Both the position numbers and the translations under genes were made by a program. DNA of 41,631 bases, taken from the NCBI GenBank assembly GCA_012959995.1, contig DUCC01000005.1:1-41631 (forward strand), in the 5' to 3' direction. The notes beneath the pieces are model-generated. The model saw only the letters and a program-made list of their open reading frames with translations. It made no database searches and had not been told where the DNA came from. This DNA is from Acidimicrobiia bacterium. GTDB lineage: Bacteria > Actinomycetota > Acidimicrobiia > Acidimicrobiales > MedAcidi-G1. How positions within the stretch are numbered: the stretch's first letter is position 1; the number at the start of each line of letters is the position of its first letter. Below are positions 1 through 41,631 of the stretch, in pieces.

Positions 1-96
1 GCTTCCGTAGGGGGTGCCCATGCCACGGGCCTCGTTGAAGTACCAGTAATCCCAGAAGTAGCCACCACGATAGTCAATGTGGTGGCCGACACGGCT
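1..96. repeat. 96-bp exact direct repeat of 4031-4126
   Basis: Bases 1-96 match 4031-4126 without a mismatch and in the same reading frame. Identity stops abruptly at 97, where the sequence switches to the peptidoglycan-binding repeat. The repeat starts at the window edge, so its true left end is unknown. It may reflect recent duplication or gene conversion between two anti-sigma-like genes; an assembly break at a repeat is the other explanation. Confidence 0.9.
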
Positions 97-1113
97 TCCT
101 TAGAACGTATTCTTCTCGTCGAATACGTATGGGGCCCATCCGAAGAAGCTGTAGCCCTGCAACAAGCGTTAAACCTTACCGATGACGGTTGGTACGGAAA
201 CGACACGAAAACTGCCCACTTACAGGCTTTACAGGTACGCGACCTTTCATCCGCCGGGGTACCACAAGAGCCGATCACTCCCCCACCTAATACAACGTCA
301 GCTCCCACACCAGCTGAGGAGGCTACGGTCACAGATCCTGAAGCCGGCACATCCGTAAACGTATTAACCGGCGTATATCAGTGGGGATCCAACCTTGACC
401 CTTCGATACAGCAACAAACCAGTGACCTTCAATCAGTTTTAGGGCTTACCTCTGATGGTGTTTACGGCAGGGGAACCAGGGAAGCACATGTATCTGCGTT
501 ACGGGTAAACAGTCTCTCAGAAAGTGGCGTACCTGACGTACCCACGACTACCACACCAGCGGAAAACTGCGCAGGGATGTACTGCTGGCCTGGATACTCC
601 GGTATTAACCAGACTGCGGTAGATGCTGTTTTCGCTACCCTACATGCCGAACTTCAACCAGGGCTTAACGGCGTGACTATCGTCAATGGGTGTACCCCGT
701 ACGCCGCCGTCGTATGGGACATCACTCCTTGCCTGATTAACGTTTTCGACAAAAATGCCTGGGGAGCCGATGGTAAACCCAGTCACGAATGGCTGAACTC
801 CATTTGGATAAACGACTACGTAGCCGAACGCCCTGCCGTGTTGCTCAAAGTCGCTATCCACGAAGCAGCTCACGCTACCGATGTTACGGTGTGGGCTAGT
901 TGCAGCAGAGACGACGGAACCTCTTGGGGCGACTATCTCCACTCTCTGGCCTTAGCGGTACCAGGGTTACGCGATGGCTTATCTGGTCGAGAGGCCCTTG
1001 CTGATTTCGTAACTCGCTACTTTGGTCACACAAGCAAATCAAGTTACATAGGTGACACGCAACTGCCCGACGCCTTTCGATCTGACATACAAACCGCGTT
1101 TGCGTCTTGTTAA
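1..1113 (+). CDS. 5'-truncated membrane-anchored (anti-sigma-like N-terminus) peptidoglycan-binding / zinc-metallopeptidase-like protein
   Basis: The frame is open from base 1, so the true start lies left of the window; a GTG at 79 is only an internal candidate. Codons 1-32 are identical to residues 89-120 of the anti-sigma protein at 3767-5338, the end of its membrane segment and the residues just outside. Then come two peptidoglycan-binding-like repeats (about codons 33-91 and 118-181, each with a WG, a spaced LQ, and a DG-x-YG-x-x-T signature) joined by a Pro/Thr linker. The C-terminal domain (about 188-370) has HEAAH at 287-291 and EALAD with Glu331, the layout of a gluzincin-type zinc peptidase, plus several Cys shared with the paralogue at 1251. 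I infer an extracytoplasmic wall-associated domain on an anti-sigma-like anchor. Peptidase activity is unproven; the fold family is not one I can name. Confidence 0.75.
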   Translation, partial: ASVGGAHATGLVEVPVIPEVATTIVNVVADTASLERILLVEYVWGPSEEAVALQQALNLTDDGWYGNDTKTAHLQALQVRDLSSAGVPQEPITPPPNTTSAPTPAEEATVTDPEAGTSVNVLTGVYQWGSNLDPSIQQQTSDLQSVLGLTSDGVYGRGTREAHVSALRVNSLSESGVPDVPTTTTPAENCAGMYCWPGYSGINQTAVDAVFATLHAELQPGLNGVTIVNGCTPYAAVVWDITPCLINVFDKNAWGADGKPSHEWLNSIWINDYVAERPAVLLKVAIHEAAHATDVTVWASCSRDDGTSWGDYLHSLALAVPGLRDGLSGREALADFVTRYFGHTSKSSYIGDTQLPDAFRSDIQTAFASC

Positions 1114-1143
1114 TGGTTACGCAAAGCCGTCTTGCTTCCACGG
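1088..1143 (+). repeat. Gene-tail direct repeat, copy 1 (copy 2 at 2366-2421)
   Basis: This stretch contains the last codons of the first metallopeptidase-like gene, its TAA stop and about 30 bases of 3' flank. It recurs at 2366-2421 with few mismatches, 33 bases after the stop of the second paralogue, where it still spells an in-frame QTAFTSC and stop. The second copy is not part of any intact gene. Confidence 0.8.
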
Positions 1144-1250
1144 ATTTGACGTAGGCCGTAGTCACCTGATGTCCCAAAACAGGGCGTACGCATGTACCGA
1201 ATGCCACACATTTGTGTGTGACGCTCCCGCAGAGCCGAACAGTTCTTTTT

Positions 1251-2333
1251 ATGCTTATCAAACTTGTTAAAAGAATCTCTTTCTTCTCCCTCACCGCTGT
1301 TGCCATTACCTCTTTGCTCTTGTCGGCCGACGTATCCGCAAATCTGGCCCCGCAAACCGCTGCAGGTACTGCTACAGAACTTTCAGACCAGCGGGTTACA
1401 CCTACTACAACGTCGACCCCACCACCTACTACAACGTCGACCCCACCGCCTACTACAACGTCGACCCCACCACCTACTACAACGTCGACCCCACCGCCTA
1501 CTACAACTATTGACTCGAATTCCTTAGAACGCATTCTTCTCGTCGAATACCTGTGGGGCTCCGCCACCGACGTGGAAACGAGGGAACTTCAAGGCGTCCT
1601 CAATATCTCCATAGATGGCATTTACGGAAACCAAACCCGCACAGCACACGTAGATAGACTAATCGCAATGGGGCTTGTTCTAGACGGTGTCCCTGCTGTC
1701 CCTGTAGCGGCCCCGAAAAACGCCTGCGACGTGACCATTTCCTACTCCTGCTATCCAGGGTACTCAGGTAACCACCAAGCAGAACTAGTAGAGTACTTCG
1801 AAACCCAACTCCCACAATACCTGATTGACACGACCAGAGGGCTGCAAATCATCAACGGCTGTACACCGTCTGCGGCGTACATCGGCCGGCCAGTAGACCC
1901 GTGTACGGTCAACGTGTTCGATATGCCCGGCTGGGGTGCTGATGGGTCTACAGGAAACGCTTGGGCGTACTCGATCTGGATATCCGATGCCACGTTCAGC
2001 TCTACACGGAAATTAGAATACGTAGCCCTTCATGAAGCTAGCCACGCTGCTGCGATACTGGTTTGGAGACACTGTTACACCCCTGAGGGAGTTTCATACA
2101 GGTACTGGTTGGAAGACCTTGCAGCCGCTGTCCCTGGCATTGACTCTGACATACACCACCAAGAGCTTCTCGCTGACTTTATGGTGTCGTTTTGGGCCCC
2201 GGGGGCTTCTTGGCGTGGCTCATACACAGGTAGCGTGCTTCCGTCTGCTGAGCTACTCGCCGGCATACAAGAGGCCGTAGATTCCTGTGACCCTAATACT
2301 GTTTACAAAGGCCCAGGCCCTGCAGCCTTCTAG
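1251..2333 (+). CDS. Secreted peptidoglycan-binding / zinc-metallopeptidase-like protein, paralogue 2
   Basis: The 360-residue product has a signal peptide (about residues 1-31, ending SADVSA), a Pro/Thr stalk of PPPTTTST octads (about 50-83), one peptidoglycan-binding-like repeat (91-150) and a C-terminal domain with HEASH at 261-265 and Glu305 in ELLAD. The His-to-Glu spacing of 44 residues is identical to that of the upstream paralogue, as are several Cys positions, which argues for a real conserved active-site layout and disulfides. The ATG at 1251 is chosen because it begins the signal peptide; a TTG at 1212 would put 13 polar residues in front. No clear Shine-Dalgarno is visible. Unlike the first copy it is freely secreted and has one wall-binding repeat instead of two. 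Substrate unknown; a wall-peptide or protein hydrolase is an inference. Confidence 0.8.
   Translation: MLIKLVKRISFFSLTAVAITSLLLSADVSANLAPQTAAGTATELSDQRVTPTTTSTPPPTTTSTPPPTTTSTPPPTTTSTPPPTTTIDSNSLERILLVEYLWGSATDVETRELQGVLNISIDGIYGNQTRTAHVDRLIAMGLVLDGVPAVPVAAPKNACDVTISYSCYPGYSGNHQAELVEYFETQLPQYLIDTTRGLQIINGCTPSAAYIGRPVDPCTVNVFDMPGWGADGSTGNAWAYSIWISDATFSSTRKLEYVALHEASHAAAILVWRHCYTPEGVSYRYWLEDLAAAVPGIDSDIHHQELLADFMVSFWAPGASWRGSYTGSVLPSAELLAGIQEAVDSCDPNTVYKGPGPAAF
1401..1507 (+). repeat. 24-bp in-frame tandem repeat encoding a PPPTTTST stalk
   Basis: Four 24-base units (1401-1496) differ only in a final A/G that alternates regularly, followed by an 11-base partial unit. The alternation suggests duplication of a 48-base block. 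The units encode the flexible Pro/Thr linker between signal peptide and wall-binding repeat, and copy number probably varies between strains. Confidence 0.95.
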
Positions 2334-2365
2334 CGCCGCTTCCCAACAAAACAAGCAAAGTGCAG

Positions 2366-2421
2366 TACAAACCGCTTTTACGTCTTGTTAATGGTTGCGC
2401 ACAGCCGTCTTGCTCCCACGG
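2366..2421 (+). pseudogene. Relic of the 3' end of a third metallopeptidase-like gene
   Basis: Copy 2 of the repeat at 1088-1143. It still encodes the terminal QTAFxSC residues and stop of the first paralogue plus matching 3' flank, but the gene body before it is absent. The simplest reading is that a third tandem copy existed or that the intact second gene was inserted or converted just ahead of an older gene end. Confidence 0.6.
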
Positions 2422-2425
2422 TTAG

Positions 2426-2451
2426 GTAGGTAAGGCGAACGCCTTACCTAC
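2426..2451. promoter_or_regulatory. Perfect 11-bp inverted repeat with GAAC loop ahead of a small ORF
   Basis: GTAGGTAAGGC, GAAC, GCCTTACCTAC form a perfect stem-loop that ends 6 bases before the AAAGGAG ribosome-binding site at 2458-2464. No T-run follows, so it is a poor intrinsic terminator; an operator or 5'-UTR structure is more likely. The half-site loosely resembles TTAGGT elements of DtxR-type iron boxes, but the 4-base centre does not fit a 19-bp IdeR box. Confidence 0.5.
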
Positions 2452-2471
2452 ACAAACAAAGGAGATTTGAG

Positions 2472-2819
2472 ATGGATTTCTCAAACAGGAACCTTATAGC
2501 TTCCGCTCTGCGGGCACTACAAGAGGACGAACATCAAACTGAGTTTGCTTCGTTCCTTTGGAAACGGGCTCTCAGCTCTGAGTACTTCACGAGCATACCT
2601 CACGGTGTGACTGTGTTACCAAGCCACTCTGTCATGACTTCTATTATTAAGTCAGGCCGAGCGGAACTAGCTAGTAGTTTGGTCACCTTTTTAGGTGAGC
2701 AACACGAAAGTCTGCTTCTGCAGGCTGCTACCAACTCCCGCAAGGCTCGTACCGAGAGAAGCTTCTACATCATCAGACAGACCGTCATTATCTGTATCGC
2801 CAGCTACGGGAGTTGGTGA
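2472..2819 (+). CDS. Small chimeric hypothetical protein
   Basis: A strong AAAGGAG at 2458-2464 precedes the ATG by 7 bases, so initiation here is credible. I do not recognise the 115-residue product. About the first 85 residues look like a normal helical soluble protein (alternating Leu/Ala with charged residues). From about base 2740 the frame runs antisense to the thrombospondin-type-3 fragment, so the last roughly 27 residues are probably junk created by a rearrangement. The original C-terminus was therefore probably lost. It sits between the metallopeptidase-like genes and the sigma-factor relic. Confidence 0.5.
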   Translation: MDFSNRNLIASALRALQEDEHQTEFASFLWKRALSSEYFTSIPHGVTVLPSHSVMTSIIKSGRAELASSLVTFLGEQHESLLLQAATNSRKARTERSFYIIRQTVIICIASYGSW

Positions 2820-2951
2820 GTTGGCATCAAGAGGGTCGGTACCGAGAGCTGCCACCTCGTCGTAGTCGCTAAAACCGTCGCCGTCAGTGTCCGGGTTTCC
2901 TGGATCTGTGCCAAGAGACGCTTCTACGGCGTCGGAGTTGAATCTCAGAAA
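2691..2951 (-). pseudogene. Fragment of a thrombospondin type 3 repeat (calcium-binding) protein
   Basis: Read on the minus strand between a TGA at 2954-2952 and a TAA at 2693-2691, the frame has no start codon but encodes clear TSP3 units at 2939-2748: DTDGDGFSDYDE, ALGTDPLDANSPTP, then DTDNDGLSDDVEASLGT. The DxDxDG pattern is the Ca2+-binding loop of TSP3 repeats found in bacterial surface proteins. Homology stops at about 2748 on one side and 2940 on the other. This is an orphan piece, about 64 codons, of a larger secreted protein gene, left in inverted orientation. Confidence 0.7.
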
Positions 2952-2955
2952 TCAC

Positions 2956-3067
2956 CCTTTGAACATCTGCACCAATTCTCACCGAGGAGCAGCGTGAGGT
3001 GATTCTTCTTCGCATCGTAGGCCACCTCACTATGCCCGAAATAGCGCAAACTATAAACAAACCATTA
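2956..3067 (+). pseudogene. Decayed internal fragment of an ECF sigma-factor gene
   Basis: Bases 2956-2979 correspond to 3358-3381 and 2974-3067 to 3572-3665 of the intact sigma gene, with two visible substitutions. The two blocks join at AATTCT, a hexamer present at both ends of the missing 196 bases in the intact copy, so a deletion between short direct repeats explains the join. The deletion breaks the frame and both gene ends are gone. Bases 3068-3197 after it hold nothing I can identify apart from the presumed leader of the intact sigma gene. Confidence 0.85.
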
Positions 3068-3227
3068 ATGGCGGCCCCGTTTCCCGTAAAAAATCTGTTC
3101 TGCGGGGGCGGTCGCTTTTGGCTGATCTTCACCAAGCCCCGCCATGGACTACGCTCACCACCTATGGTTACCGCTACTTTTCTTTTGAGAAAATAACATA
3201 AGCATCTCCCAAAAAGAAGCCCTGCAC

Positions 3228-3767
3228 TTGGCCCGTCAAGGTGACCAGCGCGGCTACACTGCTCTCTTCGCTGAACTCTCGGGCCCCATCACTCGTTTCG
3301 CCCACTCTCGTTCTGCAGAAGACCCTGAGGGGCTAACCAACGAAGTATTCATTGCCGCCTTTGAACATCTGCACCAATTCTTAGGAGAAATTGATGACTT
3401 TCGCGGTTGGGTGTTTACCATCGCTCGCAATAAGACTATTGACGATGCACGACGCCGCAACCGGAGGCTAGACACGGTGGCTGAAACAGTTGAAAGAGTA
3501 GACCCCTCCTTAAGCGCCGAAGAAGATGTTATGGCCCGATTGGAGACCGAATGGGTTGAGGAGACCTTACAAATTCTCACCGAGGAGCAGCGTGAGGTGA
3601 TTCTTCTTCGTATCGTAGGCAACCTCACTATGCCCGAAATAGCGCAAACTATAAACAAACCATTAGGTGCAGTGAAAGCACTACAACGAAGGGGACTAAG
3701 GCGACTTGAAAAAGAAATTGAGTCAGAGCCGTACCCTTCTAGCCGTCGACGTCGTTGGAGGAAGTGA
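3228..3767 (+). CDS. ECF-type RNA polymerase sigma factor
   Basis: The 179-residue product has sigma region 2 (about residues 8-80: YTALFAEL, the TNEVFIAAFEHL helix and the DDFRGWVFTIARN segment) and region 4 (about 112-165: LTEEQREVILLRIVG, then MPEIAQTINKPLGAVKALQRRGLRRL, a helix-turn-helix). Both regions and their spacing are typical of ECF sigma factors. No ATG fits the start. TTG at 3228 follows a weak AAGAAG; an in-frame ATA at 3198 would give ISISQKEALHLARQG, which looks like the natural N-terminus with ATG changed to ATA. Its stop TGA overlaps the ATG of the next gene by one base (TGATG), the usual coupling of a sigma factor with its antagonist. A truncated duplicate lies just upstream. 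Confidence 0.9.
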   Translation: MARQGDQRGYTALFAELSGPITRFAHSRSAEDPEGLTNEVFIAAFEHLHQFLGEIDDFRGWVFTIARNKTIDDARRRNRRLDTVAETVERVDPSLSAEEDVMARLETEWVEETLQILTEEQREVILLRIVGNLTMPEIAQTINKPLGAVKALQRRGLRRLEKEIESEPYPSSRRRRWRK

Positions 3768-5338
3768 TGAGCAAACCACTGAATGACGACGAGGTAGAGA
3801 AGATCCTCCAAGGTAAAGCAACGAGCCGACCGCTCGGAGCCATCTTGGAATCGATCCGTAACCACTTTGCGTCCATTGATCCGGCTGAGCCGAACGATGA
3901 CCTTCAGCGGTTTGTGTCTGTGGAACTCCTCCACGCATCCGACACAAAGGACAGAAAAATGCTACCAGCACTAATAAATTTTGCCGGCACGGTAGTCGGC
4001 AAAGTACTTCTCACCACCACGGTTGCCGCAGCTTCCGTAGGGGGTGCCCATGCCACGGGCCTCGTTGAAGTACCAGTAATCCCAGAAGTAGCCACCACGA
4101 TAGTCAATGTGGTGGCCGACACGGCTATTAGCGTAGTTGAAGTCATCGATGTAGTTATTCCAGGCAACATCATCGCCGATCCGGAACCAGTAGTTTCAGA
4201 GCCAGTAGTTACTGAACCAGTTACCCCTGAACCAGTGGTCCCCGCACCAGTTAACCCTGAACCAGTGGTCACCACCACCTCCACAACCACGGTGGCCCCT
4301 GCTCCACGGTTTGTTCTGGCTGCGCAGACCTTTGATGTTCTCGAGGTCGGCACGGTAACCGTGGAAGGTGACTCAGACGCTGGGCTAACCATCTTGGCCA
4401 CCACCTTCGCTTTTGGATGGGATGTAGAGGTTGAGCAAACCGATCTTCCCGGTGAAGTAAGCGTTAGCTTTCGTTCGGGTGATGACCGGGTTGATTTTGA
4501 TGCGCTCATCGTTGACGACCAACTACGGGTAAGTGTCCGGGACCGCCGCACTGACACCCGAGGCGATCAGTTCTTCGACGCCGACGGCAACCCAGTTGAC
4601 GGCAACCCAGTGGTTGACCCCACCCCGATACCAGCTTCGCAGACCTTTGATGTTCTCGAAGTCGGCACCGTGACCATTGGTCGAGGCGACGATGCGCAAC
4701 TTGCCGTCCTAGAAACGACCACCACGACGGGATGGGCGGTAAGTATCGACCAGGCTGAAGAACCTGGTGAAGTAAGCGTTACTTTCCGCAACAATGACGA
4801 CCGAGTTGATTTCAAAGCCTCCGTAGAAGATGGACAACTTCGCATTCGAGTGCGTGATCGTCGCATCGATACCCGAAGTGAAGATTTCTTTGATCTTCAA
4901 CCGGTAGGCACCCCCCGAGAGGTGACCATAGAGGTAGGTGGCAACGTTGATGACGACACCGATGTTGATGACGACACCGATGTTGATGACGACACCGAGG
5001 AACAAGACTTTGACACTGACGAAGTTAGTCCCCTGATTGTCTTACGCAGCATGGATGTGTTTGACGCAGGAAGCGTAACTTTTAGCACGGTGGTAAACGG
5101 AGACTCACTTTCCCGCATCGCCGTCACCTCAGCAGTCGGGGCCAACGGCTGGAGCGCAGAAATCTTGTCTGGCAATATGAAAGTGCGCTTTGAAAACGGT
5201 GATGACCGAATTGACTTTGAAGCTTTCTTCGAAGACGGTGAAGTAACCATCCATATCCGCCACCGGGGCAACGACCAAGAGTTGGATTACCGCATCCAAA
5301 TGGTCGACGGGCTTCTGCAAGTTGAAGCAATTTCTTAA
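3767..5338 (+). CDS. Putative transmembrane anti-sigma factor with three repeated extracytoplasmic domains
   Basis: GGAGG at 3757-3761 sets the ATG at 3767, overlapping the sigma stop. The 523-residue product has a cytoplasmic part (1-66), a hydrophobic segment (about 67-96), a Pro-Glu-Pro-Val stalk and Thr-rich spacer (about 130-180), then three copies of a domain of about 85 residues starting near 187, 292 and 429. Each copy has (Q/S)xxDVxxxGxVT, a GW, a V-F-R/E-N/S-G/N-DDRxDF core and RxRDRR or HIRHRG. An acidic DDDTDV repeat separates copies 2 and 3. Anti-sigma function is inferred from coupling and topology; I see no canonical zinc-binding HxxxCxxC motif. The repeated domain is unfamiliar and is predicted to be beta-rich and surface-exposed, plausibly the sensor. 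Confidence 0.7.
   Translation: MSKPLNDDEVEKILQGKATSRPLGAILESIRNHFASIDPAEPNDDLQRFVSVELLHASDTKDRKMLPALINFAGTVVGKVLLTTTVAAASVGGAHATGLVEVPVIPEVATTIVNVVADTAISVVEVIDVVIPGNIIADPEPVVSEPVVTEPVTPEPVVPAPVNPEPVVTTTSTTTVAPAPRFVLAAQTFDVLEVGTVTVEGDSDAGLTILATTFAFGWDVEVEQTDLPGEVSVSFRSGDDRVDFDALIVDDQLRVSVRDRRTDTRGDQFFDADGNPVDGNPVVDPTPIPASQTFDVLEVGTVTIGRGDDAQLAVLETTTTTGWAVSIDQAEEPGEVSVTFRNNDDRVDFKASVEDGQLRIRVRDRRIDTRSEDFFDLQPVGTPREVTIEVGGNVDDDTDVDDDTDVDDDTEEQDFDTDEVSPLIVLRSMDVFDAGSVTFSTVVNGDSLSRIAVTSAVGANGWSAEILSGNMKVRFENGDDRIDFEAFFEDGEVTIHIRHRGNDQELDYRIQMVDGLLQVEAIS
4031..4126 (+). repeat. Second copy of the 96-bp repeat at the window start
   Basis: This segment encodes residues 89-120 of the anti-sigma protein (end of the membrane segment and first external residues) and is base-for-base the same as 1-96. 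Confidence 0.9.
4946..4996 (+). repeat. 18-bp tandem repeat encoding acidic DDDTDV units
   Basis: Three consecutive units (4946-4963, 4964-4981, 4982-4996, the last short by the final codon) encode V-DDDTD-type residues between extracytoplasmic domains 2 and 3 of the anti-sigma protein. The Asp spacing could bind Ca2+, but it is equally consistent with a plain acidic spacer. Confidence 0.9.
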
Positions 5339-5361
5339 ATAAACCTACGCCCTTTTCTCTC

Positions 5362-5394
5362 CTGGCCGGTGGCGCACCAAGCGTCACCGGTCAG
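5362..5394. terminator. Candidate terminator after the sigma/anti-sigma operon
   Basis: A 14-bp stem (CTGGCCGGTGGCGC / GCGTCACCGGTCAG, two G-T pairs) with a 5-base loop starts 24 bases after the anti-sigma stop. No T-tract follows directly. It could serve the plus-strand operon or, in the other direction, the nitroreductase gene. Confidence 0.55.
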
Positions 5395-5521
5395 GCGCGT
5401 TTCTGCCTTAAATAAAAACCGAAAGCAGAAAACCCTCAACCCAAGGGGCCGGGGGCATCTGCATGATTGGGAATAACCATGTCCAGCGGTAGCTCCTCAG
5501 CCAGCCGCCAGTGCGCTGAGG

Positions 5522-6247
5522 CTAGCCGTCTTCCGCAGCGACCTCCACGAAAACTTCATTCAAACTTTTTCGCTTAATATCTGGCACCTTGACCCCTTCC
5601 AAGGGATAGCCCACCGGAAACAGCACAAACGGGCGTTCGTTTTCTGGTCGGCCTAACACCTGTCGCAAAAAAGCCATCGGTGAAGGGGTGTGGGTCAGGG
5701 TGGCTAATCCTATGTGATGCAGCGCCGTCACAAAAATACCGGCGGCAATTCCTGTGCTTTCCTTCACATAATAGTTTTTACCTTTCGAGCCGTCGACTCG
5801 CTGTTCGTAGCGCTGCTCAAAAAGAACCACTATCCAAGGGGCGATTTCTAAAAACTCTTTGTGATGATCGGTGCCCAAAGGCCCCAACGCTTCTTGCCAT
5901 TCTTCGTTCATGCGGTTCTCTAAATAATTTACCCGCTCTTCTTCTTCGGCGGCCGTCCGAATAGCCGCTTTGACCTCTGGGTCGCAAGTAGCCACAAAAG
6001 TCCACGGTTGTTTATGAGCCCCCGAAGGTGCCGTCGAAGCAGCCTTTACCGCTAACTCAATCAGTTCTCGAGGCACTGGTTGGTCGCTAAACATACGCAC
6101 GCTGCGTCGACCGTCTACTTCGGCATAAAACTCTTGTGCACGTTGCAGCATCTCCGCTTCACTAAAATATTGGGCTTCATAGACCACAAAAGAATGTTGG
6201 GCTTCAAGTTCAGGCGAAGGGTACGGGTGCTGATAATCAGCGGTCAT
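5522..6247 (-). CDS. Nitroreductase-fold FMN enzyme, iodotyrosine deiodinase-like
   Basis: The product (241 residues from the chosen start) follows the iodotyrosine deiodinase branch of the nitroreductase family nearly end to end: RRSVRMFSDQPVP, then TAPSGAHKQPWTFV (FMN phosphate and substrate region), EEEERVNYL, HHKEFLEIAPW, and a C-terminal LFPVGYPLEG and VPDIKRK. The Glu and Tyr of ERVNY and the Lys of HHKEF line up with the active-site lid Glu-Tyr-Lys of animal deiodinase, which is unusual for a generic nitroreductase. Reductive dehalogenation of halotyrosines is therefore a possible role, by family knowledge rather than proof. ATG at 6247 is preferred because AAGGAG sits 6 bases before it; ATGs at 6250 and 6262 are alternatives. 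It overlaps the end of the upstream acyltransferase gene, so the two are co-transcribed. Confidence 0.85.
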   Translation of the reverse strand: MTADYQHPYPSPELEAQHSFVVYEAQYFSEAEMLQRAQEFYAEVDGRRSVRMFSDQPVPRELIELAVKAASTAPSGAHKQPWTFVATCDPEVKAAIRTAAEEEERVNYLENRMNEEWQEALGPLGTDHHKEFLEIAPWIVVLFEQRYEQRVDGSKGKNYYVKESTGIAAGIFVTALHHIGLATLTHTPSPMAFLRQVLGRPENERPFVLFPVGYPLEGVKVPDIKRKSLNEVFVEVAAEDG

Positions 6248-6926
6248 CATCAACTCCTTCAATTTCGCTCACCGGGTTTTCTGCGTTGAACCGATGTTCT
6301 CGCTGCCAAGACTCACCATCGTGACGGCGCACCACCCGGCCCGGTACGCCTACTACCACCGAGTTGTCGGGGATAATCCCACCCACCACCGCATTGGCTC
6401 CCACCACCACATGGGCACCAATTTGCGCCCCCGGCAAAATCACTGCACCCGAACCAATCCAGCTCCCGGCGCCGATAACTACCAATTTTTCGCTGGGCAA
6501 TTGCGTGCCGATTGGTTCGTCAAGGTTTTCGTAGCCATGATTTTGATCAGTGATATAAACATTCATTCCAGTAAATACATCGTCGCCTATGTCTATAGAC
6601 CAATGACCGATGACGGAAGACCCTCGACCGATCAGACAGCGATCCCCAATGCGGACTACCGGGTTGGAAAGCATTTCTTGTCCTGGCCCCATGCCAGCCG
6701 ACAAGGTGACATGAGCACCGACCATGGTTTCTTCGCCAATCCAAATCCATTCTTCGCCAAACCCTGCTCCGGTAGGCCACCCGATAGCCGAGCCCTCACC
6801 AAACTGGCCAAAACGCTTCCCCTGGCGACTGTTTGGACCGATAATTGCTTGACGCTCCAACCAAGGCATCAACCGGCGATACCCCGCCCCCAGCCACATG
6901 CTGAGGGGTATCCGAAGCTTGGTCAT
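6237..6926 (-). CDS. Left-handed beta-helix (hexapeptide-repeat) acyltransferase
   Basis: The 229-residue protein is dominated by hexapeptide repeats of the [IV]-G-x-x-x-x type (VVRIGDRCLIGRGSSVIGH, IDIGDDVFTGMNVYI, VIGAGSWIGSGAVILPG, IGAHVVVGANAVVGG) ending in the usual IPDNSVVVGVPGRVVRR. The insertion with DQNHGYENLDEPIG carries the catalytic-type His of the xenobiotic/maltose acetyltransferase group (WbbJ-like). Those enzymes transfer acyl groups from acyl-CoA to sugars or similar hydroxyls in a trimer. The acceptor cannot be read here. It starts 34 bases from the divergent arfB start and overlaps the nitroreductase downstream. Confidence 0.85.
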   Translation of the reverse strand: MTKLRIPLSMWLGAGYRRLMPWLERQAIIGPNSRQGKRFGQFGEGSAIGWPTGAGFGEEWIWIGEETMVGAHVTLSAGMGPGQEMLSNPVVRIGDRCLIGRGSSVIGHWSIDIGDDVFTGMNVYITDQNHGYENLDEPIGTQLPSEKLVVIGAGSWIGSGAVILPGAQIGAHVVVGANAVVGGIIPDNSVVVGVPGRVVRRHDGESWQREHRFNAENPVSEIEGVDDDR

Positions 6927-6960
6927 CCCCGGACCCTACCGTTCTGGCCTACCGTGGAGT

Positions 6961-7380
6961 ATGGCCAGCCACGATCGAACTCTTTTTGCCGGGCCCGGGT
7001 GCCGTATACCCAGCAGTGAAATTGCTTGGCGCTTTGGTCCCACCGGCGGCCCCGGAGGCCAACACGCCAACCGTGCCCACACCCGAGTAGAGGCCACCAT
7101 CAACCTCGCCACAGCCCGCGGCATCAACGACGATGTGCGCACTCGCCTAGTGGCCCGCCTAGGCACCGAGATAAAAGTGACGGTAGATAAGCACCGCTCT
7201 CAGTCTCGTAATCGTGATCGAGCCATAGACCTTTTGCAAACTCGTCTCCAAGAAGCCCTGGTCACGCAAAAACGAAGGCGTCCTACTCGCCCCGGCCGAG
7301 GGGCCACCGAACGCCGCCTCAAAGCCAAAAAACAACAAAGCCAACGCAAAGCGAATCGTCGTAATTCTTGGGGTGAATAA
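6961..7380 (+). CDS. arfB: Peptidyl-tRNA hydrolase ArfB (ribosome rescue)
   Basis: A stand-alone class I release-factor catalytic domain of 139 residues: RFGPTGGPGGQHANR contains the universal GGQ loop that reaches the peptidyl-transferase centre, followed by R-V-E-A and a basic C-terminal tail (KRRRPTRPGRG, ERRLKAKKQQSQRKANRR) that in ArfB enters the empty mRNA channel of stalled ribosomes. Length and order match ArfB (YaeJ) rather than full release factors, which have codon-recognition domains. ATG at 6961 is preferred (GTGGAG upstream); longer in-frame starts read through the divergent gene's start. Confidence 0.9.
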   Translation: MASHDRTLFAGPGCRIPSSEIAWRFGPTGGPGGQHANRAHTRVEATINLATARGINDDVRTRLVARLGTEIKVTVDKHRSQSRNRDRAIDLLQTRLQEALVTQKRRRPTRPGRGATERRLKAKKQQSQRKANRRNSWGE

Positions 7381-7456
7381 TATTGCAACGAGTTTTCCAT
7401 TACTTTTCTGTTGAGGGCCACTGCGGGGTGGTTCCAGAACATGAAGGCGGAAATTC

Positions 7457-8362
7457 ATGAAACGAAATAACAATAGTAAATGGGCTTTGCGACCCACCTT
7501 GCTGGCTTTGCTTAGCATTTTGCTTCTTCCAGTTGCTGCGGCGGCCTTAGAGGGGCAGACGGCACCAGATGCGCCGGTGATTGTCGAAGACGCCCCAGTC
7601 GACGACCTTCCCCCACTGCCCGACTGCGACCTGGACCACCCCTGTGGCGACCCCGGGGTTGAGCCCGGCGACCCCCAAGACCCCACCACCCCAATTGCTC
7701 CCGGCGAGCCCCAATACCCCGACCTCGGGCCACCCCCATGTGGTAACACCGGAGAACCCTGTACCGGCGATGATCTTCCTCCACTGCCCGACTGCCCCGA
7801 GGATCACCTTTGCGGCGACCCCAGCATTGAACCCGGTGACCCCCAAGACCCCGACCTCGGGCTGCCCCCGTGTGGCAACACCGGCCTGCCCTGCGGAGAC
7901 CCAAACATTCCCCCCTGCCCCGTTGATGACCAAGCCTGCATCCCCCTGCCTCCTTGCCCACAAGACATGGACTGCATGGTGCCCGGCGGCCCCGTCATGG
8001 GCCCACCCCCGTGTGGCAACACCGGCCTGCCCTGCGGAGACCCAAACATTCCCCCCTGCCCGCAAGGGGATGAAGCGTGTGTTCCCGGGATCATGCCGCC
8101 TAACTGCCCCGACGGTTTTGATTGCTCGGTACCCCCAATGGGGAACCAACCCTCATGCCCACCCGAAGCCACCATGGACACCAACGGTCTCACCTGCTCA
8201 TGGTCTGACCCGGGTGGCAACTTCTTTACCATTGACCACCAAACCGGGCAAGGAACCGCACTAAGGCCCAACGGGGCTACTGATGCTTTCAATGTCCATA
8301 GAGGGCTCTCCCCCTTCCCGGCGAACCACCAAGCACCGCAGATTCCCCCTATCGCTAAGTGA
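7457..8362 (+). CDS. Secreted Pro/Cys/Asp-rich repetitive protein
   Basis: A signal peptide (KRNNNSKWALRP, then a Leu-rich core ending near VAAAALEG) is followed by about 200 residues of irregular repeats built from PPCGNTG-PCGDPNIPPCP, LPPLPDC-x-xDH-CGDP and EPGDPQDPD, rich in Pro, Asp, Gly and paired Cys. The last 80 residues are different (SWSDPGGNFFTIDHQTGQG and a low-complexity tail). I recognise no family. Regular CxxxxxPC spacing suggests disulfide-stapled polyproline-like structure or metal binding; both are inferences. DNA in the repeat is markedly C-rich compared with neighbours because of Pro codons. It stands alone between arfB and the desaturase. Confidence 0.7.
   Translation: MKRNNNSKWALRPTLLALLSILLLPVAAAALEGQTAPDAPVIVEDAPVDDLPPLPDCDLDHPCGDPGVEPGDPQDPTTPIAPGEPQYPDLGPPPCGNTGEPCTGDDLPPLPDCPEDHLCGDPSIEPGDPQDPDLGLPPCGNTGLPCGDPNIPPCPVDDQACIPLPPCPQDMDCMVPGGPVMGPPPCGNTGLPCGDPNIPPCPQGDEACVPGIMPPNCPDGFDCSVPPMGNQPSCPPEATMDTNGLTCSWSDPGGNFFTIDHQTGQGTALRPNGATDAFNVHRGLSPFPANHQAPQIPPIAK
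7865..8061 (+). repeat. 56-bp exact repeat pair within the Pro/Cys-rich gene
   Basis: Bases 7865-7920 and 8006-8061 are identical (offset 141, in frame) and encode the PPCGNTGLPCGDPNIPPCP unit; a diverged third unit starts near 7733. Exact identity points to recent duplication or ongoing homogenisation. Confidence 0.9.
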
Positions 8363-8451
8363 CCGAAGAACACCAAAAGTGGCCCTCATCTCTCGTAGTG
8401 TGTATAGGCTGAACCTGCAACCGGCATTGACCTTTCAACCACTTGAGGACC

Positions 8452-9501
8452 ATGACCCAAACACTTGAAGCCCCACCGCTGACTTTAAAAGACGTCATTG
8501 ACGTCGTGCCAGCTTCGTGTCGTGAACGCTCTACGAGCCGCGGCATGTTTTTGGTAGCCCGTGACACCACGGTCTACGCCGCTGCCTTGTTGGGTATTAT
8601 TTTTAGCCCTGCTTGGTGGGTAACTTTACCGTTGCTGGTGGCCGCAGGTTTTATGGTGGCCGGTCTTTTTGTTCTGGGCCACGATGCCGCCCATGGTGCG
8701 CTCACCGACAACAACAAACTCAACAAACTCTTAGGCCGGGCGTTGCTTATCCCTTCATTTCATATTCATGAAGCGTGGGTACTGGGGCATAACCGCATTC
8801 ACCACGGCCACACCGTGCGCCAAGGCATGGACTTCGTTTGGCACCCCGTGACCGTTGAGGAATACCAAGCCATGGGCCTCTTGGGCCGTTTACGCCACCG
8901 AGTAGAATGGGGGCCATTGGGTGCTTTGCCTTACTACCTGCGGCAAGTGTGGTGGACTAAAATGATCCGCCTCAAAAAGCCACCTGCGAAATGGGTTACT
9001 GCCATCCGTAAAGACCGAGCCTTGCTTTATGCCGCCATGTTGGCGGGGGCCACCGGGGCAGCGTTTTTGGGTGGGCTGGCTTCCGGGAACCTTTGGGGCG
9101 CTCTTTGGATGATTACCAAACTGTTGATCATCCCATTTTTGATCTTCACTTTTTTCATTGGCTGGACCGTTTACATGCACCATATTTCGCCGGAGATTCG
9201 TTGGTGGCCACGACAAAAATGGAACAAAGTATCCGGACAGCTTGATGGCACCACCGTTTTGCGTATCCCGTGGTACATGAACCTTATTTTTCATTGGATC
9301 TTTCTGCACACACCTCACCATGTAGATATGCGTATTCCTTGTTACCGGCTGCCTCTGGCCACCGAAGCGATCATGGAAGCCTTCCCTGACCGGGCCATTG
9401 ACCGCAAACTTCGCTTTAAAGACTATTTAACGGCCGTAAAGGTGTGCAAACTTTACGACTTCGAAGCCGGCACCTGGCTGCCTTATTCAGCAGTTCGTTA
9501 A
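8452..9501 (+). CDS. Membrane fatty acid desaturase
   Basis: The 349-residue protein has the three His boxes of the membrane fatty acid desaturase family: HDAAH (after a long hydrophobic pair of helices), HNRIHHGH, and HTPHH near the C-terminus, with further hydrophobic segments between boxes 2 and 3 (about residues 180-245). These eight His ligate a di-iron centre that introduces a double bond into an acyl chain using O2 and a reductant. Box pattern resembles the DesA/omega type acting on lipid-bound acyl chains, though substrate and regiochemistry cannot be read. GAGG at 8445-8448 supports ATG at 8452. Monocistronic as far as seen. Confidence 0.9.
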   Translation: MTQTLEAPPLTLKDVIDVVPASCRERSTSRGMFLVARDTTVYAAALLGIIFSPAWWVTLPLLVAAGFMVAGLFVLGHDAAHGALTDNNKLNKLLGRALLIPSFHIHEAWVLGHNRIHHGHTVRQGMDFVWHPVTVEEYQAMGLLGRLRHRVEWGPLGALPYYLRQVWWTKMIRLKKPPAKWVTAIRKDRALLYAAMLAGATGAAFLGGLASGNLWGALWMITKLLIIPFLIFTFFIGWTVYMHHISPEIRWWPRQKWNKVSGQLDGTTVLRIPWYMNLIFHWIFLHTPHHVDMRIPCYRLPLATEAIMEAFPDRAIDRKLRFKDYLTAVKVCKLYDFEAGTWLPYSAVR

Positions 9502-9784
9502 AAATTAGAACGAATATCTGACTCCCATTTCGTTCATTTTCTGTTTTTAAGGCAAACCGGTCACAACAAAGGAATAAGGCAGAGTCGCCCAGTTTCCGCC
9601 TAGTGAGTCACGAATATCTCCTATCCAGAATATTTCCGTTCCCCCAATTCCTGTTATCCATATTTAAAAGCAAACCAACAAAAATGTGTCAATCGTCACT
9701 TTTTTTGTTGCCCCCCCTAATTACGTTTAGCGTGGTCGTAGCGCATTAATACGTTAACTAACAATTACCTTTGGAGGAAAATTT
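9502..9784. other. AT-rich intergenic leader of the cupredoxin gene
   Basis: The 283 bases between desaturase and cupredoxin are much more AT-rich than the genes around them and contain no credible ORF or hairpin. A strong GGAGG at 9773-9777 sits 7 bases before the ATG at 9785. I see no convincing -35/-10 pair. Confidence 0.5.
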
Positions 9785-10216
9785 ATGAACGGTTGACTGA
9801 CTCTTTGAATACTGCTTGGGGTTGCCGGGCTCGCCGTTTTAGCCCTCCCGCTTTCCGCTTGCGCTAAAGACGCAGTAACCGCAGGCTCTTCGTCTTTGCA
9901 TTCGTTGGAGGCAGAAGCCGCAGAGTTCGCTTTTAGCCCCGGCGAGTGGTCTGTGCCTTCTGGAAACGAAATCGCTGTCACCTTTTATAACGCGGGCAGC
10001 ATCGAACATGAATGGGCAGTAATCAAACTCGGTGAAGACCTCATCACCGGTGATGACTTCACCGAAGAAAAAGTATTTTGGGAAGTTGAAAAACGTAAAC
10101 CCGGCGTCTTGGTTACTAAGAACTTCACTTGGGACACCCCCGGCACTTACCAAATCGTTTGTGCCCTTGACGGCCACTTTGATGCGGGGATGGTTGGAAG
10201 CCTTACCGTTAGTTAA
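9785..10216 (+). CDS. Cupredoxin-type copper lipoprotein, signal peptide interrupted by two in-frame TGA codons
   Basis: From the ATG at 9785 (strong GGAGG upstream) the frame reads M-N-G-TGA-LTL-TGA-ILLGVAGLAVLALPLSAC and continues uninterrupted to 10216. With Trp at both TGA codons (9794, 9806) this is a textbook lipoprotein signal with lipobox LSAC. The mature part (about 115 residues) is a one-domain cupredoxin: His in NAGSIEHEW, and Cys, His and Met in VCALDGHFDAGM, the type 1 copper ligands. The likely role is electron transfer or copper binding at the outer face of the membrane. Other genes here use TGA as stop, so the code is standard. It is a double nonsense mutant, or translation begins at a non-AUG codon after 9808 (ATA 9809, CTG 9812), or at TTG 9896 without a signal. 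Confidence 0.75.
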
Positions 10217-10237
10217 ACGCCAAAACGCTCTTACTTA

Positions 10238-10278
10238 GATCCCTGCTGATCGCCCTTCGGGGATGGTCAGCAGGGATC
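10238..10278. terminator. Bidirectional terminator between cupredoxin and GNAT genes
   Basis: A 14-bp stem (GATCCCTGCTGATC / GGTCAGCAGGGATC, one G-T pair) with a 13-base loop, followed by TTT on the plus strand and preceded by an A-containing stretch. It lies between convergent genes and includes the stop codon of the GNAT gene. Confidence 0.75.
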
Positions 10279-10704
10279 TTTGCTGTTATCTAGGTTGCGC
10301 AAGTAGTAACGAATATCGGGCTGCACTTCATATCCTGCTTCTTCCCAGAAGGTTTGGGCCCCCGTGTTGCTCGCCCACACTTCTAACCGGATGCGCGCAA
10401 TGCCCCGTTTCGTGAACCTGCGCTCTAATTCATCAGTTATTTGTTGCCCAAACCCTTGGCGACGATGGTCATGGTGTATCGCTAAGCGTTTAATGCGCCC
10501 CCGATGCCCGTCGTAGGTTCCCATCACGGTGGCCACTATCTGTCCACCAGTTTCCCCTACTAAAAACAAGTCAAGGTCACGGGTCATCTTCTCGATTATT
10601 TCTTGGGCGACATCACCGGCTAAGGCGTAGTTGGTCATGCCTGCTTCCGTCCACAAAGCCTCTACTGCTTCGATATCGGTACGTTCAATTTGTCGAATAA
10701 GCAT
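10267..10704 (-). CDS. GNAT-family N-acetyltransferase
   Basis: The 145-residue product is a complete GNAT domain: LIRQIERTDIEAVEALW at the N-terminus, the acetyl-CoA pyrophosphate loop in AIHHDHRRQGFGQQITDELE (R/Q-x-x-G-x-G/A type), and the terminal ASNTGAQTFWEEAGYE strand-helix. It resembles the small YpeA-like acetyltransferases of unknown acceptor. ATG at 10704 is chosen because AAGGA lies just ahead; the longer start at 10752 would extend further into the Rieske gene. It still overlaps the end of that gene by 20 bases, so the two are probably one transcript. Confidence 0.85.
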   Translation of the reverse strand: MLIRQIERTDIEAVEALWTEAGMTNYALAGDVAQEIIEKMTRDLDLFLVGETGGQIVATVMGTYDGHRGRIKRLAIHHDHRRQGFGQQITDELERRFTKRGIARIRLEVWASNTGAQTFWEEAGYEVQPDIRYYLRNLDNSKDPC

Positions 10705-11863
10705 TTTTTCCTTCATCGCATGCCAACAAACGCTTGGCATACCAGTCGGCAAAGCGAGCTACATTTGGCTCGAGATCAGCATGGCGGCCTTGACGTGAAA
10801 ATGGTGAATTTTGACCTCGAAATTGTTGTTCAAGCATAGGGATATCTTCATCCAAAGCAGCGTCAAAACGTTCAAAGTAGATGCCTGATTTCTTAGCAAA
10901 ATCAGGCAAATCCAACGTGCTTTGTGGAAAACACACCCACATGACAACCTGGCACCGACGAGGCCCATCAGGGTGCACTTCGTACATCCATAAAGCGTCC
11001 GAACCATAGGCAACGGCCAGGTTGGGAAAAATCCACGAGTAGCGCACGCCGGCCCTCAACCGGCCAACGAGTTGTTCCATTACCGGAAGGTTCTGACCTG
11101 TTTTTTGCTGGTCATCAAGTAATGCCCCGGTGCCTTCGGTGGTCCCAAAATGTGTAGCGAAAGCACCTTCTACTTTTTCGGAGGCATCGGGAGCGTTGTA
11201 GGTGGCATCAATGCTGGTGGGGTGCACATAGGGCAGGTGGTAATACTCGTTAAATACTTCGGCGAACGATTTCCAATTGCACTCCACCGAAAACTCTCGC
11301 CGGCGAGCAGTGACCAAATCTGCACCTTTCCAAGGCTTATGGATCTGCGAGAACTCGCCTACCCATTGTTCAAACGGCGATGGGTTTTCGGCCAAGCTCA
11401 CCAAGGCAAACCCTTCCCACTCCACCATTGCAAACTCCACCAAACCAAAATCTTCATTAACGAAACCGGGTGTGTTGCCCATACGTGGTGCGCCTACCAA
11501 GCGGCCATCTCGGGCATAAGTCCAAAAATGAAAACGGCAGCGCATGCGAGCGCAATGCCCTTCACCTTCCATTATTTGTGCAGCTCTATGACGACAAGTG
11601 TTTGCAAAAGCCCGCAACACCCCATCATCGCCGCGCACAACCACCAGTGGGACGCCACCCACCTCTAGAGCCACAAAATGCCCGGGGGCAGTCCATCGGT
11701 CGGCCCGACCAACCCCTACCCACCCTCTACGGAAGATCGTTTCCTGCTCTACGGAGTAAACCTCTTGGCTGGTGTAGCACTCTGAGGGCAAGGTCCAGTT
11801 GTTTTCTGGCTCACCCAAGCAACGCTTAAGTTTTTCGCTAAGTGAACTTGTCAGTGTTGTCAT
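10685..11863 (-). CDS. Rieske non-heme iron ring-hydroxylating-type oxygenase, alpha subunit
   Basis: The 392-residue protein has a Rieske [2Fe-2S] site at Cys90-x-His92 and Cys109-x-x-His112, and a catalytic domain with SFAEVFNEYYHLPYVHP (His209 and His214 of the mononuclear iron triad, with the conserved N/E bridging residues just before). A downstream Asp, probably in the AALDED segment, would complete the triad. The CNWKSF entry and overall length fit the clade that includes carnitine, glycine-betaine and related quaternary-amine oxygenases; aromatic substrates cannot be excluded. No reductase subunit is adjacent. A GNAT gene overlaps its 3' end. Confidence 0.85.
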   Translation of the reverse strand: MTTLTSSLSEKLKRCLGEPENNWTLPSECYTSQEVYSVEQETIFRRGWVGVGRADRWTAPGHFVALEVGGVPLVVVRGDDGVLRAFANTCRHRAAQIMEGEGHCARMRCRFHFWTYARDGRLVGAPRMGNTPGFVNEDFGLVEFAMVEWEGFALVSLAENPSPFEQWVGEFSQIHKPWKGADLVTARRREFSVECNWKSFAEVFNEYYHLPYVHPTSIDATYNAPDASEKVEGAFATHFGTTEGTGALLDDQQKTGQNLPVMEQLVGRLRAGVRYSWIFPNLAVAYGSDALWMYEVHPDGPRRCQVVMWVCFPQSTLDLPDFAKKSGIYFERFDAALDEDIPMLEQQFRGQNSPFSRQGRHADLEPNVARFADWYAKRLLACDEGKNAYSTN

Positions 11864-11953
11864 AGCGAAAAACTATGCGAGCGCACGCCTAAGAGCAAAC
11901 TTTTTCTGCGCCGCTCCCGCTGCTATTGTCTTGGCAACCATGGTCGCCTTTCT

Positions 11954-13177
11954 ATGAGCAACCCCGCTCCCTCTCCTTCATCAACAACTTCGCCGCGTCG
12001 CTGGTTCGAAGGCCTCAACGGTTTGCGAGCCATCGCTGCTTTGCTCATCGTGGTTGACCACTCAGCCGAATCAAGTGGGCTTACTTTTCGTAGCGAATTT
12101 TGGGGCCCGTATCTTGCTCGGTTAGATATCGGGGTTTCTATCTTTTTTGCTCTCTCGGGGTTCCTCCTGTTTTACCCTTTCGTCAAAGCCCAATTCGCTA
12201 ATCAACCGGCCCCTCCAACTAAATCGTTTTGGTTTCGCCGGGCCCTGCGCATTTACCCGGGTTATTGGGTGGCCTTGATTATTGTTTTGGCCTTTGACCT
12301 CGGGCGCCCGGTCAAAGACTCGTTCGGATTCTTTATGTCCTTTGGCCTTTTACACACCTATACCCGTGACATCAACCAGGTATTTTCTGGCATAACCCAA
12401 TCATGGAGTTTGGTGACCGAATTGGGTTTTTATTTGGTTTTGCCTTTATTGGCTTGGGTCGGCGGAAAGCTCGGCAAAGGAAAAACCATTAACCAGCAAG
12501 CCATCCGCTTGCTTGCTTGGTGTGCCTTCTTAGCCTTAGCGAGCTTGGCCTCTCGGGCCGCGATATTTTTAAGCACCGGTTACGCCCTAGGAAGTTGGGG
12601 CAGCAACTCCATGTCGTGGACTCCGGCCTACTTAGATATTTTTGCCGCCGGTATGGCCCTTGCTGTTCTTTCCGCCTGGAGAGAACAGCACCCAGAAGGA
12701 TGCAGCAGGCTTCAGTCGCTGGCCGCCCGACCTTGGCTTTGGTGGTCAAGCGCCGCATTTCTTTATTGGGGAATGTGCACACAACTCAACTTGGCCACCG
12801 GCATCAATCGCTCAACTTTTGAACTCGAAGTAGTACGCCAAAGCATTTACGGTTTAATCGGTGTTTGTTTAATCGTCCCCATCGCTTTTTCCTCTTCTCG
12901 CTCTACCTTGACTTCCCGTCTATTGGAAAGCCGTTTGTTGAACTACCTCGGGGTGGTTTCTTACGGCATTTATCTCTGGCACCAAGCATTCATTAACCTG
13001 GCTCATCGTTTTTTAGATTGGCCTGAGCTAACGGGCAGTTTCTGGGTCATCTTGACCTTCGGGGTTTTGGGATCCATTGGCGCCGCAGGTTTGAGTCACC
13101 GCTTTGTCGAAACCCCGCTTACTAAAGCGGGTAAATCTTTGCTAAATAAACCTGGCCAACCAAAGCCCACGCTATGA
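11954..13177 (+). CDS. Acyltransferase 3 (OafA/YrhL-type) membrane protein, copy 1
   Basis: The 407-residue integral membrane protein begins with WFEGLNGLRAIAALLIVVDHS, the signature of acyltransferase 3, where the His is catalytic. About ten hydrophobic segments follow, with FFALSGFLLFYPF, RRALRIYPGYWVAL and a final YGIYLWHQAFINLAHRF. Family members O-acylate surface sugars or lipids using cytoplasmic acyl-CoA. No SGNH domain is fused at the C-terminus. The stop overlaps the start of the next gene by 4 bases, and the two proteins align along their whole length, so this is a tandem duplication. Confidence 0.9.
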   Translation: MSNPAPSPSSTTSPRRWFEGLNGLRAIAALLIVVDHSAESSGLTFRSEFWGPYLARLDIGVSIFFALSGFLLFYPFVKAQFANQPAPPTKSFWFRRALRIYPGYWVALIIVLAFDLGRPVKDSFGFFMSFGLLHTYTRDINQVFSGITQSWSLVTELGFYLVLPLLAWVGGKLGKGKTINQQAIRLLAWCAFLALASLASRAAIFLSTGYALGSWGSNSMSWTPAYLDIFAAGMALAVLSAWREQHPEGCSRLQSLAARPWLWWSSAAFLYWGMCTQLNLATGINRSTFELEVVRQSIYGLIGVCLIVPIAFSSSRSTLTSRLLESRLLNYLGVVSYGIYLWHQAFINLAHRFLDWPELTGSFWVILTFGVLGSIGAAGLSHRFVETPLTKAGKSLLNKPGQPKPTL

Positions 13178-14361
13178 CAGCCACTGCCTCCCCCACCCGA
13201 TGGTTTGTTGGGCTTAACGGGTTACGAGCCATAGCTGCTTTGTTAATCGTTGTTCACCATGCGGGGTTTTCCAGCGGGGTTACTTTTCGTTACGCAACAA
13301 CTGGCCTCTTTCTTTCACGGCTTGATCTCGGCGTTTCTCTTTTCTTTGTACTTTCTGGTTTCCTTCTCTTTCGCCCTTTTGTTGTTGCACAACTCAACGA
13401 CAGCAACGCACCTTCCACCGGGGCATTTTGGATCCGCCGGGTTCTTCGTGTTTTTCCTGGGTATTGGTTAGCTCTCTTCGGACAACTGGCTTTTAACGTG
13501 GTGGTGGTGGGCGGGATTAGTGGCCTTTTTTTCTCGGCATTTTTAGTGCACATTTATCACCCAGATTTAGCGCTTACAGGAATAACTCAGTCGTGGAGCC
13601 TGGCAACCGAACTTGGCTTCTATCTTCTCCTCCCTTTGATTGCTTTGGTCAGTGGAAGGCTTAACCGCGGCAAAACCATCAACCAGCGCGTGCATCGCTT
13701 GTTTTTCATGTGCCTCGGGCTGGCTGGATTAAGTTTTACTTTCCGTCTTTTCATGGCCAACCTTGCTCCTCAGGAGGGATTGTGGTGGGGCGGAACGGCC
13801 AATTTATGGACCACCTCCTATCTCGATACTTTTGCCGCAGGTATGGCCTTATCGGTGCTTTCTGTTTGGGCTGACAAAAACCCTCAGGTAAAGGCCAAAA
13901 TCGCGGCCGCTGCTCGCTACCCGTGGATGTGGTGGGGAGGCACCGTTGTATTGCTCTGGATCGTTTCTACTCAATTAGGTTTGAACAGCGAGTTCGTGAC
14001 CGGGTTTTGGCATAACAACATCGTGGTCGATCTACAGCGTCAAACCATTTATCTATTCATTGGAGTCACCTTGCTGGTGCCGGTTGTCTTCTCAGAAGAA
14101 TCATCTTCTTGGGGACTTAAAATACTGTCTAGCCGCCCCTTAGTTTTTCTCGGCATTTCTTCTTACGGGATTTACCTCTGGCACCAAGCGTTTCTCACTT
14201 TGGCACACCGGTGGCTTCAGTGGCCCGAACTGAGCGGTAATATTTTTGTTTTGCTGGCCATTGCTTTTGTCGGTTCTACTGCTGCAGCAGCCCTTAGTCA
14301 CTACCTTTTCGAAGACCCAATCATCAAATTAGGAAAACGGTTCCTCCAACGCTCTCCGTGA
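13174..14361 (+). CDS. Acyltransferase 3 membrane protein, copy 2
   Basis: The 395-residue paralogue of the preceding gene begins WFVGLNGLRAIAALLIVVHHA (catalytic-type His), with FFVLSGFLLFRPF, RRVLRVFPGYWLAL and SSYGIYLWHQAFLTLAHRW in the same order. It starts within the ATGA overlap, so it is translationally coupled to copy 1. Divergence is moderate at protein level, so the duplication is not recent; the two could acylate different acceptors or act as a pair. Confidence 0.9.
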   Translation: MTATASPTRWFVGLNGLRAIAALLIVVHHAGFSSGVTFRYATTGLFLSRLDLGVSLFFVLSGFLLFRPFVVAQLNDSNAPSTGAFWIRRVLRVFPGYWLALFGQLAFNVVVVGGISGLFFSAFLVHIYHPDLALTGITQSWSLATELGFYLLLPLIALVSGRLNRGKTINQRVHRLFFMCLGLAGLSFTFRLFMANLAPQEGLWWGGTANLWTTSYLDTFAAGMALSVLSVWADKNPQVKAKIAAAARYPWMWWGGTVVLLWIVSTQLGLNSEFVTGFWHNNIVVDLQRQTIYLFIGVTLLVPVVFSEESSSWGLKILSSRPLVFLGISSYGIYLWHQAFLTLAHRWLQWPELSGNIFVLLAIAFVGSTAAAALSHYLFEDPIIKLGKRFLQRSP

Positions 14362-14564
14362 CAGTCGCCACATCAGAGCGCAAACCGAGGCATTGCTGGC
14401 TACCCTTGTCTTTGCTCCGGTAGCAATATTGCCGGTGGGTTCGCAGACGGGCGTTGGTTCTTCCAGTCAGAGTGAACCAACAAAACGAAAACTGACCGCA
14501 GAAAACTTTCTGCGGCAACGCGAACCCTTACTGTCCGCCGAACGCGGGCCAGGAGCAATACATT
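14362..14564 (+). other. Untranslated leader of the DEAD-box/cold-shock gene with a strong hairpin
   Basis: The 203-base gap contains a perfect palindrome at 14496-14515 (8-bp stem CCGCAGAA / TTCTGCGG, 4-base loop) and a weaker inverted repeat at 14417-14435 around GCAATATTGC. No ORF is convincing. A structured leader would fit cold-regulated translation, as known for cspA mRNAs, but nothing in the sequence proves it. Confidence 0.4.
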
Positions 14565-16289
14565 ATGTCCACTACTTTTTCTGATCTTGGCGTACCTGCC
14601 ACTATTTGCGAAGCTCTCGAACGCCGCGGTATCACCGAGCCGTTCGAAATTCAAACAGCTACCATCGCCGACCTTTTGGCTCGCCGCGATGTTTGTGGCC
14701 GTGCCCCCACCGGTTCTGGTAAAACCTTAGCGTTCGGCATCCCCCTGGTAGCCCAGGTAGGTAAAGCCCGTTCTCGCCATCCTCGTGCCTTAATTTTGGC
14801 ACCTACTCGCGAGTTGGCTGAACAAATTTCTACCGAACTTCGCACCTTTTCAGGCAAAACCAGTATCGGAGTCATTTATGGCGGCGTCGGTTATGGCCCC
14901 CAACTCAAAGCGCTCCGCAACGGCATTGACATTTTGGTGGCTTGCCCTGGTCGTTTAGAAGACCTCATCGAACAGGGTTCCGTAAACCTCTCCGAAGTTA
15001 ACCACGTGGTGCTTGATGAAGCAGACCGCATGGCCGACATGGGCTTTATGCCTTCCGTGCGCCGTTTACTCGACCAGACACAAGACGAACGTCAAACTGT
15101 TTTGTTCTCAGCTACTTTGGACGGCGATGTGGCCAAACTGACCCGGGATTACCTAACCGACCCGGTTCGCCATGAAGTGGGCGAGGAATCCCCAGATATC
15201 ACAGTCGCTCATCACGTTTTCTGGAAGGTTGGCCGTAACGACCGTATAGGTGCAACCGTCGAGGCCTTAAATGCGGCTTGGCCAGCCATTATTTTTTGCC
15301 GCACCCGGCATGGCTCAGATCGTTTAGCCAAACAACTCGAAAAAGAGGGAATCAAAACGGCAGCCATTCATGGTGGCCGTAGCCAGGCGCAGCGCACCCG
15401 TGCCTTAAGCGAATTCTCCCGTGGGCGGGTTCATGCTTTGGTAGCTACCGATGTGGCTGCTCGCGGCATTCACGTTGACGGCGTGGCTGCAGTTATCCAC
15501 TTTGACCCCCCAGAAGATCACAAAGCTTACGTTCACCGTTCGGGCCGTACCGCTCGGGCCGGCGAAAGTGGCGTGGTGATTTCGTTATTGTTGCCTGAAC
15601 AGGTCAAAGACCTCAAGCGCATGCAACGCAAGATCGGCCTTGACGAACCGTTTACTGCACCTGATGCCGTGGCTTTGGTGGAGTTCGTACCCGAGCCCAA
15701 CCGCAAAGAGATTCCGGCCAAGAAGACTTCGTCATATAAAAAAGACGCAGGAGAAGATTCTCCTTCTTATGGCAAGAAGAACCGCAAAGAAGAGCGCCCA
15801 GAGCCATCAACTCGCTCTCGTCGCAAACATGGTGACCGCACTCAGGATCGCCACCAAAAGACCTACCAGGAACAAGGTTCACCAAAAACTCCAAGCCGAC
15901 GCAAAGATCGCCATGAGGCCGCAACTGGCCCAAATGGCCCTAATCGCAAGGCCCGGCGCGCTCACTTGCAAGCCGAGAATGAAGCCCGAGGCACCTCGGG
16001 TGACCGGTTCTCGCCAAGTTCCAGCGTAGACTCCTCTTATCGTGCCAACCACGGCTCGGTGACTAATAAAACAAAGAGAGTAAATACCATGCCTCGTGGC
16101 ACTGTTAAATTTTTTAATGCTGAAAAAGGATACGGATTCATTTCCGTTGACGATGGTGAAGATGTATTCGTTCACTACTCCAACATTGATGGCTCGGGTT
16201 ACCGCAGCCTTGATGAAGGTCAAACCGTTGAATTCGAAGTTGGTGAAGGTCGTAAAGGTCCTGAAGCCCTCGAGGTTCGCAAGGTCTGA
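14565..16289 (+). CDS. DEAD-box RNA helicase with C-terminal cold-shock domain
   Basis: The 574-residue protein has all core helicase motifs: APTGSGKT (47-54), [12 protein letters not shown] (151-154), [13 protein letters not shown] and HRSGRTAR (324-331). A Lys/Arg/Ser-rich linker (about 380-505) with no visible fold follows, then a complete cold-shock domain (509-574) with RNP1 KGYGFISV and RNP2 VFVHYS. The domain is as long as free-standing CspA and begins with its own Met at 16089, so the gene looks like helicase plus csp with the separating stop lost. GAGAG lies 10 bases before 16089, so separate internal initiation is possible. Role: RNA unwinding and chaperoning, probably in cold or ribosome assembly (family knowledge). 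It is monocistronic, ending at a strong terminator. Confidence 0.9.
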
Positions 16290-16313
16290 TTTTCTAACCG
16301 TCTAACGACAACG

Positions 16314-16341
16314 AAAAGCCCTGGCTTCGGCCGGGGCTTTT
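16314..16341 (+). terminator. Intrinsic terminator of the helicase/cold-shock gene
   Basis: AAAAGCCCTGGC, a TTCG loop and GCCGGGGCTTTT form a near-perfect stem ending in a T-run, 24 bases after the stop. Confidence 0.9.
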
Positions 16342-16342
16342 T

Positions 16343-16400
16343 CGCGTCACGGCTCACCCTCGTCATGTGGTCTCAGAGACGACATGACGGGGGTGACGCG
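16343..16400. repeat. Long imperfect hairpin between two terminators
   Basis: Nested inverted repeats: outer CGCGTCAC / GTGACGCG (16343-16350, 16393-16400), middle CGTCATGT / ACATGACG (16361-16368, 16382-16389), inner GTCTC / GAGAC. Together they could fold into one stem of about 58 bases. No T-run. It sits between the helicase terminator and the next one. Confidence 0.7.
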
Positions 16401-16434
16401 AAAAGGTTCGCTTCCAACTTGAAGCGAACCTTTT
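16401..16434. terminator. Bidirectional-type terminator hairpin
   Basis: AAAAGGTTCGCTTC, a short CAACTT loop and GAAGCGAACCTTTT make a 14-bp perfect stem with A-run and T-run ends, so it can work from both strands. It would serve the minus-strand small secreted protein gene as well as back up the helicase terminator. Bases 16435-16561 after it hold nothing I can identify. Confidence 0.8.
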
Positions 16435-16561
16435 CCGGACTCTTGTTGTATCCGAGCCAAACGGCCCCCTATGGCGTGACCCGAGTTTCCGTCGAGTACC
16501 TACGCCCGGCCGTCAAGCTGCACTTATCTTCGCGCTAAGTGTCTCTTTTGGCAAGAGGCAG

Positions 16562-16858
16562 TTAGCAAATTACGTTTTTGGGGCAGTTTTCCTCTTTGAC
16601 TGAGGTTCCTGTATCCACGATGCTCTCATCGGTTTCGTTGCCGTCAGCATCTTCGGTAGTGACCACAACGCTGCTTCCTGCGGTGGGGCTCCAATGTGGT
16701 TGGGCAATGATTCTTCCGCCACCTCGTTGCTGAGTAATTTTTGCTGGGCCGTCTGGTTGAGAGAGGCGGTCATGGCCAGCAGAAGCTGGGGCAGCGAGCG
16801 CCCCCAACAGGGTGGCGGCGGCAAAGCCCACGAGGGCAATCTTTCGGGTTACTTTCAT
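16562..16858 (-). CDS. Small secreted hypothetical protein
   Basis: The 98-residue product has a clear signal peptide (KVTRKIALVGF, hydrophobic core, APASA cleavage site near residue 27). The mature part of about 70 residues is polar, with a Gly-rich QQRGGGR segment, a VVVTTEDADGNE strand-turn and two Cys near the C-terminus (ENCPKNVIC) that could form a disulfide. I recognise no family. AAGGAAAG directly precedes the ATG. It is divergent from the PEP-utilising gene. Confidence 0.65.
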   Translation of the reverse strand: MKVTRKIALVGFAAATLLGALAAPASAGHDRLSQPDGPAKITQQRGGGRIIAQPHWSPTAGSSVVVTTEDADGNETDESIVDTGTSVKEENCPKNVIC

Positions 16859-17001
16859 TTTCTTTCCTTTGGGTAGTTGGTTTACCTAAAGAGGAGTGCC
16901 GGAGAGCAAGGTTCTAACAACTTCGTATAAAAATATTCAACGTGACATCCCGCACTCAATACGGCTAAGTTCTGAGCCACGTCTAGGGGGAGGAACCCAT
17001 T

Positions 17002-18732
17002 ATGAGCACACCATGGATCATCGAAGGCAACGTAGACCCCCGCTGGCCTATTAATACTCGCGGCAACGTAGGAGAGGTTTTCCCCGAGGTCGTGACCATG
17101 TTGGGTTACCAACTAGGGGTTATCCCCGCCGAAAAAGGTTGGCGCGGCGCCTACCAAACCTTGGGCATCATGAGCCCCGGTGACTTTTCTTCTGATGACC
17201 CGGTAATCATTGGCCTTTACGGTGGCTACGTATACCTCAACCTGTCTTACCTCCGCATGATGGGGGTCCGCGCCCCTGGTTCGTCAGCAGAAGCTATTGA
17301 TGTGGCGTTCTTCGGCGAAGGCAACCCTCCCCCCTACCAGCCTCGCAAGGGCGACAAAAGCATCGGGTCTTCGTTGCGAATTCTTAAAACGGTGCTCGGT
17401 GCGCTAGGAACCAAAAAACTTCCCCCCATCGTGGCCGACAGTTTTTCTCGGGCCGAGGCTTACGCTGCTCTCCGCCCATCGCTCGATGCCCCCGACCAAG
17501 AACTCTTGGATTACCTATTGACTTTTCCGGCAGCTTTTTTGCCCGCTTTTGGCAACCACATGCAATCCACTGCCATTGCCTCCATTGTCTCTGGCGTCTT
17601 GATTGATGCGTGTGCGGCAGCCGGCGAACCGGGTTTAGCAACCCACCTTTTGGGGGCCTCCGGCGAGGTGCACTCCGCTCAGTATTCGCATGACCTTTAT
17701 CGCATTGCTCAGTCGGTGCGTCAACAACCTACGGTGAACGCGGCGTTCGGCCAAGGCGTTGAGGGCCTACTTGACCGTTTGGCCGGCCAACCCGATGCCG
17801 AAGATTTTTTAGCGCAGTTTGCCCAGTTCGTTGAAAACCATGGGCATCGCGGCCCCAACGATTGGGAGCTTTCTTCTCGTACCTGGGAAAACACCCCGGA
17901 ATTGGCTTTGGTGGCTTTAGACCGTATGCGGGTAGCCGACCACGACCTCTCTCCTGACAGCCGATTGGCCGACGATGACACTCGCCGCCAAGAAGCGGCC
18001 GCCAAGGTGCGTCCGCACTTGAACTTCATGGACAAGATGAACTTTGACAAAGCCTTAAAAGCTTCGCCATTTTGGTCTCAAGCCCGAGAAGCGACCCGCG
18101 ACCGTGCGGTGCGCATCAACTTGCCTGCCAAACAGGTCTACCGAGAGTTGGTGCGGCGAGCGGCCGAACGAGGAGGCAACCCCGACCCAGTACGGGTGGC
18201 TTTGCTTAACCCCTACACCGAACTGGCCGACTACATAAAAAACCCTGGCGCTTTTACCAAGATAATCGAAGAACGTGGCGCTCTTTTTGATCGCTTCTCC
18301 GCTGTTACTCCGCCGTTTTTCTTAAGCAGCCAAGAAGAAGTACCTTCTCTTGAGGAACTCGAAGCCACCCAAGCGGCGTTAACTGCCGTGCCGCAGGCCA
18401 AAACTGGTGACGTGTTAACCGGTAATGCCGGCAGCCAGGGTGTGGCACGAGGTCGAGCCCGCATTGTGATGGACCCCGCCGATGCTTTCGATTTAGAGCC
18501 CGGCGAAGTACTGGTTGCTCCGTTGACCGACCCGGCGTGGACTCCCCTCTTTTTGCCCGCTGCTGCGGTCGTGGTAAACGTGGGCGCCCTACTGAGCCAC
18601 GCCATCATCGTGTCTCGAGAACTCGCTATCCCCTGTGTGGTCGCCTTAGAAGGGGCTACCGACATAATCCCCAATGGGGCTTTGGTGGAGGTCGACGGCA
18701 CTGCAGGCACGGTCACCATCATCGAGGAATAG
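17002..18732 (+). CDS. PEP-utilising-enzyme mobile (phosphohistidine) domain protein lacking the ATP-grasp domain
   Basis: GGGGGAGG ends 8 bases before the ATG. The C-terminal 110 residues (from about 465) are a typical swivelling phosphohistidine domain: GSQGVARGRARIV, LEPGEVLVAPLTDPAWTPLF, then LLSHAIIVSRELAIPCVV, where His is the phosphate carrier. The preceding roughly 450 residues resemble the substrate-binding middle part of rifampicin phosphotransferase-like enzymes (NHGHRGPNDWELSSRTW matches its conserved region). The N-terminal PEP/pyruvate-binding ATP-grasp domain (PPDK_N) that normally phosphorylates the His is missing from this protein and from its neighbours. A partner encoded elsewhere, or a role other than phosphotransfer, must be supposed. 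Confidence 0.8.
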   Translation: MSTPWIIEGNVDPRWPINTRGNVGEVFPEVVTMLGYQLGVIPAEKGWRGAYQTLGIMSPGDFSSDDPVIIGLYGGYVYLNLSYLRMMGVRAPGSSAEAIDVAFFGEGNPPPYQPRKGDKSIGSSLRILKTVLGALGTKKLPPIVADSFSRAEAYAALRPSLDAPDQELLDYLLTFPAAFLPAFGNHMQSTAIASIVSGVLIDACAAAGEPGLATHLLGASGEVHSAQYSHDLYRIAQSVRQQPTVNAAFGQGVEGLLDRLAGQPDAEDFLAQFAQFVENHGHRGPNDWELSSRTWENTPELALVALDRMRVADHDLSPDSRLADDDTRRQEAAAKVRPHLNFMDKMNFDKALKASPFWSQAREATRDRAVRINLPAKQVYRELVRRAAERGGNPDPVRVALLNPYTELADYIKNPGAFTKIIEERGALFDRFSAVTPPFFLSSQEEVPSLEELEATQAALTAVPQAKTGDVLTGNAGSQGVARGRARIVMDPADAFDLEPGEVLVAPLTDPAWTPLFLPAAAVVVNVGALLSHAIIVSRELAIPCVVALEGATDIIPNGALVEVDGTAGTVTIIEE

Positions 18733-18768
18733 ATCTTTTCTCTTGACGGCCGTCGATAGATTGATCGC

Positions 18769-19746
18769 ATGAACGTACTTAACGACCTACTAGAAATCAA
18801 CGGTTATCTCGTCATTGACGGCGCCATGGGCACTGAGCTTTTTGCTGCCGGTTTGACCTCTGGGGACTCGCCTGAACTCTGGAATGTAGAAAACCCCGAA
18901 GCGGTGCAGGCCGTGCACCGGGCTTATGTGGCTGCTGGGTCAGACATTATTTTGACCAACACTTTTGGTGGCACGCGTTTTCGTATGAAGCTCCACAAGT
19001 TACAAGACCGCGTTGATGAAATTAATCAAGCGGCGACCGCCAACGCTCGCTTGGCCGCCGACGAGGTCGAACGCACGGTGTTGGTAGCAGGCTCTATGGG
19101 CCCAACCGGTGAACTTCTGTTTCCTCTCGGTGAACTCACCGCCCAAGAGGCCCAAGAGGGTTTCGCCGAACAAGCGGCAGCGCTCACTGCTGGAGGCGCC
19201 GACCTGCTTTGGCTTGAAACCTTGAGTTCGCTTGAAGAAATGGAAGCTGGGGTAAAAGGCGCACAAAGCGTTTCTGACTTGCCCATTGTGGTGACCATGA
19301 GTTACGACACGGCGGGCCGCACCATGATGGGGGTTACCGGTGCCGAAATGGGTACCCGCTTAGCTGAACTCAGGGTGAGTGCCACGGGAGCTAACTGTGG
19401 CGCCAACCTGGCCGACACCGAAGCCGCAGTAGCGCAAATCAAAGAATCCAACGGCGGACTACCGGTGGTTGCTAAAGGCAACGCTGGCATACCAGTTTGG
19501 GTGGGCAGCGACCTGCACTACGACGGTACGCCAGAGATTATGGCCGCCCACGCTCATCGCCTGCGAGAGGCCGGTATTACGCTCATCGGCTCATGTTGTG
19601 GCAGTACCCCGGAACACATTGCTTACATTTCAGCAGTCCTCAAAGGGGAAAAACCCGTGCCTGATGTTGAGCCACCGGTGGGCAGCAAAACCAGTCCGCC
19701 ACGCCAAAACGACGGTGCCCGAAGGCGCCGCCGCCGCCGAGGCTAG
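18769..19746 (+). CDS. Homocysteine S-methyltransferase family protein
   Basis: The 325-residue protein carries the zinc-dependent homocysteine S-methyltransferase barrel: DGAMGTEL near the N-terminus, DIILTNTFGG, GSMGPTGELL, and the zinc Cys ligands in GANCGAN and GSCCGS. This is the domain of betaine-homocysteine methyltransferase and of the N-terminus of MetH. The methyl donor (betaine, S-methylmethionine, a corrinoid) cannot be read off. No cobalamin domain follows, so it is not a full MetH. The C-terminus ends in a run of Arg (ARRRRRRRG) of unknown use. It starts 36 bases after the PEP-utilising gene and may be co-transcribed. Confidence 0.85.
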   Translation: MNVLNDLLEINGYLVIDGAMGTELFAAGLTSGDSPELWNVENPEAVQAVHRAYVAAGSDIILTNTFGGTRFRMKLHKLQDRVDEINQAATANARLAADEVERTVLVAGSMGPTGELLFPLGELTAQEAQEGFAEQAAALTAGGADLLWLETLSSLEEMEAGVKGAQSVSDLPIVVTMSYDTAGRTMMGVTGAEMGTRLAELRVSATGANCGANLADTEAAVAQIKESNGGLPVVAKGNAGIPVWVGSDLHYDGTPEIMAAHAHRLREAGITLIGSCCGSTPEHIAYISAVLKGEKPVPDVEPPVGSKTSPPRQNDGARRRRRRRG

Positions 19747-19778
19747 ATCTTTCGCCCTTTTGTTTTCTGCTCTTTAAT

Positions 19779-20636
19779 CTAAAAGTCTTTTTGTTGGGCC
19801 AAAGTTTCTTGGGCCGAGGTGTAACCAAATTCAATGAGCTTGGGGGCATCATTGAAGTCATCGTCGATACCAGGGTTTTCTAACGGCAGTTTTAAATGCA
19901 ATACCGAGCAATGTGCGGGCACATCTCGCCACTCTTGACGAGTTAATTCAGCAGCAGCGGCCCGAAACCCCGTCATCATCACCGATAATGCGGTTTGTTT
20001 TTCCGGCGGGAGAAAAGGTGCCGCTACATCGCAAACCACTAGCCGTGCCGGCTGCAACGAAATGGCGTACCGCAAAGGAATGTTTGACACCACCCCACCA
20101 TCGAGGTGGTGATCTCCGTCGGATAACTCCACGGCGGGCAACACCCCTGGCATGGCTGCCGAAGCACAGAGTAGGTCCACCGAGGGGCCTTTTTGCCACC
20201 ACACTTGACGCCCCGTGGAGGCTGCTGTCGTGGCTAAATGGAACGGTATTTTCGTCTGGCTAATGTCCTCAACCGGCACGTTGTTAGCGATAAGTTCCCG
20301 CAGACGTTCACCGTTATCAAAACTGGGGTGGCCACGAATTATGGCCGCAAGGTTCCGCAACACACTGCCGTGAATAGGTGACTTTTCGGCGGCCCGAGCC
20401 CACACTCTTTCAAGAAGAGTCAAGCGCTCAAGCGTAGGGTCAGAGGCCAACACCAAACCATTGAGTGCGCCGGCGGAGACCCCTACCACTTGATCTGGAA
20501 CAATGCCGTGTTCGAGCACCGCTCGCAGCATGCCTACCTGGGCCGCACCGCGCACAGCTCCACCGGAAAGCACGAAGATGGTTCCTTGGCCGCGGGGGCG
20601 AAAGCGTCGCCTGAAGGCATCGAAACGGCCGGTCAT
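19779..20636 (-). CDS. Patatin-like phospholipase (RssA-type)
   Basis: The 285-residue patatin domain has the oxyanion-hole loop SGGAVRGAAQVG, the nucleophile elbow GVSAGALNG and the DGG motif with the catalytic Asp (HHLDGGVVSNIP), giving a Ser-Asp dyad. Family enzymes are lipid acyl hydrolases; physiological substrate unknown. No signal peptide, so it acts at the inner membrane face or in the cytoplasm. It lies 24 bases downstream of the LppM-like gene on the same strand, which suggests one operon. Confidence 0.88.
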   Translation of the reverse strand: MTGRFDAFRRRFRPRGQGTIFVLSGGAVRGAAQVGMLRAVLEHGIVPDQVVGVSAGALNGLVLASDPTLERLTLLERVWARAAEKSPIHGSVLRNLAAIIRGHPSFDNGERLRELIANNVPVEDISQTKIPFHLATTAASTGRQVWWQKGPSVDLLCASAAMPGVLPAVELSDGDHHLDGGVVSNIPLRYAISLQPARLVVCDVAAPFLPPEKQTALSVMMTGFRAAAAELTRQEWRDVPAHCSVLHLKLPLENPGIDDDFNDAPKLIEFGYTSAQETLAQQKDF

Positions 20637-20660
20637 ATTGTTATTTCCAAAATGAGTGGG

Positions 20661-21473
20661 CTACTCAAGGGTTTCGTCTGGCCCATCCGTTTCAACTGTT
20701 TCTTCCGATGCGACTGGTCCATCTTCTTCTGATGAGGCTGGCCCATCGGTTTCAACTGTTTCTTCCGATGTGGTGAGCGCACTACCCGAGCGTTGGCGGG
20801 CTACTAATCCTGCCAAAAGGGCTGCGATAATCACCACGATGACGATCACCTTGGTATTTGAGCTCTTTTCAGACATATCTGCTGATGCGGTAAGCGTTTT
20901 CCCTTCACCAAAGAGGTCAACATCCCAATGCAAGGTGGAACCATCGATCGAATCGGCGTTATGGGTAAGCACTGTGCCCGGCAAGGTGACTTCAATAGTG
21001 AATTCTGGGTCGGGGATGTCAAACATTTCTAGCATCATGGTGATTTCTTCCATCTCCATGTCTTCGTCGCTTTCGGGGTCTGTCATGTCCATGCTGAAAG
21101 AAATGGTGTCGCCATCAACCACAAAGCCACCACCGTCCATGTCTCCTACCCCACTGGGGTCAAAGTTGGCAAAATCTGCAGTGAAAGCAATGCCGCACCA
21201 GCCGTCTTCAGTTACTGGGGTAACCGTTGCGCCGGCGGGGAGATCCATGGCCGGATCCATGTCGGCTTCGCCGCTTTGGATTTCTCCACAGAAGTCAAAG
21301 TCGGCGCCTTCTTCCATGGCCGCCATGGCGGCGAGTTTGTCTGAATACAACATGGTTCCAGCAATGGTGCCGTTGCCTTCAGCATCCACAGCGATTTCCA
21401 CATTGATTCGCATACAAGCGGTAGCCAAAAGTGATGTTGCAACAAATAAGGTGAAGATTCGTAGGAGTTTCAT
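20661..21473 (-). CDS. LppM-like lipoprotein with C-terminal membrane helix
   Basis: A lipoprotein signal ends in the lipobox LLATAC. The roughly 185-residue exposed domain starts MRINVEIAVDAEGNGTIAG, alternates beta-strands and acidic Met/Asp-rich loops, and contains two Cys likely to pair. Near residue 210 comes a single hydrophobic helix (KVIVIVVIIAALLAGLVA), then a cytoplasmic acidic tail with a repeated SEETVETDGP. Lipid anchor, beta domain, membrane helix and tail together are the LppM architecture of actinobacteria. The M. tuberculosis protein affects phagosome traffic, but no function can be assigned here. It is divergent from the next lipoprotein with only 28 bases between starts. 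Confidence 0.7.
   Translation of the reverse strand: MKLLRIFTLFVATSLLATACMRINVEIAVDAEGNGTIAGTMLYSDKLAAMAAMEEGADFDFCGEIQSGEADMDPAMDLPAGATVTPVTEDGWCGIAFTADFANFDPSGVGDMDGGGFVVDGDTISFSMDMTDPESDEDMEMEEITMMLEMFDIPDPEFTIEVTLPGTVLTHNADSIDGSTLHWDVDLFGEGKTLTASADMSEKSSNTKVIVIVVIIAALLAGLVARQRSGSALTTSEETVETDGPASSEEDGPVASEETVETDGPDETLE
20679..20770 (-). repeat. 60-bp-period direct repeat in the tail of the LppM-like gene
   Basis: Bases 20679-20710 recur at 20739-20770 with one mismatch; they encode the duplicated SEETVETDGP of the cytoplasmic tail. The period is in frame. Confidence 0.85.
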
Positions 21474-21501
21474 GGCATCATCTTAAAGGAAGCGATACCT
21501 T

Positions 21502-22503
21502 TTGTCTATGCCTCTTCGCTTAGCCGTTGTCTTTTCGTTGCTTTTTGTGAGCGGTTGCGCCGCCTCGTCAACCGCTCCGGCGGTTACTTCAGATACTCAG
21601 CCCGTTACTGCCACGGTTTTATCGACTACCAGCCTTGCTGCTTCGACCACCACAGTCTTGACCGGTACCTCAACAACTGTGGCAACCACGACAACCACGG
21701 CGGCCGTACCCACCACAAGCACTCTTCCTCCTTGTAGCGCCACCGGCCACGGCCCTCCCGAACACATTGACGTCTTAGACAATGAACAAACTTGGATTGC
21801 CACCTTTGATGGAAAAACCTTAAGCGATGAACGTCTCGTTGCCGAGGGAGCATCGGTGCCCGATGGCCTCATGATTGATGGGGTCTTGCATTTGTGGTGG
21901 GTGCAGGCCGCCGACCACACCATTCACCACGGGACGCTTGAAGATGAGCGCTTTACTGATTTGGGCTCCATCGTGGTCAATGGAGAGATCTTTGCCGGCA
22001 TGGTTGACCCCGATGTCGTTCTCTTAGCTAGTGGGTCCATTGGCCTCAGCGTGCTTGATGGTTTTCTTCGCCACGGGCCACCGGGGCCTATTTGTTACCT
22101 GCTTTCTGCCGACGGCCAGCATTTCAGTACCCATCGAGGCTTGCTTGACCTCCCCGACCGGTTTGACCCTTCACTAGTAATTTTGGACGACCAATGGTGG
22201 CTAGCGGTTGGTTTGGCTATGGAAGAAACCCCCGCCACAGAAATTTATTTAGGCAGCGCCGATGGGGATTTTTCTTGGCAAGCAACCGTTGACGGAGCAG
22301 TACCCGACCTCTCTTATTTTGAAGGGCAGTTTCGCCTTTTGACTTGCACGCCAAGCGGCATGCGCCACTACACCTCCACCGACGGGGTGGCCTGGCAGTC
22401 GCTTGACAACGTGCAACTCCTTGGTTGTGACCCCTCCACGGTGGTCGGCACCGACTTGCTGGTCTATAAGAAATCAGCAGGCCAGCAGCCACCGTTGAAC
22501 TAA
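21502..22503 (+). CDS. Lipoprotein with Thr-rich stalk and beta-propeller-like domain
   Basis: The signal peptide ends in the lipobox VSGC, a Thr/Ser-rich stalk of about 55 residues follows (residues 20-75), then a domain of about 255 residues with repeated short motifs of the Asp-box type: LLSADGQHFS, LGSADGDFSW, TSTDGVAW. Asp boxes occur at beta-turns in sialidase/BNR-like beta-propellers, so a propeller is likely; no catalytic residues for sialidase are evident. TTG at 21502 is kept because AAAGGAAG is 9 bases upstream; ATG at 21508 is the alternative and gives the same signal peptide. Its stop is 3 bases from that of the convergent lipoprotein. Confidence 0.7.
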   Translation: MSMPLRLAVVFSLLFVSGCAASSTAPAVTSDTQPVTATVLSTTSLAASTTTVLTGTSTTVATTTTTAAVPTTSTLPPCSATGHGPPEHIDVLDNEQTWIATFDGKTLSDERLVAEGASVPDGLMIDGVLHLWWVQAADHTIHHGTLEDERFTDLGSIVVNGEIFAGMVDPDVVLLASGSIGLSVLDGFLRHGPPGPICYLLSADGQHFSTHRGLLDLPDRFDPSLVILDDQWWLAVGLAMEETPATEIYLGSADGDFSWQATVDGAVPDLSYFEGQFRLLTCTPSGMRHYTSTDGVAWQSLDNVQLLGCDPSTVVGTDLLVYKKSAGQQPPLN

Positions 22504-22506
22504 CGC

Positions 22507-23247
22507 TTAGTGGCAAATATCGATAACTAAGCGGGCCGGGTTACTGAGGGTGAAGACGTTGAACGGAGCTTGGTGGTCGACGCCGATTCCCCAGGTGGAA
22601 TACCCTTCGAAGTCTCCAATGAGTGCTGCTTCAACAAGGTTGCTGGCACCGACGTCTGCTCCCATGAGCGAGGTGGGGCCGGCATACCACTCTGCTTCAG
22701 GAAGTGCCCATCCGCTAGAAGCCAGCATTCTTATAGAAAGAAACTCGGTGCCGTCAATTTCGGCCACAAAACCTGATCCGTCTTCGAGGATGGGGCCGAC
22801 GTTCCAAGAGATTGCCCACCCGCCGGGAGGGGTGGAGTCAGCGCGGAATTCAAGCACCCACCGGTCATAGCCGTCATGGGCCCCGATGCGAGCGGTTTCT
22901 TGCACGTGAGGGCCGGCAAAAAGACCCGAAGACCCTGGCCAACCGGCAGTTACTTTTGCATCGGTGGTCCATGAAGCATCGCAAGGAGCTACGGTCGCTT
23001 CGGTAGTGGTGGTAACTGTGGTCGCGGGGGCTGACGTGGTGGTTGCCAGTGTTGTGGTGGAAAGAATTTCTGTGGTAGTGGCCGCTGGCGTGGTCGTGGT
23101 CGTGGTGGTGGTGGCTACGGCAATGCTGGTCGTGGTAGTGGTGACCGCTGGTTCAGCGGTGGTGGTTTTGTCACCAGAACAGCCCGTGGCGCCCAGCACA
23201 AGAGCAAAGCCAAAGACTAGTGCGGACATTTTGTGTGTGTTTTTCAT
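22507..23247 (-). CDS. Lipoprotein with Thr-rich stalk and AMIN-like domain
   Basis: Signal peptide with lipobox GATGC, a long Thr/Ala stalk (about residues 30-90), and a C-terminal domain of about 145 residues with ETARIGAHDGYDRWVLEF, the core of the AMIN-like domain common in actinobacterial lipoproteins, and a closing NPARLVIDI strand. AMIN domains bind cell-wall material or direct proteins to it. A Cys pair (PCDAS near the stalk and IDICH at the end) may form a disulfide. Biological role unknown. Confidence 0.72.
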   Translation of the reverse strand: MKNTHKMSALVFGFALVLGATGCSGDKTTTAEPAVTTTTTSIAVATTTTTTTTPAATTTEILSTTTLATTTSAPATTVTTTTEATVAPCDASWTTDAKVTAGWPGSSGLFAGPHVQETARIGAHDGYDRWVLEFRADSTPPGGWAISWNVGPILEDGSGFVAEIDGTEFLSIRMLASSGWALPEAEWYAGPTSLMGADVGASNLVEAALIGDFEGYSTWGIGVDHQAPFNVFTLSNPARLVIDICH

Positions 23248-23350
23248 TATTTCTCCTTAGTGAGTGTCACTATTACGAGCCTGTCCTTCCCTAAATCTTA
23301 CACTTTCCTTAATTTCTTTTTACCAGACGGGTGGCAGTAACATTAAAGCC

Positions 23351-23980
23351 ATGACCGTTACTTATCTTGACCCCGTACACCCGGTAGATATTTCTGATCA
23401 GTACAGCGGCCAAGACCACCCTATGCGGGTGGTTACTCGAGAAGTAGCTTTTGACAACACTTGGGATGCGGAACGGCGGGCCACTGTACGCGGCGTTTTT
23501 GATGGCCTCGCCGAAGAGTGGGCGGCTACCCGCAGTAACCCCGAGCGCATGATCCCTCTTGAGGATGCTCTTTGTCGCGGCGAAGTGCAGGGCACCATCG
23601 CTTTGGAACTAGGCGCCGGCACCGGAATAGCCACCCAAGTTCTGCAACAACATTTTTCTACGGTGGCCACGGTGGATCTTTCGCCGGAAATGCTTTTTCG
23701 TGCGCCAAAGGCGGCTTTGCGGGTGTGTGCTGATGCTCAGCAGTTGCCTTTTGCCGATGACGCCGCCGATGTTTTAGTTCTCATGAACATGTTGTTGTTT
23801 CCTGCGGAGGTTGATCGTTGTTTGGCCCCCGGTGGGGCGTTGGTTTGGGTCAACAGTCGTTCTGGCGACACGCCGATTCATCTTCCGGCCGAAGATGTAG
23901 TAACTGCTTTGCCGGGGCGCTGGCAGGCCGTTGCCTCGTATTCGGGCACTGCCTCTTGGTGTGTGGCCCGCCGCTTTTAA
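23351..23980 (+). CDS. Class I SAM-dependent methyltransferase
   Basis: The 209-residue protein has a Rossmann-type methyltransferase core: motif I ALELGAGTGIATQVL, the acidic end of strand 2 in TVDLSPEML, DAQQLPFADDAADVLVLMN (motif III/IV) and CLAPGGALVWVN (post-motif). It belongs to the Methyltransf_11 style; the substrate cannot be read. ATG at 23351 is preferred over an upstream start at 23264, which would add about 29 residues of low-complexity sequence; the ribosome-binding site is weak in either case. Confidence 0.82.
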   Translation: MTVTYLDPVHPVDISDQYSGQDHPMRVVTREVAFDNTWDAERRATVRGVFDGLAEEWAATRSNPERMIPLEDALCRGEVQGTIALELGAGTGIATQVLQQHFSTVATVDLSPEMLFRAPKAALRVCADAQQLPFADDAADVLVLMNMLLFPAEVDRCLAPGGALVWVNSRSGDTPIHLPAEDVVTALPGRWQAVASYSGTASWCVARRF

Positions 23981-24050
23981 CCAACCACTGGTGTACTGCC
24001 TGTTTTTGTGCTGTAGTGGGTGCCTTACATAAGCAACGGAGGGAACAGCC

Positions 24051-25415
24051 ATGGACGACAACTATTCGAAAGTACTTTTAGACGAATCGGAAATGCCCAC
24101 CCAGTGGTACAACATCATCCCCGACTTGCCGGTTCCTCCGCCTCCGCCGCTGCACCCCGGTACTCGTGAGCCCATTGGCCCCGATGACTTGGCCCCGTTG
24201 TTTGCTATGGGTCTCATCGAACAGGAGGTTTCGGCCGAGTCGTACATTGATATCCCTGGCGAGGTGTTGGACATTTATCGTTTATGGCGTCCCAGCCCGT
24301 TGTTGCGGGCCCGCCGTTTAGAAAAAGCCTTAGATACTCCGGCCAAGATTTTCCTCAAATATGAAGGGGTTAGCCCAGCTGGTTCCCACAAGACAAACAC
24401 CTCGGTGCCGCAGGCTTATTACAACGCTAAAGAAGGCATCACCAAGATCACCACCGAAACCGGGGCTGGTCAGTGGGGTTCCGCTATGGCTTTTGCCACG
24501 GCGCAGTTTGGTATCGAGTGCGAGGTCTGGCAGGTGCGGGCTTCTTACGATCAGAAGCCTTATCGCAAAACCATGATGGAAATTTGGGGCGCTACCTTGC
24601 ACCCAAGCCCTTCAGATTTAACCGAAGCCGGGCGAGCTATTTTGGCCGCCGACCCGGATAGCCCGGGGAGTTTGGGAATCGCTATTTCAGAAGCGGTAGA
24701 GATGGCGGTTCAGGACGAGAACACCCGTTATGCCTTAGGTAGCGTCTTGAACCACGTGTTGTTGCATCAAACAATTATTGGTGAAGAGGCTTTGTTGCAG
24801 TTGGCCAAGGTGGGCGAAACGCCCGATGTGTTGGTGGGCTGCACCGGAGGTGGGTCAAACTTTGGTGGCTTGTCCTTCCCTTTCTTGCGGGAAAAACTCG
24901 CCGGGCGCATGAACCCCACTATTCGTTGTGTCGAACCAGCCTCTTGCCCGTCGCTCACTAAGGGCGAGTACCGATATGACTTTGGCGATACGGGGCAACT
25001 CACCCCGTTGGTCAAGATGCATACCTTGGGCCACACTTTTGTACCCGACCCTATTCACGCTGGTGGTTTGCGTTATCACGGAATGGCCCCGTTGGTTAGT
25101 CACATTTATGATCAGGGTCTGGTAGAAGCGGAAGCTATCCACCAAACGGAGTGCTTCGAAGCAGCCGTGTTGTTTGCCCGCACCGAAGGCATTGTGCCGG
25201 CACCGGAACCCGCTCACGCTCTTGCTGCGGCCATTCGTGAAGCCAAGCGCTGCAAAGAAACTGGTGAGGAGAAGGTCATCTTGACTGCTTTGTGTGGCCA
25301 TGGGCATCTTGACTTGTCTTCTTACGAGAAGTTCTTGGCCGGCGAACTGGTGGACTATGACTATCCAGAAGAAAAAGTTGCTGCCGCCATGGCACAGATT
25401 CCGGTTATTGAGTGA
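24051..25415 (+). CDS. trpB: TrpB2-type tryptophan synthase beta chain
   Basis: GGAGGG 7 bases ahead supports the ATG. The 454-residue PLP enzyme has the Lys of SPAGSHKTN (Lys114), TETGAGQWG for substrate binding, the glycine-rich phosphate loop [11 protein letters not shown], and CGHGHLD near the end. Length and the extended N-terminus ([14 protein letters not shown]) mark the TrpB2 subfamily, which makes tryptophan from indole and serine, or phosphoserine in some species, without a conventional TrpA partner. No trp operon genes are nearby, as is usual for TrpB2; it probably salvages indole. Confidence 0.92.
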
Positions 25416-25417
25416 CC

Positions 25418-25576
25418 TTATTTTTGGTGGCGCCGTTCGGCAGCGACGCTAATGAGCCAGGTGAGTCCTCCTAACACGGCCAAAAACACCGCCGTACGGA
25501 GGTCTGACCGGGTTAGGTAAAGAAACCCGGCGGCTCCGAGCAGCAACAATACGTTGGGGGTGATGGGCTTTTTCAC
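25418..25576 (-). CDS. Small two-helix membrane protein
   Basis: A 52-residue frame starting at GTG reads KKPITPNVLLLLGAAGFLYL, then TRSD, AVFLAVLGGLTWLISVAA and ERRHQK. It has two hydrophobic segments separated by a short charged turn, with a basic N-terminus and C-terminus, the composition of a genuine small membrane protein rather than chance. No strong ribosome-binding site is visible. It lies tail to tail with trpB, its stop 2 bases from that of trpB. Function unknown. Confidence 0.6.
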   Translation of the reverse strand: MKKPITPNVLLLLGAAGFLYLTRSDLRTAVFLAVLGGLTWLISVAAERRHQK

Positions 25577-25630
25577 GAGGTCACGTTACCGCTGACCAGT
25601 ACTTAGAACTCAAGAAGATACGGGTGTAAT

Positions 25631-25645
25631 TGAGAATCATTCTCA
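25631..25645. promoter_or_regulatory. Fur/Zur-type 7-1-7 operator ahead of the metal-binding protein gene
   Basis: TGAGAATCATTCTCA is a perfect 7-1-7 inverted repeat ending 13 bases before the start codon. The layout matches Fur-family boxes (TGATAATnATTATCA for Fur/Zur/PerR; similar for actinobacterial Zur). A one-mismatch copy lies ahead of the permease gene. Confidence 0.8.
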
Positions 25646-25658
25646 CTACGCTGAGAGG

Positions 25659-26504
25659 GTGACTCGCCCCTTCTTTTTTCTTCTCGCCCTGTGGCTAGTC
25701 AGCAGCTCATGCAGTCCGCAAAGCATCACCACTGCCCCGCTACTGGCCACCACCCCCGCTTGGGCAGAAGTCGTGTCGTCAGTGGCCTGCCAAGCAGACG
25801 TCCCCTCTTTGATTTCCGCCCAGGCCGACCATCACGCCGACGCCCCCTCGCTGGCTGACCGGTCTTCCCTTGATCAAGCTGAAATAATTTTTAGTAACGG
25901 TTTGGGCCTAGAGGCCGGCTGGAGTGCTGCCTTAGCCGCCACCCCCACGCCGGTTTTCGAAGCGGCCACTGCACTAAACCTGACCAGCGGCGACCCTCAC
26001 CTTTGGCTCGACCCAAACTTGGTGCGCACACTCCTGCCGAGCATTGAAACTGCTTTGATTACCCACGGCAACCTGACCGACGTTGAACTTTCGCTTTGCC
26101 GACAAGAAACCGATCGGCAACTCGCAGCCCTTGACACAGACTTGGCCCAACGCATTTCTGTCATACCGGTAGCCCAGCGACTTCTGGTTACCGACCACCA
26201 GTTTTTAAGCCATCTGGCCGCCCGCTACGACATCACCGTGGCCGCCACCATGGTGGACGGCAACAGTTCCCTCCAAGAGACCAGCACCGCCCGCCTTGCC
26301 CAATTGGTTTCAACAATGGAATCTACGGGCACTTCGGTGATTGCGGTGGCCGAAAATGCCCACCTCGAAGAAGCCCACCGGTTGGCCGAAGAAACCGGCG
26401 CTCAATTAGTAGAGGTGCCAGTAGCCCCCCTACCCCACCAGTCGTTAGCCGACGTTTTAACCGAACTGATTGATGGCCTGGTTGCCGCCTGGCAAAACAG
26501 TTAG
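25659..26504 (+). CDS. Metal ABC transporter substrate-binding lipoprotein (ZnuA/TroA type)
   Basis: The 281-residue protein has a lipobox-like SSSC in its signal region, then the ZnuA/TroA (cluster A-I) pattern: QADHHADAPSLAD in place of the usual DPHxYEP first ligand loop, SNGLGLEAGW, GDPHLWLDP (second His), VTDHQFLSHLAARY (third His) and a final AENAHLEEAHRLAEETG. The His-rich ligand set suggests Zn2+ or Mn2+. The GTG start follows GAGAGG closely. Operator 25631-25645 implies repression when metal is sufficient. The last bases overlap those of the convergent permease gene; no ATPase is adjacent. Confidence 0.85.
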   Translation: MTRPFFFLLALWLVSSSCSPQSITTAPLLATTPAWAEVVSSVACQADVPSLISAQADHHADAPSLADRSSLDQAEIIFSNGLGLEAGWSAALAATPTPVFEAATALNLTSGDPHLWLDPNLVRTLLPSIETALITHGNLTDVELSLCRQETDRQLAALDTDLAQRISVIPVAQRLLVTDHQFLSHLAARYDITVAATMVDGNSSLQETSTARLAQLVSTMESTGTSVIAVAENAHLEEAHRLAEETGAQLVEVPVAPLPHQSLADVLTELIDGLVAAWQNS

Positions 26505-27361
26505 GCCTCCACGGATCTTGTTTTTTTCCAGCCGGCTTTAACTACCGCCACCAGTAAAAACTCCAGCACCACGATCAAAGCCATGGAACCGCCAGCGGCT
26601 GCCCCTTGGTGAAAGCTCATCAAGGCACCCACCACCACGGCGACCGCCCCAAACCCCACTGCGGTGGCCATAATCACCGGCACCCGACGCACCACCAGCA
26701 TGGCCGTAGCGGGCGGAGCCACCAAAAAAGCGAAGACCAATAAAGCTCCTACCGCCTGAAAAGAAGCCACCACCGAGATCGCCACCAAGGCCATAAGAAC
26801 AAAGTGGGCTCGTTGCGGGCGAAGGCCTAAAAGTTCAGCTTGCGTTTCGTCGAAGGTAGCCACCAAAAAAGCTCGGTGAAAAAACGCCACGCCACCCACC
26901 GCCAGGGCCGCGGCCCCTACTTGACGCCACAAGTCGCCGCTTTGAATACCGGTAACCGAACCAAAAAGAACCCGATGCAAGTCTCCGGCATCTGACCCGG
27001 CATCGCTGGAGATAATCACCACGGCCAAAGCCAGCATGCCCACAAACAATAAACCCACCGAAACATCATCGGGCAACGGGGTAAGCCGACGTACGCCGCC
27101 TACCCCAGCCACCATGACGAGGGCCGCCACCAACGCCCCCACCACCGGGTCAATACCTAACACCACGGCAAGGGCAATACCGGGCAACACCCCATGGGCC
27201 AAAGCATCGCCCAAAAACGTTAAGCCCCGGAGCACCACCCAGGTACCCACCACTGAGGTAGCCAGCACAGCCAAAAGCCCGGCCCACAGCGCCCGCTGCA
27301 TAAATACGTTGTCCACAAACGGCAAAACCCACCAAGTCCAGGGGTCAGTGATGAATTCCAT
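26501..27361 (-). CDS. Metal ABC transporter permease (ZnuB/TroC type)
   Basis: The 286-residue permease has the ABC-3 family pattern: LRGLTFLGDALAHGVLPGIALA, the GSVTGIQSGDLW loop, the EAA-like LLGLRPQRAHF coupling region and AFLVAPPATAMLVVRR, with about eight hydrophobic helices. ATG at 27361 is chosen because AAGG precedes it and the operator 27385-27399 lies just upstream; a start at 27400 would run through the operator. It shares 4 bases with the binding-protein gene at the 3' end (stops TTA/TAG overlap). It probably forms one transporter with that protein. Confidence 0.88.
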   Translation of the reverse strand: MEFITDPWTWWVLPFVDNVFMQRALWAGLLAVLATSVVGTWVVLRGLTFLGDALAHGVLPGIALAVVLGIDPVVGALVAALVMVAGVGGVRRLTPLPDDVSVGLLFVGMLALAVVIISSDAGSDAGDLHRVLFGSVTGIQSGDLWRQVGAAALAVGGVAFFHRAFLVATFDETQAELLGLRPQRAHFVLMALVAISVVASFQAVGALLVFAFLVAPPATAMLVVRRVPVIMATAVGFGAVAVVVGALMSFHQGAAAGGSMALIVVLEFLLVAVVKAGWKKTRSVEA

Positions 27362-27384
27362 TTTCTTGCCTTCCAAACCGTAAA

Positions 27385-27399
27385 TGAGAATGAATCTCA
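27385..27399. promoter_or_regulatory. Fur/Zur-type operator ahead of the permease gene
   Basis: TGAGAATGAATCTCA, one mismatch from the palindrome at 25631-25645, lies 24 bases upstream of the permease start on the minus strand and 4 bases clear of the stop of the preceding hydrolase gene. The pair indicates co-regulation of two separate transcripts by the same metalloregulator. Confidence 0.7.
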
Positions 27400-27402
27400 A
27401 TA

Positions 27403-28908
27403 CTAGCCGTAAAGCGCCGGTTCCTCACACGACCAACCATCTACCGGAACCACCAACAAATACAAATAAGCAAACACCACTTCGGTCACACACTCACTGT
27501 TCGACAAAAACGCCCCATGGCCGTCCCCATCGGTGGTAATCAAAACGGCATCCCCCACCGCCGCTCGCAAGCCCTCAGCCCAAGCCATCGGGGTCGCTGG
27601 GTCGCCTTCCATAGCGATAACCAAAGCCGGAACCGCCATATCAGTCGGCATGGAGAGCAGTGGGTCAACCGCCGCCGGAACACCAAAACAACCGGTGGTC
27701 CCGCGAAAAACAGGCCCAAAATGCGGCAACGTGCTGGCCAACGCACCATTTGCTTCCACTATTTCTTCTTGACTGGGGCGCCCAGGGTCATCAGCACAAT
27801 TGATCAACAAGTTGGCCGCATTTGAATTGTCGTAACTGCCGTCGGGCTGGCGGCCGATCATGTCGTCCACTAAACCCTGGAAAATGTTTCCCTGCCGCTC
27901 CTCTAAAACCTCCACCACGCCCTCAACCAGGTCGGGCCAGCTCTGCGGCGAATACAAGGCCACCCCCACCCCAAACACAAACTCCGCCCGAGACAACTCT
28001 CGCCCCTCACCGACCAAAAAGTTTTGCTCCTCCAACAAAGCATCTGCGGCAAAAAAAGCAGCCTCCGGGCCACCAAATTCATTCAACGCACACGCAGCAT
28101 CAGCCCGGCAATCCGCAGCAAAACGGCTCCAAGCTGACTCAAAACCATCTCCCTGCACCGAGGAAAACTTGGTTAACTGCTCAGCGGGGTCCAACGGGCC
28201 GTCGAGCACCATGGCTCGCACCCGGTCAGGAAACAACCCCGCATACACCGCCCCCAGACGCGTCCCGTAGGAATACCCCAAATAGGTGATCTGCTCTACC
28301 CCCAAAGCAATACGCATTTCGTCTATGTCTCGCGCCGCATTATTTGTCCCCACATGAAGCAATAATTCGCCGCTGAGTTCTTGACACTGTTCTACATAAT
28401 CCAACTGTTCAACAAATAACGCCGACAGATCATCGCCTGCATCAAATGCTTGCTTGTCGTCAGTGTCGTAATCGGTGGGGCACAAAACCGCCGAAGAGGC
28501 CCCAACGCCACGCGGGTCAAAGCCCACTACATCAAACTGAGGGAACACCATGGACCACAGGTCAGCAAACTCCCCCACCATGTCCAGACCCGATCCACCG
28601 GGCCCGCCCGGGTTCAAAAACAGTGGCCCCAAATAGGGTTCCTCCACCGCAGCCACACGCACCACGGCAATGCTTACCGTCTCGCCACTGGGGTTTGCGT
28701 AATCCATGAGCACCGTTAAATCAGCACATTCCGCTACCCCCCAGCAGCCTTTCCAAGCAAGCGAACCAGCGACAGTCGAAGTGGTCGCCGAGGTGGTGGG
28801 CTGCGGCACCTCGGAGGTGACCGCCACCGCAGTGGTACTCGTTGTGTTGTCTATTCCACACGCCCCGGCCAGCAAAACCGCTAGCAGCAGAAGGTGGGAT
28901 TTTCTCAT
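27403..28908 (-). CDS. Alpha/beta-hydrolase lipoprotein, tripeptidyl-aminopeptidase (S33) type
   Basis: The 501-residue protein starts with a lipoprotein signal (LLAGAC), a Thr-rich stalk, then an alpha/beta-hydrolase: oxyanion HGG-like LNPGGPGGSG, DPRGVGAS, nucleophile GYSYG, a C-terminal TAP-like region with CFGVP, the acid in AMEGDPATP and the catalytic His in GDGHGAF. The split Pfam pattern (hydrolase fold plus TAP C-terminal domain) is that of Streptomyces secreted tripeptidyl aminopeptidases and mycobacterial relatives. The likely role is clipping short peptides outside the cell. The start overlaps the HIT gene stop as ATGA, so it is the last gene of the thrS operon. Confidence 0.88.
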   Translation of the reverse strand: MRKSHLLLLAVLLAGACGIDNTTSTTAVAVTSEVPQPTTSATTSTVAGSLAWKGCWGVAECADLTVLMDYANPSGETVSIAVVRVAAVEEPYLGPLFLNPGGPGGSGLDMVGEFADLWSMVFPQFDVVGFDPRGVGASSAVLCPTDYDTDDKQAFDAGDDLSALFVEQLDYVEQCQELSGELLLHVGTNNAARDIDEMRIALGVEQITYLGYSYGTRLGAVYAGLFPDRVRAMVLDGPLDPAEQLTKFSSVQGDGFESAWSRFAADCRADAACALNEFGGPEAAFFAADALLEEQNFLVGEGRELSRAEFVFGVGVALYSPQSWPDLVEGVVEVLEERQGNIFQGLVDDMIGRQPDGSYDNSNAANLLINCADDPGRPSQEEIVEANGALASTLPHFGPVFRGTTGCFGVPAAVDPLLSMPTDMAVPALVIAMEGDPATPMAWAEGLRAAVGDAVLITTDGDGHGAFLSNSECVTEVVFAYLYLLVVPVDGWSCEEPALYG

Positions 28909-29423
28909 TCAGGCCAATGTTCTCGCAGGCGTTGCCACGAGTCGTTCAAGGCTTCAGGCAAAACCCGAGCCCCCGCCACCGAAGTCAAAAAATTCGTGTC
29001 GCCCGACCAGCGAGGCAAACAATGCACATGCAAATGTTCCGGCACTCCGGCGCCCGCGGCACGCCCCTGGTTCAAACCAACGTTGATGCCCCCCGACATA
29101 TAGGCCGCTTCAAGTGCCGTCACCGTGTCCCGCACCATGAGCCACAACTCGGTGTACTCTTCGTCGGTCAAATCGGCCAACGTTCCCACCACTCTTTTGG
29201 GCAACACCATGGCGTGCCCACTGGTGTAGGGGTAAGCATTAAGCAAAACAAAACAGGCATCACCACGAGCCACCACAAAGGTTTCCTCGTCGGGTAACCC
29301 GCTGCGTTCTATGGCCGAAAAAATTGAGCCACCCTCGGGAATATCTGGCAACTCGCGCTGGTCTTGCTCCCCGGCCAAATAGGTCTGCCGCCAACCTGCC
29401 CAAAGGTGGTCAAGTCGACTCAC
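28905..29423 (-). CDS. HIT-family nucleotide hydrolase/phosphorylase
   Basis: The 172-residue protein has the histidine triad HLHVHCLPRW, with upstream DACFVLLNAYPYTSGHAMVLPKR and NVGLNQGRAAGAGVPEH typical of the Ap4A phosphorylase-like HIT proteins found next to thrS in mycobacteria. It presumably degrades dinucleoside polyphosphates, by-products of aminoacyl-tRNA synthetases. GTG at 29423 is chosen since it overlaps the thrS stop as GTGA and has GGAG upstream; a longer in-frame start would overlap thrS by far more. Confidence 0.88.
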   Translation of the reverse strand: MSRLDHLWAGWRQTYLAGEQDQRELPDIPEGGSIFSAIERSGLPDEETFVVARGDACFVLLNAYPYTSGHAMVLPKRVVGTLADLTDEEYTELWLMVRDTVTALEAAYMSGGINVGLNQGRAAGAGVPEHLHVHCLPRWSGDTNFLTSVAGARVLPEALNDSWQRLREHWPE

Positions 29424-31387
29424 TGGCGCTCCGCCACCTCGGTAGCCAAACGAGCACAAAACTCTTCAAACGCCAAGTCGCGTTCTGGTTCTTTGGTACC
29501 GCGGGCATTTTCACCCACCGTGTCATGCGCTACGTCATCGTCGCCCACCACCAACACGTGCGGCGTTTTCGCTACCTTGGCTTCGCGCACCCGTTTACCC
29601 AAGGGGTCGCGAGCTTCGGCAATCGACGCTCGAAAACCGTCTTCGGTTAAACGGTCAACCAACTGTTGGGCGTAGGCCTGATGTTCGTCGGCTACCGGCA
29701 AAATGCGTACCTGTTCTGGCGCCAACCACGTGGGAAACGCCCCGGCGTAGTGCTCTAACAACACACCGAAGAAACGTTCAATGGAGCCCATAAGTGCTCG
29801 GTGGATCATCACCGGTCGGTGACGTCCCCCATCTGAACCAACGTATTCCAGTTCAAAACGTTCCGGGAGGTTGAAGTCCAGTTGAATGGTCGACAGTTGC
29901 CATGGGCGACCGATGGCATCGGTGACGTCCACATCGATCTTGGGGCCATAGAATGCTCCGCCGCCTTCTTCGACCACATAGTCCAAACCGGCGGCCTCTA
30001 AAGCGCCTCGCAAACCATCAGTGGCTTCTTCCCACATCTCATCTTCGCCTACCGATTTTTCCGGTGGACGGGTCGACAATTTGGCTTGAAAATCATCAAA
30101 CCCAAAGGCTCGCAATACCGACAAGGTAAAGGTCAACAAAGAAGCCAACTCTTCGGCTACCTGTTCACGGGTACAAAAAATATGTGAATCATCTTGGGTA
30201 AATCCTCGGCTACGCAACAAGCCGTGAATGGCTCCCGACAACTCGTAGCGGTAGACCGCTCCCAGCTCAAAAAAGCGCACTGGCAGCTCACGGTAACTCC
30301 GCTGGCCGCTATCAAAAATAGCCACATGGAACGGGCAGTTCATGGGCTTGGGGTAGTAAGAAGCACCGTCGAGTTCCATCGGCGGGTACATGCCATCGGC
30401 GTAGAAGTCCAAGTGGCCGCTGGTTTCCCACAAAACCGACTTGGCAATATGGGGGCTGTAGACAAAGTCGTAGCCGCCTTTTTCGTGACGTTCTCGGCTG
30501 TAGTCCTCAATAATTTTGCGCACCAAAGCGCCCTTGGGATGCCACACCGCCAAACCAGGGCCAAGAGACTCTGGCCAAGACACCAAATCTAACTCGGCAG
30601 CCAGACGGCGGTGATCACGTTTTTCGGCTTCAATGAGGTTTTGCAAATGGCGTTTAAGGTCTTTTTTATTGGCCCACGCGGTGCCGTAAATGCGTTGAAG
30701 CATGGGCCGGGTGGTGTCGCCCCGCCAATAAGCGCCCGCAACTTTTTGTAAAGCAAAATGCCCCAGACGGCCTGTTGAAGGCACATGAGGACCTAAACAC
30801 AAGTCCACAAAACCCTCACCATTGCGGTAATAACTGACCGTACCACCGGCTCCGGTTTCGGCCGCCAACTCACCGTCGCCGCCGCCAGCCGTTACTTTTT
30901 CAATAATTTCTCGCTTATATATGTGGTCGGCGAAGATGGTCAGTGCCTCGTCAGTGGTGGCCTCGCCGCGTTCAAACGGTTGATCAGCGGCCATGATTTC
31001 ACGCATTTTCGCATCAATGGCCGCTAAGTCTTCTTGGCTAAAGGTGCCCCCCTCAGGGAGTTCAAAGTCGTAGTAAAAACCATGATCAATGGGCGGGCCG
31101 ATGGCGTAGGTGGCGCCCGGCCAAAGTTCAAGCACCGCTTGGGCCAACACATGGGCGGTGGAGTGGCGCAAGGTATGGAGACCTTGGTCGCTGGGCGGGG
31201 TAACGATGGCCACGGTGGCGCCGTTAACCAGCGGAGCCACCAGATCTTTTTCTTCGCCGTTTACCACGGCGATCAAGGCATCCCGGGCCAAACCAGGGCC
31301 GATGTCTGCCGCCAGGTCGGCTGCCGTAGCCCCATCGGGCAAGGTGCGTTCAGAACCATCGGGCAAGGTGATGCAAATATCAGTCAT
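29420..31387 (-). CDS. thrS: Threonyl-tRNA synthetase
   Basis: The 655-residue enzyme begins MTDICITLPDGSERTLPDG, a TGS domain, followed by the editing-type domain (HSTAHVLAQAV with its HxxxH), and the class II core: PMNCPFH (zinc Cys), RYELSGAIHGLLRSRGFTQDDSHIFC (motif 2 with a zinc His) and HRALMGSIERF (motif 3 with a zinc His), then the C-terminal anticodon-binding domain. It charges tRNA-Thr and edits Ser-tRNA-Thr. ATG at 31387 fits the TGS start; a longer frame adds about 70 residues with no family support. The 41-base gap to mshC leaves no room for a T-box. Confidence 0.96.
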   Translation of the reverse strand: MTDICITLPDGSERTLPDGATAADLAADIGPGLARDALIAVVNGEEKDLVAPLVNGATVAIVTPPSDQGLHTLRHSTAHVLAQAVLELWPGATYAIGPPIDHGFYYDFELPEGGTFSQEDLAAIDAKMREIMAADQPFERGEATTDEALTIFADHIYKREIIEKVTAGGGDGELAAETGAGGTVSYYRNGEGFVDLCLGPHVPSTGRLGHFALQKVAGAYWRGDTTRPMLQRIYGTAWANKKDLKRHLQNLIEAEKRDHRRLAAELDLVSWPESLGPGLAVWHPKGALVRKIIEDYSRERHEKGGYDFVYSPHIAKSVLWETSGHLDFYADGMYPPMELDGASYYPKPMNCPFHVAIFDSGQRSYRELPVRFFELGAVYRYELSGAIHGLLRSRGFTQDDSHIFCTREQVAEELASLLTFTLSVLRAFGFDDFQAKLSTRPPEKSVGEDEMWEEATDGLRGALEAAGLDYVVEEGGGAFYGPKIDVDVTDAIGRPWQLSTIQLDFNLPERFELEYVGSDGGRHRPVMIHRALMGSIERFFGVLLEHYAGAFPTWLAPEQVRILPVADEHQAYAQQLVDRLTEDGFRASIAEARDPLGKRVREAKVAKTPHVLVVGDDDVAHDTVGENARGTKEPERDLAFEEFCARLATEVAERQ

Positions 31388-31428
31388 ATGTCTTGAGGTT
31401 AGCCAACTGACAGCCCCGCACCGCTGTA

Positions 31429-32574
31429 TTAGAGCACAACCCCTAAACACGCCGCCGCTGTCTTGGCCCCTTGCCCTTGAGTAACTGCTTGGTCGATGAC
31501 CGCCAGCGCTCCGGGGGCATCGAGATCGTCGTCCAGCAACGCCCCTATTTGCCCGACAAGAGTGGGTGATTCCGTATTGTTTTTCGCAGCCCGCCAACGT
31601 TTCAAACGGTCATCTGCGGTGGTTAGCAGTCGCGGGTCCCACGACCACGAACGACGGTAATGGTGGGAGAGCAACAAAAGCCGAAGGGCCATCGGGTCGT
31701 GGCAACGCAATAGGTCAGCCACAAAAACGAGGTTGCCTAACGACTTAGACATTTTTTCACCCTCATGGACCACCATGGCTTGGTGCATCCAATGGTCAGC
31801 TAACGGTTGACCGGTGGCTGCCTCAACTTGAGCCGCCGAACATTCATGGTGCGGGTAAATCAAGTCGGTGCCACCCCCGTGGAGGTCCACCGGTGAACCC
31901 AAATGCCGTAAAGCCAGCGCCGAACATTCCACGTGCCAACCGGGGCGGCCCCTCCCCCAGGGGGCATCCCAAGCCGGTTCATCTGCACCAGAAGGAACCC
32001 ACAAAACTGAGTCCAAAGGGTTGCGTTTACGCGGGTCGCCGGGTTCCTCCCCTCGTTCTGCACCGATGCGCACCATGGCGTCACTGCTCAACCCACTGAG
32101 TTTTCCAAAATCAGGTGCCGACGAGACATCAAAAAAAACTGTTCCGTCCACCACATAGGCCGCTTGTTTGTCCAAGAGTTTATGAATCAAGCCTCTAATT
32201 TCTGGGATAGCCCCGGTGGCTCTCGGCTCCCGCCAAGGAGCCAAGTTGCCTAAGGCTTCCATATCGACATCAAACTGGCGCACTCCGCCAAAAGCCAAAT
32301 CAAGATGGTGCACTCCTCGCCGGCGGGCGGCCCGCAACATGTCGTCGTCGACATCGGTGATGTTGCGCACCAGGCGAGTGGTGTGCCCACGTTGTTGCAG
32401 GCGGCGCTCTAACACATCATAAATAACGTAAGTGGCGGCGTGCCCAAGATGCGTGGCATCGTAAGGGGTGATGCCACAAAGGTAAAAAGTAACCTCCGGC
32501 TTGGGGTTAAAATCAACCACCTTTCGTTGAGCCGTGTCGTAAAGCCGCAAAGGGGTCAGCACCCCGGTCATCAT
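31429..32574 (-). CDS. mshC: Mycothiol biosynthesis cysteine ligase MshC
   Basis: The protein (381 residues) is related to cysteinyl-tRNA synthetase but carries the MshC version of the first motif, YLCGITPYDATHLGHAATY (Cys33 zinc ligand; HLGH in place of HIGH), WHVECSALA, GGTDLIYPHHECSAAQ for zinc and AMP, and EKMSKSLGN. It lacks the long C-terminal tRNA-binding region of CysRS. MshC joins Cys to GlcN-inositol with ATP, the third step of mycothiol synthesis. Its first ATG overlaps the preceding stop (ATGA), and an ATG directly after (32571) is an equal alternative. Presence of mshC is strong evidence for an actinobacterium. Confidence 0.94.
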   Translation of the reverse strand: MMTGVLTPLRLYDTAQRKVVDFNPKPEVTFYLCGITPYDATHLGHAATYVIYDVLERRLQQRGHTTRLVRNITDVDDDMLRAARRRGVHHLDLAFGGVRQFDVDMEALGNLAPWREPRATGAIPEIRGLIHKLLDKQAAYVVDGTVFFDVSSAPDFGKLSGLSSDAMVRIGAERGEEPGDPRKRNPLDSVLWVPSGADEPAWDAPWGRGRPGWHVECSALALRHLGSPVDLHGGGTDLIYPHHECSAAQVEAATGQPLADHWMHQAMVVHEGEKMSKSLGNLVFVADLLRCHDPMALRLLLLSHHYRRSWSWDPRLLTTADDRLKRWRAAKNNTESPTLVGQIGALLDDDLDAPGALAVIDQAVTQGQGAKTAAACLGVVL

Positions 32575-33242
32575 TTTTGGTCGCTTTGGTCACCGATGCC
32601 TGTGAAGCGTACCGCTACTCGGGTTTTATATTTGGTGTTGAGTTGCAGCAGCACTGCCGTAAAAGCCTCAATGGCCATGGCATTAGAAAGCCCACCGGCA
32701 TCTAATGGCCGAACGCCCGGAAACTTACTCAGCAATTGACAAACCGCTTCGGTGGCCCGCTCATGATCCGAACAAATCAGTACATCACTCACCAAATCGG
32801 CAGCAAGGTTGCCGATTTCGGTCGCTGGCACATGTTGCAAGGTGGCGGCCACAAAGGCATCAGGAACCTCCACCTGCACGCTGGCCGCTACCGAGCCGCG
32901 CGGTGGCACCAGAGGCTGAAACTCCCCGTGCACCAAGGCCAAAGCGTTGGACATACAAATCACTACCTTGCCGTGCAAATGCTCAACCACCGAATAAGCA
33001 GTAGAAGCAGCGGCATCCCAAGGTGTGGTGATCGCCACTAATTCGGCTTGGGCAGCTTCCTGATTATCGGTGGCTTGGATACGGAGATCATGATCGGGCC
33101 AGCGCTCAACAATTTTGTCTCGTTCTTCCAACGATCGATACCGAGACCGCGAACCCAACAAAACTTCATGACCCACCGATGCTAAACGGGCAGCTAAAGC
33201 GGTTCCGGCGGGGCCAGTGGCACCCAATAATCCAATTATCAT
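32571..33242 (-). CDS. npdG: NADPH-dependent F420 reductase
   Basis: The 223-residue protein starts IIGLLGATGPAGTALAARL, the NADP-binding loop of F420:NADP oxidoreductases, with GHEVLLGSR for the 2'-phosphate, TPWDAAASTA, VPATEIGNLA and the closing LDAGGLSNAMAIE found across the Fno family. It moves hydride between F420H2 and NADP+. ATG at 33242 is chosen because the binding loop follows within 6 residues; a start at 33308 would add 22 non-homologous residues. First gene of the operon with mshC, thrS, HIT and hydrolase. Confidence 0.85.
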   Translation of the reverse strand: MIIGLLGATGPAGTALAARLASVGHEVLLGSRSRYRSLEERDKIVERWPDHDLRIQATDNQEAAQAELVAITTPWDAAASTAYSVVEHLHGKVVICMSNALALVHGEFQPLVPPRGSVAASVQVEVPDAFVAATLQHVPATEIGNLAADLVSDVLICSDHERATEAVCQLLSKFPGVRPLDAGGLSNAMAIEAFTAVLLQLNTKYKTRVAVRFTGIGDQSDQK

Positions 33243-33344
33243 AAGAACAGCGTAGACTATGGCTCCCCTCTCTGCGGTAAGCGGGGCGATAGGGTCTGGG
33301 AAATCCATCGCCCGGCATGGGCTTTAATTTTCGAAGGGAACGTC

Positions 33345-34112
33345 ATGGGCATTCTTGAGGGCAAAAAGTTACTGATCACCGGGGTGCTTACTGATGCTTC
33401 GCTGGCTTTTTCCATTGCCCGTTTGGCACAAGAAGAAGGCGCCGAAATTGTTCTTACCGGTGCGGGCCGGGCCCTTCGCCTCACCCAACGCACCGCCCGC
33501 AAACTGCCTACCGAACCTGAAGTTCTAGAATTTGATGTCACCTCGGCAGAACAAGCAGTGGCCCTGCGCGAGCATTTAGAGAAAAAATGGGGCCGGGTAG
33601 ATGGGGCTTTGCATGCCATCGGTTTTGCCCCCGAGGTGTGTTTGGGCGACGACTTTATGGCCGCCCAATGGGCCGACGTGGCGGTGGCTATGGAAATTTC
33701 TGCATACTCTTTGAAAACGGTGGCTGAAGTAGTAGCCCCGTTGATGACCGACGGAGGGTCCATCATTGGCTTGGACTTCGATGCTCGTGTCGCTTGGCCG
33801 GCTTACAACTGGATGGGGGTAGCCAAAGCTGCCTTAGAGTCGGCTTCTCGTTACCTGGCCCGCAACTTAGGCCCCGACAATATTCGGGTAAATATGGTGG
33901 CCGCCGGCCCTATTCGTACTATGGCTGCCAAGAGTATTCCTGGCTTTGCGGCTTTTGAAGATGCTTGGTCTGATCGAGCACCCTTGGGTTGGGATGTCAA
34001 CGACCCCGAACCGGTGGCTCGCACTTGCGTGGCTTTGCTTTCCGACTGGTTTCCGGCCACCACGGGCGAAATGATCCACGTAGATGGCGGTTTTCACGCC
34101 ATGGGTGTTTAG
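33345..34112 (+). CDS. fabI: Enoyl-[acyl-carrier-protein] reductase, InhA-like
   Basis: The 255-residue short-chain reductase follows InhA closely: LLITGVLTDASLAFSIARLAQ (NADH loop), HAIGFAPE, GLDFDARVAWPAYNWMGVAK with Tyr154 and Lys161 of the catalytic pair, and NMVAAGPIRTMAAKSI. This is the FabI/InhA layout rather than ordinary FabG. It reduces trans-2-enoyl-ACP with NADH in the last step of fatty acid elongation. The MGILEGKK start with GAAGGG upstream is well supported. It is divergent from the F420 reductase. Confidence 0.93.
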   Translation: MGILEGKKLLITGVLTDASLAFSIARLAQEEGAEIVLTGAGRALRLTQRTARKLPTEPEVLEFDVTSAEQAVALREHLEKKWGRVDGALHAIGFAPEVCLGDDFMAAQWADVAVAMEISAYSLKTVAEVVAPLMTDGGSIIGLDFDARVAWPAYNWMGVAKAALESASRYLARNLGPDNIRVNMVAAGPIRTMAAKSIPGFAAFEDAWSDRAPLGWDVNDPEPVARTCVALLSDWFPATTGEMIHVDGGFHAMGV

Positions 34113-34126
34113 CCAGAAAACTGGGG

Positions 34127-34969
34127 TTATTCAGCGGGTTCTTGTGAGCGGGGCGCTGACCGGCCGTTCTCACAGTGCGCTTCCACAATGGGAAACGGGT
34201 TCACAGCGTTCTTGGAGTTACCGCCGGGCCGGTATTCGAAATGCACATGGTTGCCTACAGCGTTGCCAGAGCGGCCGATGTAGCCAATAACCGTGCCAGC
34301 TTCTACCCAGCCGCTGGTTGCGTAACTGCTGAGGTGGGTGCCGAACCAAACATCGCCTTCGATGGTGGTGAGGTAAAATGATTTTCCCCCGATGGGGTCG
34401 TAGCGAAAGGTCAGTTCACCGGCTTTGGGAGCCACCATGGGAGTTCCCCATCGTGCCATGATGTCGATTCCTTCGTGGGTTCTCCCGCCCGAACGGGGTT
34501 CTCCCCACGAGTCTCGGTACTGCATTTCGCCGGCTACCAAACACACCCAGGTGGTTGACCCGACGTGGCGGTTAACGGCGGCTTGGCTTGCTTCGGCCAG
34601 TGCTCGGGTTTCTAGTTCTCGACGTTGCTCATCGGTAAGGGCCGCCAATATTGCTTCTTGTTCTTTTTGGAGTTCTCGGAGGTTCAAGAGCCCTTGACCA
34701 ATGGTGTCGCCCAACATTTCGCTTAGTTGGCTGGTTTGCGTTGCTTGCCGGTTGAGGGCTTCGATCTGGGCTATTGCCGGTGACGTGGTTTCCGTTAACT
34801 CTCTCGCTACTTCGGTGGCTTCGTTTCCTGCGGTCACCGCAGCTTCCACTACCATTTGTAAGCCTTCTGGGGGGTTCATGACCCATGCTTGATCTGCTTC
34901 TTGGGCATCGGCCACTGTGCAGGCGGCGAGCAACCCAAACGCGACAAAGAGAGCGGAAATACGGAACAT
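34127..34969 (-). CDS. M23 (LytM/lysostaphin-type) metalloendopeptidase lipoprotein
   Basis: A lipoprotein signal (MFRISALFVAFGLLAAC) precedes about 110 residues of helical, Glu/Gln-rich sequence likely to form a coiled coil (about residues 40-125), then an M23 domain: THEGIDI with His165 and Asp169, GTHL (His212) and NHVHFEY (His241, His243). These are the zinc ligands and catalytic His of wall endopeptidases, so the enzyme is probably active and cuts peptidoglycan cross-links. ATG at 34969 starts the signal; a TTG 21 bases earlier is possible. No clear ribosome-binding site. Confidence 0.88.
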   Translation of the reverse strand: MFRISALFVAFGLLAACTVADAQEADQAWVMNPPEGLQMVVEAAVTAGNEATEVARELTETTSPAIAQIEALNRQATQTSQLSEMLGDTIGQGLLNLRELQKEQEAILAALTDEQRRELETRALAEASQAAVNRHVGSTTWVCLVAGEMQYRDSWGEPRSGGRTHEGIDIMARWGTPMVAPKAGELTFRYDPIGGKSFYLTTIEGDVWFGTHLSSYATSGWVEAGTVIGYIGRSGNAVGNHVHFEYRPGGNSKNAVNPFPIVEAHCENGRSAPRSQEPAE

Positions 34970-35072
34970 TTTGTTAAGGGTAGTCGCCAAGGGGTAAAAA
35001 AGGGCCGCGGCGGTTCATTCCCAAAGGGGGCAGTGGTCACAGCGGGCAAGGGCCGTGGGCGGCGTTTTTGGG

Positions 35073-36080
35073 CTATTCCCCCATGAGTTCTTGCACGATG
35101 TCTTCCATGGTGATCAAGCCTTGGGGTTGGCCGGCAGAGTTTTCTAGCACCACCAGGTGAGTTTTGTTTTTTCGCATGATCACTAATGCTTCTTGGCGAG
35201 TGGTGGTTTCGGTTGCCGTGATGAGCGGTCGTACGGCCGAGGCGGGCAACGCTTGGTTTTGGTCTTGGGGACCAAAGGCTAAGAGTTCTTTGGCGTGGAC
35301 CATGCCCACCAGGTCTTGCCGGTTTTGGGCGTAAACCGGAAACCGGGTGTGTCCGGTAGTCACGATGATTTGTTCTATCTCAGCGATGGTGGCTTGCTGA
35401 CTTATGGCCACCATGGCCGCCACGGGAACCATGGATTCCTTTGATGGCCGCTGCGCTAACGCCAGGGATCCAGATAACAGTCCATGATCAAAAGCGTCGA
35501 GGGTTCCTTCGTTTTGCGAGGCAGCGAATATGGCGGAGAGTTCTGGGGCACCTAAGGCGTGTTCGATTTCGTCTACCGGGGGCGAGCCGAAGGGGCGCAC
35601 CAAAAGGGCGGCGGTGTGGTCCAGTACCCAAATGATGGGCCCGAATGCTCGCACGAAGAGTCGATGCACGGGCATGAGTCGCTGCAGGGTGCGTTCTGGG
35701 GCGGCGATGGCCAAGTTTTTGGGAACCATTTCGCCGAGCAGCATCTGCACCATGGCCGCGGTGCCCATGGCTAGGAGCCAACTGATGTCTTGGGTGAATT
35801 GTTGGGGGGTGTCGAGTGCTTCAAAAATGGGGGTGAATAGGCGCCCCAACGAGGGTTGGGCCACGATGCCCAACACCACGCTGCTGGCGGTAATACCTAA
35901 CTGTGCACCCGAGAGTTGGGGCCGCAAGTCTTGACGAGCTTTTAAGGCCAAGGCGGCCCCTCGTGAGCCTTGTTGGGCGGCTTTTTCTAACGGTCCGGGG
36001 CGACTTGCTACTAAGGCAAACTCCACGGCCACAAAAATGGCGTTGGCAACGATAAGCAAAATCAGCAAGGCGATGATCAT
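35073..36080 (-). CDS. CNNM/CBS-domain membrane protein (CorC/HlyC type), copy 2
   Basis: The 335-residue protein has an N-terminal CNNM (DUF21) region of about four hydrophobic segments (IIALLILLIVANAIFVAVEFALV, SGAQLGITASSVVLG, GEMVPKNLAIAAPE) and a C-terminal pair of CBS repeats ending GLITMEDIVQELMG. No C-terminal CorC_HlyC domain follows, so it is the shorter member of the pair. CNNM proteins are linked to Mg2+/Co2+ export or homeostasis. ATG at 36080 is in an ATGA overlap with the gene upstream, giving translational coupling. Confidence 0.88.
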   Translation of the reverse strand: MIIALLILLIVANAIFVAVEFALVASRPGPLEKAAQQGSRGAALALKARQDLRPQLSGAQLGITASSVVLGIVAQPSLGRLFTPIFEALDTPQQFTQDISWLLAMGTAAMVQMLLGEMVPKNLAIAAPERTLQRLMPVHRLFVRAFGPIIWVLDHTAALLVRPFGSPPVDEIEHALGAPELSAIFAASQNEGTLDAFDHGLLSGSLALAQRPSKESMVPVAAMVAISQQATIAEIEQIIVTTGHTRFPVYAQNRQDLVGMVHAKELLAFGPQDQNQALPASAVRPLITATETTTRQEALVIMRKNKTHLVVLENSAGQPQGLITMEDIVQELMGE

Positions 36081-37375
36081 GGTTTCACCACCCGCAAGAG
36101 GGCGATGCGCCGGCCTTCCATGGCCATTACTTCGAAACACCAACCTTGGTGTTCTATGGTTTCGCCGAGTTGCGGCAGGTGCCCGAGTTGGGTCAGCACA
36201 AAGCCGGCCAGGGTCTCATAGGGGCCTTCGGGCACGGTGAACCCGGTGGCTTCGTACACCTCGTCAAAGTTGAGGCGCCCGGCAGCCAGCAGGTCGCCGC
36301 TGGGGGTGGGGCGCACTAGCGGAAGTTGTTGATCGTGTTCGTCGCTAATGTCGCCCAGTATTTCTTCTAAAAGGTCTTCTAGGGTGAGCAAGCCGGCGGT
36401 GGCGCCGTGTTCGTCTATGACTAGTGCCATTTGGGTTTGGTGTTGGCGAAAGTCAACCATGATTTCGGCCAAGCTGCGGGTTTCTGGTACCGCTTGCACT
36501 TCTTGCATGAGTTCGCTTATGGGCGTGTCAGCGCGCTGGGTTACCGGCAGGCGGTAGATGCCTTTTACGTGCACGAGGCCCACCACGTCGTCAAGGTCGT
36601 TGCCGTAAACTAGGAACCTGGAGTAACCGGTTTTTTGGGAGCGTTCGATGAGATCGGCTACCGAGGCGTCGGCGGCGAGGGCTTCTATGTCGGGGCGGGG
36701 TACCAGTACGTCGCTGGCTGTTTTGTCGCCAAAGTGCAGTGACCGGGTTAGGCGTTTTACTTCTTCGGGGTTGAGGCCGCCGGCCACCGAGGCGGTGATG
36801 AGGTCCTCAAGTTCGTCGACGCTACGAGAGTTGCTTATTTCGTGGCGGGGTACTACGCCAAATCGTCGCAGTATTGCGTTGGCTGCGTGGTTGAGTACCG
36901 CCACGAGGGGCCGCACTACAGTGCTGTAGGGGGCCAGAAGGGGCACGGTTCGGCGGGCTATTTTTTCTGGGCTGGCTAAGGCCAAGTATTTGGGTACTTG
37001 TTCGCCGATTACTAGGTGCAATGCCGTCGCTACGGCGATGGCCATAACCACGCTCAAGCCCGTGGGGTGATCTTGGCCGGTTAGCAGACGGGCCACGGTG
37101 GGTTCGGCTACGAAGCCCAGCAAGAGGGCCGAAACGGTGATGCCAAATTGAAAGCCCGACATGGTTTCGGTCAGGTGGGTCAGGCTGCGTAGCAGTCGGC
37201 GGTGCAGGCGGCTGCCGTTGGCCGCTTGGGCTTCTATGGCTGCTCGGTCTAAGGCGATGAGGCTAAATTCGGCGGCCACGAAGGCGGCGTTGACCGCCAA
37301 AAGCAAGGCCATTATTAGCAGACCCGGCAGAGTTCCCATCAGGTTGTTTATGTTAGCCGTCTGCGGGTTGACCAT
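36077..37375 (-). CDS. CNNM/CBS-domain membrane protein with CorC/HlyC domain, copy 1
   Basis: The 432-residue protein has the CNNM membrane region (LLAVNAAFVAAEFSLIALD, SGFQFGITVSALLLG, GEQVPKYLALASPE), a CBS pair (VLVPRPDIEALAADASVADL; TAGLLTLEDLLEEILGDI) and a C-terminal CorC_HlyC domain (AAGRLNFDEVYEATG, PYETLAGFVLTQLGHLP). It is homologous to the next gene; such tandem pairs are common in actinobacteria and may form heterodimers. The start is taken at 37375; ATG at 37339 is an alternative with no better ribosome site. Confidence 0.88.
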   Translation of the reverse strand: MVNPQTANINNLMGTLPGLLIMALLLAVNAAFVAAEFSLIALDRAAIEAQAANGSRLHRRLLRSLTHLTETMSGFQFGITVSALLLGFVAEPTVARLLTGQDHPTGLSVVMAIAVATALHLVIGEQVPKYLALASPEKIARRTVPLLAPYSTVVRPLVAVLNHAANAILRRFGVVPRHEISNSRSVDELEDLITASVAGGLNPEEVKRLTRSLHFGDKTASDVLVPRPDIEALAADASVADLIERSQKTGYSRFLVYGNDLDDVVGLVHVKGIYRLPVTQRADTPISELMQEVQAVPETRSLAEIMVDFRQHQTQMALVIDEHGATAGLLTLEDLLEEILGDISDEHDQQLPLVRPTPSGDLLAAGRLNFDEVYEATGFTVPEGPYETLAGFVLTQLGHLPQLGETIEHQGWCFEVMAMEGRRIALLRVVKP

Positions 37376-37404
37376 TGCGGCAGATTTTTTAATACCCTGC
37401 AGGC

Positions 37405-38121
37405 ATGTCTGTTTGGGAAACCGGTTTAGCCATGGCCGTTTACTTGATTGCTTGTGCTTTGCAGGGGGCGGTGGGTTTTGGCGCCAACTTGTTTGCCGTG
37501 CCGTTGTTGGCTTTGATTAACCCGTCTTTGGTGCCGGTGCCGGTGTTGTTGGTGAGCCCGGTACTTAACGGTTTGATGACTTGGCGAGAGCGTGGTCACG
37601 TTGAGAAACCTATTTTGACGTGGACGTTGTTGGGGCGGTTGCCGGGGGTGGTGTTGGGCGTGGTGGCTTTGCAGGCTTTTTCGGGTGACCGTTTGGGGGT
37701 TTTGTTTGGGGTGTTGTTGCTGTTGGCCGTGGGGCTGAAGGTCAGCGGTTTGGCGCCGCAGCGCAGCAAGAAACTCTTGTTGGGGGCCGGCGGGTTGAGT
37801 GGGTTTATGGCTACCACCGTAGGGGTGGGTGGCCCGCCGGTGGCTTTGACTTTGCATGATTTAGATGGGGCGTCTTTTCGGGCCACCATGTCACCGTATT
37901 TTTTGATTGGCACGTCCATGTCGGTGGTGGGTTTGGCTATGGGGGGGCAAATCACTGGTCAAGATTTTGCGACTGCTTTGTGGTTGGCTCCGGCTGTGGT
38001 GGCTGGGGTGGCTTTGTCGGGGCCTTTGCGTTCGCGTATTGATGCCGGGCGGGTGTCGACCAGCGTGTACGTGTTGTCGGCGGTGGCGGCCGTGGCTTTG
38101 TTGCTGCGGTCCCTGCTTTGA
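37405..38121 (+). CDS. TauE/SafE-family membrane permease
   Basis: The 238-residue integral membrane protein has about seven or eight hydrophobic segments and the duplicated TauE signature: GAVGFGANLFAVPLLALINPSL with PVPVLLVSPVLN, and GLSGFMATTVGVGGPPVALTLHD in the second half. The family exports or imports sulfur-containing and organic anions (sulfite, sulfoacetate, taurine products). No sulfonate genes other than the TauD-type dioxygenase 1.4 kb away are nearby, so the substrate stays open. It is divergent from the CNNM pair and shows strong use of TTG/GTG codons like its right-hand neighbours. Confidence 0.82.
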   Translation: MSVWETGLAMAVYLIACALQGAVGFGANLFAVPLLALINPSLVPVPVLLVSPVLNGLMTWRERGHVEKPILTWTLLGRLPGVVLGVVALQAFSGDRLGVLFGVLLLLAVGLKVSGLAPQRSKKLLLGAGGLSGFMATTVGVGGPPVALTLHDLDGASFRATMSPYFLIGTSMSVVGLAMGGQITGQDFATALWLAPAVVAGVALSGPLRSRIDAGRVSTSVYVLSAVAAVALLLRSLL

Positions 38122-38145
38122 GTTTTGCCGTCTAAGGTTTGAGGT

Positions 38146-38940
38146 ATGACTGAGCCGGTAATTTCTTTTGCTGCGGTGAGTCGCTGTTATAACGGCCAGG
38201 CGGTACTAAATGCTGTTGATTGGCAGGTAGCGCCCGGGCAGCATTGGGTAGTTTTGGGGCCGAATGGTTCGGGCAAAAGCACGTTGTTGCAGATTGCTGC
38301 GTTGCGTTTGCACCCATCGAGTGGCCGGGTGACCGTGTTGGATCACGCTTTGGGCGAGGTAGATGTGCGGGGTTTGCGTCGCCGGGTGGGGTTGAGTTCG
38401 GCGAGTTTGGCCCAAGATTTGCGGGCCACGCTTTCTGCTACTGAGGTAGTCATGACGGCATTGTTTGGAGCGTTGGAACCTTGGTGGGATAGTTATTCTG
38501 CCGCAGACCGCTTGCGGGCCCAAGAATTGTTAACTCAGTTGGGCTGCGGGGGTTTGGTGGAGCGTTCGTTTGGCACGCTGTCTTCGGGGGAACGCCAACG
38601 GGTGTTGTTGGCTCGCACTTTGATGACGGACCCGGATTTATTGTTGCTTGATGAACCCACGGCGGGTTTAGACCTGAGGGGCCGTGAGGAACTGGTGGCT
38701 ACTTTGGCTGCGTTGGCTAAGGCACCCGAGACGCCGCCCATGGTTTTGGTTACGCATCATGTGGAGGAGATTCCGCCGGGGTTTACTCACGGCTTGTTGT
38801 TGCGTCAAGGTCAGGTGGTTAGCCAGGGGGTGTTGGGCCAGGTGTTGACCGAGGAGCATTTGGGCCGGTGTTTTGGTTTGGATGTTTCGCCCAGTGAAAA
38901 AGCTGGCCGCTGGACGGCGCAGGTGAGGGGCACAACATGA
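38146..38940 (+). CDS. ABC transporter ATP-binding protein
   Basis: The 264-residue ATPase has Walker A GPNGSGKST, Q-loop region in GLSSASLAQDL, signature LSSGERQR, Walker B LLLLDEPT and the switch His in VTHHVEEI. It resembles the YlmA/iron-siderophore-like ATPases of unassigned partners. No permease or binding protein is adjacent. It is coupled by ATGA to the thiamine pyrophosphokinase gene, so a link to thiamine or its precursors is conceivable but unproven; a role with the orphan metal permease at 26501 is also conceivable. Confidence 0.88.
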   Translation: MTEPVISFAAVSRCYNGQAVLNAVDWQVAPGQHWVVLGPNGSGKSTLLQIAALRLHPSSGRVTVLDHALGEVDVRGLRRRVGLSSASLAQDLRATLSATEVVMTALFGALEPWWDSYSAADRLRAQELLTQLGCGGLVERSFGTLSSGERQRVLLARTLMTDPDLLLLDEPTAGLDLRGREELVATLAALAKAPETPPMVLVTHHVEEIPPGFTHGLLLRQGQVVSQGVLGQVLTEEHLGRCFGLDVSPSEKAGRWTAQVRGTT

Positions 38941-39554
38941 TTGACCACGCTTTAGTTTTTTTGGGTGGCCCGCCACCGGCTCTTACCGCTCCCCTGCCGC
39001 CGGCCGATTTTGTTATTGCCGCCGACCGGGGGGCCGACCATGCGTTGGCTTTGGGCTATTCGGTAGATTTACTGGTGGGCGATTTAGATTCCGTGTCTGC
39101 GTCTGGCCGGTTGGCGGCGATCGAGATTGAACAGCATCCGGTGGACAAGGATGAAACAGATTTAGAACTGGCTTTAGCGGCCGCCGAGCGCCGAGGTTTT
39201 TTATCAATCACCGCGGTGGGCTCTTTAGGTGGCCGCCCTGATCATGCGCTGGGCAACTTGCTCGCTTTGGCTGCCCAACGGTGGGCCGGGTTGGCCATTG
39301 AAATCCGTGTCGCAGGGGCCACGGGGTGGGTGGTGCACCAAGATTTTTGCCGCACCTTGCCTGAGGGTTCTTCGTTAAGTTTGTTGGCTCTGGGGGGCCC
39401 GGCGGTCGGGGTGCAAACCACTGGCCTGCGGTGGCCTTTGCATGGTGAAATTTTGCCTTCCGGCACGGGGCGTGGTTTATCTAACCAAGTAGTAGACAAC
39501 CAGATCACCGTCAAGGTGGTCTCCGGGGTGCTTTTGCTCTGGGCGTTGACCTAG
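38937..39554 (+). CDS. thiN: Thiamine pyrophosphokinase
   Basis: The 205-residue protein shows the pyrophosphokinase pattern: FVIAADRGADHALALG, LLVGDLDSVS with catalytic Asp residues, HPVDKDETDLELAL, and VGSLGGRPDHALGNL, followed by a beta-rich C-terminal thiamine-binding part with SGTGRGLSNQ. It converts thiamine and ATP to thiamine diphosphate. It overlaps the ABC ATPase stop by 4 bases. Confidence 0.88.
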   Translation: MIDHALVFLGGPPPALTAPLPPADFVIAADRGADHALALGYSVDLLVGDLDSVSASGRLAAIEIEQHPVDKDETDLELALAAAERRGFLSITAVGSLGGRPDHALGNLLALAAQRWAGLAIEIRVAGATGWVVHQDFCRTLPEGSSLSLLALGGPAVGVQTTGLRWPLHGEILPSGTGRGLSNQVVDNQITVKVVSGVLLLWALT

Positions 39555-39563
39555 CCTCTGCTC

Positions 39564-40397
39564 ATGTTGGTCACTCCATCCACTCCGGTTATTGGTGCCG
39601 AGGTCTCGGCCGTCGATTTAACCGGTGTTTTAAAACCTGAACTGGCTGATGCTTTGCACCATGAACTCACGAAGCACCATGTGCTTTTCTTTCATGAACA
39701 AAATTTGACCGCACAAGAGTTGACAGATTTTGCGGCCAATTTTGGCCCGGTAGTGGAGGCCCACCATACGTATCCTTCTTTGCCGGGGCACCCGTCGGTC
39801 ATAGTTTTGGATACCCATCCCGATAACCCACCAGATAGCGCCGAGTGGCATTCCGATTTAACTTTTCAGCCCTCTTCTGCTTTTGCTTCGGTGCTCCAGG
39901 GCGTGGTTATTCCACCGGTGGGAGGTGACACTTTGTGGGCCAGTTTGTTCGCGGTTCACGATGCTTTGCCGCCGGGGTTACGCCGAGACCTCCAAGACCT
40001 CTCTGCTGTGCACGATTTGGGTTCGTTTCGCAACCAAGCGTTTGCCGAGGGCGGCTCTGAGAAGGTGGACCAACTCATGGCTTCGGTGGGGTCTGCTGCA
40101 CACCCCATTATTGACCATCATCCAGTTACTGGCCGACCGTTTGTCAATGTTAACGAAACGTTCACGGTGCATGTGTTGGGTATGAGCCGACCTGAGAGTC
40201 ATCGTTTGTTGACCTTTTTGTTTGATTTTATTAACCGGCCACAATTTCATGTTCGGTTGCGCTGGCAGCCGGGCACTATTGCTCTTTGGGACAATCGCGG
40301 GTCGCAACATTACGCCGTTGACGACTACTTACCGCAGCGTCGAGTCATGCACCGGGTGGTGGTGTCTGCCGACCAGCGTCAGCCCAGTAAGTCTTGA
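39564..40397 (+). CDS. TauD/TfdA-family Fe(II)/2-oxoglutarate dioxygenase
   Basis: The 277-residue protein has the 2-His-1-carboxylate facial triad: EWHSDLTF (His and Asp) and DNRGSQHYAVDDY (distal His), with R-VMHRVVV providing the 2-oxoglutarate Arg. Length and sequence order are those of taurine dioxygenase and its relatives, which hydroxylate next to a sulfonate or ether oxygen and release sulfite or a phenol. The substrate cannot be told apart from sequence. It starts 9 bases after the thiamine gene and overlaps the convergent M20 peptidase gene by 19 bases. Confidence 0.88.
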   Translation: MLVTPSTPVIGAEVSAVDLTGVLKPELADALHHELTKHHVLFFHEQNLTAQELTDFAANFGPVVEAHHTYPSLPGHPSVIVLDTHPDNPPDSAEWHSDLTFQPSSAFASVLQGVVIPPVGGDTLWASLFAVHDALPPGLRRDLQDLSAVHDLGSFRNQAFAEGGSEKVDQLMASVGSAAHPIIDHHPVTGRPFVNVNETFTVHVLGMSRPESHRLLTFLFDFINRPQFHVRLRWQPGTIALWDNRGSQHYAVDDYLPQRRVMHRVVVSADQRQPSKS

Positions 40398-41631
40398 CAG
40401 ACATCGAGGTACATCTGGGTGGTGAGGCGCAGTGATTCTACGTCGATGCGTTCGTTGTGGCCGTGGAAGCGCCGCCCGAATTCGCCGGCGTCGATGGCTG
40501 GGCTAAGTAAGCCGGCACCGTAAACCACGGCGCCGTGTTCTCGGTAAACCCGGGCATCGGTGAAACCCACCGAGAATTGCGGGTTGAGGCGGGCCGAGGG
40601 GAACGGTTTGTTGATGGCCCGGTTGAGTGATTCCCACAGGGGGGTGTCGATGCGGCTGGCCGATGAGGCGTCGTTGATGAGCACCTCTGTTTCTACGTGG
40701 TCGGCTAGGTCGCCTAAGGCTTCTCGTAGGTGGTCGGCTACCGAGAGGTCGCCGGGCAGGGTACGGATGTCTACTTCGATGCTGACTTGGTCGGGGATGA
40801 CGTTGGTTTTTCCGGCGGCGTGGCCCACGTTGGGTGAGAAGGTGGCGTGGGTGCAGGCGTGCAGGTGGCTGGCTGTGGCGGCGCTGGGCAGGTTGGCGAG
40901 AAACTCGTCAACTTGGTCTTCGTTAAGTAATTGTTGTTTAGCTTCTTCGGGTAGGCCCATGGCTTCTACTCTGGCTCGCCAGAGTTCGTGAAAACGGGCC
41001 GCTGGCTGGTATTCGGCGAGGCGTTGGATGACTGCGGCGGCTTTTACTAGGGCGTTGTCGGTGCGGTAGGGCATGGAGCCGTGACCGGGGGTGCCGCGTA
41101 CCGTTAAACGCCGCCAGGCCACGCCTTTTTCGGCCACGTTGACGCTGATAGCGGGGGCGGTATCGGGCCCGGAATGCAGGCCACCGTTTTCGGTCAGCAC
41201 GTAGTCGGCTTTGATGTCGGCGTAGTGGTGGTCGGCCATCCAGCGGGCTCCGTGGGCGCTGCCTGATTCTTCGTCGGCTACCGCAAAAAAGATCAGGTCA
41301 CCGCGTGGTTTGAAGCCTTGGTTGGCCAGGGTGCGAAAAGCTACTGCTTGGCCGGCGGTGAGGTTGAGCATGTCGACGGCGCCTCGGCCCCAGATTTCGT
41401 TGTCTACTAGCTCGCCGCCGAAGGGATCGCGGTCCCAGCCGTCGGGGTTGACCGGCACCACATCGGTGTGGCCCATCAGGCAGAGCGAGGGCGCCGACGG
41501 ATCGGAGCCCTCGATGCGGGCCACCAGCGAGGTCCGCCCGGGCGTCGGCTCGAAGCGCTCAACGTCCAGTCCCACATTCCCCAGATAGGCCTCCAGCAGG
41601 TCGGCGTTGCGTACCTCCTGACCTGATTCGG
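40379..41631 (-). CDS. M20-family metallopeptidase, 5' end beyond the window
   Basis: The minus-strand frame is open to the right edge, so the N-terminus is missing. Visible are the M20 metal ligands and catalytic residues: MGHTDVVPVNPDGW (His and catalytic Asp), WGRGAVDML (bridging Asp), AVADEESGS (catalytic Glu plus ligand Glu), the lid domain with GTPGHGSMP, and the C-terminal FHGHNERI with the last His ligand. The family includes acylases, dipeptidases and succinyl-diaminopimelate desuccinylase; this layout is that of the general ArgE/DapE/M20 dipeptidase-like group. A GTG at 41575 is internal, since codons ahead of it (ESGQEVRNADLLEAYLG) are normal family sequence. Confidence 0.9.
   Translation of the reverse strand, partial: ESGQEVRNADLLEAYLGNVGLDVERFEPTPGRTSLVARIEGSDPSAPSLCLMGHTDVVPVNPDGWDRDPFGGELVDNEIWGRGAVDMLNLTAGQAVAFRTLANQGFKPRGDLIFFAVADEESGSAHGARWMADHHYADIKADYVLTENGGLHSGPDTAPAISVNVAEKGVAWRRLTVRGTPGHGSMPYRTDNALVKAAAVIQRLAEYQPAARFHELWRARVEAMGLPEEAKQQLLNEDQVDEFLANLPSAATASHLHACTHATFSPNVGHAAGKTNVIPDQVSIEVDIRTLPGDLSVADHLREALGDLADHVETEVLINDASSASRIDTPLWESLNRAINKPFPSARLNPQFSVGFTDARVYREHGAVVYGAGLLSPAIDAGEFGRRFHGHNERIDVESLRLTTQMYLDVCQDLLG

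Follow-up and report, generated by a model that had tools for sequence, protein, structure and literature searches.

A possible fusion of an anti-sigma-like N-terminus to a wall-binding HExxH protein at a contig end in an Acidimicrobiia draft genome

A gene at the left end of an Acidimicrobiia contig joins the membrane segment of an anti-sigma-like protein to an outside part that carries peptidoglycan-binding-like (PGBD-like) repeats and an HExxH domain. The explanation we prefer, of which we are not quite half persuaded, is that partial duplication of a sigma/anti-sigma pair put the anti-sigma N-terminus before a wall-binding HExxH protein, and we propose that the fused product controls the intact sigma factor nearby. 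On present evidence the join is probably a real, one-off fusion that arose by partial duplication, and its signalling role is something we infer from sequence. The window considered here is the whole stretch of DNA analysed, namely contig G000:C5 at its full length of 41,631 bases, and its base 1 is an end of the assembly.

Positions 1-96 of the window (plus strand, flush with the contig end) match positions 4031-4126 in 96 of 96 bases and in the same frame. Codons 1-32 of the first open reading frame, ORF1, therefore correspond exactly to residues 89-120 of the product of the 523-codon gene at 3767-5338, and the first-pass annotation was right to equate them, in both DNA and frame, with the membrane-exit segment of an anti-sigma protein. 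A 53-base part of this repeat occurs twice in the window, against 0.00 expected from 100 shuffles. The ORF1 frame is open over 1-1113 (370 codons) and also on its left side; because base 1 is the contig end, the start of the gene is missing and the left edge of the repeat is unseen. As had also been noticed, the outside part of ORF1 is a different one: the ORF call, Pfam and family alignments place two PGBD-like repeats, Thr/Pro linkers and a C-terminal HEAAH...E domain of the HExxH type at 97-1113 on the plus strand (338 codons and a stop).

The join between bases 96 and 97 can be read directly in the contig. It is in frame, as would happen one time in three by chance, it introduces no stop, and it falls at the codon where similarity to the next gene, ORF2, starts. 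ORF2 (1251-2333, plus strand) is a paralogue of ORF1 that has its own signal-peptide-like N-terminus, one PGBD-like repeat recognised by eye and a HEASH domain. The two proteins are 41% identical over residues 83-370 and 40% identical in the C-terminal domain, and likeness at the DNA level also begins at the join (88-135 versus 1512-1559, 88%). Furthermore, the 3' end of ORF1 (1088-1143) has 56 nt in common, at 91% identity, with sequence that follows the ORF2 stop (2366-2421), which we regard as a trace of duplication or recombination.

What precedes the window can be approached through the other contigs of this draft genome (2.03 Mb in 37 contigs, 96.7% complete). Among 73 contig-end slices, the right end of contig C1 (8,847 bases) is the sole one that shares 20-mers with window positions 2301-5500, and it reproduces positions 3666-3742, the 3' end of the sigma gene, over 77 nt on the same strand with no mismatch. 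This 77-nt end and the 96-nt left end of the window mark the two edges of a 461-nt repeat, R, which lies at 3666-4126 on the plus strand and spans the sigma 3' end, the ribosome-binding site, and the anti-sigma cytoplasmic part and membrane segment. C1 enters R at its left edge and the window leaves R at its right edge, with matching order and strand, and from this we infer that a second copy of R lies between C1 and window base 97. One linear path that uses everything once would be C1, R, window 97-3665, R and window 4127 onward. The 288 nt between C1 and the window, ribosome-binding site included, would then equal 3743-4030 and are taken here from the window copy. Two limits on our explanation are that the join lies 96 nt from the contig end and that the middle of the second R copy is unseen. 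We also observe that segments [97-3067] and [3666-4126] would close into a circle.

Along the path from C1 through R into ORF1 the frame is open and takes in the anti-sigma ATG, which is preceded by a GGAGG ribosome-binding site. The predicted fusion has 458 residues, made up of the whole 120-residue anti-sigma N-terminus and the new outside part of 338 residues; 32 of the 120 lie in the window and are identical, and the other 88 are reached only via this path. The membrane segment is weakly hydrophobic, which speaks against our explanation: the highest 19-residue hydropathy of the predicted fusion, 1.62, occurs just past the Ala/Gly-rich segment. The first-pass annotation had supposed that the unseen N-terminus would also be anti-sigma-like, and along the predicted path C1, the sole contig end that meets the repeat, does imply this N-terminus in full. 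It had further proposed to look for a coupled sigma gene directly upstream, and there the expectation fails: before the predicted fusion stands only a 3' remnant of a sigma gene (codon 147 onward, starting GAVKALQRR), which is in frame with unrelated sequence. ORF1 is instead followed, 2.1 kb downstream, by the intact sigma gene, and with such a remnant before it the fusion would have lost its own promoter and coupling. An upstream signal peptide and a missing sigma gene had been named among the signs that would speak against the idea: no such peptide is readable, and the adjacent sigma gene is broken. We therefore consider the earlier interpretation, as a whole, partly supported.

The intact sigma gene occupies 3228-3767 on the plus strand and encodes an ECF sigma factor with sigma-70 regions 2 and 4 (Pfam Sigma70_r2 and Sigma70_r4 and NCBIfam sigma70-ECF, all above cut-off). 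The ordinary anti-sigma-like gene follows at 3767-5338 on the same strand, is assigned by its ORF and by a family with an upstream sigma gene, and consists of the 120-residue N-terminus, a Pro/Thr linker and two or three beta-type repeats. Homologues of this N-terminus occur in 12 of 298 genomes of the order and, by profile, in 23 of 395 genomes of the class, with the source genome counted in both. Linkage of the family to ECF sigma genes is directly visible: of 37 N-terminal ORFs, 31 follow closely on, or overlap with, an ECF sigma ORF of the same strand. The 37 ORFs come from 38 loci of other genomes (L152-L162, L164-L167, L203-L224 and L226), one of which has no N-terminal ORF; L158 and L204 are the same gene, the weak rows L222 and L223 were kept, and eight ORFs run off the sequence. 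No Pfam or NCBIfam model names the N-terminus as anti-sigma, so the term rests on gene order, the membrane segment and layout.

The membrane segment of this family is rich in Ala and Gly and is preceded by a conserved Thr-x-x-Gly-Lys (Thr in 26 of 34 rows, Gly in 29 of 33, Lys in 33 of 35). A candidate signal-peptidase site, the AxA-like AHA at residues 94-96 that ends the segment and would point to cleavage of the RsiP kind, was rejected: the pattern fits 21 of 32 rows there, whereas 25-29 of 32-34 rows fit at six neighbouring positions, and the Ala/Gly-rich composition explains this. In the ordinary anti-sigma ectodomain, a beta-type repeat (AGxVTV...GW...VxF...D) is found at 4319-4578 and 4634-4893 and recurs, by eye, in seven sigma-linked proteins (L155, L157, L159, L160, L161, L165 and L205). 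The window protein that carries it has no Pfam match above cut-off.

Turning to the new outside part, residues 132-162 of ORF1 match PG_binding_1 (PF01471) with E 4.2e-4 and 20.9 bits, below the curated cut-off of 23, and the first repeat, recognised by eye, is matched by no Pfam model. A relationship of the repeat to PG_binding_1 nonetheless seems likely from its sequence, and similar repeats are present in five named records (four Acidimicrobiaceae assemblies and one 'Actinobacteria bacterium'). The HEAAH motif lies at 859-873 on the plus strand, with a candidate third ligand in the Glu at 991-993 and an Asp at 1003-1005; the H, E, H, E and D of HExxH...ExxxD are invariant in all 21 aligned relatives, among 19 invariant columns in the 21 rows. 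In ORF1 the second Glu lies 43 residues past the Glu of HExxH and the Asp four further, an arrangement that we take to be the gluzincin pattern. These catalytic-type residues are thus conserved, and ORF1 retains every one of them together with two family-invariant cysteines.

The HExxH profile finds relatives in 34 of 395 genomes of the class, of which 31 belong to one small-genome family, and in seven of eight genomes examined from the genus, the source genome included. In the small-genome family (about 1 Mb; L169-L196), one or two HExxH-family genes are common. Among the 21 aligned members of the HExxH family as a whole, no Pfam match is better than E 0.0042, the best of the SprT-like matches obtained for 10 of 21; one member each matches M36 (0.014) and ATLF (0.084). 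The best PDB profile matches are led by a Pro-Pro endopeptidase at E about 0.1, which is not significant. Pro-rich linkers occur in ORF1, ORF2 and a further paralogue on contig C7, and their presence beside this profile match is suggestive only. Models of the HExxH domain reached a mean pLDDT of 40.3 (alone) and 45.4 (with ORF2 as only second row), and with the latter as query Foldseek listed 23 matches up to E 10, none of them at E <= 0.001. Judged from these sequences, the family is a candidate for a conserved, uncharacterised secreted or anchored protease.

The fusion recurs neither among 31 complete HExxH-family ORFs nor among the 37 N-terminal ORFs, eight of which run off the sequence; the proposal in the first-pass annotation to seek homologues with the same N-terminus therefore turned up no second HExxH ectodomain. 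Likewise, none of 35 HExxH-family ORFs matches the anti-sigma profile. The 35 loci comprise 7 from the source genome and genus and 28 from L169-L196; four are cut at the start, and the two members of L062/L065, and likewise those of L170/L171, are almost or seemingly identical proteins.

Under the explanation that we prefer, an ECF sigma/anti-sigma locus would have been partly duplicated, and recently so, with the cytoplasmic part, the membrane segment and probably the ribosome-binding site copied and placed before a secreted HExxH protease-like protein. The product would be a chimeric membrane protein of about 458 residues. Its N-terminus would bind the island's one intact sigma factor, which both anti-sigma copies would have in common, and the PGBD repeats would tether the outside part to peptidoglycan. 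The state of the wall or of a substrate might then bring about cleavage near the membrane, upon which the site-2 protease of the genome would act and the sigma factor would be freed. If true, two sensors with different outsides and one inside would report to one shared sigma factor. The genome does have one M50 site-2-protease gene over cut-off; all 14 control genomes have such a gene too, and so it says little for the model.

Alternatively, the fusion could be real and its anti-sigma part could simply have taken over as the membrane anchor or leader of a wall protease, with sigma regulation lost. We consider this somewhat unlikely. Each of the 31 complete HExxH-family ORFs already contains its own hydrophobic N-terminal segment (29 above 1.8 and two at 1.46 and 1.57 on a 17-residue scale), which suggests that the ectodomain needs export rather than signalling, and the sigma copy directly upstream is broken. 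Against a mere anchor stands the cytoplasmic part, which, as read or predicted, is unchanged relative to its neighbour, whereas a plain anchor would be free to decay; this argument is weak if the duplication was recent.

Given the position of the join, it is also appropriate to question whether the first 96 nt are a contig-end chimera and the true gene has a signal peptide of its own, as its relatives do. Of the 74 contig ends, 13 share between 33 and 98 terminal nt exactly with another place, and in four of these the overlap is 77 or 78 nt long. This count comes from a comparison of 600 nt per contig end with the other ends, the window and three further stretches, and it leaves out four further ends with a mutual 499-nt match that is alike on both strands (probably masked letters). 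We read such overlaps as branches of the assembly graph, and their frequency makes the 96-nt repeat most likely the tail of a longer repeat rather than a complete element. The location of the join among such ends and the absence of the fusion from all relatives examined would suit a chimera. However, we judge it distinctly unlikely, since the right end of C1 and the left end of the window converge on a single 461-nt stretch with order and strand in agreement, the reading frame is kept across the join, two of the six relatives compared have fitting neighbours, and the window itself contains fragments of a split sigma gene.

These pieces are found at 2956-3067 on the plus strand, where sequence comparison reveals a copy of 3358-3381 linked to one of 3569-3665 through a short word that the two have in common, as by an internal deletion. 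The piece that matches 3569-3665 is 97% identical and ends exactly at sigma position 3665, and the sigma copy on C1 begins at 3666, so that a second sigma copy seems once to have been present and to have been split there. Its three mismatches indicate that the piece is not a read-level copy. A sequencing chimera at base 96 would not readily account for such an independent trace.

Gene order in relatives gives partial support to the same path. We compared neighbours in six relatives (G001, G002, G005, G006, G009 and G022), and homologues of C1 and window genes adjoin in two of them, clearly in one. In G002:C6 the genes of the window and then those of C1 stand directly around a single nitroreductase-like gene; G005:C16 has the same order, although about 4 kb of other sequence intervenes. 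The remaining four, G001, G006, G009 and G022, speak against our explanation in that no C1 gene was found nearby beyond the nitroreductase-like gene, and the G006 contig ends there. In the window, the corresponding region at 5423-6342 on the minus strand, which we take to be nitroreductase-like, is 82% identical to a frameshifted copy at C1:7801-8711 (L133). If the path is right, these two copies would flank the island as direct repeats. In the family to which the window belongs, the sigma/anti-sigma pair was found in none of 22 other genomes examined (E 0.001 for the anti-sigma protein, 1e-20 for the sigma protein), and the island was probably either acquired here or lost elsewhere.

Finally, the fused gene could be real DNA that is unexpressed, one of several broken pieces of rearrangement debris in 1-3230, as the sigma fragments, a thrombospondin-type-3-like fragment, the frameshifted nitroreductase-like copy and the shared ORF1/ORF2 3' sequence nearby might suggest, and this we consider quite improbable because ORF1 stays open for 370 codons, keeps its motif residues and two cysteines, and because a ribosome-binding site is present in the window's copy of R.

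Several observations concern the surroundings of these genes. The thrombospondin-like fragment lies at 2740-2955 on the minus strand and carries DTDGDGFSDYDE / DTDNDGLSDD repeats that resemble, by eye, calcium-binding type 3 repeats; it forms no whole gene, and we found no second DNA copy in this genome. Farther along, 7457-8362 encodes a Pro-/Cys-rich protein with a signal-peptide-like start and internal CGNTGxPCGDPNIPPCP repeats. Rfam has no match in the window. In 1-5500, two promoter-like matches were found against 2.7 expected in shuffles, which is no excess, and 11 terminator-like sites against 4.8 expected. The island is not set apart by composition, with G+C of 0.51-0.57 in 1-5400 and 0.48-0.63 in the next 6.6 kb. 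A viral origin was considered and rejected: no relative of the HExxH domain was confirmed in viral contigs (26 pattern-matching stretches, domain only), and PHROGs yielded two matches of unknown function for ORF2 (E 1.4e-4 and 0.0038) but none for either ORF1 or the anti-sigma protein.

Our preferred explanation invites one further speculation, to which we give equally little credence as to an unexpressed remnant. Recombination between the R copies might be a natural ectodomain swap, in which the wall-tethered metalloprotease would serve as a sensor, or as a built-in site-1 protease for its Pro/Thr-rich neighbours, with both forms acting on one sigma factor. The two direct copies of R (461 nt) flank 3.57 kb, so that recombination would remove most of the intact sigma gene together with ORF2 and the ectodomain of ORF1, and would leave the beta-repeat ectodomain behind the same start. 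If the fusion is real, it would represent a sensor swap caught in the act, in which an identical switch module is joined to two different surface domains next to one sigma factor. It would also show a route by which anti-sigma factors gain enzyme-like outsides, such as those of RsgI proteins, and would offer a starting point for working out what a conserved HExxH family does in uncultured relatives of this class.

Each part of the fusion has counterparts elsewhere. Sigma-linked membrane proteins of this class have the homologous N-terminus and membrane segment, and their outsides consist, by eye, of beta-repeats, acidic or coiled-coil-like tails, or FN3-like domains. The PGBD/HExxH proteins of the genus and of the small-genome family, which are secreted or anchored, share the C-terminal domain but have a hydrophobic N-terminus of their own and no anti-sigma part; the PGBD-like repeats occur in the genus members. 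PPEP-1/Zmp1 and other HExxH peptidases align with HExxHA and the downstream Glu in profile matches that, at E about 0.1, are not significant. Among ECF systems, RsiV and RsiP of Bacillus are anti-sigma factors that become activated through a first cut at site 1 and a second one by a site-2 protease, and RsiV binds its signal, lysozyme, on the outside (PMC8844934). They differ from the fusion in that the excerpted text of that paper mentions no enzyme-like domain and assigns the site-1 cut to signal peptidase, for which we found no evidence in the present sequences.

The closest parallel in layout is RsgI, as had been proposed in the first-pass annotation. RsgI proteins, RsgI9 included, also combine a short cytoplasmic anti-sigma part, a membrane segment and an exchangeable outside that can be peptidase-like. 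According to the excerpted text of PMC12203970, RsgI9 of Clostridium thermocellum has protease-like S1C and NTF2-like domains, undergoes autocleavage in its outside part and is described as an orphan, no sigma partner being known for it. The analogy holds for layout and does not extend to the RsgI model itself, as a Pfam scan of the anti-sigma protein to E 1 returned no RsgI model, only DUF7383 (E 0.0036, below cut-off) and PPV_E2_C (E 0.094). The sigma partners (SigI versus ECF) and the outside domains (S1C and NTF2 versus PGBD and HExxH) differ as well (PMC12203970). In the titles and abstract openings found by searches of the open literature, the pairing of an anti-sigma part with PGBD/HExxH is unnamed. 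The layout of an anti-sigma factor with an enzyme-like ectodomain is already known from RsgI9, and the PGBD/HExxH pairing, if real, would be a variation on it.
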